NCBI GenBank assembly: GCA_015832175.1
Contig: WJXW01000006.1
Span: 2,592,987 to 2,656,986, forward strand
Direction of reading: 5' to 3'
DNA from: Paraphaeosphaeria minitans
Lineage: Eukaryota; Ascomycota; Dothideomycetes; Pleosporales; Didymosphaeriaceae
Length of the DNA stretch: 64,000 nt
Of this stretch, positions 1 through 64,000 are shown piece after piece; positions within the stretch are counted from its first letter, which is position 1, and each line of letters starts with the position of its first letter. The position numbers and the translations under genes are program-made. The notes under the pieces were generated by a model. That model saw only the letters and a program-made list of their open reading frames with translations. It ran no database searches and was not told the origin of the DNA.

Positions 1-384
1 GACTCCACTTTTTCTGTCAGAAAGACGGATCCCATCGTCTTGCCCTTGACGCGCCGCCCCGATATCCACAGCAGGCGCGTCGCTATTGCCAGCCACATCA
101 CTACTCAACCAGGCGCGGTAGCGCTGCAGCTACATCCGCAAATCCACCCAGGGCTTGGTGGATTCATCCGCCTCTTCCATTGGCTCGCTTAAGTCAGCCC
201 CCATGCCAGCCCTCCAGCCCGCTTCTATCTTAATCCAGTCTCCACTACCAAAGCCATGGCCTACCGAGAGAGTAATCCCCTAACCTTTTCGGTGATGGTG
301 CGTTTTGACGTGGTTCACGGACACGCGTAGAATGTGCTCCAGGTGCGCGCAAATCGCCTGCCGGACGGTTTCCTCCTTTGTTAC
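1..384 (-). pseudogene. Partial gene relic running off the left edge
   Basis: Read on the minus strand, one frame stays open from about 384 to the window edge except for two TAG codons. Each falls where Trp (TGG) would fit: one after HHHRKG and one in DLRM-stop-LQRYRAW. The translated stretch is soluble and charged (for example IKIEAGWRAG and SEPMEEADESTKPWVDLR) and looks like real protein. It continues beyond base 1, so only an internal or N-terminal part is visible. It lies head-to-head with the OrsD-type fragment that starts at 424. I do not recognise the family. Base composition is close to normal, so only light RIP is likely. Confidence 0.5.
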
Positions 385-423
385 TCATGTTTCTATGCTT
401 TCTCAGGCCAACCCACACTCACA

Positions 424-1060
424 ATGGACCTCTTCCGGTATCTAGAAAATTGCAAAGTATGGGTCTGCGCCCCCTTGCGGCCATGGAGTCCAGCTTCAAC
501 ACTACAATGCCCACTTGAAAGCCCGTCACGCTGACCATCCAGAACTCCGTTCCTCTAGGGGAGCCCAGGCGGTCATCACAGAGCTTCTGCAGAAGCCGCT
601 AGTCGACCCGAGATATGCCCAGCTTCATGTCCCAGATCCAGGAGCGCTTGCTGTCCCCTTTCTTCCCGTTTATGATGGCCTCGCTCGCTTGCAGTGCTCC
701 TACGTCTGCCGCACTGATAAGACGATACGTAAGCACTGCCAGGAACAGCATATTGAAAGCAAGCGTCGAAGGGGAGCCCAACCTAAAGCGCTCGCCGCTA
801 TTGCTCCACCACGGTGGGAAAAGGTTTCGTGTCAACGTCTCTTCGTCACCGGGGCTGGCAGCAAATATTTTGCCTCACCAGCTCAAGTTCAGGATGACGA
901 GTTTGTACGACGGCGCTGTGACATGGCCCAAGCTCTCTCCGAGGAGGATTTTGTGATGGCCCAGGTGGATAATGCGCTTCAGAGCAGTGTTGAAGAGATA
1001 GGCGTATCGGAGAGCGTTATTCTTCACAACGCTGGCAAGACTTATACATTTCTACTATAG
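424..1060 (+). pseudogene. OrsD-like C2H2 zinc-finger N-terminal fragment, frameshifted
   Basis: An ATG at 424 opens a frame ending VWVCAP near 474. At the run of five C (470-474) the homologous reading moves to another frame, which continues CGHGVQLQHYNAHLKARH and stays open to 1060. Joined across the shift, the pieces give a first finger-like module (Cys, Cys, then His-x3-His of the LKARH type). A second, LQCSYVCRTDKTIRKHCQEQH, follows at about 690-754. The same two modules, followed by a KYF/RYF segment, begin the intact helicase at 57899, so this is the N-terminus of a relative. Nothing of its recombinase or helicase follows: from 1037 the DNA is repeat-unit sequence and the reading ends by chance. 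It is either a truncated telomere-linked helicase or an OrsD-family (DUF3505) gene fragment. Confidence 0.6.
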
Positions 1061-1430
1061 CTGTTACGCTTTTAAAGACAGTATTATTGTATTACATAAC
1101 TATGTCTATTTATTACTAGAGCTGTGTAACTCTTATGCCTTATTTACTATAGGTGTTAAATATAAAGTTCCTTAGTAGTATTGTAAATATACCTATATTA
1201 AACTTTATCTTAAGTAGATACTATTATTTTTCTATATTTAAGTACTAACTAAATTCTCTCTACGCTATAGAATACATTTTCTTAGTTAGTTTTTTCTCTT
1301 CTATTATACTAAATTCTTAAGTAAATAAAGGTTTTTTTATAATAGACGCGTATCCTTTTCCTCTTCTACTAGATAGTATTTTTCTTTTTTATACTAAGGC
1401 CTTTAAAGATTTAAACTCTAGCTATAGCGC
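1037..1430 (-). repeat. Third, truncated copy of the subtelomeric unit
   Basis: From CTTATACATTTCT onward this stretch follows 15960-16365 (copy A) and 37412-37805 (copy B) base for base, apart from mostly transition differences. It corresponds to the C-terminal half of the minus-strand coiled-coil gene of those units. Similarity starts abruptly at 1037 next to the OrsD-like fragment and ends near 1430. The 84 bases from 1431 to the LTR at 1515 show nothing recognisable. Confidence 0.75.
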
Positions 1431-1514
1431 TGTAATAGCCTAGGGCTATGCCCTAGCCTTTAGAAAGATCTTAAGGAAAGGAACCGCCCTAAAGAAGTAG
1501 ACCTACTAAGGAAA

Positions 1515-1925
1515 TGTTAAGATCCAAAGGCTAGGCCTCCCAGGATCTTTATATGTATCTACATTCGTTATTTAAGTGACGCGGCACAAAAGGTCACGTA
1601 ACCTAATTAGTGTAATTAGAGCGCCAAGATAACTAATTAGACTAAGCACTTAATATACTAAGTAACTAATTAGTGCTTAATTAGTTTAATTAGAGCGATT
1701 AGTCCACTAATTACTTAAAGTATATAGGAACGTAAGAATAGGCTCTCTATACTTATGTTTAATCTATTTATTAATCTATTGTTTAGATTCTAGTAGACCA
1801 AATTATTAACTTATTACACTTCGTAAGATACTATTATATTAACAAGACCTTCCACCTTTTATAAGTACTCCTGCCTAAGAACTAACCTTAACCCTTTAGG
1901 ACTAGCTACCCTCTTAGATTTAATA
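1515..1925 (+). repeat. G1 outer 5' LTR
   Basis: A 411-bp copy that starts TGTTAAGATC and ends TTTAATA, where the 3' LTR has TTTAACA. It is flanked on its left by GGAAA, the same five bases that follow the 3' LTR, so it is the true left boundary of the insertion. Confidence 0.9.
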
Positions 1926-2141
1926 TCTTAAACACTCTTAATATAAGTACTTCACAAACTCCTACCTCTTCTATAGCTTTAGGTGCCACTAAGATTACTC
2001 TTATAAAGGATAGTAGTAAGGCGTATAAACCTAATCTCTACTTTAGCGAACAATCTTAAACCAACGTCTAGATTCTCTAGTTAGACCTCTACTTCTTTAA
2101 CTTAGACAAACCCTTTAAAGACAAAAAGAAGGTTATCTTTG
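1926..2141 (+). repeat. Duplicated G1 leader and gag start
   Basis: These 216 bp match 2553-2768 apart from transitions, and end exactly where the second LTR begins. They hold the first codons of gag without the rest of the gene. Confidence 0.85.
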
Positions 2142-2552
2142 TATTAAGATCTGAAGGCTAGGCCTCCTAGAATCTTTATATGTATCTACATTCGTTGTTC
2201 GAGTGGCACAGCACAAAAGGTCACGTGACCTAATTAGTGTGATTAGAGCGCCAAGACAACTAATCAGACTAAGCACTTAATATACTAAGCAACTAATTAG
2301 TACTTAATTAGTTTAATTAGAGCGATTAGTCCACTAATCGCTTAAAGTATATAGGAACGCGAGGATAGGCTCTCTATACTTATATTTAATCTATTTATTA
2401 ATCTATTATTTAGATTCTAGTAGACTAAATTGTTAACTTATTACACTTCGCAAGATACTATTATATTAACAAGACCTTCTACCTTCTATAAGTACTCCTG
2501 CCTAAGAACTAACCTTAACCCTTTAAGACTAGCTACCCTCTTAGATTTAATA
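2142..2552 (+). repeat. G1 inner 5' LTR
   Basis: A 411-bp copy starting TATTAAGATC (the first G of TG changed to A, a RIP-direction change) and ending TTTAATA. The bases before it do not match those after the 3' LTR, so it lacks its own target duplication. Confidence 0.9.
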
Positions 2553-2579
2553 TCTTAAACACCTTTAACATAAGTACTT

Positions 2580-4435
2580 TACAAACTCCTACCTCTTCTA
2601 TAGCTTTAGGTGCCGCTAAGATTACTCCTATAAAGGATAGTAGTAAGGTGTATAAACCTAATCTCTACTTTAGTAAACAATTTTAAACTAACGTCTAGAT
2701 TCTCTAGTTAGACCTTTACTTCTTTAACTTAGATAAACTTCTTAAAGATAAAAAGAAGGTTATCTTCGCAGTAACATATATGCGAGGAGATATAGGATTA
2801 TAGATCTATCTTTACTTTAAAAAGTACCTAAGAATAGACTATAATAATAATAATAATAACTACGCAGACAACTATACTAATACAGTTAATATTATTAAGA
2901 ATTATAATAACTTTAAGAAATACCTTAAATAACTCTTTAGGATTACTAATAAGGACTCTATTATAAAAGCAAAGATTTAGACTATAACTTAGAAATAATT
3001 AGCAGCTAAGTATATAGCTAAGTTTTATAGATACGCTATGCAACTTAACTAGAATAGTAAATCTCTTTAGGATATGTATAAATAAGGACTTAAATAGAAA
3101 CTACATAAGAAACTCTTACGTAGTAGTATATAAATCGCTAACCTTAAGGAACTGTATAAAGAAACTATTAAAATTAATAGAGAATAGTTTTTACTACAAC
3201 AGAAGCTTTACTAAAACTCTAAGGTAATAAGCTTTAGATAACTAGCAAAAGTAGTTTATAAAAACCCTATTAGAATTGTCTAAAAGTAACAGCTAAGGAA
3301 CTACTAGAGATACAAACTAATAGAAGATGTCTAGTTTAACTATTTAGGTAAAGAAAAAGGAGGAAGGATAGGCCCTAAGTAGCCTAATAAACACGTCTCT
3401 AATAGAAGTTAACAATTAATAACTAAGACCTATAAATGCTTTATATATAGCAAACTAGGCTATATAGCTAGGAACTATAGATTAAAGAACAAAGTCTATT
3501 AAACTAAGTTAAATATACTAACTATTAAGAACTAAGAACCTAATAAGGAATAGGAAGTTATTATAACACTATTTAGTTACTAACGCGTTACACTAGAGTA
3601 AAGTAAGTAATTAGATTTACTTAACTTATAACTATATAAAGATCTAGAAGACAACTCTAACGTATACTATAATATAGAAGACGTAGAAGAGATACTAAGA
3701 TCTCCTACTCCTTACCTATAAAGTAGGCGGGAAGAAGACAACCCTATATCACCTAAGTATAAACTAAATATTTAGGACTATATAGAACCCCACTAGGCAC
3801 TAAAAGGAATGCAACCCTATAAAAACAAAAAGTTAAACTACGTACTAAAGTACTATCTAGACTACTAAAATCCTATACACTAATTCTATATATAGACGCA
3901 TTATAAAGAACTAATATATACACAACATAAGGTAGAGAAAAAGGAGAACAAGAAACAACCTAGAAAGAAACTACGCTATAGATAGATATGGACAGACTGT
4001 CCTATTGCAGCTTATAATAAACACCTCTAGGATAAATAATAAGTAAAATACTTTCTTTACCTTACGCTAAAGAGTAATAAATACTATAATATACTTGTTA
4101 ATAGAGACTATATACAACTATACTAGTACACGTGTCTAAACTAAGACTATAAATACTACTACATGGCTAAGCATTTAGATAGCTTTATAAACTATCCTAC
4201 GTAAGAAGTAATAATAGAGCTACTAATTTAACTAGTACATAGGAATAGTAAAGACTATAGGAGGAAAAACAGAAGAACATCCTTATAGGAAGAAGAAGAA
4301 GAAGACAATCTACATAAGCTACGTACTTAAGAATAATAATAGAAGCGGATACTTAGAAACGTATACTAGGCACTAGAACTTAACTATAACCTATATAAAT
4401 AGATGTCTTTTTTAGGCCTAAACTTAGATAAGAAA
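2580..4435 (+). pseudogene. gag: G1 gag relic (capsid and CCHC knuckle)
   Basis: Allowing TAG/TAA as former Gln or Trp codons, the plus frame reads a typical gypsy gag: a capsid-like segment (QLDLYFFNLDK and VTYMRGDIGLQ near 2700-2800), then an Asn-rich stretch. Near 3430-3490 is a CCHC zinc knuckle whose second and third cysteines have become tyrosine (YKCFIYSKLGYIARNYRLKN). The same knuckle in G2 still has its cysteines, which shows the direction of change. A lysine-rich tail follows. Gag would form the intracellular virus-like particle and bind the element's RNA. It is not functional. Confidence 0.8.
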
Positions 4436-7400
4436 ACGCCTTTATTAAATTAAATACTATAGTAAGCATAGTATTAGTTAAGCTACTAGTACAGCTTAAA
4501 GAAATATAGGCTTAAGCTCTTATAGACTTAGGAGTAGAAAAGAACTTTATATCTTATTAGATAGCAAGATAAGTAGAACTTATAATATTAGAGAAAGAAG
4601 TACCCTACATTGTCTATGTCGCAAATAGATCCCTAATACCTAAGACACCTTAGATACACTAGGAGGTTACTACTATAATAATAGTCTAAGGACATAGTAA
4701 GGAACTTACCTTAGATATCTTACTAGGATCTAAGTATAAGTTAGTCTTAAGATTACCTTAGTTAACAATACATAACCTGCAGATTAACTAGGGTACAAAG
4801 AAAATATTATTTAAACGCTATAATTGTGCATTATAAGCAAAGCCTACATATTAACTAAAAATAATAATAGATAAGGGAGTTATTAACAATATAATACTGT
4901 AATAGATAGTTAAAAAATAGAAGCACACCTTAGTAGACGCTAGCAGGAACCACTAGATTAAAAAGCGTAAGAAAGAGGATAATAGCACACCCCTTACCTT
5001 ACTAAGAGAGTATAGGAAATAGACATATATATTTACAGAAAAGGAAGGAAAAGCAAACCTACTAGAATATTAACCCTAGGATTTTATAATAGACCTAGAA
5101 GAAGAGAAGATGCCACCCTTTAGACCACTATATAGTAAGATAAGAGAAGAACTCTTTAAAAAACGTAATTTTATTAAGACAAACCTTAAGAAAGAATATA
5201 TATAACTATTAAAGTTACTAGTAGTAAGCCCTTTTATATTTATTAAGAAAAAGGATAGATTAGACAGACTATACATTAACTACTAACAACTTAACAATAT
5301 AATAATAAAGAACTAATATCTACTACTAAGTATTACAGAGCTACAAGATTAACTATCTTAAGCTAAAATATTCATAATAATAGATCTAAGAGACAGTTAC
5401 TACTTTATATAAATTAAAAAAGGTAAAGAATAGAAAACAGCGTTTTAATCACACTATAGACTATTTAAGTATAAGGTTATACTATTTAGACTTACAAATG
5501 CACTAGCAGCTTTTATAGCACTTATTAACAACGTACTTTATGAATATTTAGATATATTTGTTATTGTGTATATAAACAATATCCTCGTCTTTTCTAAAAA
5601 CGAATTAGACCACACTAAGCATATATAGATAGTACTAGAAGCACTAGACAAAGTATGCCTTCGCATTAAACTTAAGAAATATAAGTTTAACGTTAAACAA
5701 CTTAAATTCCTAGGACATATTATTACTACAGAAGGAATTAAGATAGCACTAAGTAAAGTTAAATACATTAAGAACTAGCTAATACTAAAGACAGCTAAGA
5801 ATATCTAAGAATTCTTAAAATTCTATAGATTTAACTAATAATTCATCCAAGATTACATAAAGGTTATAATACCTTTAATAAATCTTACGAAGAAGAACGT
5901 ACCCTTTAAATAGATAAATAAGTGTAGAATATTATTCTAACTCCTTAAAACAGTATGTATTATAGAACCTATCTTTGTTTATTTTAGAAGCGATAAACTA
6001 CTACGCTTTAAAATAGACGCTAGCGATCTTACGCTAGGCGCCTACGCTAAATAAAAATGTAATAGTAAATAGTACCTAATTACCTATTACTTATGCAAAT
6101 TTAATAACGCTGAAACACAATACAACGTATATAATAAAGAACTCTACGCTATTGTTAAAGCCTTAAAGCACTAGAGGATTTACGCGCTTAGTTACTTAAC
6201 GCTAGAAATCTACACAGATTATAAGAACCTTTTAAGGTTTATAATAACAAAAGAACTTACGCTATAATAACAAAAATAGTTGTAAACTACTAGGCAGTAT
6301 AAGTTTAAAATCATCTATATAGCTAGGAAAGAAAATAGCAGAGCAGACACTCTTAGCTAATAAAGTAATCTAGCAAAAGAAAAGGTAAAAACCTTCTCCA
6401 CAATCCTTCGTAAAGCTAAAGATAGATTTCTAGAGCTAATAGTAGAACTAAATTAACTTTTAGTAATTAACTAAGAAGTTCTAGAACATCTACAAACCAA
6501 GATTATCCAACAATACTACAATAACCCTATATACAGACACCTAGGTATCACAAAAATAATAAAACTTATCTAAAGGAATTACACCTTTAAAGGAATTAAG
6601 GAAGCTATAATAACTTATATCTATAAATGTGCAGAATGCTAGAGAAACAAACATAGTATATATCTTAAATATAGAGAGATGTAAGCAATTAGAATACTAA
6701 CAGCACTATAGGAAGATATTACTATAGATTTTGTTATAGGAATTCTAAACTCTAAGGATCTAATAACAGGAATTAAATACAACAGTATACTAGTAATAGT
6801 CTGCTAACTAACTAAGTATATTAAGCTTATTCTATGTCTTAAAAGAATAATAGCAAAGAAACTCGCTTTTCTTATCCTAGACTAACTAGTTAGACACTAT
6901 AGAATCCCAAAAATAATTATTAGTAATAGAGACAAGCTCTTCACATTAAATTATTAGACAACGCTTATAGCACTGCTTAGAACGAAATAAAAGCTATTAA
7001 CAGCTTACTATCTATAAATAGACAGATAGACAGAACGTACAAACTAAACTATAGAAACGTACCTACGTATCTACTGTAACAGTTAGAAGAATAACTAGGT
7101 TTTATTACTACCTATAGCACAGTTAGTCTATAATAATAAAGTATTAGTAGTATTAGGATATACACTGTTCTATGTAAACTATAGAAGACACCTATATCTC
7201 TTTAACTAATAATTTCCTACGACAATTAAAGCAAAAGAAGCTATAGATATAATAGAAAATATAAAGAAAATACACTAACAACTCTAAGAAAATCTTAAGA
7301 AAGCTTAGCAGCAATTAATCTTATACTAAAATTAAAAACAAAAAATAGCACCTTAGCTAAAGAAGGGGGATAAAGTATATCTACTTATAAAGAACCTTTA

Positions 7401-7790
7401 AACTTAGAAGAAAAAATATAAGAAACTAGATTATATTAAGGTTAGACTATTTTACATTTCTAAGTAAATATCACTAGTAAACTATAAGTTAGAACTACCA
7501 CTAGATGCAAAGATACACCTAGTATTCTACGTATTACTACTGGAACTAGTAGACCCTAATACACTAGTTAGAACCGCCTTCTACTATAGAACTAAAGAAG
7601 AAAATAAATTTAAGGTTAAAAGAATTCTAGAATATAATTAGTATAGTAACGCGTACCTTATTAAGTAGAAAGGTTACCTACACAGCAAAAACACTTAGGA
7701 ACTAGAGAACTTCTTAGGAAACTATTAATAAAAGATTAGAGAATTCTACTAATAACCTACACAGTATAATAATATTTATACCTAAGATAG
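4436..7790 (+). pseudogene. pol: G1 pol relic (PR-RT-RH-IN-chromodomain)
   Basis: The order is that of Ty3/gypsy pol. An aspartic protease active site (ALIDLG, from D-S/T-G) lies near 4516. Reverse transcriptase covers about 5220-5760, with the catalytic YMDD changed to Y-I-N-N at 5569-5580; each change is G to A. RNase H lies near 6010-6360 (IDASD, then YNKELYAIVKALKH). Integrase follows with its CxxC zinc motif (CAECQRNKH near 6634) and a DDE core. A C-terminal chromodomain lies near 7610-7730 (VKRILEY, then LIKxKGY, then ELENFLG). Dozens of TAG/TAA interrupt it but the frame is largely kept, which fits RIP rather than random decay. Confidence 0.88.
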
Positions 7791-7846
7791 TAAAGGCACT
7801 AAATTATCCTAGAATTCTAATAGGAAATCCTTAAAAGCGCTCTATG

Positions 7847-8330
7847 TTATAGGGGATAAGAAGGGACCTAAAGGAGTCTTATTAACTACTAGATTAACAG
7901 CCTTATAAGATTTAGCCTTCTTAGTATTCTTCTTCTTAACTACTATTATATCCTTAGCATACTTATCTAGTAAGTCTATTTACTAACATAACTAATCTTT
8001 GTGTGCGCGTGTAACCTATAATTTCTCTAACGCCTCTTTATAGGCCTTAAACGCAGTCTTCTGCGTTTCTCTTAACTTTTTTATCTATACACACAATTTC
8101 TCTTTCTCCACTAATAAACGCTTAAACTTAGACTCTAAAACGCGTATATTATAATATTAACCTTAATAAACATATTCCCTATATCTTCTAGACTAAACGT
8201 AAACTTTATAAACACAGTTATATTTTGTGCATGTTAAGCATTTCTTAACTATAACTTTGCTAAAGGAGTTAATAAAATTAGTTAGGTAATAGTAATAGGT
8301 AGTGCTAGACTTAGAAGGTTGTTAGGGCAT
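7847..8330 (-). pseudogene. Antisense coiled-coil ORF at the G1 3' end
   Basis: Between pol and the 3' LTR, the minus strand has an ATG (8330-8328) and a frame of about 161 codons interrupted only by TAG/TAA codons. The N-terminal third contains a CxxC pair (KKCLTCTKY). The middle is a strongly charged helical stretch (KRLLVEKEKLCVQIKKLRE) expected to form a coiled coil, and the tail is lysine-rich. The protein stops at 7847. The same position in G2 carries a different but similarly built antisense ORF, so the arrangement is a property of this element group. Function unknown; an accessory or regulatory role is only a guess. Confidence 0.6.
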
Positions 8331-8439
8331 AGTATAAGTAAGCTAACGCTACTTATAATGTAGGGCGAGCTCTAGTTATAACTAGGTATAAGATATAGTT
8401 ACATAATTTAAGGATAAATCCTAGCAAAGAGGGAGATAA

Positions 8440-8850
8440 TATTAAGATCTAAAGGCTAGGCCTCCTAGGATCTTTATATATATCTATATTTGTTATTTAA
8501 GTAACACGGCACAAAAAGTTAGATAACCTAATTAGTGTAATTAGAGCGCTAAGACAACTAATTAGACTAAGCACTTAATATACTAAGTAACTAATTAGTA
8601 CTTAATTAGTTTAATTAGAGCGATTAGTCCACTAATCGCTTAAAGTATATAGGAACGCGAGAATAGGCTCTCTATACTTATATTTAATCTATTTATTAAT
8701 CTATTATTTGGATTCTAGTAGACTAAATTATTAACTTATTATACTTCGCAAGATACTATTATATTAATAAGACCTTCTACCTTCTGTAAGTACTCCTGCC
8801 CAAGAACTAACCTTAACCCTTTAGGACTAGCTACCCTCTTAAATTTAACA
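8440..8850 (+). repeat. G1 3' LTR
   Basis: A 411-bp LTR starting TATTAAGATC and ending TTTAACA, followed directly by the GGAAA target duplication. Confidence 0.92.
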
Positions 8851-8855
8851 GGAAA

Positions 8856-9239
8856 ACTCTTCTTATAAGCGGCACACCCCCTATAGAGACTTAATATCTA
8901 GAATTTATCCTTTATATTTAGCACTTATAGTTCTATTCACTCTCTATGGCTAGCCTATGATATTAAATTCTAGATCTTCTAGAAAAGAGTTATTTAAAGG
9001 AATAGAGAAACGTAATAGAGTCTAGAATAACCCCTTATAGATACCTTAAATATCGCTAAATTAGTAGAATAACTATAAAACCTAATTACTACTAAAGATA
9101 AAGACTACTCTACTATAGTAGTATACGTTGCGGTCTTGGTCTTACTCGTAACTTAGCTTAACATAGAGAAAATAGGGGTCTTTAAGCCCCTTGTTACCTA
9201 TAATAAACAGGCTGCTATAATAGCAGCATTTATGCTAAT
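8856..9239 (+). other. Degenerate coding remnant before the minisatellite
   Basis: From about 8950 the plus strand can be read, with two or three TAG/TAA codons, as a charged segment (for example AKLVEQLQNLITTKDKDY) followed by a hydrophobic one. It runs into the 62-bp repeat array. It is not recognised and could be the end of a gene whose other parts are lost. No other signal is seen in this stretch. Confidence 0.3.
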
Positions 9240-9795
9240 ATTTAGCTAGCTACTTAGAGCTATAGGGCTTATAGGGCTATTAATTTCCTAGACAGCATAG
9301 ATAGGCGCTGGCCACTTAGAGCTATAGGGCTTATAGGGCTACTAATTTCTAAAGACGCACAGACAGACGCTAGCTACTTAGAGCTATAGGGCTTATAGGG
9401 CTACCTATTTTATAGATAGCGCTACTAGACGCTAGCCACTTAGAGCTATAGGGCTTATAGGGCTGCTATTTTATAGATAGCGCCACTAGGCGCTAGCCAC
9501 TTAGAGCTATAGGGCTTATAGGGCTACTAATTTCTAAAAACGCATAGATAGACGCTAGCTACTTAGAGCTATAGGGCTTATAGGGCTGCCTATTTTATAG
9601 ATAGCGCTACTAGGCGCTAGCCACTTAGAGCTATAGGGCTTATAGGGCTACTAATTTCTAAAGACGCACAGATAAACACTAGCCACTTAGAGCTATAGGG
9701 CTTATAGGGCTACCTATTTTATAGATAGCGCCACTAGGCGCTAGCCACTTAGAGCTATAGGGCTTATAGGGCTGCTATTTTATAGATAGCACCTA
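9240..9795. repeat. 62-bp minisatellite, nine units
   Basis: The core ACTTAGAGCTATAGGGCTTA recurs at 9252, 9314, 9376, 9438, 9499, 9561, 9623, 9685 and 9747, a period of 62 bp with one 61-bp step. Two spacer types alternate irregularly between cores: one with CTAATTTCTAAAGACGCA and one with TTTTATAGATAGCGC. Confidence 0.93.
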
Positions 9796-9895
9796 CTCTA
9801 AATTTTTACCTATCTCTACGCACTAGCTCCTCTCTATATACTTTTATTCTTATTCTTTATAATATCCCTAACTAGGGTATTATGCCACTAACACT

Positions 9896-12800
9896 ATGCC
9901 ACTAAAACTTAACCTTACACTAGAAGAGCGACTAGCTTAGTAAAAGGCGTTAAAAGCAAAGTTAAATAAAGCCTATAAGGCCTTCTAGGCCTTTAATAGC
10001 ACCTCTAACATTAGGATAAAGTAAACTATTTATCTCTATTTACTAAACTATCTTAAAACTAATATTTATTAGTAAGGTATTATATTCTACACTTAGTAGT
10101 AATAAAACCCTCCTAATTATACACCTATTACTAGTAACTACCTCTTAAGTTACACCTTAGCTAAAGACTTAGCTAATTATACTAAGTTTAACGCAATAAT
10201 TACCTACACCTATACCTTTGCCTATACCCACTATAAGCATAGTAGCACGACTAACATTAACTAATAGGGGGCGAACTTAGGATGTTAAGCATTACTTAGC
10301 ACACCTTTAATATAATAAACTAGAGACTAGCTTACTAGCTATATAGCATACTACTTATAGGCAGCTAATAATGTCTCCTAGAGTTGTCCTAGTATTAGAA
10401 TAACTAAACAAAAACCTACTAATACTAGATGTTAATAGACTAGCCTTTACTAATCTAGATAACCTTATAGTAGATCTTAAGTATCTCTTTAGCGATACCC
10501 GCTCTAGTACTACAAATAAATACCTTATAGGATATTTAGATCCTCTACCTAGTGTTTCTAGTCTAGTAGTTATAGCTTCCTCTATAGGAGTTACTATACA
10601 AGACTTACTACTAATAGATTTAGTTAATTTCTTACTATAGGTTAACTTAGACATTAATTTATTATTAGCAGAACTCTACCTAAATAATAATAATGTTATG
10701 CCTATAGACACATTACCTAGGCCCTTAATCTACGCCTCTAATAATAGATTAGATAAAAACCACTCTTATAATTATAAAAGTGTAACACTAGGTACGCCAA
10801 CTTAACCTATTAATATTATAGAGGCTAGGGGCTAGAGGACCCCCTTAAGGGTCTTTAGTCCCCTTCTCTTTCTCCCCTACTAATCTAAATAGTACCTAAT
10901 AGTAATTACAGTATATTTGTTACTAAGTCTAAGCAAGTCCTATTATCTACTATTAAATGCTATCTAGAACTATATTAGTACACTATATAACTGCACTATG
11001 CTACTTTAATTAAGTGGCTCATAACTCTATATCTAGATATAGTAGATAAATAAATGTATACTAGCTTTTGTTCCTACTATTTCTTTTTATTTACAGCTGT
11101 TAATACTACTAAAAGCATTAGCCTACTATTTATATAATAATACCTAAAACTTTTGTGTCTAGGCAGAACTACTTATAGGTGTTCCTAATCTAAACCTATA
11201 TAATATTCTATTACTAAGTATAGATCGTATAGAAGCGCACTTTCTATTATAATAAAATAGGGTACATTATCTTATTTAATAATTTAATTATAACAGTATT
11301 ATTTTCTCTTCAACTAGTCTTAGTATCTTCTAGTATAACCTATCCTTCTTCTTTTTATCTAGCTTTACTAAGGGTTTTACTAGTAATTAATATATATCCT
11401 TCTTACCTGTGAATCTTTTATAACATAAGAATGTTCTTTTTAGACTATGTAATAGGTTTAAGTGTTATATATTCTAGCCACATTTTCCTCTATAGTTTAC
11501 CTTAGCTAAAGGGAAGGCTATTACTAGATAAACCTAACACCTTTTAGACTATGCCTTAGCTTAATAGCTAGAGTGTATTATTCTCTTTACTCTGCGCAGT
11601 GTATATAATCTAAGTAGTACTAGGTATTATCCTATTAGCTATACGCAGCTAAAAGCGAACTCTAAAGTGCATTTTAAATAAAATTATATATAGACACTAG
11701 GTGATCGTTATATTAACACTTACTAGGATATCCTAAAATAAATTCTTAAATCTTTTTAGGATACTATTATAGATTTAGCACAAGATGTTACTTTTTTAGA
11801 CTATAATATTCCTAACAATGCCTTTAGTAATCCTATACTTATTATACTTTATTACAACCTTAAACTATCTAAACTTAGTAGTTATTCTTCCTTGTCTACC
11901 TATTAAACATCTTTAGAAGAATTCATTTAGTTTTACTAGAATATAAACTTTCTAGACTTATATCGCTTCTATTAGGATCTTAGTATTTAAACTAGATTAA
12001 ATGTTGCTAGTATAACTACATTGCAAAAATCCTATTACCTTAAATAATAGATATCCTTCTTTAATTATAGTAAGCGAGGATTACGTTTAAAGCCGCGTTT
12101 CTATACCTTTACTAGTACTAATACTAGATCTACTAAATTAGAGCTTCGCTATAGTAACAAATTTTACTAAGCTAGAATTTAATATGTGAAAGTCTATAAC
12201 ACTATTAAAGAGACTATATATGCACCTATTTGTAGGTATAGTTTATTTTTAAATCCTAATCTAAAAGTTATTAGTGCCACTTAGGAATTCTTAAATAAGA
12301 TAAAATTCAGTAATACTAGACGTAATAAGTAGAGCATTATTTAAGTTAAGCAACTCCTAAATTAAATTAAGCTCTATAAGGCCTGTATACATATAATTCT
12401 GTTACCTAAGTCCTGCTAGATGTCCTATTTTAATCGCCAAGAACTTCGTATACAGCTACACTAGTCTAGAACCGCGTTAGCGCCTCTTAATATTAATAAC
12501 ACAGAGCATATACACTAGGTAGATACTAATACTTATTATAGATTCTAGATTCTACTAACACATAAAGTTAATTACTTCTATGCAGTAGAATGTAATTGTT
12601 AGCTAGCAGCTCTAGAATTAATTGCTGCTATAGCTTACTATTTTAACCTACTAACTAAAAATTAAGAACTTAACTGCATAGCTATAACTACATTTGCTTA
12701 CACTCTTTACTTTATATTAAACTATAAAGATTTAAGTAGTCTTCCTTCCTTTAGCTCTAGTAAAGAGTACTAAAGGCCTTGTGTTTTTAAACACTAGAAA

Positions 12801-14330
12801 CCCTTACTAGGTGGTACTATTATACTAAAACATATACAGAGATGTAAGCCTAAGCAACGCTAAGGCCTTAAATATACTAAATCTATAAAGTAATTTAGCA
12901 TTATTTAGATTCCCTTTTACTTAGGTATATAGAATAAACTTATACTAAAATTCTAACTTAGTAAATATCCCTATCTAGATATCTACTACTATGTTCTGCG
13001 AAAGTTAAAGCGCTGCCTCTACCTCTATAAAATGCGAACCTTAGAGTCCTATTAGTTTAAATTTATTTACTACTTAATAGAATCTACTCTTTTAATTAGT
13101 TAAGGTGTAACTAATTTAAAAGTATAGCAGAAGCTATTCTTTTTACTATCTATATAGGTAATAAGAGCATATAATCTCTTTGTATAGGAAATTATAGGAT
13201 AACGCTAGCTAACCTACAATAAAGTTAGTAATTAGAAAAACCTAGAACCTTTCTTCTAGTAAGCCTACATAGAGCACCTAGTAAATAGGGGAATAGATAT
13301 ACTTTCTTTCTCTAGTGTTTCTAAGATTATTAGAGCGCGACTTAGACTAAGCCACCTAAAAATTATAAAGTAATATAACTATAAGACTACCCTTTTCCTA
13401 ACCTTTAGTTATAGGATATAGTAGGGCAGAGTAGCTCCCTTATTTATATTAGATAATAATAACCCTCCCTAGCTAAAGAAAGCGCTATAGATATAAGTAA
13501 TACTATTACACCTAGAAGCCTTTAAAATAGTACTACTAGGATATACTATAGACAAAATATGCGCTTTGTATAAAACGTACATTTTATAAATTGCTTATGT
13601 TTATATTTAGGGGATCCTCCTATACTCTAGGAAAATAGTATCTATGCTAGGTAGCAACAGTAAGTCTATTAGGTAATTAAGTATAATAATTTAACACTAA
13701 CTACTAAGTAACTTAGAGTAGACAAAATAGATGTTTCTACGTATTATACCTAAGAACTAATTAATATTTTATTATATTTACACTACTTAACAATAGTTAT
13801 TAGTATCTAAAGTTAGAGAGGTCCTTAAGCGATGTTATATTTTTACTTTCTATAATAAAGGAGATGTCTTAGAACACCTATACCTGCTAGGCAGTTTGGA
13901 CGAAATAGGGTCTTTACTAACCTTATTTAGTTACATTAATAAGTTTAACACTAAATTTAGTGAATAGCAGGATAACTTAAGTGAAAATAAAGATAAGGAT
14001 AGTAACTGGCTAACTTAACCTATACACACAGCTACTAGTAGATTTATTATGTTAGAAAGTAAAGAGGTAAGCGATCTATCTAATCTTAAGAGTCTATAGA
14101 TAGGTAGTAATAGTATATTAGTTATGTACTATTAATATATATTTAAAGGTTTCTCTAGTAATCTTTTCTCTATCTTACTACATCTTCTCTACTTATTAAA
14201 AAAATAAATATAGAAGATATAAACCCTATTTCCCGCTCTTATCTATATGCTTGGATACAGTTAATTATAGGCAATCTATAGATTAAATTATAGGTATATA
14301 AGTATAGATGTGCACTTTTAAATTTAATCC
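9896..14330 (+). pseudogene. Large unrecognised gene relic
   Basis: An ATG at 9896 begins a helical, basic N-terminus (LEERLAQQKALKAKLNKAYK). From there to about 14330 the plus strand reads as protein-like sequence with TAG/TAA at Gln/Trp positions and at least one frame change near 13310. Clear coding stretches include INKFNTKFSEQQDNLSENKD near 13940-14000 and QVKQLLNQIKLYKACIHI near 12350. Minus-strand reading of the same DNA is less convincing. I find no catalytic motif I can name. The 3' flank resembles that of the recombinase-helicase gene, so the locus may be a distant member of the same subtelomeric gene set. It may be more than one gene. Confidence 0.4.
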
Positions 14331-14469
14331 TTTTATATTTCTATATTAGGCTGCGTAGCTACTAAGAAATACTTACTAATTAGTTATAATTAAGTTGCGT
14401 CTTTCCTTACCCCACAACACTAGATATAGTTCTATTAACCTAACACCTATATCTATTAAACTAATAAAC

Positions 14470-15280
14470 ATGTCACTACGATTATCTAATAGCAGCCAAG
14501 TTAGAAAGCCTAAATCTAAACCTTAGATAAGGAAGGTTACTAAAACTAAGCGCTATAAACTATTACTAGCCACACTAATAAATACGCATAGAGAACCCTT
14601 ATTCCTATTAAGTAAGTATTTAATTAATATATCTCCAGACACCTACTATTATATAGGTATATTTAAAAGGCAAGCAAATGCTAAATAGATATTATAGAAT
14701 AGAGACCTTCCTAATAAAGAAGATAATGTGTAAGTAATTCGCTATCTACAATTACACAAAACTAAGAGCTTAGAATAATTTCTAAATTACTAGTAGAGCC
14801 TACGCCCCTACTATTACTAAATTATAATCTAAGCCCTTTACGAAATATCTCTGCGCACTTTCCTTACACTATAAGATAAGTAGGTTAATAGGCATTAGCT
14901 AAAACTGCCTAATATAATTATATAATAACACTAGACAGAGTAAACGTATTTACTCTATAAGCGCTGTCTATTTCTTTAACTAGTAGTCGCACATATACCC
15001 CTACAAGTAGTTATACTATAGGCTCCGCTTACTGCCTACTAAGTGTTAAACCTAAAGGATAATTACCTAGCTTTGCTAAATAATAATAGCAACTAGATGC
15101 TAAGGTAGAACTAAGAGGTAACCTACTAGCTGTAACTACTCTAAAATCTATATTATCTACGCTATAAGTGGGACGTAGTGGACATAGGAAGCGTATAATT
15201 ACGCGTCCTATTAATTTGGCAGAGACAACTTCTAGGTTAATAGAATATATAATTATACGCTAGGATAGTAAGGCTACAGA
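14470..15280 (+). pseudogene. Unrecognised basic ORF relic
   Basis: A new ATG at 14470 opens a basic N-terminus (QVRKPKSKPQIRKVTKTKRY). It is followed by a mixed helical region that includes RDLPNKEDNVQVIRYLQLHK. Only TAG/TAA codons interrupt it. It follows the large relic at 9896 by about 140 bp on the same strand and could be a separate exon of that gene. The reading beyond 15170 is ambiguous between two frames. Not recognised. Confidence 0.35.
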
Positions 15281-15844
15281 ACAACACATATTTAAATATA
15301 ATATAGATATAACAATATAAGGTTTAACCCACGCTAGTAAGTTACGCACACTATAGGGACTAAAGGAAATATAAAAACTACTAACCTTATATACAGCGCA
15401 TAGGGTATATAAGTAACTATTTGCTAGAATAAGACTTACTAATAGACAAGGAGGGAAAATTATATAAGAGAATAGTTATAGTAATATAAATATTAAAGAT
15501 AAAATGTGAACAGAAGTAAAGCGTATATATAGGTTAGTAACACGTTCTCTATAATAGTAAAGCTTACTACCCTAAACTAGCCATAAAACCTATATATCTA
15601 ACGTTTCTTTTAGCTATTAGCGAGCGAGACAAAGCATAACTACATAAGATAGGGTATACAAAATAGGACAGTAAAGCTAACTAAATTAGAAAGAGAGGTT
15701 GTCTTATAAACAGATTAGGGTTTAAAACAGAATAGAAGATATAAGGGAGAAGGGGCGCGATAACCCTTATATATATAATACTAAGGAATAATAATTATAC
15801 TAAGTCTCTTTTTATATAACGTACTTATTACTAAGATCCTTAAG
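15281..15844. repeat. 3' flank shared with the recombinase-helicase gene
   Basis: Bases 15290-15420 and 15690-15760 follow the sequence just downstream of the recombinase-helicase gene in copy A (19070-19270) and copy B (43790-43980): ATTTAAATATAATATAGA, then GAGAGGTTGTCTTATAAA with its GGTTTAAAA continuation. About 270 bp between the two blocks is extra here. No gene is evident. Confidence 0.55.
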
Positions 15845-15849
15845 GAGCC

Positions 15850-17300
15850 TTTAACTACTTACTAGTTAAAATCCTATAACTAAATTATAATTTACTAGGT
15901 CCTTATTAGAAAGCATTTCTAAGAATAAGGGCTCTAGCAGCTCTAGATCTAATATACACGCCTTATACATTTCTGCTATAGCTGTTACGCTATTAAAGAT
16001 AGTATTATTATATTACGTAACTATATCTATTTACTATTAAAGCTGCGCAACTATTATGCCTTGTTTAATATAGGTGTTAGATATAGAGTTCTACAGTAGT
16101 ATTATAAATACGCCTATACTAAATCTTACTTTAAGTAGACACTATTTTCTTCCTACATCTAGGCACTAACTAAATTCCCTCTACGCTATAGAATGTGTTC
16201 CCTTACTTAGTTTTTCCTCTTCTATTATTCTAAATTCTTAAGCAAATAGAAACTTTTTTGCTATAAATGCGTATTTTTTTCCTCTTCTACTAGATAGCAT
16301 CTTCCTTTTCTATACTAAGGCCTCTAACAATTTAAACTCTAACTAAAGTGCTGCCTATATTTAGCGCTACTATATCTTACTTATTATACTAACTACCTAT
16401 TCCTATTTTACGCTCTTATATAGTAAACAGAACCTCTCTATCTTAAATTATGTAAAACTATTTTCTATAAAACTATTTTCTATAAAACTAGCACTAGAGC
16501 TTTGCGATAATGCTATACTACTTTTAGGTATAGTATTGTATCTAGTACTATTAACTATGTCTAGGAGTCTTTCCACCTTTTCCCTAAATAACTATAGGCC
16601 CTGTGTATATTTTATCCTCTAGACCTATAATACTATCTTCTAATCTTATAGACACTTAGCTATACTTATAGTAATTACTTAGCTTATTATCTCTCTTGTA
16701 ATGTTAACGCCTACCCCTAGTAGTTTATATATAAATACACAATAACGTTCCTTTTCTCTATTATCTTGCGATAACCCCGCGTCTATGTCTTATGTATATA
16801 GCACAACCTCTACTATTGTGTCTACTAGCTAATGCTTTAGGTTTTAATTTTTATCCTTTGCTAAACAGCTAGTTGTATTTAATATTTGTTTTTATTTTAG
16901 AGGTAGTTTTATAGTAGTTACTCTAGTGTCTTCTTTTTTATCTAACTCTTTTTTACTATTACTTTGTCGCGCTTAGTCCCTATAGATAGAGTGTAAAAAG
17001 CGTAAAAATTCTCCTTTTTTTACTTATTTATATATCTATCGCACTGTAGACTCTAGTAAGCTACTTATAAATGCCTTAGCGGGACAACCTATTATCTATA
17101 GAATAGAACACTATAAAGGCTTCTAATTATAAACCCGCTTATGTGCGTTTTATATAAGAGAGGGAATTAGACTACTATTATCCTAAAGCACTTTAGCCTA
17201 TAAGATTAAAAAATAATAAGCTATAGCGTAGTGTAGTGTAAATGTAATCTAGAATAATAAATATTATCTAGCGTTTATCCTCTTCTATTAGCACTAAAGT
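15850..17300 (-). pseudogene. Coiled-coil gene relic, copy A
   Basis: Copy of the minus-strand gene at 37300-38740 (described there), with the same reading but more stop codons. It starts close to and points away from the recombinase-helicase relic at 17361. Confidence 0.55.
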
Positions 17301-17360
17301 TTAGCCGCGTTATTTAAACTGTAGATATAGATTAAAATCTTTTGTACTACTACTAACTAT

Positions 17361-19075
17361 AGAGACTCCTAAATATATCTACTATAATAAGACCTATTAC
17401 TTTATTACTTACGTACTATATAAATATGTAATACTCCTAAGTAAGGTATTTTCTTATTTTGATAAGGAGTATAGATAAGAGATAACTAGTAAAGAGAGGT
17501 GTATTATCTAAGAAAGTATTAATAAGCTTAGGAACTTTTACCTACTACTATAAGAGAAATATAAAGAATTTATAGTTCCTAAGACTTTAGTACTAGCCTT
17601 CCCTAGCCTACGTGTTATCCCTAACGCTTATTACTATTATTACTGTACCTATATTACTACTAGGTCCTCTGTAAGCTATAACGTGTACTAACACCTACGC
17701 TAAGAATATAAACTCTACGTTGCAAATATAGGTAAAAAATTAAGGACACACTATTATAGTAAGTAAGTAAAAGGTGTAAATTACTAATAGCTTTTCCCCT
17801 CTATACTACCTATATTCTAAAACCTTTATCTTACTTATAAATTTACAGTTAAACTATCTACTAACTTATATAGCTCTAAAGCCACTACTAAAAGAGTTAA
17901 GATTGCAGCTAAATCTAGCGTAAACCCTATACCTATATCTACTCCTACTAGTAGTAGATTTGTAGATTAACTTTAGGAAGTGTTGTAATAGGCTAAGAAA
18001 GTAAAGTAGGAGTAATTAGTAGCTATAGCTAGCGCACCCTCTATTTCTACAAATTTCTAGATTGCCTATATAGGTGTCCTATAAGTGTTTAGTAACACGT
18101 CTATATAGGTAGAGGCTTTACGCTATATAGCTATACTAACTACTATAGGTAATCTAAAGTTATATTATTTCTATATAACTATAAAGAGTATAGCTAGAAT
18201 ATAGCAGAATATTGCTAGTAAAGCCTCTTACTACGCCTATAGGAGAGTAATGTAGGAGTATAAGACTAATGTTCCCCTTACTTTACTAGAGCTATACTAG
18301 GACCTTTGCCTCTGCTACGTAGAACTGCTCTAGAAGATTTTTATCTTCTTCTACTACGTATTAGTTAATAATATAGAGAAGCTACTAACGCTTTATTTAT
18401 AACCTTACTAGGAGTAGACCTAGTAAAATATTATAGAGTATTTAGCTTTAATAGATAACATCCTAGAAGTCTAAAAAAACTACACTAGAACTTAATTTAC
18501 ATTATTTAAAGAGCACTACTATTACTTTTAGCTATTCTTTATAGAATAAACAAGTTAAATAGAGCATTTTAGGATTAATATACTATTATTACTAGACAAA
18601 AAACAACCTACGTAGGGAACACTATTATGTTCTATTGCGTTTAGATAGGAAATAAATAGAGTAAAGGCGACTACTAGTCCTACCTTCTCCCTACTAATTA
18701 CTACCCTAGGTAGATAATACTAGTATCTAACTAGGTTAGAACTAGACCATTAAAAGACGCTTTATATATTAATAAATTTACTATTTAAAATATATAGGCG
18801 ATCCTATAGGATAAGTGCCTAAAGGTAAAAAAGCTATAGAGTTGTAATATTAAAGTAATTAAAAGTAAGGACTGGGATTCTAAGAGTACTAATATATTCT
18901 AGTAACACTTTATTAGTGTTGTTAATTTTAGTAACAACTATAAAGTAGGAAGGATTATTCTTAGCCTTAATTAGCTAACGTAGACCTACTATATATCTAA
19001 GCGCTATACAGAGTTATAGTAGGACTACCCTAGCTAGGAAGCTAGTAGAACCCCTTCTATAATACTAATTTAAAT
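17361..19075 (+). pseudogene. Recombinase-helicase relic with its core deleted, copy A
   Basis: The N-terminal zinc-finger region (17361-18570) and the C-terminal tail (18571-19075) match copy B, but everything between them is missing: the recombinase segment and all helicase motifs. The join reads GAGCATTTT followed by AGGATTAAT; B has these two strings about 3.27 kb apart. The product could bind nothing catalytic. This is an internal-deletion derivative, now also RIP-mutated. Confidence 0.75.
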
Positions 19076-19344
19076 ATAATATAGACATAATAATAGAAGG
19101 TTTAAAATAGGTAACATATACTATAGGACTAAGGGAAACATAAGAATTTATATCTATTACATAGGGCATAAGTAAGGTAAATTAGGGGGAGAGGCTGTCT
19201 TATAAATATATTAAGGTTTAAAATAGAATAGAAAAGCGTTAGGTATACGTCTAGTATAAGTAGGAGTGTATTTATAACCCCTAGTAATAGTAATTAAATA
19301 TATTACAAAAGGAAGTAATACTAAACTAAAAAGACTACTTTTAA

Positions 19345-21190
19345 AGTGTAAATATATCTACTAGGCTTAGCTATAGTAAGTAAGCTAGTATAAGCTTAGT
19401 GTTACTTTTACCTTTATTATTCTTACTATTCTTACCCTCTTTACTCTTACCCTTACCTTCGCCTTTCTTACCCTCTTTACCCTCCTTGCCCTCTTTACCC
19501 TCCTTACTCTCCTTTTTACTATTAGTGGCCTCCTCTATCTACGTAGGCAGCGTAGGTATAACCGCCTTAATAAATAGTATATTCTTATTACTAATAGGCT
19601 TAATTACTAACCTATCTATGCCTAACTACACACTTAGCCTCTAGTTTACCTAGTATACCTCTAGATTAACCTTTTTTACTACCTTTAGCTAGAGATTTTA
19701 CTCTCTAACGCGTAGCGTCTACTCTACCTACTTATAAGTAATATTACTAGAGATTAGGCACAAGAAGCCCTAGTTAAGAGTTTTAGTAGTATTATACTAC
19801 TAAGTAGCTTAGTTTAGGCGTAGCTTTTACATATTCTACGCTAACTTAGGTAGCTTATAGCTAAGAGGTATAATTATTTAAATAAGTATAGTAATAGCTT
19901 TACTATTATATTACTTAGGTAGTACCCCCTTTACTACTAGCTTAGCTATTTTATTAGCGTAAACACGCCTATAGAAGGCTATTACCTAGCAGTACTTAAT
20001 ATATATAGCTACTACGTAGTACTTATAGTGCGTAACTAAATAGTATATAGTAGTAAAGGTTTTATCTACCGCACTCCTAGGTGCGTAGGACATAGCCTAT
20101 ATTACTTATATAGTACCCGCTTCGCCTACTAGCAATGCCTCTAGCTAGATAGAGATAGGGAAGGGGCTACTATAAGAGTACTAAATAGTAAGGAAAGTAG
20201 CAGCGTGTTACTATATAGTCTTATTACTAAGCAACTATGTGTAATTTAGTATATAAGTAGTAGTTATATAGGGGCTAGTAGCTATAGTTATTAGGTTATA
20301 CCTTTTATCCTTATTATCTTCCTTCCTAATGTTTTGCTTAAGGATCTAGGTAACGTTAGGCTTATTTTCTAGCGTAATACTATTATAGGTATTAACTTCT
20401 ACCTAGCTAGCATTTAGGAGAGGGTAAAGTAGACCTAGCTTAACTACCTTCTTATACTACTAGTGGGCTACCTACTTATATTAGTAGTCCTATTCTACGC
20501 AGTAGTTATTATAGGTTATTACCCTAATATAGGCAGGTAACACCTAGGACGTAGGGCTCTATGTAGAAAAGAGACAGAATAGTAGTTAGAAGTAGACCTA
20601 CTTAGTAGGCAAAAAGGTAGAAGTAGAGATAAAGGGCTACTATATACGCCTTAAAGAGGGCTTCTAGGCTAAAGGAGGCACCCTACTTAGGTCTTTAATA
20701 TTATTATTATTAGCGTTCTAATAGTTAGGATCTATAGTAAGTTACTAGGCAGCAGTAATAAAATATTACTATATATTATTAGGTAGTGTGTTAGGGGGGA
20801 GCATCTAGCAAATTAGACTAATAGTAAATAGGAGCGATAGAGCGATTAGGACTAGCTTATAGTAGCTAGCGTTATTAGGAAGCAACTATCTAGCGCTATA
20901 ATAGAAGGTTTATAAGCTTTACAAGTATAGTAGAATAGTAAGCTAGTGTGCAAAGAGCTATTTGTATACTTTATTAGAGGGGTTATAACTAAAGTTACGA
21001 AAGACGCGACCTTTAGTAGCTAAAGAAAGGCTATAGAGGCCACTATTATAGCGAGTAGTAGTATCCTTAAGAATAGCTATCTAATGCATGTTTAAGTGGG
21101 AAGTAGTAGGTAAAATACAAAGTAGTAGATAAGATAGAAAGAGGTAGGATAGAAAGTAGTAAGTAGGAAAGATATAGTAATATGCTAAGT
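19345..21190 (-). pseudogene. Gly/Lys-rich protein gene relic, copy A
   Basis: Copy of the minus-strand gene at 44070-45894. The Lys/Gly/Glu-rich C-terminal repeat (KEGKEGKEG type) is encoded at about 19420-19510 on the minus strand. The plus-strand reading of the same bases gives a spurious Leu/Pro/Ser ORF. Confidence 0.5.
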
Positions 21191-24184
21191 ACCTATACTT
21201 ATACTCTACTACACATTTATAACCCACGCGCTAGTGTAATTAACACTTATAATATTACTAAAGCATTTAAACTAATAGTAAACACATAAACTAAAGTAAA
21301 TTAACTTAATGTAAGCTGGCATTAAGTAATAGTAATTTATAATAATTTAGGCGAGGCGGTAGAGTGTAAATCTCTAAGATATAGTACTGTAAAGCGCTAA
21401 TCTATATACTTACATTAGACTAACTATTTAAACCACACACAAATTATGTCTAGTTAAAATAGTTATTTATAAGTAAGTGTACTTCCTCTTATATTAAGCG
21501 CAGCTATCTAGCGTAGTATATAAGAAAAGAAGTATATAAACACAGAGCTAGGTATATCTCTAAAATACGCTGCTATAATTATTAACTTATAGCCAGCTCC
21601 CTACTAACCTATATAGCCAAAGCCAGCATAGATAGGACTAATATACACAAACTAATATAAATTAACGCGAATTAATAGGAAGCAGCATGGATTAGCACTA
21701 ATTCTATAGCAATTACATAGAAGGTAAGGACCTAGATAGGCCGCTTATAACTTACTAGGACTTATAAGTATACCTTATAAATAGTAAGGATCTAAATAAG
21801 CCACTTATTCTTTAACTTAACAGTAATTAACGCTAATTACTAAGAAGTAGCGCAAATTGCCACTATATGGACTTATAGATACAAATAAGCTGCTGCTTCA
21901 CTATACTATATTATATAAGAAAGAGGGCTTTGTAAGCAAAGGTCCTAGTAACGCGAATTAACGCGAATTAACGTAAATTAACGCTAATTAACGCGAATTA
22001 ACAGGAAGTAGCGTAAATTACCAACATATTAACTTACAAATTATAAGGATCTGTATAAAAGTATTAAAACTATTCTACCTAGAGACTACGCTTTAGATTA
22101 TAGATAAGGAAGACATAAACAAGCATCTCGCACTTAGGTAAATAGGCTATCTTAATGCGAATTTACACAAACTAACACAAAGTAGGGTACATTAGCACTA
22201 AGTTAGTACTAACCCTAATACATAGTAAGCACCTAGATAAGCTGTCTATTCTTTATTAGAGGACTTATAGGCATGCCCTATAAATAGAAAAGATATAGAT
22301 AAGCCGCTTATTCCTTAAATTAACGCAAATTAATGCGAATTAATAAGAAGTAGCGTGAATTAGCACTAAGTCTATACTAACCCTAATATATAGCAAGCAC
22401 CTAGATAAGCCGCCTATTCTTTATTAGAGGACTTATAGGCATGCCCTATAGATAGCAAAGATCTAAATATACTACTTATTCCTTATCTAAGGACGTTTAG
22501 CCATGCCCTATAGATAGGAAGTTATTGTCTATAGGATAAGAATGCGGTATAGCTATAAGGGCTGTATTATAATATAATTAATAGAGCTAGTATAGGTAGC
22601 AAGACCTCCTAATTATATAAATTAGGGACATTAACGCTAGTTTATACAAATTAACGCTAATAAAGAAAAAGTAGCGTAAATTACTACTATATTAACTTAC
22701 AGATAGTAAGGATGTAAATATACTACTACTTTACTATATAGAATTAGGTAAAAAAGAGGGCTATGTAAGCAAAGGCCTAAATTAATATAAACTAGCGCTG
22801 TATATAGTAAATTAAGAGGGAATAGTTTACGTAAAGCTCTCTAGGGCTAGTAGCTTAAACTTTAGAGTTTATAGGGAACACCTATACACGTGCCTATAAG
22901 AACCTTAACACTATACCTACTCTACCTTACGCACTATTATAGTTAGCCTATAAGTAGAATAGAGTCTTCTATAGCCTCCTATAATAAGTACCCTTAAGAA
23001 AGTAAGTCTATATAATAGATTTAAAGCTCAGCGTGCTTAGTTTTTTTTAGAGGCTAGATCTACTACTCTAGATATTAAAAAAATAACTATATAATAAGAC
23101 GTTACAAAAGGATAATACCTATACTTAGATATTTATAGAAGAGTACAGTTTTATCCTTTATATACTACCTGTTTATTAGTAAGGCGGTAGAAGCGGACTA
23201 GATAGAGTGTAACACCCTAAGAGTAGACGTAAGCATAGGCTATTTTCTGTGTAATTAGAATATCTTATTAAGGTATACACCTCCTACTACTACTACGCTT
23301 ATTTACACTAGAGACGTTATATCTAGTAAGGGTCTAAAGGATACAAAAGTAGGGTAGTTGCCCTATAGAGCTAAATATAAAGTAATCTCTTATTAACTTT
23401 AATATAAGGCGCTCTGCCAGACTAAGTAAGAAGAAATAAGTAAATTAACACAGAGTAACAAAAGACAGCGTAAATTAGCACTAGGTAACAGCAATATATA
23501 ATAATTTAGGTAAGGCGGTAAAGGTAATATATAAGAAATATAGTCTAGTAAAGCGCTAACGCGTATACTTATATTAGAGTAACCTCCTTACGCTTTAATA
23601 TTAACTAGTTTACGTAGGTTTTAATTACTAAGTGTGCTTTAGCTAAGACTAGCTAGCCTATATAAATTAAGGAGGAGCGTAGTAGTAGAGTTAAAAAGTA
23701 GGATAAAAGCTTCTAAGGCTAGTACGCCTAAACCCTAGATATAGCCATAAGCGCTATGCCTAGTATTTAGTAGACTACAATATAAGGGGTAACAGCGCGA
23801 ATATAAATAGTAATCTATAACAATTTAGGCGAGGCTAGGCCTAGTAATATAATAAAAAAACTTAGCGTATAACTACGCCTTTATAGTTAACTAGCGTAGA
23901 TACTGCCTAAGTTCTTTTGTTAATATTCCTTAGCGCTAATACAGGCTAAGTACTCTTATTAATAATAAATAAATAGGAGGTAAAGCTACGTATTACGTGT
24001 ATAGAAACTAGCTCTTTAGCCCACCTTATAATTTATAAAGTGCGCTAATATACCCTCTTATAATATTTACAATATTAGAAATACCTTAAACTAGTCTAGT
24101 AAGTATTATATTACATCTATACTCTATAGTAGCTGTAATAACGCACTGCGTGTAGTATATAGTTAATATTTTTAATAAAGTCCC
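21191..24184. other. Gene-free repeat-bearing segment, copy A
   Basis: No convincing gene. It holds runs and scattered copies of a roughly 10-bp element (TTAACGCGAA and variants; the densest run is 21950-22030). It also holds two related blocks of about 110 bp (21300-21420 and 23470-23590) sharing AACAGCAAT, AATTTAGG and AAAGCGC in order. Short parallel segments around 22140-22300 and 22320-22500 also repeat each other (AAGCACCTAGATAAGC). Confidence 0.6.
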
Positions 24185-24725
24185 CTTACGCCCTACCTGC
24201 CGCCTATTAACAATCTTGCGCCTACTACCTACTATAGAAAAAAAGGGCGTACAGCTCTTTAGTATCTCCCCGCCCTATAGTAATAATAATAAGTTTAACT
24301 TCTCTGCCTTCTCTAGCCCTAAGCTCTAGCCCTAGAGTCCTATAATAAGGGATGTCTCTAAGGAAGCTAAGGAGCCTAGGGTAATATTATAATAGCTAAC
24401 GCCTATAGTCTCTAAAGTTAAGGAGCGCCCTCTATACTTATATAGGTCTTACTACGCTAGTAAGACTAATGTGCCTAATAACCCTTTAGTAGAAGGCTCT
24501 GTGCCTATTATATACGTAAACGCTAAAGACTAAAGTAAAAGTAATAATAGGGCTATTTTACCTATCTACACTACTGCTGCCGCCGCCGCTACTAAGGTAG
24601 TAGAAGAGGAGGAAGAAAGAGAAAGAGAAAAGGAGGTTAAAAAAGAAAAAGGAGAAAAAGAAAAAAAAAAGGAAGAGAACACTAGTCTATAGACTTATTC
24701 CCTTATTAGAGTAGAAACGTATTAT
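24185..24725 (+). pseudogene. Basic ORF relic, N-terminal part, copy A
   Basis: Matches the first part of the ORF at 48820-50250, up to and including the Glu/Lys-rich stretch (24600-24690). At about 24725 it changes abruptly into the gag-like relic, so the rest is missing. Confidence 0.5.
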
Positions 24726-24729
24726 TATA

Positions 24730-26895
24730 TTGTAGGTGCGTTTACCTTAAGTGAGGAATATAAAAGAATAAGTTAAGTTCTCCTATCTAAAATCTATTAT
24801 ATAAATCTAACTACTCTAATTGCCTATTAGGTCTTTTCCTGTCTTATTTAGTTAGCGCTCTCTTTTTCCTATTCCCTAATTAGCTATCTTAAATAACAGC
24901 TAATTAGCCCTATGTTTCTCTAATTCTCTATCGTAGGCTAACCTTTACACTACATTTTCCTCCCTCTCTTCTAGGCTTAGTTCCTTAAGCCTACTACCTT
25001 ACTACCTTTTTAACACCTTATTAGTAGTTACCTCCTAGACCTATAATTTCCTTAATTCTTAGCTAGCCACCCTTACCTAATTATCCTACCCGCTAACCTA
25101 TCGCCTACCTACTACTTATGTCCCTATAATTAAAGTTGTTTATTAACTTCTTTACATATTAGGCAACGATGCAGCGTTAGTCTAATTCTAGGCCTATAAT
25201 ATTACCTTAGCCTCTAGCTAACTAACTGTGCCTAATTATCCTAACTACTAACCTATCGCCTATCTACCGCTTATATCTCTATAATTAAAGTCGTTTACAG
25301 ACCTCTTAGTATATTAGATAGTAATATTATAGTAATATCCTCTTATAAACGCTTCTACTAAGCTGCTTAGGTGGCCTACGCTTAATTTTTAGAATATATA
25401 ACCCTAGGATTTCTTCCGCTCTATCTTTCTCCTAACCCTTACTTCTACTCTCCTCTCTCTCTTTTAGTCCTTCTAATACCTATTTAATAACTCTGCTGTA
25501 GTTATAGCTACAGTTAACTACACTATAGGTAGAATAGGCGCTTCTAGTGCTAGTAGTAAGAAGAGTAGTAATAACCTAAATAAGCGTAGCCCTACTAGTA
25601 ATATAAAGGCGGACCTTTTTATCTACCCTTCTAAGTCTACTAAGAAGTATATTATTAAGTAGCGTATATTATCCTAAAAACCTTTTATATCCTATTACTA
25701 ACCTTTCTAGTTAGGGTAAAGGCTAATTAGTGTATAAACTATAATCTTCTGCGTAAACTGGCTTACTTTATCTATAGCCTAGATATATAAGGTGTTACTC
25801 TAGGTCCTATTCTTTACACTACTAGCGTCTATAAGAATAATAGCCACTTAGACCTTACTATTTAGCACTTTAATATTAGTAATAATAAAGTAGAGACTAT
25901 TACTAAGTTCTTTAGCTTAGTCACTAGAGAGGCTCTATTAAAGTGTAGATACTATAATACCAATATTAATATAGGTATCTAGTATACTACTGCCTTCTCT
26001 TGTTTTCCTCCTTTTTCTCTAATTAACTATCGCTACACTTACTACTAGAATAAAAGTAGGAGAAGTAAGCTCTATTTTAGTAGTAAATATAGTGTTTCCT
26101 ATCTAGAAGGCAAGCTGCTAAACTAGGAAAGGTATAATAAGTGCTAAATAAATAGTAACTATACCTCTTACTCCTTTTATTATAAGTTCTAGTTCTAATT
26201 CCCTATTACCTAAGCTAATATCTCTTTCCTTTTAGATAAGCTAGCTAACCCTAGCACTAGTTCTTCTATAGATAATATTATTTTAGCTGCTAACATCCTT
26301 TTTATTAGTATAATCTACTTTTAGGCTCTTTCTAGTTACGCTTCTAAGGCTGTTTCTACCTTTAATACTTTTATTCCTAGGGAGCCTATAGAACCCTAAT
26401 ACACTATTACTATAAACTGTAGTCCTTTTTCCTTAGTAGCCCTTTAAGATTATTTCTAAAAGTCTTCTAGAGGTTCCCTTTAGTCTCCTCCTAGTAGTGC
26501 TTTATTATTTTAGGGTTTTAGTCCTTCTACTTAAGGGGGTTCTTATTCTAGCTGTAATTATAAATCGCCTAGTCCTAGATTACCTATACGCCTAGATTCT
26601 CCTACTAGGGAGAATACTCCTTTTTAGCCTTAGCTATTCTCTTAGTCTACTTATTCCTAGTATTCTTATTCTAGTTCTCTTTTACCTTATTAGCAGTCTA
26701 TTAATTAGGCTACCTAAAATTATACTAGATCTCTTCTTTAGTCTAAGGTAACTAGGGCCTCTAGCTCTATAGAGCCCTAAACCCTAAATACTTATTAGTC
26801 CTACTGCTACTATAGAGATAATATTGCTATTAATAATAAGGAGGATAATAATTAGTGCTCTAATATATCTTTAGCTAGTAACTAGGTGTTCTCTA

Positions 26896-26932
<37 letters not shown>

Positions 26933-27062
26933 CTTTCTCCCTCTCTTTTACTAACTGTGTACAGTTAGCTTTCCTAATTCTATATTAGGTACTTCGTGCA
27001 GCGTTTCCTTATGCGATCTAGTGTAGCCTAGGGCGCAACTTCTCTATTATTACTTCTAATAG
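24730..27062 (-). pseudogene. Gag-like gene relic, 3' part (left of G2)
   Basis: Continues the minus-strand reading of 33793-36030 across the G2 insertion. Just left of G2 comes a lysine stretch encoded by the poly-T tract at about 26902-26932. A Gln/Tyr/Asn-rich and basic segment follows (NKVKENQNKNTRNKQTKRIA near 26660). Further on are charged helical segments (for example LSLEEREENVVQRLAYDREL near 24940). At least one frame change is needed. No reverse transcriptase is seen. It is either the tail of a long gag or adjoining genes; a plus-strand reading is also partly open here and I judge it less likely. Confidence 0.35.
26902..26932. repeat. Poly-T tract
   Basis: About 31-33 consecutive T on the plus strand, which is poly-A (lysine codons) in the minus-strand gag-like reading. 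Confidence 0.9.
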
Positions 27063-27067
27063 AATAG

Positions 27068-27523
27068 TGTTAGGATCTGGCCGCGCGTAAGCAGCGGGGC
27101 GCGAGCTTATTAGACCACTAGTCTACTAGAGTTAGCTAACTAAGCAGTTAGATAATAGGTTATAGGTCCTAAGAGTCCTAAGGACTGCACAGGCCTCACC
27201 TGTACAGGAACTCTAGGACGCGTGGGACTCGCCTGCGTGGGACTCTAGGACGTATAGGACTCTAGGACGTATAGGACTCTAGGACGTATAGGATTCTGGG
27301 ACGTGTGGGACTACTTAGTATATAGGAACGCGAGAATGAGCTTCTTATACTTATATTTAATCTATTTATTAATCTATTGTTTAGATTCTAGCAGACTAAA
27401 TTATTAACTTATTATACTTTATAAGATACTATTATATTAACAAGACTTTTCACCTTCTATAAGTACTCCTGCCTAAGAACCAACTTTAACCCTTTAGGAC
27501 TAGCTACCCTCTTAGATTTAATA
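27068..27523 (+). repeat. G2 5' LTR with 17-bp repeats in U3
   Basis: Starts TGTTAGGATC and ends TTTAATA. The second half, from about 27310, is the G1 LTR sequence, while the first half is unrelated. It includes several tandem copies of GGACTCTAGGACGTATA at about 27205-27320. Confidence 0.92.
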
Positions 27524-27549
27524 TCTTAAACACCCTTAATATAAGTACT

Positions 27550-29400
27550 TTATAAACTCTTACCTCTTCTATAACTTTAGGTGCCGCTAAGATTACTCCT
27601 ATAAAGGATAGTAGTAAGGCGTATAAACCTAATCTCTACTTTAGCGAACAATTTTAAACTAATGTCTAGATTCTCTAGTTAGACCTCTACTTCTTTAACT
27701 TAGACAAACCCCTTAAAGATAAAAAGAAGGTTATCTTTGTAGTAATATATATGCGAGGAGATGTAGGATTATAGATCTATCTCTACTTTAAAAAGTACCT
27801 AGGAATAGACTATAATAACAATAATAATAATTACGTAAATAAGCACGCCAATACAGTTAACATTATTAAGAATTATAATAACTTTAAGAAATACCTTAAA
27901 TAACTCTTTAGAATTACTAATAAGGACTCTATTACAAAAGCAAAGATTTAGACTATAACTTAGAAATAATTAGTAGCTAAGTATACTACTAAGTTTTGTA
28001 GATACGCTGTGTAACTTAACTAGGACAATAAATCTCTCTAGAATATGTATAAATAAGGACTTAAATAGAAACTATGTAAGGAACTCTTACGTAGTAGTGT
28101 ATAAATTGCTAATCTTAAAGAACTGTATAAGGAAACTATTAGAATTAACAAAGAATGGTTTTCACTGTAATAGGAGCTCTACTAAAACCCTAGGGCAATA
28201 AGCTTTAGACAACCAGTAAAAATGGTTTATAAGAACCCTATTAGAATTGTCTAAAAGCAACAGCTAAGGAACTACTAGAGATATAAACTAATAGAAGATA
28301 TCTAGTTTAACTATATAGGCAAAGAAAAAGGAGGAAGGATAGGCCCTAAGCAGCCTAATAAACGCGTTTCTAATAGAAGTTAATAATTAATAACTAAGAC
28401 CTGTAAATACTTTACATGTGGTAAACTAGGCTATATAGCTAAAAACTGTAGATTAAAGAACAAAGTCTATTAAACTAAGTTAAATGTACTAACTATTAAG
28501 GACTAAGAACCTAATAAGGAATAGGAAGTTATTATAACGCTATTTAGTTACTAACGCGTTACACTAGAGTAAAGTAAGTAATTAGGTTTACCTAACTCAC
28601 AACTATACGAAGATCTAGAAGACGACTCTAATGTATACTATAACGTAGAAGATGTAGAAGAGATACTAAGATCTTCTACTTCTTACCTATAAAGTAGGCG
28701 GGAAGAAGATAACCCTATATTACCTAAGTATAAACTAAATGTTTAGGACTATATAGAACCCTACTAAGCACTAAAAGGAATGCAACCCTACAAAAATAAG
28801 AAGTTAGACTACGTACTAAAGTACTACCTGGACTACTAAAATCCTACACACTAATTCTGTATGTGGACGTATTGCGAAGAACTAATATACGCACAATATA
28901 AGGTAGAGAAAGAGGAGAATAAGAAATAATCTAGAAGGAAACTGCGCTATAGATAGATGTAAACAGACTACTCTATTACAGTTTACGATAAACACCTCTA
29001 GAATAAATAATAAGTAAAATACTTTCCTTACTTTACGCTAAAGGGTAATAAATGCTGTAATATACTTATTAATAGAGACTATATATAACTATACTAGTAC
29101 ACGTGTTTAAACTAAGACTGCAAATACTACTATATAGCCAAACACTTAGACGGCTTTACAAACTGCCCTACGTAAGAAGTAATAATAGAGCTACTAATTT
29201 AACTAGTATATAGAAATAGTGAAGACTGTAGAAGGAAAAACAGAAGAATATTCTTACAGGAAGAAAAAGAAGAAGACAATCTATATAAGCCACGTACTTA
29301 AGAATAATAATAGAAGTAGATGCTTAGAAACGTATACTAGGCACTAGAACTTAATTACGACCTACACAAACAGATGTCTTTTTTAGGCCTAAACTTAGAT
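27550..29400 (+). pseudogene. gag: G2 gag relic
   Basis: Same gag as in G1 with TAG/TAA at former Gln/Trp codons. The CCHC zinc knuckle at about 28402-28455 keeps all three cysteines (CKYFTCGKLGYIAKNC), with the histidine changed to tyrosine. A run of Asn codons lies near 27810-27830. Confidence 0.8.
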
Positions 29401-32400
29401 AAGAAAACGCCTTTATTAAATTAAATACTATAGTAAGCACAGTATTAGTTAAGCTACTAGTATAGCTTAAAGGAATATAGGCTTAAGCTCTTATAGACTT
29501 AGGAGTAGGAAAGAACTTTATATCTTATTAGATAGCAAGACGAGCAGGACTTATAATATTAGAGAAAGAAGTACCCTATATTATTTATATTGCAAATAGA
29601 TTCCTAATGCCCAAGACACCTTAAATATACTAGGAGGTTACTACCACAATAATAGTTCAAGGACATAGAGAGGAACTTACCTTAGATGTCTTACTAGGAT
29701 CTAAGCATAAGTTAGTCTTAGAATTACCTTAGTTAATAATACACAACCCACAGATTAACTAGGGTACGAAGAAAATATTGTTTAAACGCTGTAATTATAT
29801 ATTATAAGCAAAGCCTACGCATTAACTGAAAATAATAGTAGATAAGAGAGTTATTAATAATATAATACTGCGATAGACAGTCAAAAAACGGAAGCACACC
29901 TTAGCAGACACTAGTAGGAACCACTAGGTTAAGAAGCGTAAAAAGGAGGACAATAGTACACCCTTTACTTTACTAAGAGAGTATAGGAAATAGACACATA
30001 TGTTTATAGAAAAGGAAGGAAAAGCAAACCTACCTAAACATTAACCCTAGGATCTTACAATAGACCTGGAAGAAGGGAAGACGCCACCCTTTAGACTACT
30101 ATATAGTAAGATAGGAGAAGAACTCCTTAAAGAACGTAATTTTATTAAGACAAACCTTAAGAAAGGATATATATAACTATTAAAGTTACTAGTAGTAAGC
30201 CCTTTTATGTTTATTAAGAAAAAGGATGGATTAGATAAACTATACGTTAACTACTAACAACTTAATAACATAATAATAAAGAACTAATATCTACTACTAA
30301 ATATTACAGAGTTATGAGATTAACTATCTTAAGCCAAGATATTCATAATAATAGATCTAAGAGACGGTTACCACCTTATATAAATTAAAAAAGGTGAAGA
30401 ATAGAAAACAGCGTTTTAATTACGCTATAGACTATTTAAATATAAGATTATGCTATTTAGACTCACAAATGCACTAGTAGCTTTTATAGCACTTATTAAT
30501 AACCTACTCTACGAACATCTGGATATATTTGTTATTACGTATATGGATAATATTCTCGTCTTTTCCAAAAACAAATTAGACCACACTAAGTATGTATAGA
30601 CAGTACTAGAAGCACTGGATAAGGTATACCTTTGTATTAAACTTAAGAAATATAAGTTTAATGTTAAATAACTTAAATTCCTAGGACACATTATTACTAC
30701 AGAAGGAATTAAGATGGCACTAAGTAAAGTCGAATGTATTAAGAACTGGCTGATACTAAAAACAGCCAAGAACATCTAAGAATTCTTAGGATTCTATGGA
30801 TTTAATTAACAATTTATCCAAGATTACGTAAAGGTCACAATACCTTTAATAAATCTTATAAAAAAGGACGTACCTTTTAAATAGATAAATAAGTATAGAA
30901 TGTTATTTTAACTCCTTAAGACAGTATGTATTATGGAACCTATCCTTGTTTATTTTAGAAGCGATAAACCACTGCGCTTTAAAACAGACACTAGCGATCT
31001 TGCGCTAGGCGCCTACGCTAAATAAAAACGTAATAGTAAATGGCACCTAATTGCCTATTACTTATGCAAATTTAATAACGCTAAAACACGATATAATGTA
31101 TATAATAAGGAACTCTACGCTATTATTAAAGCCTTAAAGCACTAGAGGATTTATACGCTTAGTTACTTAACGCTAGAAATCTACATAGATTATAAGAACC
31201 TTCTAAGGTTCACAACGACAAAAGAACTTACGCCACGATAATAAAGATGGTTATAGACCACTAGGTAGTATAAGTTTAAAATTATCTATATAGCTAGAAA
31301 AGAAAATGGCAGAGCAGACGCTTTTAGCTAACGAAGTAATTTAGTAGGAGAAAAGGTAAAAACTTTCTTCGCAATCCTTTATAAAGCCAAAGATGGATCT
31401 CTAGAACTAATAGCGGAACTAAATTAACTTTTAGTAATTAACTAAGAAGTTCTAGAACATCTATAGACTAAGATTATCTAATAATACCACGATGACCCTA
31501 TGTACAGACACCTAGGCATCACGAAAATAATGGAACTTATCTAAAGGAATTACACCTTTAAAGGAATTAAGGAAGCTATAATAACTTATATCTGTAAATG
31601 TGCAGAATGCTAGAGAAATAAACATAGTATATATTTTAAATATAGAGAGATGTAAGTAATTAGAATACTAACAGCACTATAGGACGATATCGCTATGGAT
31701 TTTGTTATAGGAATTCTAAACTCTAAGGATCTAATAACAGGAATTAAATACAATAGTATACTAGTAGTAGTCTACTAACTAACTAAGTATATTGAGCTTA
31801 TTCTATGCCTTAAAAGAATAACGGCAAAGGAACTTGCTTTTCTTATCCTGGACTAACTAATTAGACACTATAGAATCCTAAAAATAATTATTAGTGATAG
31901 AGACAAGCTCTTTACGTTAAATTATTAGATAACGCTTATGGCACTACTTGGAACGAAACGAAAGCTATTAACAGCTTACTATTCATAAACGGATAGATAG
32001 ACAGAACGTACGAACTAAACTATAGAAACGTACCTACGTATCTACTGTAATAATTAGAAGAATAACTAGGTTTTATTACTACCTATGGCACAGATGGCCT
32101 ATAATAACAAAGTATTAGTAGTATTAGGACATACACTGTTCTATGTAAACTATAGAAGACACCCACATCTCTTTAATTAATAATTTCCTACAATAATTAA
32201 AGCAAAAGAAGCTATAGATATGGTAGAAAATATAAAGAAAATATACTAACAACTCTAAGAGAACTTTAAGAAAGCTTAGTAGCAATTAATTTTATACCAA
32301 AACTAAAAACGAAAAATGGCACCTTAGCTAAAGAAGGGGGATAAAGTATATCTGCTTACGAAGAACCTTCGAACTTAGAAGAAGAAACACAAGAAACTAG

Positions 32401-32720
32401 ATTATATTAAGGTTAGACTATTTTACATTTCTAAGCAAATATTACTAGTAAACTATAAGTTGGAACTACCGCCAGATGCAAAGATACACCTAGTATTCTA
32501 TGTATTACTACTGGAACTAGCAGACCCTAATATACTAGTTAAAACCACCTTCTACTACTAGACTAAGGAAGAAAACGAATTTAAGGTTAAAAGAATTCTG
32601 GAATACGATTAGTATAATAACACGTACCTTATTAAGTAGAAAGGTTACCCACATAGCGAAAACACCTAGGAACTAAAAAACAATCTAGGAAACTATTAGC
32701 AAAAGACTAAGGAATTCTAC
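29401..32720 (+). pseudogene. pol: G2 pol relic (PR-RT-RH-IN-chromodomain)
   Basis: Protease motif near 29490 (LIDLGVGKNFIS). The reverse transcriptase catalytic box is Y-M-D-N at 30540-30551, one G-to-A step from YMDD. RNase H lies near 30980. Integrase zinc residues lie near 31600 (CAECxRN), and its DDE core follows. A chromodomain lies near 32580-32700 (VKRILEYD, then LIKxKGYPHSENTxE). The protein is a multi-enzyme polyprotein for reverse transcription and integration; the chromodomain would steer insertion to modified chromatin. Many stop codons inactivate it. Confidence 0.88.
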
Positions 32721-33300
32721 TAGAAACGACTAGGACGCACCTAGGAATCGCCACTAGCATAAGGGCTAGCCTATAAAATAGACTAGTTAATTACCTTAGC
32801 GCCTAACAGCGCGTTAGGATTTATTAACGCGGCGGCCTACGCTAACTCCTCCTACGCCTTAAGTGCTTCTAACTTGTCTATAGTACTTATGCTATAATTA
32901 AACAACTCTTGTTTCTTTTAATATAATTTCTTTTACTAATTACGTAAGCGCGCTATCTTTTCTTACGCCTAATAGGCGCGAAGGAGAGCTACCTTAGCTA
33001 GCTCTTCCTTAACATAGAGCTTTACCTCCTCTTTAGCCTCTAACTTTTCTAACCTCTCTATTTTAGTATCTATTTTTAAATAATCTAGTAAGGGGATCTC
33101 TTTAGGCTTACACTTCTAGTTTTCCTATCTAACGCAGTTGGTACACTAAGAGTATAAAGAAAAAAGATAATAAGTATATTTCTTCTTAGCGTAGTACAAA
33201 TAGGTAACTATTGCAAAAACGTAGTCTTTTTTAAGGTGATTAGCTTAACTGTGGCGATATTAGATAGAACGAGATAATAACTTTATAGGTGGTTAACTTA
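32721..33300 (-). pseudogene. Antisense coiled-coil ORF at the G2 3' end
   Basis: The minus strand between pol and the 3' LTR reads as a protein with a CxxC and a third Cys (CTNCVR, then NQKC). A long charged helix follows (TKIERLEKLEAKEEVKLYVK) and then an Ala-rich tail. It is analogous in place and build to the G1 antisense ORF but different in sequence. No clear ATG is left, and TAG codons interrupt it. Confidence 0.5.
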
Positions 33301-33331
33301 TAAGGATATTAAGCTTAGAGGGGGAGGATAA

Positions 33332-33787
33332 TGTTAGAATCTAGCTATATATAAGTAGTGGGGCGCGAGCTTATTAGACTACTAGTCTGCTAGAGTTAGC
33401 TAACTAAGTAGTTAGATAATAGGTTATAGGTTCTAAGGGTCCTAAGGACTGTACAGGCCTTACTTATACAGAAACTCTAGGACGCGTGGGACTTGCCTAC
33501 GCGGGACTCTAGGACGTATAGAACTCTAGGACGTATGGGACTCTAGGACGTATGGGATTCTAGGACATATGGGACTACTTAGTATATAGGAACGCGAGAA
33601 TAAGCTTCTTATACTTATGTTTAATCTGTTTATTAATCTATTGTTTAGATTCTAGCAGACCAAATTATTAACTTATTACACTTTATAAGATACTATTATA
33701 TTAACAAGACCTTCCACCTTCTGTAAGTACTCCTGCCTGAGAACTAACCTTAACCCTTTAGAACTAGCTACCCTCTTGGATTTAACA
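33332..33787 (+). repeat. G2 3' LTR
   Basis: 456 bp, starting TGTTAGAATC and ending TTTAACA, with the same U3 17-bp repeats (about 33475-33575). It is followed by the AATAG target duplication. Confidence 0.92.
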
Positions 33788-33792
33788 AATAG

Positions 33793-36030
33793 TAGGTTCT
33801 TAAGAGTAGTCCTAACTTTATTTTTCTATTAAAACTTGTCTTTATTATGTCCCTATAAAGACATTCCCTAATTCGCTTCTATTTAATTAGTTATTAGGCT
33901 TCTTTTCCTTTCTAGAGAGTAGTTACTAGGCCTTTAAATACAGTTCGTTCTAAGAAAATATTAATCTAACTATAATGCCTTTTACCTCTTAGGTTAGTGC
34001 TGCTATTAGGATAGAATTAGTATTTAGGGTGTTAATAAGTGCAACTAGCTCTTTATCTAATAGAAAAGTAGAGGCTATTTAAGTATTCTTTTTTCTGCTA
34101 GTAGCCTTAGCTTCTAGTACAGCTTAGATAATACTCTCCTCTATTATCTAAGTAGGTTTAGAAGCTCTTTAGTTTACTTCTATAACTACTACTTATAGCA
34201 CTAATTTATCGTTGTTAATTACTAGTAGAGGAGATCCTAGGCAGAATTCTCTAATCTATAGCTAGGGATTAATTCTAACCCTTCTTTCCTAAAGGTCTCT
34301 TATTTAAGCCACTAACACTAGTTTACTTACTCTAGCCCCTACAACCCTTTTAATACTTAGTTAGTTCTATTATTCTTATAAGCTCTTTTCTACTACCCTA
34401 GTCCTAGTAGTATTTACTTCCTTAGTTATATTAACTTCCTTAGATAGGTAGGAGACCTCTAATAAAGTAGCGTAGAAGGCTTTAGCCCTTCTTATTACTT
34501 CTATCTCTAGTTCTTAGTCTCTCTACTTACTACTTATTAACCTAAAATGCGATTAGCCTAATTTGTGTTTAAAATAGGTAGAGGCTTTCTTACCCTCTAG
34601 GCCTAGCACCTAGCTAAAATTCTTCTCTAAATTTTTATTAGTAACATTAAAATACTATTTAATCTCTCTAAGTAGGTACTAGAGCTGTGCATCTTCTTAG
34701 GAGTAGAGTATAGGCCCCCTAAATTTCTCTATCTAAAGGTGTTTTAGACTATAGTAGAAGTTAAAAAACTAGCTATTAGTGTTAAAGATTTTATAGTACT
34801 AACCTCTTTTAATAAGGCCTTAGCGCTAGGGGTAGTCCTTTACAATGTGTCTAGTCTCTCTATAGGTTCTATAAGCCTAGACTTAATATTCCTAATCGCG
34901 AATCACCTAAGTACCTACACTAGGGTTTATAATAGGGTTATAGGAGCTTTTAAATAACCTATTATTACGTTCTATATAAAGGGTTAGCCTTATAAGCTTA
35001 TTAAAAGCGTATTAGTTATTAGCTAGCTTATTAAAAATAAGACTAGTAGTAATAGGCATAGAAGCCTTCTATTACTTATATTCTTCTATAGTAAGGGTAA
35101 GTCCTCCTATCTTTATAATAACCTCTTAGACTTACGCATCTACTTCTTCTTTATAATCTTTATTTCCTCCTATTCTTGTTTCCTCCTATACCTTAAAGAA
35201 CTTCCTAGGTAGTAGGATAAGTAGGATTGCTAATAAAGCAGTTTTAGAACAAGCTAGATTTATAGTAACCTATCTCTTCTCCTACTATATAGCCCTAATT
35301 ACCTTATCCTAGTCTCTGCACTAGCGAAAGAAATCGTATATTTCTTATACCTAATAGGTGTTTACATTACCTCCTCTTAGGCAACTCTCTATTAGTATTC
35401 TATATATAACTATAGTCTTATCGTCTTAGTTAAGACCTTTAAAGAAAAGAGTTCCTACTTCTATCTATATAATCTATAATTAGGTAAGGGCAGCTTAAGT
35501 ATAGCTATTAAACTTATAGAAGTAGTTATTTAGTGTAATAGGCTACTAGCTTACTTTATTAAGCTAGCTCTTAAGGTAGGCTCTAGTTAATTTTTAGTAT
35601 TCTAAGTCTATTAATAAGTACTTAAAGCAAAGTATCTTCTAGAAGTCTTTTTAGTTAACTAAAGCGTTTCTATAGGCTGGTAGTTTTATAATATCCCTTT
35701 AGTAGGTGCCTAAGTAGAAGTAAGATAGCTTTTATTTCTTAAGCTTCTTACTCTACCCTACTCTTTCTACTTAAAAGTTATAGTCCTCTAAGAAGGTAGT
35801 AATATTAATACTACTAAAGCTTAGTGCGTTGCTATTATTTAAGCTTAGAGTAAACTAAGCCACGTTTCTTTTTTAGGAGAAGCCTCCTATTCCTAGTCCT
35901 CTATCCTTAAACTATTTTCTTTTGTCTATGTCTTCTAAAAGGTAATTAGTAATACCCTAGCTTATCTAGCCAGTGCTGCTCTTAGCAGGGGTAGTTAGAT
36001 AAATAGGGTTATTATAAAACCTATACAAAT
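33793..36030 (-). pseudogene. Gag-like gene relic, 5' part (right of G2)
   Basis: From about 36030 leftward the minus strand reads as one long protein broken by TAG/TAA. It opens with an N-terminal segment (INITTFLEDYNFQVERVG near 35770), then a helical capsid-like domain, then a segment rich in Glu/Lys/Gln (NKDYKEEVDAQVQEVIIK near 35100). A long charged tail runs to the G2 boundary. The FLEDYNF opening and domain order resemble the gag-like proteins common in ascomycete gypsy elements, but I could not see LTRs, reverse transcriptase or a clear zinc knuckle. G2 interrupts it, so it is older than G2. Confidence 0.5.
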
Positions 36031-36229
36031 CTATTTTATTTTCTTTTTTTTTATTTTTCTTCTATTATCTACTTATTCTTATGTTAGTTTTCTGTCAGCG
36101 ATTTGGCTTTAGGTATACGGATAATAATCTCGCTTAATAGAATCCTACTACTAATATCTTGCTTCCCCTTTTGTCCTTAACTTAATTATTACTTAGACTA
36201 GAATTATTTAGGGTCTATTACATTCGCTC

Positions 36230-36460
36230 TTTCTAGGAGTCTAGTGGCCACTTAAAGGTCCTTTAGTCTATTACTTTTTCTACCTAATAGCTGCTTAAAA
36301 GTCTATTAGTCTATTATTATTTTATTCCTAGATAACTAATAACTACTTAAAAGTCTATATAGTCTATACTAGCACTAGATAGCTGCTTAAAAGTCTATTA
36401 GTCTATTATTATTTTATTTCTAGGTAATTAGTAACTACTTAAAAGTCCATTAATCTGTTA
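36230..36460. repeat. Tandem repeat of about 50 bp
   Basis: Four to five imperfect units built on CTTAAAAGTCTATTAGTCTA with a TTATTATTTTATT spacer. Confidence 0.7.
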
Positions 36461-36667
36461 GGATCTAAAATCCACATAATGGCGGGAAGCTAGTTTTGTA
36501 CCTAGTAGGCGCATAGCAAGGATTAAGCGGGGATTTAATACTAGCTACGCCTTAAATAAAGGAGTTACGTAACTACTCTCTAATATTATTAGGACTAAGG
36601 ATTCAGACCCAGTATCGTCTGTGCGCTGGTACGTGCGCACTGGCGCTAGTCTGTAAATAGCTAGCCC
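36461..36667. other. Unassigned stretch, moderately GC-rich
   Basis: No gene recognised. It begins TGTTAGGATCTAAAA at about 36458, the same first nine bases as the G2 LTR, but the rest does not match. It contains GC-richer sequence (GTACGTGCGCACTGGCGC near 36630) that has escaped strong RIP. Confidence 0.4.
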
Positions 36668-36856
36668 ACTAACGCGCTATCTCGCGCATCAACGCACTAT
36701 CTTAACGCACTATCCTACACACCAACGCACTATCTCAACGCACTATCCTGCGCACCAACGCACTATCTTAATGCGCTATCCTGCGCACTAACGCACTATC
36801 TTAACGCGCTATCCTACGCACTAACATACTATCTTAGCGCACTATTATGCGCATTA
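36668..36856. repeat. 33-bp minisatellite
   Basis: The string AACGCACTAT followed by CT recurs at 36691, 36724, 36757, 36790 and 36823 (the last as AACATACTAT), a period of exactly 33 bp. Each unit holds a second half-copy (AACGCACTATCC). 33 bp is 11 codons, and on the minus strand it reads as an open 11-residue repeat (RQCAGQ type). Confidence 0.9.
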
Positions 36857-37289
36857 ATTTATAATTTACTATCTCAACCTTACACCCCTATCTATCTAGT
36901 AAGTGTAATTTCTAGCTAACTATCCCAACCGTAACTTTTAACTGCATAACTACACAACTTTACCTATAAACCACAAGCCTACCCTTTCACCTATATAGGG
37001 GACCTTTATGCGTGTGGGCTGTGAGGACTCCTCGCAGCACTACTAGGGGGTAGTTACAAAAGTTTATAGCACTATTATTATTAGGGCGAAAACTTTATTA
37101 AGAAGCCCTAAGGAATCGCACTATCTGCAGGTTATGCTAAGCCACTAAACAATTTCAACTCTATACTAGGACTAAAATTAGTATAACGTAGAATTATAGA
37201 TCACGTAAACCTTTCTTAAGTACCCCTAATTAGTAAATACAACCCTCTTAAGTGTTACCTAGCTATTGTACAAATTGTTAACATCCTCT
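36857..37289. other. Spacer between minisatellite and copy B
   Basis: No gene I can support. The minus strand is open for short stretches that might extend the coiled-coil gene of copy B, but nothing recognisable is encoded. Confidence 0.35.
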
Positions 37290-37299
37290 AGGAGCTGCT

Positions 37300-38740
37300 G
37301 ACTACTTACTAGTTAGAAACCTGTGATTAAATCACAATACGCTAGATTCTTGTCTAAAAGCATCTCTAGGAGTAAGGGCTCCAGCGGCTCTAGATCTAAT
37401 ATATACGCTTTATACGTTTCTGCTACAGCTATTGCGCTTTTAAAGACAGTATTGTTGTATTACGCAACTATGTCTATCTATTACTAGAGCTACGTAACTG
37501 TTATACTTTATTTAATATAGGTGTTAAACATAGAGTTCCTTAGTAGTATTGTAAACACACCTATACTAAACCTTGCCTTAAGTAGACACTATTATCTCCC
37601 TACATCTAAGTACTAACCAAATTCTCTCTACGCTATAGGATGCGTTTCCTTAGTTAGTTCCTCCTCTTCTATTGTACTAAATTTTTAAGTAAATAAAAGT
37701 TTTTTTGTAATAGACGCGTATCCTTTCCCTCTTCTACTAGATAGTATCTTTCTTTTTCGTACTAGGCCCTCTAATAATTTAAACTCTAACTATAGCGCTG
37801 CCTATATCTAGCGCTGCTGTATCTTACTTATAATACTAACCGCCTATCCTTATCTTACGCTCTTATACAGCGAATGGAACCTCTTAGTCTTAAACTATAT
37901 AAAACTATATTTTATAAAACTAGCACTAAAGCGTTGCAATAATACTATGCTACTCTCTAGTACAGTGTTAGCTATAGTACTGTTACCCTCTTTATATTTA
38001 ACTATATCTAGTAGTCTCTCCACCTTTTCTCTAAACAACTATAGGCCCTATATATACTTTATCCTCTATACCTATAACACTATTTTCTAATTACACAGAC
38101 ACTTAGCTACACCTATAGTAACTACTTAGCTTATTATCCCTTCCCTAATAGTAGCGCCCACTCTTAGTAGTTTTTTTACAAATATATAGTAATGTGCCTC
38201 TTCTCTATTATCTTCTAATAACTCCGCCTCCTCTATATATTATATACATGGTATAACTTCTATTATTGTGTCCACTAGCTGACGCTTTAGCTTTTAATTT
38301 CTATCCTCTACCAAACAGCTGGTCGCTTTCAACGTGCGATTTTGTTTTAGAGGCGCTTTTAGGGCCTCTACTTAAGTATCTTCCTCCTTACCTAACTCTT
38401 CCTCACTATTACTTCGGCGCGCTTAGTCCCTATAGATAGAGTGCAAAAAGTAAAAAAATTCTTCCTTTTCTACTTATTTATATATCTATTGCACCGCAGA
38501 CTTAGGTAAGCTGCACAGAAATGCCTTAGTAGAAGAACCTCTTCTCTATAGAACTAAACACCACATAGGCTTCTAATTATAAACTCGTTCATGTACGTCT
38601 CGTATAAGGGAGGGAATTAGACTACTGTTATTCTAAAGCACCTTAGCTAGCAAGATTAAAAAATAGTAGGCTATAGTGTAATGTAGTGTTTATATAACCT
38701 AGAATAATAAATGTTGCCTAGTGTTTCTCGTCTCCCCTTA
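37300..38740 (-). pseudogene. Coiled-coil protein gene relic, head-to-head with recombinase-helicase
   Basis: Minus-strand reading of roughly 470 codons with TAG/TAA at Gln/Trp sites. The N-terminal part is hydrophobic-helical (VIQTLHYTIAYYFLILLAKV near 38680). A segment PMWCLVLQRRGSSTKAFLCS follows near 38540. The centre is strongly charged (SNSEEELGKEEDTQVEALKA near 38390, then a Lys/Arg/Glu/Gln helix) and expected to form a coiled coil. Basic segments and a Leu/Glu-rich tail (LEPLEPLLLEML near 37360) follow. Family not recognised. It is present in copy A and as a scrap at 1037-1430. Its start lies very near that of the divergent recombinase-helicase gene, so they probably shared a promoter and may have worked together. 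Confidence 0.6.
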
Positions 38741-38760
38741 GCACTAAAGTTTAGCCAACT

Positions 38761-41700
38761 TATTTTAACTATAGATGTGGATTGAAATTAATTGCACTAC
38801 TACTAACTATAGAGACTCCTAAACACATTTACTATAATAAAACCTATTACTTTATCACCTGCGTACTGCATAAATATGTGATACTTCTAAGTAAGGTGTT
38901 TTCCTATTTTAATAAGGAACACAAATAAGAGACAACTAGTAAAGAGAGGCGCGTTATTTAAGAATGTATTAATAAGCTTAGGAACCTTCACCCACCACTA
39001 TAAGAGAAATACGAAGAATTTACAGTCCCTAACACCTTAGTACCAGCCTTCTCTGGCCTACGTGTTATCCCTAATAGTTATTGCTATTGTTACTATACCT
39101 ATATTGCTACTAGGATTTCTGCAAGGCATAACATGCGAGGACACCTACGCTAGGAACATAAACTCTATATTCTAAATGTAGCTAAAGAAAAAAGGCAGCT
39201 CTAGTACAGTAAGTAAGTAAAGGGCGTAAATTACTAATAGTTTTTCCTCTCTGTGCTACCCCTATTCTAAAACCTTTATCTTACTCGCAAATTTATAGTT
39301 AAACTATCTATAAACTTGCATAGCTCTAAAGTCACTACTAATAGCGTTAAAAACCTAACTAAACCTAGCGCAGTTCCTATACCTATTTCTGCCCCTACTA
39401 GCAGTAAATTTGCAGATTAGCTCTAGGAAGCGTTGTAATAGGCTAAGAAAGCAAAGTAGGAGTAGTTAGTAGCTATACCTAGCACACCCTCTATCTCCAC
39501 AAATCCTTAGGTTACCTATATAGGTGTCCTATAAGTGTTTAGCAATACGTCTACATAGGTAGAGGCTTTATAATATATAGCTGTACTAACTACTATAAGT
39601 AATCTAAAGCTATATTATCTCTATGTAACTATAAAGAGCATAGCTAGAACTTGGTAGAATATTACTAGTAAAGCCTCCTGCTACGCCTGTATAAGAGTAA
39701 TATAGGAACACAAGACTAATATTCCCCTTACTCTACTAGAGCTATACTAGGACTTTCGCCTCCGCTACGTAGGACCGCTCTAGAAGATATTTATCTTCTT
39801 CTACCACGTATTAGTTAATAATATGGAGAAGCCACTAACACTTTATTTGCAGCCTTACTAGGAGTAGACCTAGCGGGACATTATAGAGTACTTAGATTTA
39901 ATAGATAACATCCTAGAAGTCTAAGAGCACTACACTAGAACTTAATTCACATTATTTAAAAAGCACTACTATCGCTTTTGGCTATCCCTTATTAAACAAA
40001 CTAATTAAACTAAGCATTTTAAACTTGCCCTACTAACACCTATAGCGTTCCTAACACTCTCCCACAATAGAAAGGGTTTTTAAGAGGCGTATAACTTCGT
40101 AATAGACATATTAGCTATAAAGAAGTTCTACTGTTTTATAGGCCTTTAGAAACTATAGGACGACCTTGTCTATTTAAATAACATCTAGCCCTAGGCTACC
40201 ACAAATAGTATGTAAACTACTGTTTCGCTTAATAAGGCTTCCCTTCTTATTACTAAGCAAGATAGTAACATGTCTATAGAGGCAGAGAACTATAATCTCA
40301 CAGACACGTTTAAGGCGTAGGTATATAACTACCTTACTACAAAGTATTCTATAAGCATAAGCTAGCTTATAAACACAGCACAGTTTATTAGTAAGTTCTA
40401 ATATAGTAAGAACCTAGATGCTTTTATGCACTAGAACAGGAATACAGTTACTGTGCGCAATATAAGAACAACCCTAGCCTTATTTATAATAATGGCCAGG
40501 AACGAGTATAAGGAGACCTTGAAAATCCTATGCTAGCTAACCTTTGTGTCTGCTCGTTTAGACCTTCTAAATATTCTATAGAAACTTCTAGTAGAGGAAC
40601 TAAAAAATGTCACACTAGGCTTCTCTATATTTGGCCCTAACAATAGTAACCTTGTGTACAGAGCCAACTTTGTCGTTAAAAACCTAATAAAGGGGGTAGG
40701 TTAAGAAAGTTTTTTAACTACCCCCCTTATAAACCTACGTAACTTTACCTAGGTGCAGTAATACTGCAATCTAGTATAGAAATTTCTAAAGTATCTTCTT
40801 TGCCTAATTCACTTTACTAGCGGCTAACCTAGCTATAGAATAGAAGTGCTTAGCGTTTAACTTAAGAATAGTTATACTACAGGTATACATAATATCTTCC
40901 TATACAATAGTCTTATCGCGGTAGTCCTACAATACTATAAAGGGTATAACCGCGACAAGACTGTAAAGACTATATACAGATTCCTCCCAGTAAAGGTGGG
41001 CAGTCTCTTAGTGTAGTACATTTGGCTAGTCCAACTATTCTATCTAGTTATTTAAGGACAAATAGGGACAGACCTTTACAACCACTATTATAAGTAGGCG
41101 CAAAGTGTGCTCCTATAGCTAGACATAATAGGAAAACAATACACTACGTCGCATATCCTTAGTTTAGCTATCCAGAGTGCTAGTCTTTATTAGATTAGGT
41201 AGGAGATTAACATTAGCACCTTACGTTACTTTATAATCGCTTTCGCCCGCTAGTTCGCCAGCTCTAAGATACTTGTTTAGGAACTCACCAAAGAGGATGT
41301 AAATAATATTACAAACAAGATAGAGGCTAAAGCACAAGAAATATAGGCTAGACACCTACCTAAAACAGCCCACGTAGTATACGCACTTAATATATTAAAG
41401 ATATTTACTTACTTATTTAATAATACAGAGGCACACTTTAAGACGTTATAGAAATAGTATTACGCTATTCATTTTAGCTTAGTAGAAGCGCAGCTAAGTC
41501 TTAACTATCGCAAGAGCATTATAGCTACCACTTAATAGCAGAATACTAAGAGAAGCAACATTAATCTCTTATAACTATTACAAGAGAACTTTAGATGCGA
41601 CACCTAATTTAGAGGTATATAGAAGGCTGCCCTATTAGCCATCCTTACAGGTAAAAGTGTAGTAGTGTACATTATAAGCACTAGAGCTGGTAAAAGTCTC

Positions 41701-43794
41701 CTTTTCATGCTACCAGCCTGCTATCTAGGCTATAGGCAGAGTCTTGTAATAGTGCCACTTATAGTCTTGCGTATAAACATACTTTAACGCTATGTAACCC
41801 TGCGTATACGTGCTATAGTGTAGAAGTAGGACTTATGCGATAAGTAGGTAGCTATTATACTTATAACTCTAGAGAATATAGCTAGTAATAGTTTCTAGGC
41901 TTACGTACGTAGGTAGAAGTTGTTAGGCGTACTAGAGTAAATAGTAGTAGACAAATTTTACTATATTATTCTCTTTAATATGGCATACCGCCCTCATCTC
42001 CGCAACCTACATTAGTTAATATAGTATAAAGTCCCTCTAACTTTACTTACTATAACCCTACCTCTAGATAATTAGCACTAAGCGTTTTAATTACTAGGCC
42101 TTCCTATAGATATAAACCCTTACAGGGAATCTACACCTTATAGTAATGTCCAATATAAGGTCTATAGCGTCCTACTCTTAATAAGCACTATAATAATAGA
42201 CATAGTAGAGTATATATAACAGGCTCTATAAAAATTTAAAAAGGTTCTTATCTATATTAACCTTGTTTCAACAGTAGATACCCTAGCCTAGGGCCTAGAC
42301 TGCTTAAGATACCACAGCCAAATAGAAGAGGATAAGAAGGGAATAAGCTTAGACCTATTCCTATAATAATTAGAAGGTGCTATAATTACAACTAGCGCAT
42401 TAATAGAAGGCCTCTATGTCCTAGATATCTAGACAGTTATTAGGTTCGCTCTACTAGCCAGTCTAATTAGCCTTATACAAGAATTTAGCAGGGTTGCCTA
42501 GGACTAGGAACTAGGCACTATACGCCTGGTGCTTAGTAAGTAAGTCCTAAATACACACTTTAATAAAGCCAGTTAGGATGCTTAGCTAGCTGTGCTAGCC
42601 TATGTATAGAACCCTACCTACCAACTAGTCTACTATCGCAGCATTATTAATTATTATCTTAATAGTAATAAGATAAGGAAGATGTGTAAAGCATCTAAGT
42701 AGGCTTATAATATATACTTAGACTTAATTTACTCCCTATCTAATTTACCCTACGTGTAAAGTTTATTAATTACACTAGGAAAACTCTAAGGTGCAGTAAG
42801 GGGGCTGCTGCAAAACGTGCCTTTAACGCCTATTTAGGCTAGATACAATGTAAACTCCTTACTAGCCTACATAATAGGTACCCAGAGTAGTAACTATTAT
42901 ATTCTATTATTTAGAAAACGCCTACTATCTCTAATACCTAGTTAATTAACTAGGCTAGCCAGCCTATAGACAGATCCAGGTCTCCTCCTAATATATACAG
43001 GAACCATGTTAGGTTCCCCTACTAAACGTTTATTTACCCCTAGTTAGTTTTTCTCTAGCTCCCTAGTCGCTGTGCTAATTGTATACACAGTAAACCTACA
43101 TTAGAAGGCACTAGCCACGCCTTTTAGAGTAACCTACTAAGAGAGGGAGCTAGACTTCTTTTAACATAGAATAGAAGAGGCTAGGAAGAGAAGAGGCAGG
43201 ATCTTTAGGGAAGAGATACTAGCTTATCTTAAATACTAGAGACTTTACTATATGGCTTGCTTTATTAAATAGAAGCCCTTTAACTATAGCTAGGATTAAT
43301 GTGCCATTATTACTAGATAAAAGACAACCTACTTAGGGAACACTATTATGTTCTATCGCGTTTAGATAGGAAACAAATAGGGTAAAGGTAACTACTAGGC
43401 CTACCTTCTCCTAGCAAATTACTGCTCTAGGTGGCTTATACTAGAATCTAACCAGATTTAAACAGGACTATTAAAAGACGCTTTATGTATTAACAAATTC
43501 GCTATTTAAAATACGTAGGCGATCCTGTAGAATAAGTGCCTAAAGGCGAAAGAGCTGTAGAGTTGTAATATTAAAGTAATTAAGGGTAAGGACTAGGATT
43601 CTAAGAGTACTAATACATTCTAGTAACACTTTATTAGTGTTATTAATTTTGGTAATAACTATAAGGCGGGAAAGATTATTCTTAGCCTTAACTAGCTAAC
43701 ACAGACCTACTATATGTCTAAGCACTATACAGAGTTATGGTAGGACTACCCTAGCCAGGGAGCTAGTGGAACCCCTTCCGCGATACTAATTTAA
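38761..43794 (+). pseudogene. Zinc finger-tyrosine recombinase-RecQ-like helicase relic, copy B
   Basis: One frame (codon starts at positions 3n+1) can be followed from 38761 to a likely natural TAA at 43792-43794, about 1,670 codons, broken only by TAG/TAA at Gln/Trp positions and with no indels I can detect. The N-terminus has two zinc-finger-like modules like those of the 57899 gene (near 38850-38910, and RGHLRQEH near 39145). A recombinase-like segment follows: Arg at 40837-40839 (YRIEVLS), Lys at 40939-40941 (YYKG), Arg at 41224 in TLRYFIIAF (Arg-His with His now Tyr), then H at 41353 and Y at 41380 in ARHLPKTAHVVY. Helicase motifs: GAGKS near 41686-41697, DEFH now DKFY at 41950, RPHLRNL, LLTITLP near 42040, TTSALIEG, and QEFSRVA. 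A C-terminal tail ends SGTPSAILI. It is clearly related to the intact 57899 gene, but distant. Confidence 0.78.
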
Positions 43795-44069
43795 ATGTAA
43801 TATAGATATAATAATAGAAGGTTTAAAGTAGGTGACGCATACTATAGAACTAAGGGAAATATAAGAATCTATATCTATTATATAGGGCACAAGTAAGGTA
43901 AATTAGGGAGAGAGGCTGTCTTGCAAACATATTAGGGTTTAAAATAGAATAGAAGAGTGTTAGGCACGCGTCTAGCGTAAGCGGGAGTGTATTTATAACC
44001 CCTAGTAATAGTAATTAAATGCGTTATAAAAGGAAGTAATACTAAGCTAGAAAGACTACTCTTAAGGTG
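43795..44069. other. Downstream flank of the recombinase-helicase relic
   Basis: No gene. The sequence is shared with copy A (19076-19344) and in part with 15290-15790. It separates two genes pointing toward each other. Confidence 0.6.
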
Positions 44070-45894
44070 TAAACATATCTACTAGGCTTAGCTGCAGCAA
44101 GTAAGCTAGTATAAGCTTAGTATTACTTTTGCCCTTATTATCCCTACTATCCTTACCCTCCTTACCCTTACTCTTGCCTTTGCCTTCCTTGCCCTCTTTA
44201 CCCTCCTTACCCTCTTTACCCTCCTCGCTCTCCTCTTTGCTATTAGTAGCCTCCTCTATCTATATAGGCAGCGTAGGTGCGACCGCCTTAATAAGCAGCG
44301 TATCCTTATCACTAATAGGCTTACCTACTAACCCGTCCATGCCTAACCACATACTTAGCCTCTAGCTTACCTAGTACACCTTTAGGTTAACCTTCTTTAC
44401 TGCCTCTAGCCAGAGGTTCCACTCCCTAACGCGCAGTGTCTGCTCCACCTACTTATAGGTAATGTTGCTAGGGATTAGGCATAGGAAGCCCTAGTTAAGA
44501 GTTTTAGCGGCATTATACTACTAAGTGGCTTAGTTCAGGCGCAGCTTCTACGCATTCTGCGCTAATATAGGTAGCTTATAGCTAGGAGGCATAACTATTT
44601 AAATAAGCGTAGTAATAGCCTTACTATTATATTACTTAAGTAGCACCCCTTCTACTACTAGCTTAGCTATCTTATTAGCGTAGGCACGCCTATAGAAGGC
44701 TATTACCTAGCAGTACTTAATATACACAGCTACTACGCAGCACTTATAGTGCTTAACCAGATAGTATATAGTAGTAAAAGTTTTATCCACTGCACTCCTA
44801 GGTGCGTAGGACACAGCCTATATTGCCTACACAGTACCCACTTTGCCCACTAGCAATGCCCCTAGCTAGCTGGAGATAGGGAAGGGGCTACTATAAGAGC
44901 GCCAGGCGGAGAGAAAAGTAGCAGTGTGTTACTATATAGTCTTATTACTAAGTGACTGTGCGTGATTTAGTATGTAAGTAGTAGTTACGTAGGGGCTAGT
45001 AGCTATAGTTATTAGGTCGCGCCTCTTACCCTTATTATCTTCCTTTCTAATGTTTTGCTTAAGAATCTAGGTAACGTTAGGCTTGTCTTTTAGCGCAATA
45101 CTGTTATAGGCATTAACTTCTACCTAGCTAGCGTTTAGGGGAGGGCAAAGTAGATCTAGCTTAACTACCTTCCTGCGCTGCTAGTGGGCTACCTACCTAC
45201 GTTAGCAGTCCTATTCCGCGCGGTGGTTATTGTGGGTCGTCGCCCTAACGTAGGTAGGTAATACTTAGAACGCAGGACTCTGCGTAGAAGAGAGACAGAA
45301 TAGTAGTTAGGAGCAGACCTGCTTAGTGGGCGAAGAGGCAGAAGTAAAGACAAAGGGCTACTACGTACGCCTTAAAGAGGGCTCCTAGGCCAAAGGAGGC
45401 ACCCTACTTAGGTCTTTAATATTGTTATTATTAGCGTTCTAACAGTTAGGATCTACAGTAAGTTACTAGGCAGTAGTAATAAAATATTACTATATATTGT
45501 TAGGTAGCGTGTTAGGGGGGAGCATCTGGCAAATTAAACTAACAGTAGACAGGAGCGATAGAGTAATTAGGACTAGCTTACAGTGGCTGGCGTTGTTAGG
45601 AAGTAACTATCTAGCGCTGTAACAGAGGGTTTATAAGCTTTACTAGTGTAGTGGAATAGTAAGCTAGCGTGCGAAGAGCTGTTTGTACGCTTTATTAGGG
45701 GGGTTATAACTAAAGTCGCGAAGAACGCGACCTTTAGCGGCCAGAGGAAAGCTGTAGGGGCCACTATTATAGTAAGTAGTAGCATCCTTAAGAACAGCTA
45801 TCCAATGTATATTTAAGTAGGAAGCAGCAGGTAAGATAGAAAGAGGTAGAATAGAAAGTAGTAGGTAGGGAAGATATAGTAACGCACTAAGCAC
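44070..45894 (-). pseudogene. Gly/Lys-rich protein gene relic, copy B
   Basis: The minus-strand frame runs from an ATG at 45894 to about 44070, roughly 600 codons with TAG/TAA at Gln/Trp positions. The N-terminus is hydrophobic up to about residue 25, then soluble (DFSYNPPNKAYKQLFARQL). The middle contains basic stretches (NIRKEDNKGKRRDLITIA near 45030) and a Tyr/Lys/Arg-rich helical part (YCQVIAFYRRAYANKIAKLV near 44690). The C-terminus has Gly-Lys-Glu repeats (EGKEGKEGKEGKGKGKSKG at about 44170-44230). It faces the recombinase-helicase gene tail-to-tail. Not recognised; the basic low-complexity tail suggests nucleic-acid binding but proves nothing. Confidence 0.5.
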
Positions 45895-48819
45895 CCATAC
45901 TTATGCTCTACTACACATTTATAACCCACGCGTTATTATAATTAACGCTTACAACACTGCCAAAGCATTTAAACTAATAGTAAACACGTAAACTAAGGTA
46001 AATTAACTTAACGTAAGCTAGCATTAAGTAACAGCAATTTACAATAATTTAGGTAAGGCGGTAGAGTGTAAATCTCTAAGATATAGTACTACAAAGCGCC
46101 AATCTATATACTTACATTAGACTAACCATTTAAACCACACACAAATTGTGTCCAGTTTAAATAGTTATTTATAAGTAAGTATACTTCCTCTCACATTAAG
46201 CGCAGCTACCCAGCGTAGCACACAAGAAAAGAAGTATACAAACACAGAGCTAGGCGTATCTCTAAGACACGCTACCACGTTTATTAACTTACAGCCAGCT
46301 CCCTACCAACCTATATAGCCAAAGCCAGCACAGATAGGACTAACATACACAAACTAATGCGAATTAACGCAAATAACGCAAATTAACAGAAAGTAGCGTA
46401 GATTAGCACCAATTCTGTAGCAATTACATAGAAAGTAAAGACCTAAATAGGCCACTTATAACTTACTAGGACTTGCAGGCATACCCCACAAATAAAAAGA
46501 ATCTGGATAAGCCACTTATTCCTTAACTTAACAGCAATTAACGCCAATTGCCAAGAAACAGCGCAAATTGCCACTATATGGACTTATGGATACAAATAAA
46601 CTGCTGCTTTACCATACTATATTATATAAGAAAGAGGGCTTTGTAAGTAAAGGTCCTAGTAACGCGAATTAACGCGAATTAACGTAAATTAACGCCAATT
46701 AACGCGAATTAATAGGAAGCAGCGTAAATTGCCACTATATTAACTTACAAATTGTAAGGATCTATATAGAAGCATTAAAACTATTCTACCTAGAGACTAC
46801 GCTTTAGATTATAGATAAGGAAGACATAAATAAGCATCTCACACTTAGGCAAACAGGCTATCTTAACACGAGTTCACACAAACTAACACAAAGTAGGGTG
46901 TATTAGCACCAAGTTAGTACCAACCCTAATATATAGCAAGCACCTAGATAAGCCGCCTATTCTTTATTAGAGGACTTGCAGGCATGCCCTATAGATAAAA
47001 AAAATATAGATAAGCTGCTTATTCCTTAAATTAACGCGAATTAACGCGAATTAATAAGAAGTAGCGTAAATTGGCACTAAGTCTATACTAACCCTAATAT
47101 ATAGCAAGCACCTAGATAAGCTGCCTATTCTTTATTAGAGGACTTATAGGCATGCCCTATAGATAGCAAAGATCTAGATATACTGCTTATTTCTTATCTA
47201 AGGACGTTTAGCCATGCCCTATAGACAGGAAGTCGTTGTCCACAGGACAAGGATATAGTATAGCTATAGGGGCTACATCACAATATAATTAATAGAGCTA
47301 GTATAGGTAGTAAGACCTCCTAATTATGCAAATTAGGGACATTAACGCTAGTTTATACAAATTAACGCTAATAAAAAGGAAGTAGTGTAAATTACCACTA
47401 CATTAACTTATAGATAGCAAGAATGTAAACACACTACTACTTTACTATATAGAATTAGGTAAAAAAGAGGGCTATGTGAGCAAAGGCCCAGATTAACGTG
47501 AACTAGCGCTATGTGTGGCAAATTAAGAGGGAACAGTTTACGTAGAGCTCTCTAGGACTGGTAGCTTAAACTTTAGAGCCTGTAGGGAACACTCATATAC
47601 GTGCCTATAAGAACCTTAATACTATACCCGCTCTGCCTTACGCCTAGATTTAAAGCTCAGCGTGCTTAGTTTTTTTTAGAGGCTAGATCCACTACTCTAG
47701 ACATTAAAAAAATAACCACACAGTAAGACGTTACAAAAGGACAATACCTATACTTAGAAATCTATAAAAGAGTACAGTTCTATCCCTTACATACCACCCA
47801 TTTATTAGTAAGGCGGTAGAAGCAGACTAGATAGAGTATAATACCCTAAGAGTAGGCGTAAGCATAGGCCATTTTCTATGTAATTGGAACATCTTATTAA
47901 GGTATACACCTCCTACTACTACTACACTTATCTATACTAGAGACGTTATATCCAGTAAGGGTCTAAAGGATACAGAAGTAGGGCAGTTACCCTATAGAGC
48001 CAAATGTAAAGTAATCTCTTATTAACTTTAATATAAGGCGCTCTGCCAGGCTAAGTAAGGAGAAATAAGTAAATTAACGCAGAGTAACAAAAGACAGCGC
48101 GAATTAGCACTAGGTAACAGCAATGTACAATAATTTAGGTAAGGCGGTAAGGATAATATATAAGAAATATAGTCTAGCAAAGCGCTAACGCGTATACTTA
48201 TATTAGAGTAACCTCTTTACGCTTTAATATTAACTAGTTTGTATAGGTTTTAATTACTAAGCGTACTTTAGCTAAGACCAGCTAGCCTATATAGATTAAG
48301 GAGAAGCGTAGTAGTAGAGTTAAAAAATAGAGTAAGAGCTTCTAAGGCTAGTGCGCCCAAACCCCAAATATAGCTATAAGCGCCATATCTAGGATTTAGT
48401 AGACTGTAATGTAAGGGGTAACAGCGCGAATATAAATAGTAATCTGTAACAATTTAGGCAAGGCTAGGCCTAGTAACATAATAAAAAAACTTAGCGTATA
48501 ACTACGCCTCTATAGTTAACTAGCGTAGATACTGCCTAAGTTCTTTTATTAATGTTCTTTAGCGCCAATATAGGCTAAGTACTCTTATTAATAATAAATA
48601 AATAGGAGGTGAAGCTGCGCGTCGCGTATATAGAAACTGGCTCTTTAGCCTACCTCGCAATTTATAAAATGCGCTAATATGCCCTCTTATAATATTTATA
48701 ATATTAGAGATACTTTAAACTAGTCTAGTAAGTATTATATTACATCTATACCTTATAGTAGCTACAATAACGCACTATGTATAGTATATAGTTAACATTT
48801 TTAATAAAGTCCCCTTATG
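45895..48819. other. Gene-free repeat-bearing segment, copy B
   Basis: Parallel to 21191-24184. It contains a run of TTAACGCGAA-type units at about 46655-46715 and many single copies nearby. Two related blocks of about 110 bp lie at 46010-46130 and 48070-48200. Internal near-repeats carry AAGCACCTAGATAAGC at 46945 and 47105. Nothing here reads as a convincing gene. Confidence 0.6.
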
Positions 48820-50250
48820 CCCTACCTGCTACCTATTAACAATCTCGCGCCTACTACCTATTATAGAAGAAGAGGGCGTGCAGCTCTTTAGCATCTCCCT
48901 GCCCTGCAGTAATAATAATAAGTTTAACTTCTCTGCCTTCTCTAGCCCTAAGCTCTAGCCCTAGAGTCCTACAATAAGGGATGTCTCTAAGGAAGCTAAA
49001 AAGCCTAGGGTAATATTATAATAGCCAACACCTATAGTCTTTAAGATTAAGGAGCGCCTTCTGCACTTATATAGGTCTTACTACGCTAGTAAGACTAATA
49101 TGCTTAATAATTCTTTAGTAGAAGGCTCTGTGCCTATTACGTGCGTAGACGCTGAAGACTAAGGTAAGAGTAATAATAGGGCTATCTTACCTATTTACAC
49201 TACTGCCGCCGCCGCTACCACCGCCAAGGTGGTAGAAGAGGAGGAAGAAGGAGAAAGAGAAAAGAAGGTTAAGGAGGAGGAGAGAGGAGAAGAAAAAAAA
49301 GAGGAGGAGGACGCTAGTCTATAGACTTATTCCCCTATTAGAGTAGAAACGTATATGGGGCTGTCGTTGCGTAAGCGTTAGGAGGCGGATATATTGGCCC
49401 TAGCTAGTACTCCTACTAAGGGCGATATCTACTATACTCCTAACTAGCAGTATATACTGCTAGAGTCTTGTATACGTTACGCCTACGCAGAGCTTATTAT
49501 TGGCATGTAGAGTGAGGATATAGAGGATATAAAGGATCTAATAGTGTACAATTATTGCGCAGGAAGCACTATTACAAACGCTATTAGACCTTATAGGGTA
49601 TACTATGCAGATCTCTGTGCAGCGTACCTACGAAAGCTTAGTTTCTAATATATAAGATATTAGCTAAGTAGTAGGAATTGTAGTATTATAGATTAGCATA
49701 AGACTCTAGTAATAACGCTCTTGCGCAAAGCGTAGGGCCTATCTAGATACACACCTAGCAGCTATATAGGTAAAGGGGGGCGCCCTAGATCTACGCTAGA
49801 GGAGAAGGTAGCAGCGCATAAGCGTAATAAGCGTAAGACAAGAGAGGCATATACGCAGCGCTAGGCTATAAAGAAGCAGTAGACAGAGTAGTAGTGTAAT
49901 ATATAATCCTATATAAAGTCCTAATCTAGCATGCGCAGTAAGTAGACAAACCACTATAATATAGCTATTTTTAAAATTTAAAAGCTAGACGTAATACTAC
50001 ATATTAAAAAGTTATAGTAATAACTACTATACGTAGATAGTGTCTTAAGTATTATGTCTACTAGCGTAGGTAGCGTTCTAAGTATTATTATTAACAACAG
50101 CTACAGGAGTTATAGGCGGCCACATGCTAAGTAGTTAGCACCTAACCTTATTAAGCTTTACAGGAACGCTATAGTACCACAAGTATACATTATTATAAGC
50201 CAGAATCACAAAAGTAATCTTTTATATAGAGGTTAAGCTTTAGATTACGC
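48820..50250 (+). pseudogene. Basic ORF relic following the unit
   Basis: The plus strand reads as a continuous protein-like sequence with TAG/TAA at Gln/Trp sites. A Ser/Pro-rich start comes first, then an Ala stretch and a Glu/Lys-rich block (VVEEEEEGEREKKVKEEERG near 49227-49290). A folded-looking region follows (ILLESCIRYAYAELIIG near 49450), then a strongly basic segment (GRPRSTLEEKVAAHKRNKRK near 49780-49840). The tail includes SYRSYRRPHAKQLAPNLIKL. The first 500 bp are shared with copy A. Family not recognised; the basic part would suit DNA or RNA binding. Confidence 0.5.
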
Positions 50251-50949
50251 ATAAGAATAGCACCTCTAAGCTAGGGCAAGTAGACACTAACGCAAGTTAA
50301 CAGGAAGCAGCGTGAACTAACACTAAGTAGCAGCTATTTATAATAGTTTAGTAATAGGTTAGCTTTAGGGGGACCTATTAACAAACGCATTCCTAGTCAC
50401 CTATAGGAAAGTTATAAGTTGTGAGCTTAGCGAAGTCTAGATTAAATTAGAAGATAACTAAGGCGCAATTAGAACCCTACTATTATTAAGGTCGTGCTTA
50501 GTCTAGAAGGGTAAGGCAATCTATTAACGCGAAGCCAAGGGCGTATTTCTAAAATATAGTGTTACGCGTATTAACTTAAAGCCAGCTTACTACCTACTAG
50601 TGCAGTAGAGGCCAGCATTAATTATAGGGTTGTTAGCACACTAAAACTAACCAAGAACACATAAACAAATGTAAACTAATAGGAAACAGCGTAAATTAAT
50701 ATTAAGTGGCGCCAAATCGCATATAAAGGAAGACTTTTATTTAGATAGGTTAAAGGAAAGCATCCTAGTAGTAAAGAGAATAAAGGCGGAAAGTGCGCTT
50801 ATAGGCTTACAACCTATACTCGCTCTAGAAAGAGTGGTATTAGGATTACTTATAGTCGCAGTAGTAATACTATAAATAGCTGCACATATATTAGGAAGAG
50901 TAACTTTTCATTTATAAACCGCTTTAGTTATTCTAATTAGAAATTCTAC
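50251..50949. other. Intergenic segment with recurring modules
   Basis: No gene. Two blocks resemble intergenic modules of copies A and B. One is near 50285-50350 (AACAGGAAGCAGCGTGAA, then AGCAGC and AATAGTTTAG). The other is near 50570-50700 (TATTAACTTAAAGCCAGC), like 46265-46400. Confidence 0.55.
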
Positions 50950-53416
50950 CTATAGCCCAGCGTGTTAACGTTTAACCTACCATAGGTACCTTAGGCATTT
51001 CAACCTTAATTTACTTAAACTAGTCCTTCCAACTACTATTACATCGCCGCTAGATCTCCTTGTCTACGTTATACGTTCTATCCTATAGATCTACGCCCTT
51101 CTCCATTATATCCCTAAAATTAGTAGCCATTTGTATCCGCTTCGCCTTCCACTTCTTAATATAAGACGCGTTGTTAATAAGCGTAATTACGTAGCACTTT
51201 AATTTAGTTTAGCCATGACGGTAAACCCATGAGAAGAACTGGGCTGTTGTTAATGGATTTATATAAGGCTTAAACAGTATTACTGTGTTCGCACACTGTA
51301 GATTCAATCCCACGCCAGCTATCTATAGCGTTACCACTATAATCCACGCCTTATTAATTTTATTTGCATCTGTAAACTTGCGTAAATTAGTCTTACAGTC
51401 TTTAGCTTTTATACTTACAGTGTAATTAAGGACATTTCCATCCCTATAGGTGTGGTATAGTATAGCGATTAGAATTCTGGCATAGTTAGGCTATGCTGTC
51501 CTAATCACTACCTTTTAGTGCGTCCGTTTATCCTCGCGCAGCGTTTTTTAGATAGGGTCTAGTATCCCCTTTAGCGTTAACCACTTTGCGCATAATATAG
51601 ACATCTGCAATCTTGTTACTAGATAACTCTAGGTAGTAGTGTTGCGTAGGAATTCTAGATACTAGAGTAGAGCGTAATCCTTAGTAAACTCCCTAGTCTT
51701 ATTATCTTACTTCTTCCGCTTATTAAAAGCCTATACAACCAGCGCCACGCTTACTATAGCTAGGGCTGTTACATATCTGTGTGCCTTATTAGCTAACCCT
51801 TTTTTGGGCTTCTAGCTTAGAGGTGCTCTACGCTCCTACTACTCCACTAGGGCTTTATTATACTTATAGTTTATCTCTACCTATAGCTTGTCTTCTGCGT
51901 CTTAGATCCACTTCTCCTCTCTTTTATTAGGTTTTACGTATATGGAGCGCCTTACCAGCTCACTAGTTATAGGAATAATAACGCGGTTGTTAAACTAATA
52001 CGTGTTTAGCGTCTAGGCTATAATAAACAATAGCGCAGCTTCTTATACTATATTATTAAAATTCTTATAGGATACTGTCTTATAAAAGGACTCATTAGTT
52101 ACACTAAATACACTAATACTTTTAGTTATACAGCAGCGTAGGTTGTTAAGATTATTTATCTTGTTACTACTGTAAAGACGCTAAAGCCCTTTAAAAGTAT
52201 CCATAGTAGTAGTCTAGAATAGCTGTTAGAGCACAGTAGCACAGAAAATATAACTATTAACTAGATTATTCCCCTCTAGCGTACCAGATGCGCCCCAGAC
52301 AATTAGGTAGCGTTAATAGGCGTTCCAGAGGGATGTGTAGGCATATTCTATTGTAGTCTACATTTTAGACCCATTTACAGCTCAGTGGCACTCGTTATAT
52401 AACACGCACTTAACCACTAGGAGATCTGCTTTACGTACGTAGGTTATTAGAGTCCCTTAAAACTTTCTATCTGTACTACACTTCTTCCCTATTACAATAA
52501 GACTAAACTTAAACTTATTAAAGACGTTTCTAATATAGTAAGGAGTTAATAAGATAATAAGATCTAAGGCCCTGGTTAGCATATATAGGTAAGGGGAAAG
52601 GACGTCTAAACTATTTAATATAAACATATTAATCCAGGAGCTCCACTCTACAGGTAGAACATTTTCCTATTTGTCTTTCTACGTTCTGTTACCATTAATA
52701 ATACCCTAATTAGAACTTATGTCCTTAATATTAACCCTCTTACTGTATTTAGTAACCTCTATTATAGAGAGAGGTAGGTAGTTCTGCAAAGCACCCTAGT
52801 TCTTACCGTCTTTAAAGGCGAAGCGAAAACTAAGATACATTTTAAAAAAGGTGCCACCCTTAAGTATCTTCTATATATTATCTTAGAAACTGGTTAGAGT
52901 AGTACGCGGGGTAATAATAAGAGTGCTGCCAGGCTTAGGCTTTTAGTTAAGGAAAAGTTTCTTATAATTAGATAGTGAGCACTAGCAGGCAATAAGGTTA
53001 TAAAAATAGGAGGGGCAATTACTATTAATCGCATTCTATGGTAAGTGCTTTATTATGTTCCCTTACTTCCATACTACCCAAACCTCTGCGTAGTTCGCCT
53101 TATAGTGTCTAGTTATAATCACCTTAAGCAAGAGCTGGATCGTTTTACCTACGCCCTACTTATTACCTAAGATGCCACCGCCTGTAATTATGCGCTCTAT
53201 TAGGAAGCCCTCTATAACTAATATAATCTAGTAGGGCTTAATGCAGATGCTGTCTTTTAGCCCCTAACGTTAGAATAGGATGCCTTAGGTCTACATTATC
53301 GCATCCCAATTCAGCTAAGGGATCACCTTTACTACCTAGCTTAAGGCTCTAGCACTTATATATACGCATTTAACCCTTATTAACTTATCTAGCTACAGAT
53401 TAATAGGCTATACATC

Positions 53417-53560
53417 TTAACCATCCTTAAGCCATAAATTGTATTCCTTATTACTATTATTATTATTATTAATATTGTCGCTTTTGTAGTTGTTGTTGCT
53501 TTTGTTATTATTGTCGCTTTTATTATTGTTGTCGCTTTTGTTATTATTATTATCATCGAT
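53417..53560 (-). repeat. Asn-coding trinucleotide repeats in the SNF2 relic
   Basis: Runs of ATT/GTT triplets on the plus strand encode Asn runs broken by KSD on the minus strand (NNNKSDNNNKSDNNNKS), lying just before the ATPase domain. Confidence 0.85.
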
Positions 53561-53754
53561 TTTAATAAGCGTCTTCGCAGGACCAATTGTACAAAACAAA
53601 AGTAGGACTCTGTTGCCCTAGTCCTGCTTAGTGGTCTGCCTATAGACACTAACGTAGCCAGGCTAGGCGATCTAGCTTTTAGTGGCAGATTTATTATCGC
53701 TAGTATATACGCGAGAAGGGTGTTTGTCTTTACCCTTACCCTGCGTAGCGCTAG

Positions 53755-53886
53755 TAGTGCTTAGTCTACTAATAGTAGTAGTAGGTGGGAGCACATCGCT
53801 GTTACTCTAAATAGGCGTGGTAGTGCTTAGTCTACCAATAGTAGTAGTAGGTAGGAGCGCATTGCTGTTACTCTAGATAGGCGCCT
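53755..53886 (-). repeat. Two 66-bp in-frame repeats
   Basis: TAGTGCTTAGTCTACTAATA at 53755 recurs at 53821 with one change (CCAATA). The unit encodes 22 residues (TPIQSNSDVLPPTTTISRLS type) and keeps frame. Confidence 0.85.
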
Positions 53887-54889
53887 AGGACCTTACTCCT
53901 CTAATATTATTATTAGCATTCCCACGCTTAGGGCCAAGCTCACTTATATTATCCTTATTATTACTACTACTAATCCTACAGCGTTTACTATATTAGGATT
54001 CGCTTCTATAGCGTCTAGCCAGACGTTTATATTATTCTAATCCACTACTATTAGTATAACTATAACTTAAGGCTAGGCAGAGAGCAGTTGTGACAACAGT
54101 AGTGTGTACCCCATTAGACATAATATCCTAGAGTGTAGTCTATAGGCCTATGCGTGTCCTAATCTATATATAGCCTTTAACACGATCTGGCAGGTACATA
54201 ACACCTAATTAGGCCAACCTAAAGAGATCTATTACCTTGTCTAGAAAGTTATTCTACTAAACACGTCCAGAACTATTGTATATGGTAGAGGTGTTCACTT
54301 CGCCAAGTATAGTCTCATTGCCTGTTACTAAGTATTCTATGAAGCGGAGATTAATATGGTCTAAATATAGTTTAGGTAGGCGAGTGACGAGTCCCTAGCC
54401 TTACACTAACATAGATTGTTTAAAGGAAGAAGCAAGATGCTATATATCCTAGTTTTTAATTATATTGCGGACAGTAGTTCCTAATAACTTAGTATTAACA
54501 TCTAGTATTAGCGATGGCTTAGGCTTACGTACTAGCGTAGGTGATAGCTTAGACTTACGTACTAGCGCTTTATCCTTTAATTAACGCCTACTATACCTAT
54601 TCAGTATCGCGCAGAGGGCGCTCGCCTTCTATACTTTATTAGTAATATTAACATCTAGCTTAGGGATCTTCTTAATAATCTGCGCCGCGTGTGACTCCTT
54701 TAGGATGAGGTAGTTACCTTTGTAATATTAGTTTTCTAGGTTTACAATTAGCAATATTGTTTTTAACTACTCTTTAATATGGCTAAAGCCTATTAGGTCT
54801 AGGCCAAACACTTCTATATATTTGTTATCACTAAGTAAGGACATTACTGTAGATTTTAATACCTTTAAGAATAACTATAGTAGAGCCAT

Positions 54890-55725
54890 TATAGATCTAG
54901 TGCGCGCGCTGTCCTACGCCAAATAAGAAAGGTTTATTAGTTATAGGCGTACGCTAGGGGTAGGATAGGTGTAGTTATAAGTTTGTGTTAATTCGCGAAG
55001 ACTCGTAGGGTGTAGAGTTAAGGTTATAAATTAACGTTAAGTAGTAGTAAATAGAAAGATTACGTGTTTATTATTGCCTAGGTAAATATGAATAGTGAAC
55101 TATGTTAGCAACAAGAACGCGTGCAGGCTGTAACTATTATAATAAGAAGGTGTAAGGGGACTACCCAGAAGCGTAACAAAAAGTCTAGTTAAGACTAGGG
55201 AGACTGGCAGGCGTTGTATTGTTGCGCAGAGGAGTAGAAGAGAAGGGGACTACCTAGTCTAGCTAGGCGAACTAATGTCCTGGCCATAATCTGTTAGCGT
55301 ACTATAGATAGTAGACAATATATCCTACCAAGTAGAAACTTATCTTGTTACCAGGCTCGCGCACAGAGCGTTAAGCTGTTGTTAAGTCTATTATACATAG
55401 GAGCGTCTTTAATACGCCTTATATATACGCTCGCAGCTTCACCTTACAAACTATAATAAGTAGGGTAAATAGCTAATCGCGTACCTTCCTATTACAGCTT
55501 GCCCAGGCCAAATAAAACCTTCGCTGTCGCCCGCTCCTCTTACTATAGTCACCTAGGTAGTCCCCTACTTCTTCTCTTTCACTCCCAACTTTACCTAGTA
55601 TCCAGCCCTCTTAACTCTTGTTCCTTCTACTACTCTTATACTATACTACTGCGTTAAGTTAGGCGCGTTAAGTAATTACTATCGCCCTACTTACTATTAC
55701 CCTGTTAACGCTAACGCGCACCTCT
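54890..55725. other. Divergent spacer between SNF2 and zinc-knuckle relics
   Basis: The two flanking genes point away from each other, so promoters would lie here. The base composition is less AT-rich than in the retrotransposons. I see no ORF, repeat or RNA gene I can support. Confidence 0.4.
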
Positions 55726-57705
55726 ATGCATAAGCACACCTTTATAAGCGCCTTTTCTAAACGCTTCCGCCTACGCCTACAAATATTAGAAACTGTCTTA
55801 CAGATACTTACATTAAGGTATACTTTCTATGCATAAGTATGCCTAGTTTTAGTACTAACTACTATACCTAGTCTAGCTATTATTATAGACGCCTAGGCAA
55901 AGCACTTTACTACCTATAATACTAGCTACCTAAAGCCCAAGCCTAAGTTCTCTAAAGGCGTCGCAGTCTTTAACATTATATACAAGAATGCTATAAACCT
56001 AGGTCCTAGGCGCATCTCTATAGGCCACATCTTTGTAAAAGAGCAGCTGTCTGCCACGTTAAATAACTAGGCTAGTAATAGCCAGGCAACGTCTTAGTAG
56101 CTTTATAATAAGTGTAGACAGCTAGGCCACTTTTAAGCCAGATGCCCTAGCCAACTCTACTATAAGTGCGGTAACCCTAGCTATCTAGCGTTAGGTTACT
56201 AACTTTAAAACACCTACTATACTTATAGTAACATAGGATATAAGCACAAAGACTATTAGAACGTTTATCCTTACTACCTAATAGAGAGCTATACTACTGC
56301 CAACTACTGCGTAATTAACTGCGTACCTACACCTACTTAAGCTAGTTAAGCTGCAGCCACCTCTACTAAGAGCATAGCCCCTACTAAAGACAAGGCCATA
56401 CTTATAGGTTTTATAGCTACACCTACTAAAGCATTAGGTGTCCCTACTAACACTACTATTACGCCTATAGCTAGCGAAGCTTCTACTAACTTAGAACTAG
56501 TAGAAGATTATAGTCCGCCTCTTAGTTAGTTTAAGGCCCTAGAATTAGACAAGATAGAAGTTAAGCTATATGCTATAACTATAGAGCACTATTTATCATC
56601 TATCCAGCTGCGCCTATTAGTCTTATACGCAAGCGAAAACATAGTAAGCAGCCAGTTTACTAAGGAAGCCATCCTCTAGACCTCTACCTTTAACGCTATT
56701 AGCCTAATTAAGACTTATAAGATATTAGTTAATTCGCCTATAAAATCTAACTAGTGTAATCTTAACTATTTTAGTGCCTACAGCCGCAAAAAGCTAATGT
56801 AGCTTATCTCTAGAGATGGCGCCACAGCCTATCTACTCTACGTATTCTAGGAGATTAAGGCAGATACTAGCCTAAACAAACAGCCCTAAAATCTCCTAGG
56901 GCTTACGCTATTCTCTAATAGCACCTATAGCCTATACACAGCTATAATACACGCGCTTTAAAACGCGCTATAGAGATGCCACTATGTATAGGTTTACTTC
57001 TACACTGCGGCTAGCTCGTGGTTTAAAGATGCTATAAATAAGGTTTCTAAATTAATCTAAATATAGGTAAAAGTTAACACTATAGCTACCTAGTATCTGT
57101 GTTAGGCTATTAATATCCAGCTAGAGATGTAGCTTCCGCTAGACAAGTAACCTAAGTACTCTATTCCAGCACATAAGTAGTTTAACTATTACAAGGAGTA
57201 TTTCACAGTGCATTTCTATTTAGCCATTACAGAGTATAAGGCTATTCCTAACGCTGTGTTTGTGCCTACAAAGGTGCGCCTAGTTAAAATAGGCAGTAAC
57301 CTAGACTAGCGCGCCTACTTTGCGCTTATTATAATAGACAAAAATATAAACCTTTGCGTTAACGCCCTATTTAACATCCAGTTCCTTAGTAATAACGTAA
57401 GTAATAGTATAGTATGGAGAGGGCGCGTAGTGCTGCTAGTAGGTATCGCTAATAGCCTTAAGCACTCTACCTTTATCTAGCGACCCCATAATAGCAGGTC
57501 TAGTTTCTAGTAGGACCCTAAGTTCTCTAAGGACCACGTTGTTAAGGCTAATAACTTTAACAATATTAACTAGCTATAGGCTGCGCTAGATAACTACCTA
57601 GGTATTAAAGTCTACATTCGCGTTAAGTAACCCTACCCAAGAGGAAGAGGCGTCGGTGGTCACAGACGCGCTAAGATTGGCTTAGCGTTAGGGTTAGAGT
57701 TAACG
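55726..57705 (+). pseudogene. Zinc-knuckle protein gene relic upstream of the telomeric helicase
   Basis: An ATG at 55726 opens a frame with TAG/TAA only at Gln/Trp-type positions. The first 130 residues include KPKPKFSKGVAVFNIIYKNA and GHIFVKEQLSATLNN. At about 56110-56280 lies a Cys/His-rich block: CRQLGHFQARCP, then YKCGNPSYLALGY, then a third part in which several Tyr probably replace Cys (HKDYQNVYPYY). After a Ser/Thr/Pro linker comes a long region (LELVEDYSPPLSQFKALELD near 56490) and an RGG-like stretch (RGRGVGGHRRAK near 57640). Zinc knuckles bind single-stranded nucleic acid. The family is not recognised; I saw no nuclease or polymerase motif. It lies on the same strand as the helicase at 57899. 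The 3' end is approximate. Confidence 0.55.
57688..57702 (+). repeat. Short interstitial telomere-like motif
   Basis: TTAGGGTTAGAGTTA, about two and a half telomere units with one change, lies about 200 bp upstream of the intact helicase start. Confidence 0.6.
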
Positions 57706-57898
57706 AATTAGGTAGGATTTGATACCAGAAACGCGTTAGACTAGGGGCAGAAACAATCCTATTCCCCAGCTATTTCTATTTCTTTCTCATTCTAATTCAT
57801 CTCAACGTAACCTCTTATACTAATCTACCATCTCTTATTCACAAAATAGGATGGTGGTGGCGCAGGGTTTAGCCATTACTTTTTACTACTAATTCGCG
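57706..57898 (+). promoter_or_regulatory. Presumed promoter and leader of the telomeric helicase
   Basis: 193 bp between the zinc-knuckle relic and the ATG at 57899, pyrimidine-rich around 57770-57830. The start context is GCGATGG (G at -3 and at +4), favourable for translation. No TATA box was identified with confidence. Confidence 0.35.
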
Positions 57899-60800
57899 AT
57901 GGAGTTCTGCTGGGACGCTCGAGCTTCCGCGTCAAGCCCAGCTAACAGAGTACTAACATCACCACATCAACAGAACTCTCAGCAGCAACAGCAACTAGCA
58001 GGAGAAAACTTAGCGCAAGCTAATATACAAAAGTATATTCATTTTGTTAAGGAGTACGGCGTGCTTTGCTGCAGCGAGCACAAAGCCGGCATAGAAAATC
58101 TCGATGTACATCTCCGTCAAAAGCATAGTGTACCAGTTAACGAACGGAGGAAATTCATTGAAAGCTGCGCTCTTTTGAGAAGACAAGGGCTGGGCAGCGT
58201 TACGCTACCAGACGCTGGCGGACCGCCAATCCAGGTCCTAGGAGCGCCGTTGGACGGCTTCCAATGCAAGCAGCCAGCATGCAGCTATCTTACGCGAAAC
58301 AAGGGCCAGATACGACTACACTGCAACAGTCATGGGTTAGCGTTCAAGACGGGATCAGATGCGCTCTACCAGAAGGTAAAGATGCAGTCTTTCTTCCCCG
58401 CTTCAGGACGGCAGCGGTACTTTGTAGTTTGCGTCCCCGATGTAGCGGACAGCGGAGCAGACGCTAGGGCGCATAAAGAAGAGGTGGAAGACATTCTGGC
58501 AGAGTACGCGCGAACGCAGGAGGAGAGGAAGCGGCAAGAGCAGGTGATGGATGCAGAAGTCGCAAAGACAGACAAGACAGGCTGGTGGAAGTTTACAGAG
58601 TGGCCAGAGCACTTTGCGAACCGCAACTGCGTGCACCTTGCCCACGCGATCCGGCTGCCGCGCCGGGACGAGCCCAAGCTGCAGAAGGCCGCGCGGGCTG
58701 TGGAGCAGCTGGTGGAGCAGAGCGTCCGAGGGCTGTCCTCGCTACCACGTGAGACCCGACGATGGGTGAAGAGTGCGCAGGCCAACGAGATCCACCAGCA
58801 GCCGATAGCCCGACTGCAGAACCCAGAGAGCCAGGCGCGCTATGCTGGGTACATTGTGATGTTCGTGTGCTATGTCCTACGTATCGTCGCCGCCGAAGAA
58901 GCGGACAAGGAGAGCGAGGACACGGAGAGTAGCGAGGGCAGCAGCACCGACGACAGCAGCGACGGCGACGGCAGCAGCAGCGACTGCAGTGATGAGAGCC
59001 CGCCCGAGGCCCACACAGGTCGCCGAGTCAAAGTTGATCCCATGAAGGACGCGCGGGAGATGTTCCCATGGAAAGAGGACCAAAAGCTGCTGGCCACCAT
59101 GCTCTGGGAGGCCCTGGACAGCAACGACGAAGCCGGCCACATCGTCCTAGTGCGCCGGATGCTTAGTACGTTCATCATGACGACCTACATCCGCAGTCCG
59201 TTTGAGAGCGGGCTCGTTCACTTTGCTGCTGTGCTTGGGTTCGATTCAGAGACACGTCGACTGCGCACCGCGAAGAACTATTCGTATCTAGTGGCTGGGA
59301 TGGTGTACTGCGTTCGGGTGATCAGTGTCGAACACCTACTTCCGCCCGCGCAACGGGAACAGCAGGGCTTGGTGGAACGTGACCACTATCTTGACCTGAG
59401 AAAGCGCTTCCTAGCGGACGGGTCCTTCAGCCCGACGAGCCAGCTGCTTAGTCTGCTGGCCTATGGCAAGTTCATCGGCATGAATACCGGCAACGCGGGC
59501 AACGCCTTCTGGTCAGAGGATAAGAAGATCTTCTACCTCAACGGTAGACCCATCGTTATACACCATTTCCAGCTGATGGCCCAAGAACTGTTGACCGAGC
59601 TGGAGGACCTGCTCTGGGGTGAGCTGCTCTGGGTCCGCAGTCCCGGTCAGCGTTTCCCGATCCGGCTCGACCTGATTCAGGACGATGTCGCGTGCACACG
59701 ACGCGGCATGTCCTTTGTCACGCACGGGAACAACGGCCTGGAGAATGGCTTGCGATGGATGCTCGAACGGATGATGCAGGACGAGCAGGGTCGGAAGCTC
59801 CGCTCCGGAGATGGGACTTGGAACGTTGCACGCGTGAAGCTGTACCTGCGCAGTGTCAAGCGCTTCAAGGAGCTGGAGCTTGCCAATCTCCACATTGACG
59901 AGGGAATGCCAGGTCGGGGCACCGAGATCACGTCGATGCGGTTCCGCAACGGAGCACTGCAGGACCGCAACCTCTTCGTGATGGACGGACAGATCATGAC
60001 GGTGGTCCGTTACTACAAGTCGCAGTCGCAGTTCGACAAGCCCAAGGTCATCCCAAGGTTCCTGCCCTCGCGGCTCTCGCAGGTGCTCGTTGTGTACCTG
60101 GCGTACGTGCAGCCGTTCGAAGAGTACCTGACCGTGGAGGTGCTGGGCGGCAGCTTCACCGACTACCTGTGGGCCAACGAGCAGGGTCCGTGGCACACGG
60201 ATCACCTGACGCGGGTGCTGAAGCGCGAGACGGGCAAGCACCTGGGGGTGGCGCTGAACACGCTCGACTACCGACACACGGCGGTGGGGATTGGGCGGGA
60301 GGTGGTTGGGGATGTGTTTGGGCGGGGTTACCAAGACGAGGTGGGTGAGATTGAAGAGCCCGAGGTCGACGAGGACGGTGAGAGCCCGTTGGAGCTGCAG
60401 AGCGCGCGGACGACCAAGATCGGCCTGGCCAACTACAGCGTGCCCATCGATATTGTGAAGCATCTCAGCATGCGTTCGATCGAGACCTTCCGGCCGCTCA
60501 GTCGGCGCTGGCACGAGTTTCTAGGTGTGGATGGGCACGAGGTACGACCCAGTGCAGCCAGGAAGCGGCGATGGGAAGAAGAAGGAGACGGTCAAGACAA
60601 AGGGAGAGATGATCTCGCCGTGGTCGTGCCGCAGAAGAAAACCAAACCAGGGGGTGTCACTGCGAGTGCGATGTCTAGAGCGATGCAGCAGGCACTTGGC
60701 CAGGCTACTGCATCGTTCAAGTCGGACGAGCAGGAACAGGCCATGTTCGCTATGGTGAACGGTCAGACACCGCTGGTGGTCGTGCTCCCCACAGGTGGAG

Positions 60801-62320
60801 GCAAGAGTCTGCTGTTCATGGTGCCGGCCTGCCTCGACCATGCTGGCGTGACCGTGGTTGTGGTGCCGTTCCGCGCGCTGATCGAGGACCTGGCAACGCG
60901 TATCCGCGCGCGCGGTATCGACTGCGTGGAATGGGTTAACCACGAGACGAACCCGGCCTCCGTCATGCTGGTTGGTGCTGATGTCGCCGGCGGCGCGGGG
61001 TTCCTGAAGTATGCCAGCTCGCTGAAGGATAAGAAGCAGCTGCAGCGGGTGGTGATTGACGAGTGCCATCTCATCATCACCTCCAGCCATTGGCGGCCGA
61101 AGCTGGCGAAGCTGCGGAATCTGCGCGTGCTTGCATGCCCGATCGTACTGCTGACGGCGACGCTACCGCCCGTGCTGGAGGGGGTGTTGGGTAGAAGCAT
61201 GTTGATTCAAGCTGCCACCTACATCCGGGCCAGCACGGTGCGGCCCAACATCCGGTATTACGTGTCGTGGTGTGGGCGAGGTAAGGCCATGGAGGCAGCA
61301 CTGGCCATGTGTCGACGGCGGCAGGAACAGCTGCGGGGTGGCCAGAAAGGCGTCATCTACTGCCACAGCAGGACTGCATGCGAAATGCTGGCAGGGGCGC
61401 TGGGCTGCAAGCACTACCACGCTGGCGAGTTGGATCGAACCGAGATCCTCGCCAGCTGGCTGGACGAAGGCGGGCTCATCGTGGCAACATCAGCGCTCGG
61501 TACTGGGGTTAACTTTCCCAGCATCGTGTTCGTCTTGCACGTAGGCATGCCATGGAGCATGATCGACTACTGCCAGGAGAGTGGGCGTGCGGGGCGTAGC
61601 GGCGAGGTGGCGGACTCGGTCATCATCGTCGAGCCAGGTGAGGTGGAGAGGCGAATCCGGGAGGGTGGAGCGTCGGTGGACGTGTGCGCGATGGGCATGT
61701 TCATCGAGAGCGAAGGCTGCCGGCGCGGGAAGATGAGCGAGTACATGGATGGGCAGCGGGTAGTGTGCAGTGACATGGACTCGGCTGGGTGCGATCGATG
61801 CGGTGAGGGCCGGATCGAGTGGCAGCAGGCCCAGTCGCTCGCGGCGAGTGAGTGGCAAGAGGTGGAGGCAAGCATGGACGAGCTGCGGGCCGGGTGTGCG
61901 ATATGCTGGGTGCTGGGGCGGGCAGGCTGGCAAGAGCACAGAACGATGCTGTGCACGGCGCAGCCCATGATGATGGGGAGGGACATGGACGAGTTCCGGC
62001 GAGGGGTGCGCGACGCTGGGAACTGCCACAGCTGTCGAAGGTGCTGGGTGAGCCAGAAGTGGTGCGCGACAGGGCAGGACGTCGCGAACTCGTGCCAGTG
62101 GCCGAACATTGTGATTCCTGTGGCCAGGGCAGCAACGGGGATTGCGGATGGGCTTGAGATCATTCGGCAGTGCGGGTTCCAGGGCGAGTGCGAGGTTTCG
62201 TGCCAGGCGTACCAGGTATGGCTTGGACAGCGCCATTGTGAACGTATCTGGGGCGAATTTCTTAGTAATGCAATGGTAGTAGCTATAAGAGTTATTATAA
62301 AACTTAAAGAGAAGAATTAG
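57899..62320 (+). CDS. Telomere-linked RecQ-like helicase with zinc fingers and a tyrosine-recombinase-like domain
   Basis: A single 1473-residue ORF without introns or RIP damage. Residues 53-76 and 121-145 are two OrsD-type Cys/His modules (CCSEH, then VHLRQKH; FQCKQPACSY, then RLHCNSH). Residues 333-370 are an acidic Ser-rich linker. Residues about 440-880 hold a recombinase-like segment: R673 (GRGTEI), K707 (YYKS), R792-H793 (LDYRHTA), R837 and Y846 (ARTTKIGLANY). The helicase follows: Walker A PTGGGKS 964-970, DECH 1054-1057, LTATLPP 1085-1091, YCHSR 1154-1158, ATSALGTGVNFP 1196-1207, and QESGRAGRSG 1226-1235. A zinc-binding Cys set (C1274, C1290, C1298, C1301) and more cysteines come after it. 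Helicase motifs are of the RecQ type known from telomere-linked helicases of fungi; the enzyme would unwind DNA in the nucleus. It lies about 1.6 kb from the telomere. The last 20 or so codons are in AT-rich sequence. Whether it is expressed is not shown here. Confidence 0.93.
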   Translation: MEFCWDARASASSPANRVLTSPHQQNSQQQQQLAGENLAQANIQKYIHFVKEYGVLCCSEHKAGIENLDVHLRQKHSVPVNERRKFIESCALLRRQGLGSVTLPDAGGPPIQVLGAPLDGFQCKQPACSYLTRNKGQIRLHCNSHGLAFKTGSDALYQKVKMQSFFPASGRQRYFVVCVPDVADSGADARAHKEEVEDILAEYARTQEERKRQEQVMDAEVAKTDKTGWWKFTEWPEHFANRNCVHLAHAIRLPRRDEPKLQKAARAVEQLVEQSVRGLSSLPRETRRWVKSAQANEIHQQPIARLQNPESQARYAGYIVMFVCYVLRIVAAEEADKESEDTESSEGSSTDDSSDGDGSSSDCSDESPPEAHTGRRVKVDPMKDAREMFPWKEDQKLLATMLWEALDSNDEAGHIVLVRRMLSTFIMTTYIRSPFESGLVHFAAVLGFDSETRRLRTAKNYSYLVAGMVYCVRVISVEHLLPPAQREQQGLVERDHYLDLRKRFLADGSFSPTSQLLSLLAYGKFIGMNTGNAGNAFWSEDKKIFYLNGRPIVIHHFQLMAQELLTELEDLLWGELLWVRSPGQRFPIRLDLIQDDVACTRRGMSFVTHGNNGLENGLRWMLERMMQDEQGRKLRSGDGTWNVARVKLYLRSVKRFKELELANLHIDEGMPGRGTEITSMRFRNGALQDRNLFVMDGQIMTVVRYYKSQSQFDKPKVIPRFLPSRLSQVLVVYLAYVQPFEEYLTVEVLGGSFTDYLWANEQGPWHTDHLTRVLKRETGKHLGVALNTLDYRHTAVGIGREVVGDVFGRGYQDEVGEIEEPEVDEDGESPLELQSARTTKIGLANYSVPIDIVKHLSMRSIETFRPLSRRWHEFLGVDGHEVRPSAARKRRWEEEGDGQDKGRDDLAVVVPQKKTKPGGVTASAMSRAMQQALGQATASFKSDEQEQAMFAMVNGQTPLVVVLPTGGGKSLLFMVPACLDHAGVTVVVVPFRALIEDLATRIRARGIDCVEWVNHETNPASVMLVGADVAGGAGFLKYASSLKDKKQLQRVVIDECHLIITSSHWRPKLAKLRNLRVLACPIVLLTATLPPVLEGVLGRSMLIQAATYIRASTVRPNIRYYVSWCGRGKAMEAALAMCRRRQEQLRGGQKGVIYCHSRTACEMLAGALGCKHYHAGELDRTEILASWLDEGGLIVATSALGTGVNFPSIVFVLHVGMPWSMIDYCQESGRAGRSGEVADSVIIVEPGEVERRIREGGASVDVCAMGMFIESEGCRRGKMSEYMDGQRVVCSDMDSAGCDRCGEGRIEWQQAQSLAASEWQEVEASMDELRAGCAICWVLGRAGWQEHRTMLCTAQPMMMGRDMDEFRRGVRDAGNCHSCRRCWVSQKWCATGQDVANSCQWPNIVIPVARAATGIADGLEIIRQCGFQGECEVSCQAYQVWLGQRHCERIWGEFLSNAMVVAIRVIIKLKEKN
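59915..60436 (+). other. Tyrosine-recombinase-like segment within the helicase
   Basis: Covers R673 to Y846. Candidate catalytic residues are R673, K707, R792 (with H793), R837 in the usual His/Trp place, and Y846. R673 to R792 is 119 residues and R837 to Y846 is 9; in Cre recombinase R173 to R292 is 119 and W315 to Y324 is 9. An acidic insert (DEVGEIEEPEVDEDGESP) lies between the second Arg box and R837. The first His of the HxxR box is a Leu. This assignment is mine from motif layout, not from a database hit. Confidence 0.65.
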
Positions 62321-62975
62321 GCCTAGAATATAGTACTTTACTTCTATTTTTTAAAAAATCTCACTTTGTACATATTATAGTAGAGTTAGCCTATCTATTA
62401 TAGATTTTATTTTACTTTACTATATATTAGTATAATAGGATGTAAGTTTTAGAAATTATAGAAAAAATAGAAACTAGAGTCTTCTAGAAGAGTTTAGGAA
62501 TTGTATAAAATAAGTAAATTTCTAAAAACCTAAGTACTAGTATTGATACTATCTTATAACTTATTAGAATTTAATAAAATTATAATTAAACTATATTTCT
62601 ACTTTTTTATAAACTTTACCACTAGTTATTAAATAGTAGTATACTTTTTTATATACTTATAATAATTTTTACTTATTTAGTAATCATAAGTTTTACTTTA
62701 AATAGTTTATACTAATAGTATTATATAACTACTAGAGTGAAACTAAATTTAATTTTATATTAATAATTTATATTTCTATTAAAAAGAGAATATAAAAGAA
62801 ATTATTAAAGTAGTAGTATTTATAAGTAGAAGTAGGACTTATAAATAATAAAACTAAATTACTAAACTATGTAGTAGATAATAAATAATTTCTAGTTATT
62901 ATAAAATTAAGAAAAAAAAACTAAAGGGTTATTTTTTATTAAAGGGAAAATATATATTTCTAAAGTTATAGAAAA
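62321..62975. other. AT-rich subtelomeric spacer
   Basis: Extremely AT-rich and without a readable gene. It begins abruptly near 62250, inside the last codons of the helicase gene. Probably heavily RIP-mutated former repeat. Confidence 0.6.
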
Positions 62976-63600
62976 TATAAAGTAATATAACTTTTTAAAA
63001 AGTAATATAAGGTAAAGTTATTAACTATTCTATACAGGTATATAAGGTCGTGTTAAGTTATATAAAAGGATATAAATTATTATAAAGGGACATAAAGCTA
63101 TATAAAGTAATATGTAGTAAAGTTATTAAATATTTTATAAAGTTATATAAGGTTGTATTAAGTTATATAAAGGGATATAAATTATTATAAAGTAATATAA
63201 AGGTATATAAAGTAATATAAAGTAAAGTTATATAAGGTTGTATTAAGTTATATAAAGTGATATAAATTACTATAAAGCTATATAAAGTGATATATGGTAA
63301 AGTTATTAGATATTTAATAAAGTTATATAAAGTGATATAAATTGTAATAAAGTAATATAAAGCTATATAATACTATATAACTTTCTATAAAATAGTATAA
63401 GGTACAGTTATTAAATATTTTATAAAGGTTTATAAAGTAGTGTTAAGTTGTATAAAGTGATATAAAGTAACATAACTTTCTATAAAGGGATGTAAGGTGA
63501 AGTTATTAAATGTTATATAAAGTGGTATAAAGCTATATAAAGTAAAATAAAGTTATGTAGAGTAATATAGGATGGACTTATTAAATGTTGTTTAAAGTTA
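62976..63600. repeat. Degenerate TATAAAG subtelomeric array
   Basis: Dozens of imperfect copies of a TATAAAG(T/C)(A/G)ATATAA-like element. Longer phrases recur, such as GTAAAGTTATTAAATATT (63117, 63298 in variant form, and 63400). No gene is present. Confidence 0.75.
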
Positions 63601-63771
63601 TTAGTTATACTATAAAACAAACTTAGTAAGGAGAGAAGAATAAGCTTCTTATTATAAAACTTTATATAGTAGAGAAAAGTTAGGACTTTTTTAGAAAAGA
63701 GATATAATATTATAACTAGATAAGGAGTATACTAATATAAGTTAAAGGGAGTTAAAGTAGGGAAAAATCTT
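63601..63771. other. AT-rich spacer near the telomere
   Basis: Nothing recognised; composition becomes more G-rich on the plus strand toward the right. Confidence 0.5.
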
Positions 63772-63845
63772 GAGGTAGAATAGGAAACCCGTTTATAAGT
63801 GTATAGGAGAGGTAGGATAGGAAACCCGTTCGTGAGTGCAAGGGA
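63772..63845 (+). repeat. Two 37-bp repeats next to the telomere
   Basis: 63772-63808 and 63809-63845 are tandem copies (GAGGTAGRATAGGAAACCCG and on). A third, diverging start follows at 63846. Confidence 0.9.
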
Positions 63846-63892
63846 GAGGTGGGGTGGGTGGGCCCGTCGGGATGGGAAGAACCGCTGGTGCG

Positions 63893-64000
63893 TAGGGTTA
63901 GGGTTAGGGTTAGGGTTAGGGTTAGGGTTAGGGTTAGGGTTAGGGTTAGGGTTAGGGTTAGGGTTAGGGTTAGGGTTAGGGTTAGGGTTAGGGTTAGGGT
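63893..64000 (+). repeat. Telomere, TTAGGG array
   Basis: 108 bases of perfect TTAGGG-type repeats in the G-strand orientation expected at a right chromosome end, reaching the end of the sequence. Confidence 0.99.

Follow-up and report, generated by a model that had tools for sequence, protein, structure and literature searches.

The right end of contig C6 in the genome of Paraphaeosphaeria minitans (47.45 Mb in 30 contigs, with TTAGGG telomeres) carries a long helicase gene close to the telomere, and this locus raises the question of how such a gene comes to lie at chromosome ends and whether the protein that it encodes might itself take part in its spread. The whole stretch of DNA analysed here, hereafter the window, comprises the last 64,000 nucleotides of this contig (positions 2592987-2656986); unless a contig is named, all coordinates below refer to it. 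The gene and the parts of its product are the following.

57899..62320, forward strand: gene for a 1,473-residue protein, stop codon counted in; the reading frame 57899-62317 is open throughout in one frame
58040..58333, forward strand: OrsD finger domain, residues 48-145 (PF12013, E 3.6e-9)
59396..60532, forward strand: region predicted by structural modelling to have a tyrosine-recombinase fold, residues 500-878 (a larger model covers residues 380-890)
60329..60406, forward strand: acidic loop, residues 811-836, modelled with low confidence
60710..61846, forward strand: RecQ-type helicase, residues 938-1316, with intact motifs TGGGKS (965), DECH (1054) and QESGRAGR (1226)

Pfam matches of the 1,473-residue protein above the cut-off are OrsD (48-145), DEAD (944-1092) and Helicase_C (1146-1235), none of them falling within residues 146-940, and no reverse transcriptase domain was detected in the ORF by Pfam. 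A Zf-Nsp1alpha match at residues 463-488 (E 0.0059) lies below its cut-off and was dismissed as probably spurious; it recurs in 6 of 20 relatives, with a best E of 2.4e-4. The public P. minitans entry PMIN01_12628 ("hypothetical protein") is 100% identical to the window's protein across 1,415 residues. This 2,767-residue entry (P0176, at the right end of contig C16) contains the protein twice and probably spans two tandem genes, that is, an annotation chimera.

On both sides of the gene lie the sequences with which it is found at other ends.

57632..57640, forward strand: fixed 5' border, CCTAC followed by CCAAGAGG; CTA(T/C) stands before the leader in 73 of 73 cases
57630..57694, forward strand: 5' terminus, foldable as single-stranded DNA with ACCCTA/TAGGGT pairing around two hairpins (-12.1 kcal/mol, z -2.36)
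62321..63890, forward strand: telomere-associated sequence, 5.9% C, holding most of the acceptor sites whose empty form is known
63892..64000, forward strand: TTAGGG telomere repeats, read in the sequence up to the contig end

Together with a leader of 267 bp, the gene, the telomere-associated sequence and the telomere form a terminal cassette of about 6.3 kb. Leaders were searched for with the 25-mer starting at 57637, allowing up to 3 mismatches, which retrieved 73 places (46 of them exact), the reversed pattern retrieving none; the flanks of all 73 were fetched. The letters CTA(T/C), which lie outside the searched 25-mer, immediately precede it in all 73, and C stands before them in 71. Beyond this border the flanks vary, with 54 distinct sequences among the 73 when near-identical ones are counted apart. 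An additional leader, beyond the 73, lies on C12. All 73 are located within 124 kb of a contig end, and 70 of them face the nearer one. The three facing away (L088, L102 and L111) comprise one on C3, at about 124 kb, and two on C18, at about 22-29 kb; the left contig end of C18 carries no telomere repeat. In none of the 73 joints are flank and leader separated by a TTAGGG tract. The fold of the 5' terminus was equalled by 3 of 200 shuffles.

The copies are very similar to one another. All 32 candidates scored in the protein search (of 188) lie at most 20 kb from a contig end with an identity of 100% as rounded, and the 8 of 113 candidates scored in a DNA search with the whole element (about 6.26 kb) likewise have a rounded identity of 100%; because this last search scored only those 8, our copy counts rest on short patterns. 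A base-by-base comparison of 29 loci gives 0 or 1 mismatches in the gene, and several of these loci depart from the window somewhere in the downstream sequence. Some copies are arrayed with a period of 4,987. The terminal sequence adjoins 33 contig ends, 32 exactly and one (C25) with a missing base, and at least 15 contig ends are telomeric, those 15 being all among the 33. In the 31 terminal copies that are readable (C27 and C30 being left out of the 33), the outermost copy invariably starts at the fixed border, no terminal copy with another start having been found among these 31 ends.

The history of one end can be read on C14, where an intact copy is followed by one reduced to 737 bp and then by a full outer copy. 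The outer copy is joined in the gene of the 737-bp copy, and the latter in turn abuts a third copy at its shortened 3' side; these strata are those of one end repeatedly lost and re-capped. The one interior 5' end that was traced downstream, also on C14, is followed by just about 220 bp of element. Over 61 bp, 44 leaders are unchanged and 28 are changed (88 changes, of which 46 C-to-T and 28 G-to-A; L107 was left out). The C-to-T and G-to-A changes of the older leaders are the mark of RIP, and the unchanged leaders would either have spread since the last RIP cycle or have been protected as outer copies.

What do the copies join to? For 30 flanks the answer is direct: they fall within older element copies, so that the site before joining is known. 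The acceptors are listed below, a coordinate denoting the last base before the joint.

62528: CCTA, in the telomere-associated sequence
62619..62620, forward strand: CC (joint 62618), with 10 tandem joints and both the T and the C border variants
63277 and 63609: CT, in the telomere-associated sequence
63787, 63824, 63825 and 63881: CC, with 63824 and 63825 being neighbouring joints in one CCC
62846: acceptor without C in common with the border
58368: CC, within the gene
near 60966: acceptor in a RIP-mutated copy of the gene

Nine distinct direct acceptors fall in the telomere-associated sequence; eight have C and six have CC, where 5.9% and 0.70% would be expected in this sequence (P about 1e-9 and 1e-11, respectively). 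The ten joints at 62618, with both border variants, point to repeated joining or to conversion. The stretch containing this commonest acceptor is present in 63 copies, with the native continuation in 53 and a tandem joint in 10, and foreign DNA follows it in none of the 63. Insertion of a 4,987-bp circle at foreign sites was rejected as a general route because of this lack of foreign continuation (0/63), and no fixed 3' end of the element was found in this stretch, the one searched.

The window's own copy provides a further empty site. The repeat just upstream of it (57601-57631) belongs to a dispersed family that is uninterrupted at 14 other places and reads GCGTTAAG(T/C)AAC(C/T)CTA-GAAC in all 14 (the hyphen marks the joint): AACCCTA-GAAC at 10 and AACTCTA-GAAC at 4, the occupied form being AACCCTA-CCCAAG. 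Overall, acceptor and border have 0-5 bases in common, mostly C, CC or CC(C)TA at the known empty sites. From the acceptor sites and the window's empty-site repeats it follows that the targets are mostly telomere-like C-strand motifs, and the donor end is fixed. Well-studied tyrosine recombinases use a crossover of 6-8 bp, which is longer than the homology at these acceptors. Two leaders have unusual surroundings: the flank of L079 (C20:6317-6477) is inverted telomere-associated sequence, 78% identical, reflecting a past inversion or a head-to-head joint, and L073 (C16:1454208-1454368) has a joint with an additional CCTAC unit (GGAAACCTACCCTACCC), as though a new copy had joined inside an earlier 5' border.

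The region between the finger and the helicase may bear on how these joints arise. A preliminary description of the locus, made from the letters alone, had proposed a tyrosine recombinase there, on the basis of the following residues.

59915..59917, forward strand: R673, first Arg (GRGTEI); Arg in all 171 alignment rows that have a residue there, with a gap in 4 of the 175
60017..60019, forward strand: K707, beta-hairpin Lys; Lys in 172 of the 174 rows with a residue
60272..60277, forward strand: R792-H793, second Arg and the next His; each in 175 of 175 homologues
60407..60409, forward strand: R837, at the His/Trp place; Arg in 174 and His in 1 of 175 homologues
60434..60436, forward strand: Y846, candidate nucleophile; Tyr in 175 of 175 homologues

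In the ORF translation these residues are in frame exactly where they had been placed, and the two spacings said to equal those of Cre do so: R173-R292 is 119 and W315-Y324 is 9 in the fetched Cre sequence, as for R673-R792 and R837-Y846 here. Among the homologues the first distance ranges from 118 to 120, and the second is 9 in all 175. These conservation counts refer to 175 homologues, partial proteins included, which are all the matches listed of the first two homologue searches; a third search yielded 8 extra proteins that were left out of the counts. The searches gave the best 120 of 197, 183 and 284 matches, and two of them scored just about 8,000 candidates, those richest in common words. 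The organisms named among the homologue matches listed are, we presume, mostly Dothideomycetes. The first Arg, the Lys, the second Arg and the Tyr are thus near-invariant, and the free variation that would have told against the proposal was not encountered. Taken alone, this invariance is weak evidence, because conservation of at least 95% is reached by 103 columns of residues 380-900. The residues also stand in a Cre-like order (RGTEI here and RIAEI in Cre, a beta-strand end near the Lys, a helix after it). The residue set exceeds what chance would give: a strict version (RxxE, K, RH, [RHW]x8Y) was recovered in 0 of 20,000 shuffles that kept the conserved columns fixed and shuffled their residues, and a looser version, present 6 times in the real data, turned up in 109 of 3,000 shuffles, with six or more occurrences in 9 of the 3,000, both patterns having been picked post hoc with the case already known.

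Other positions depart from the canonical pattern. Residue 789, at the place of the HxxR His, is Leu here (Leu in 109, His in 51 and other residues in 15 of the 175 homologues), and H793 directly follows the second Arg instead of standing three residues before it, which the preliminary description had left unsaid. The pattern [HW]x8Y is present in 11 of 11 reference phage and plasmid recombinases; the homologues here have Arg (174) or His (1) at its first position. Because the HxxR His is wanting (L789; His in 51/175), we describe the domain as a divergent member of the fold and not as a canonical recombinase. In three Aureobasidium proteins the acidic loop is missing (P0124, P0125 and P0126) and the Arg-Tyr distance is 33 (32 in Cre, 31 in lambda Int); this resembled strong support, but these gene models probably contain a false intron and were not used.

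In both predicted models (residues 500-878 and 380-890), tyrosine recombinases and type IB topoisomerases match ahead of other folds, TelK and ResT being among the structural matches as well. Foldseek against the PDB never reached an E of 1e-3 or lower, the recombinase rows having TM-scores of 0.16-0.41 and an rmsd of 14-27, and the segment with R837 and Y846 has a pLDDT below 50 in both models. By sequence, no tyrosine recombinase family was found among the Pfam, PHROG or NCBIfam matches of the protein or the domain, among the Pfam families of 20 relatives (best 25 of 45 and best 25 of 26), or with tblastn in phages and PDB sequence profiles; in three sequence-search tables (best 60 of 78, 199 and 171) the matches listed are helicases, which leaves room for weaker recombinase matches further down. 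Alignment by hhalign to an 11-sequence recombinase profile also gave no match (Probab <0.2), which is weak evidence because that profile is small. Two hallmarks of the tyrosine recombinase / type IB topoisomerase superfamily are present, the catalytic-domain fold (in the models) and the conservation of both Arg and of the beta Lys between them, and the predicted structures support placing the domain within it at the level of fold. Of the homology proposed at the outset, then, the fold matches and the near-invariant Arg, Lys, Arg and Tyr stand and the canonical active site does not; in the models, recombinase-type folds come top and no confident different fold appeared, while the proposed clustering of R837 and Y846 with the other residues is so far unsupported, their segment being modelled with low confidence.

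The explanation that in our opinion best accounts for both bodies of evidence, and to which we give an even chance of being right, is that the protein is a three-part enzyme made of an OrsD finger, a tyrosine-recombinase-fold domain and a RecQ helicase, and that the gene, leader, telomere-associated sequence and telomere constitute a mobile terminal cassette. The recombinase domain would recognise the 5' end of the element and exchange strands there (CC^TA), its partner being CC or CC(C)TA at a damaged or eroded chromosome end. RecQ helicases are a class acting on branched DNA, and the helicase might drive branch migration or copying as far as the donor's telomere, the recipient end gaining a fresh cassette and losing everything beyond the joint. 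Pairing at CC cannot alone fix the donor side, because the gene alone contains about 229 CC; something recognises the donor end, since random short-homology repair would start at any CC instead of keeping to the border. Loose targets combined with one fixed donor end agree with a recombinase that acts at telomere-like CC(CTA). The fixed 5' border thereby lends independent backing to the suggestion that the domain could explain the spread of the gene, although we infer both the strand-exchange activity of the domain and its role in joining. The main doubts concern the non-canonical His positions, the low confidence of the segment with the Tyr and the shortness of the match to the targets, and the failure to find a second end or a circle counts against this explanation. 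The fuller claim, of a self-spreading element whose fusion protein cuts it at the 5' end and transfers the distal cassette with its telomere onto any chromosome end showing CC or CC(C)TA, is tentative and falls somewhat short of an even chance.

Copying by the host is the alternative that fares best, and we judge it unlikely but serious: an eroded end would initiate break-induced replication through short homology to the 5' end of the element and copy on to the telomere, and the fold would be that of an ex-enzyme binding DNA. The loss of terminal acceptor sequence, the head-to-tail arrays and the identical copies are all predicted by such replication, yet the donor start is constant in 73/73 leaders and 31/31 readable terminal copies in spite of the frequent CC in the gene. 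Likewise, a dead site would suit the Leu of HxxR and an Arg where His or Trp is usual, whereas it would not suit the near-invariance of Arg, Lys, Arg and Tyr. The ten joints at 62618 may represent fewer events, and unequal exchange can enlarge arrays. Host repair combined with a site-specific nick is a possible variant. An active enzyme of this fold might also serve telomere processing, relaxing or resolving ends in the manner of type IB topoisomerases or telomere resolvases, with mobility as a by-product; type IB topoisomerases, TelK and ResT among the structural matches and a 5' terminus that can form a branched hairpin containing the telomere-like CCCTA/TAGGG agree with this, which we nevertheless hold to be improbable. 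A domain with no relation to tyrosine recombinases, its residue set being coincidental, would agree with the absent sequence and profile matches, the weak Foldseek scores and the 109/3,000 shuffles with the loose set, but is very improbable given that in both models a single superfamily supplies the best structural matches and that the residues, from RxxE through the beta-strand Lys and the second Arg to the Tyr, follow a Cre-like order whose strict form no shuffle reproduced.

Should the mobile terminal cassette be real, it would explain the near-identical terminal sequences at most chromosome ends and link mobile-element enzymes to chromosome-end repair, its protein being a DNA enzyme that might provide chromosomes with new ends, and possibly a recombinase needing very short targets. 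With the recombinase fold and the fixed border, a vaguely defined family of subtelomeric genes becomes a mobile system that can be put to the test.

A RecQ gene beside the telomere at many ends is what defines a telomere-linked helicase, a gene family long known from fungi, and it is what we find here, as in the TLH genes of Magnaporthe, Ustilago, Fusarium and fission yeast. Compared with these, through parts of their published descriptions, the present element adds a recombinase-fold domain and a 5' border joined at CC(CTA). If our reading held for TLH genes generally, their role and spread would be explained. The excerpts available of papers on telomere-linked RecQ genes in M. graminicola (PMC4522978), TLHs together with FoTeRs (PMC12857005), TLH function, called currently unclear (PMC11893274), Ustilago UTAS with OrsD (PMC10532341) and the RecQ telomere-linked helicase of Leptosphaeria (PMC3411245), like a figure legend of PMC8381367 and the excerpt of PMC3627910, do not mention a recombinase domain in these helicases. 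Open PMC full text, which holds few subscription journals and no bioRxiv, returned 0 papers for TLH and tyrosine recombinase jointly, and among the papers listed by searches of this text no title or abstract start joins the two.

Starship captains (DUF3435) represent tyrosine-recombinase mobile elements of fungi; here, by contrast, the cassette is short and telomere-bound, and PF11917 (DUF3435) is not among the protein's 8 Pfam families at E up to 10. Elsewhere in the genome (C15, C8 and C20) there are DUF3435 matches of the Starship captain type, several with stops. Yeast Y' elements likewise have a subtelomeric helicase gene in tandem terminal arrays, but Y' copies have telomere tracts in between, in contrast to the 73 joints here. 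Academ transposons also carry a RecQ, with a different transposase class. Cryptons resemble the present element in being eukaryotic DNA elements that encode a tyrosine recombinase and lack terminal inverted repeats, but insert within chromosomes, whereas here there is one fixed end, a terminal position and an added RecQ helicase and OrsD finger; in place of two defined ends inside a chromosome, we find terminal copies that reach the telomere and 0/63 foreign 3' flanks. The part of PMC3627910 available to us names the RecQ helicase of Academ and the short terminal direct repeats of Cryptons.

The combination seen here points to a novel type of mobile DNA at chromosome ends. Terminal arrays running head to tail, attachment by a single fixed end and variable distal erosion, all of them features of HeT-A, are shared with HeT-A/TART, MoTeR and FoTeR. 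Unlike in these telomeric retrotransposons, the ORF has no reverse transcriptase, the attached side lies upstream of the gene and the TTAGGG cap is kept. The cassette, if mobile as proposed, would be a DNA-based counterpart to the telomeric retrotransposons of Drosophila.
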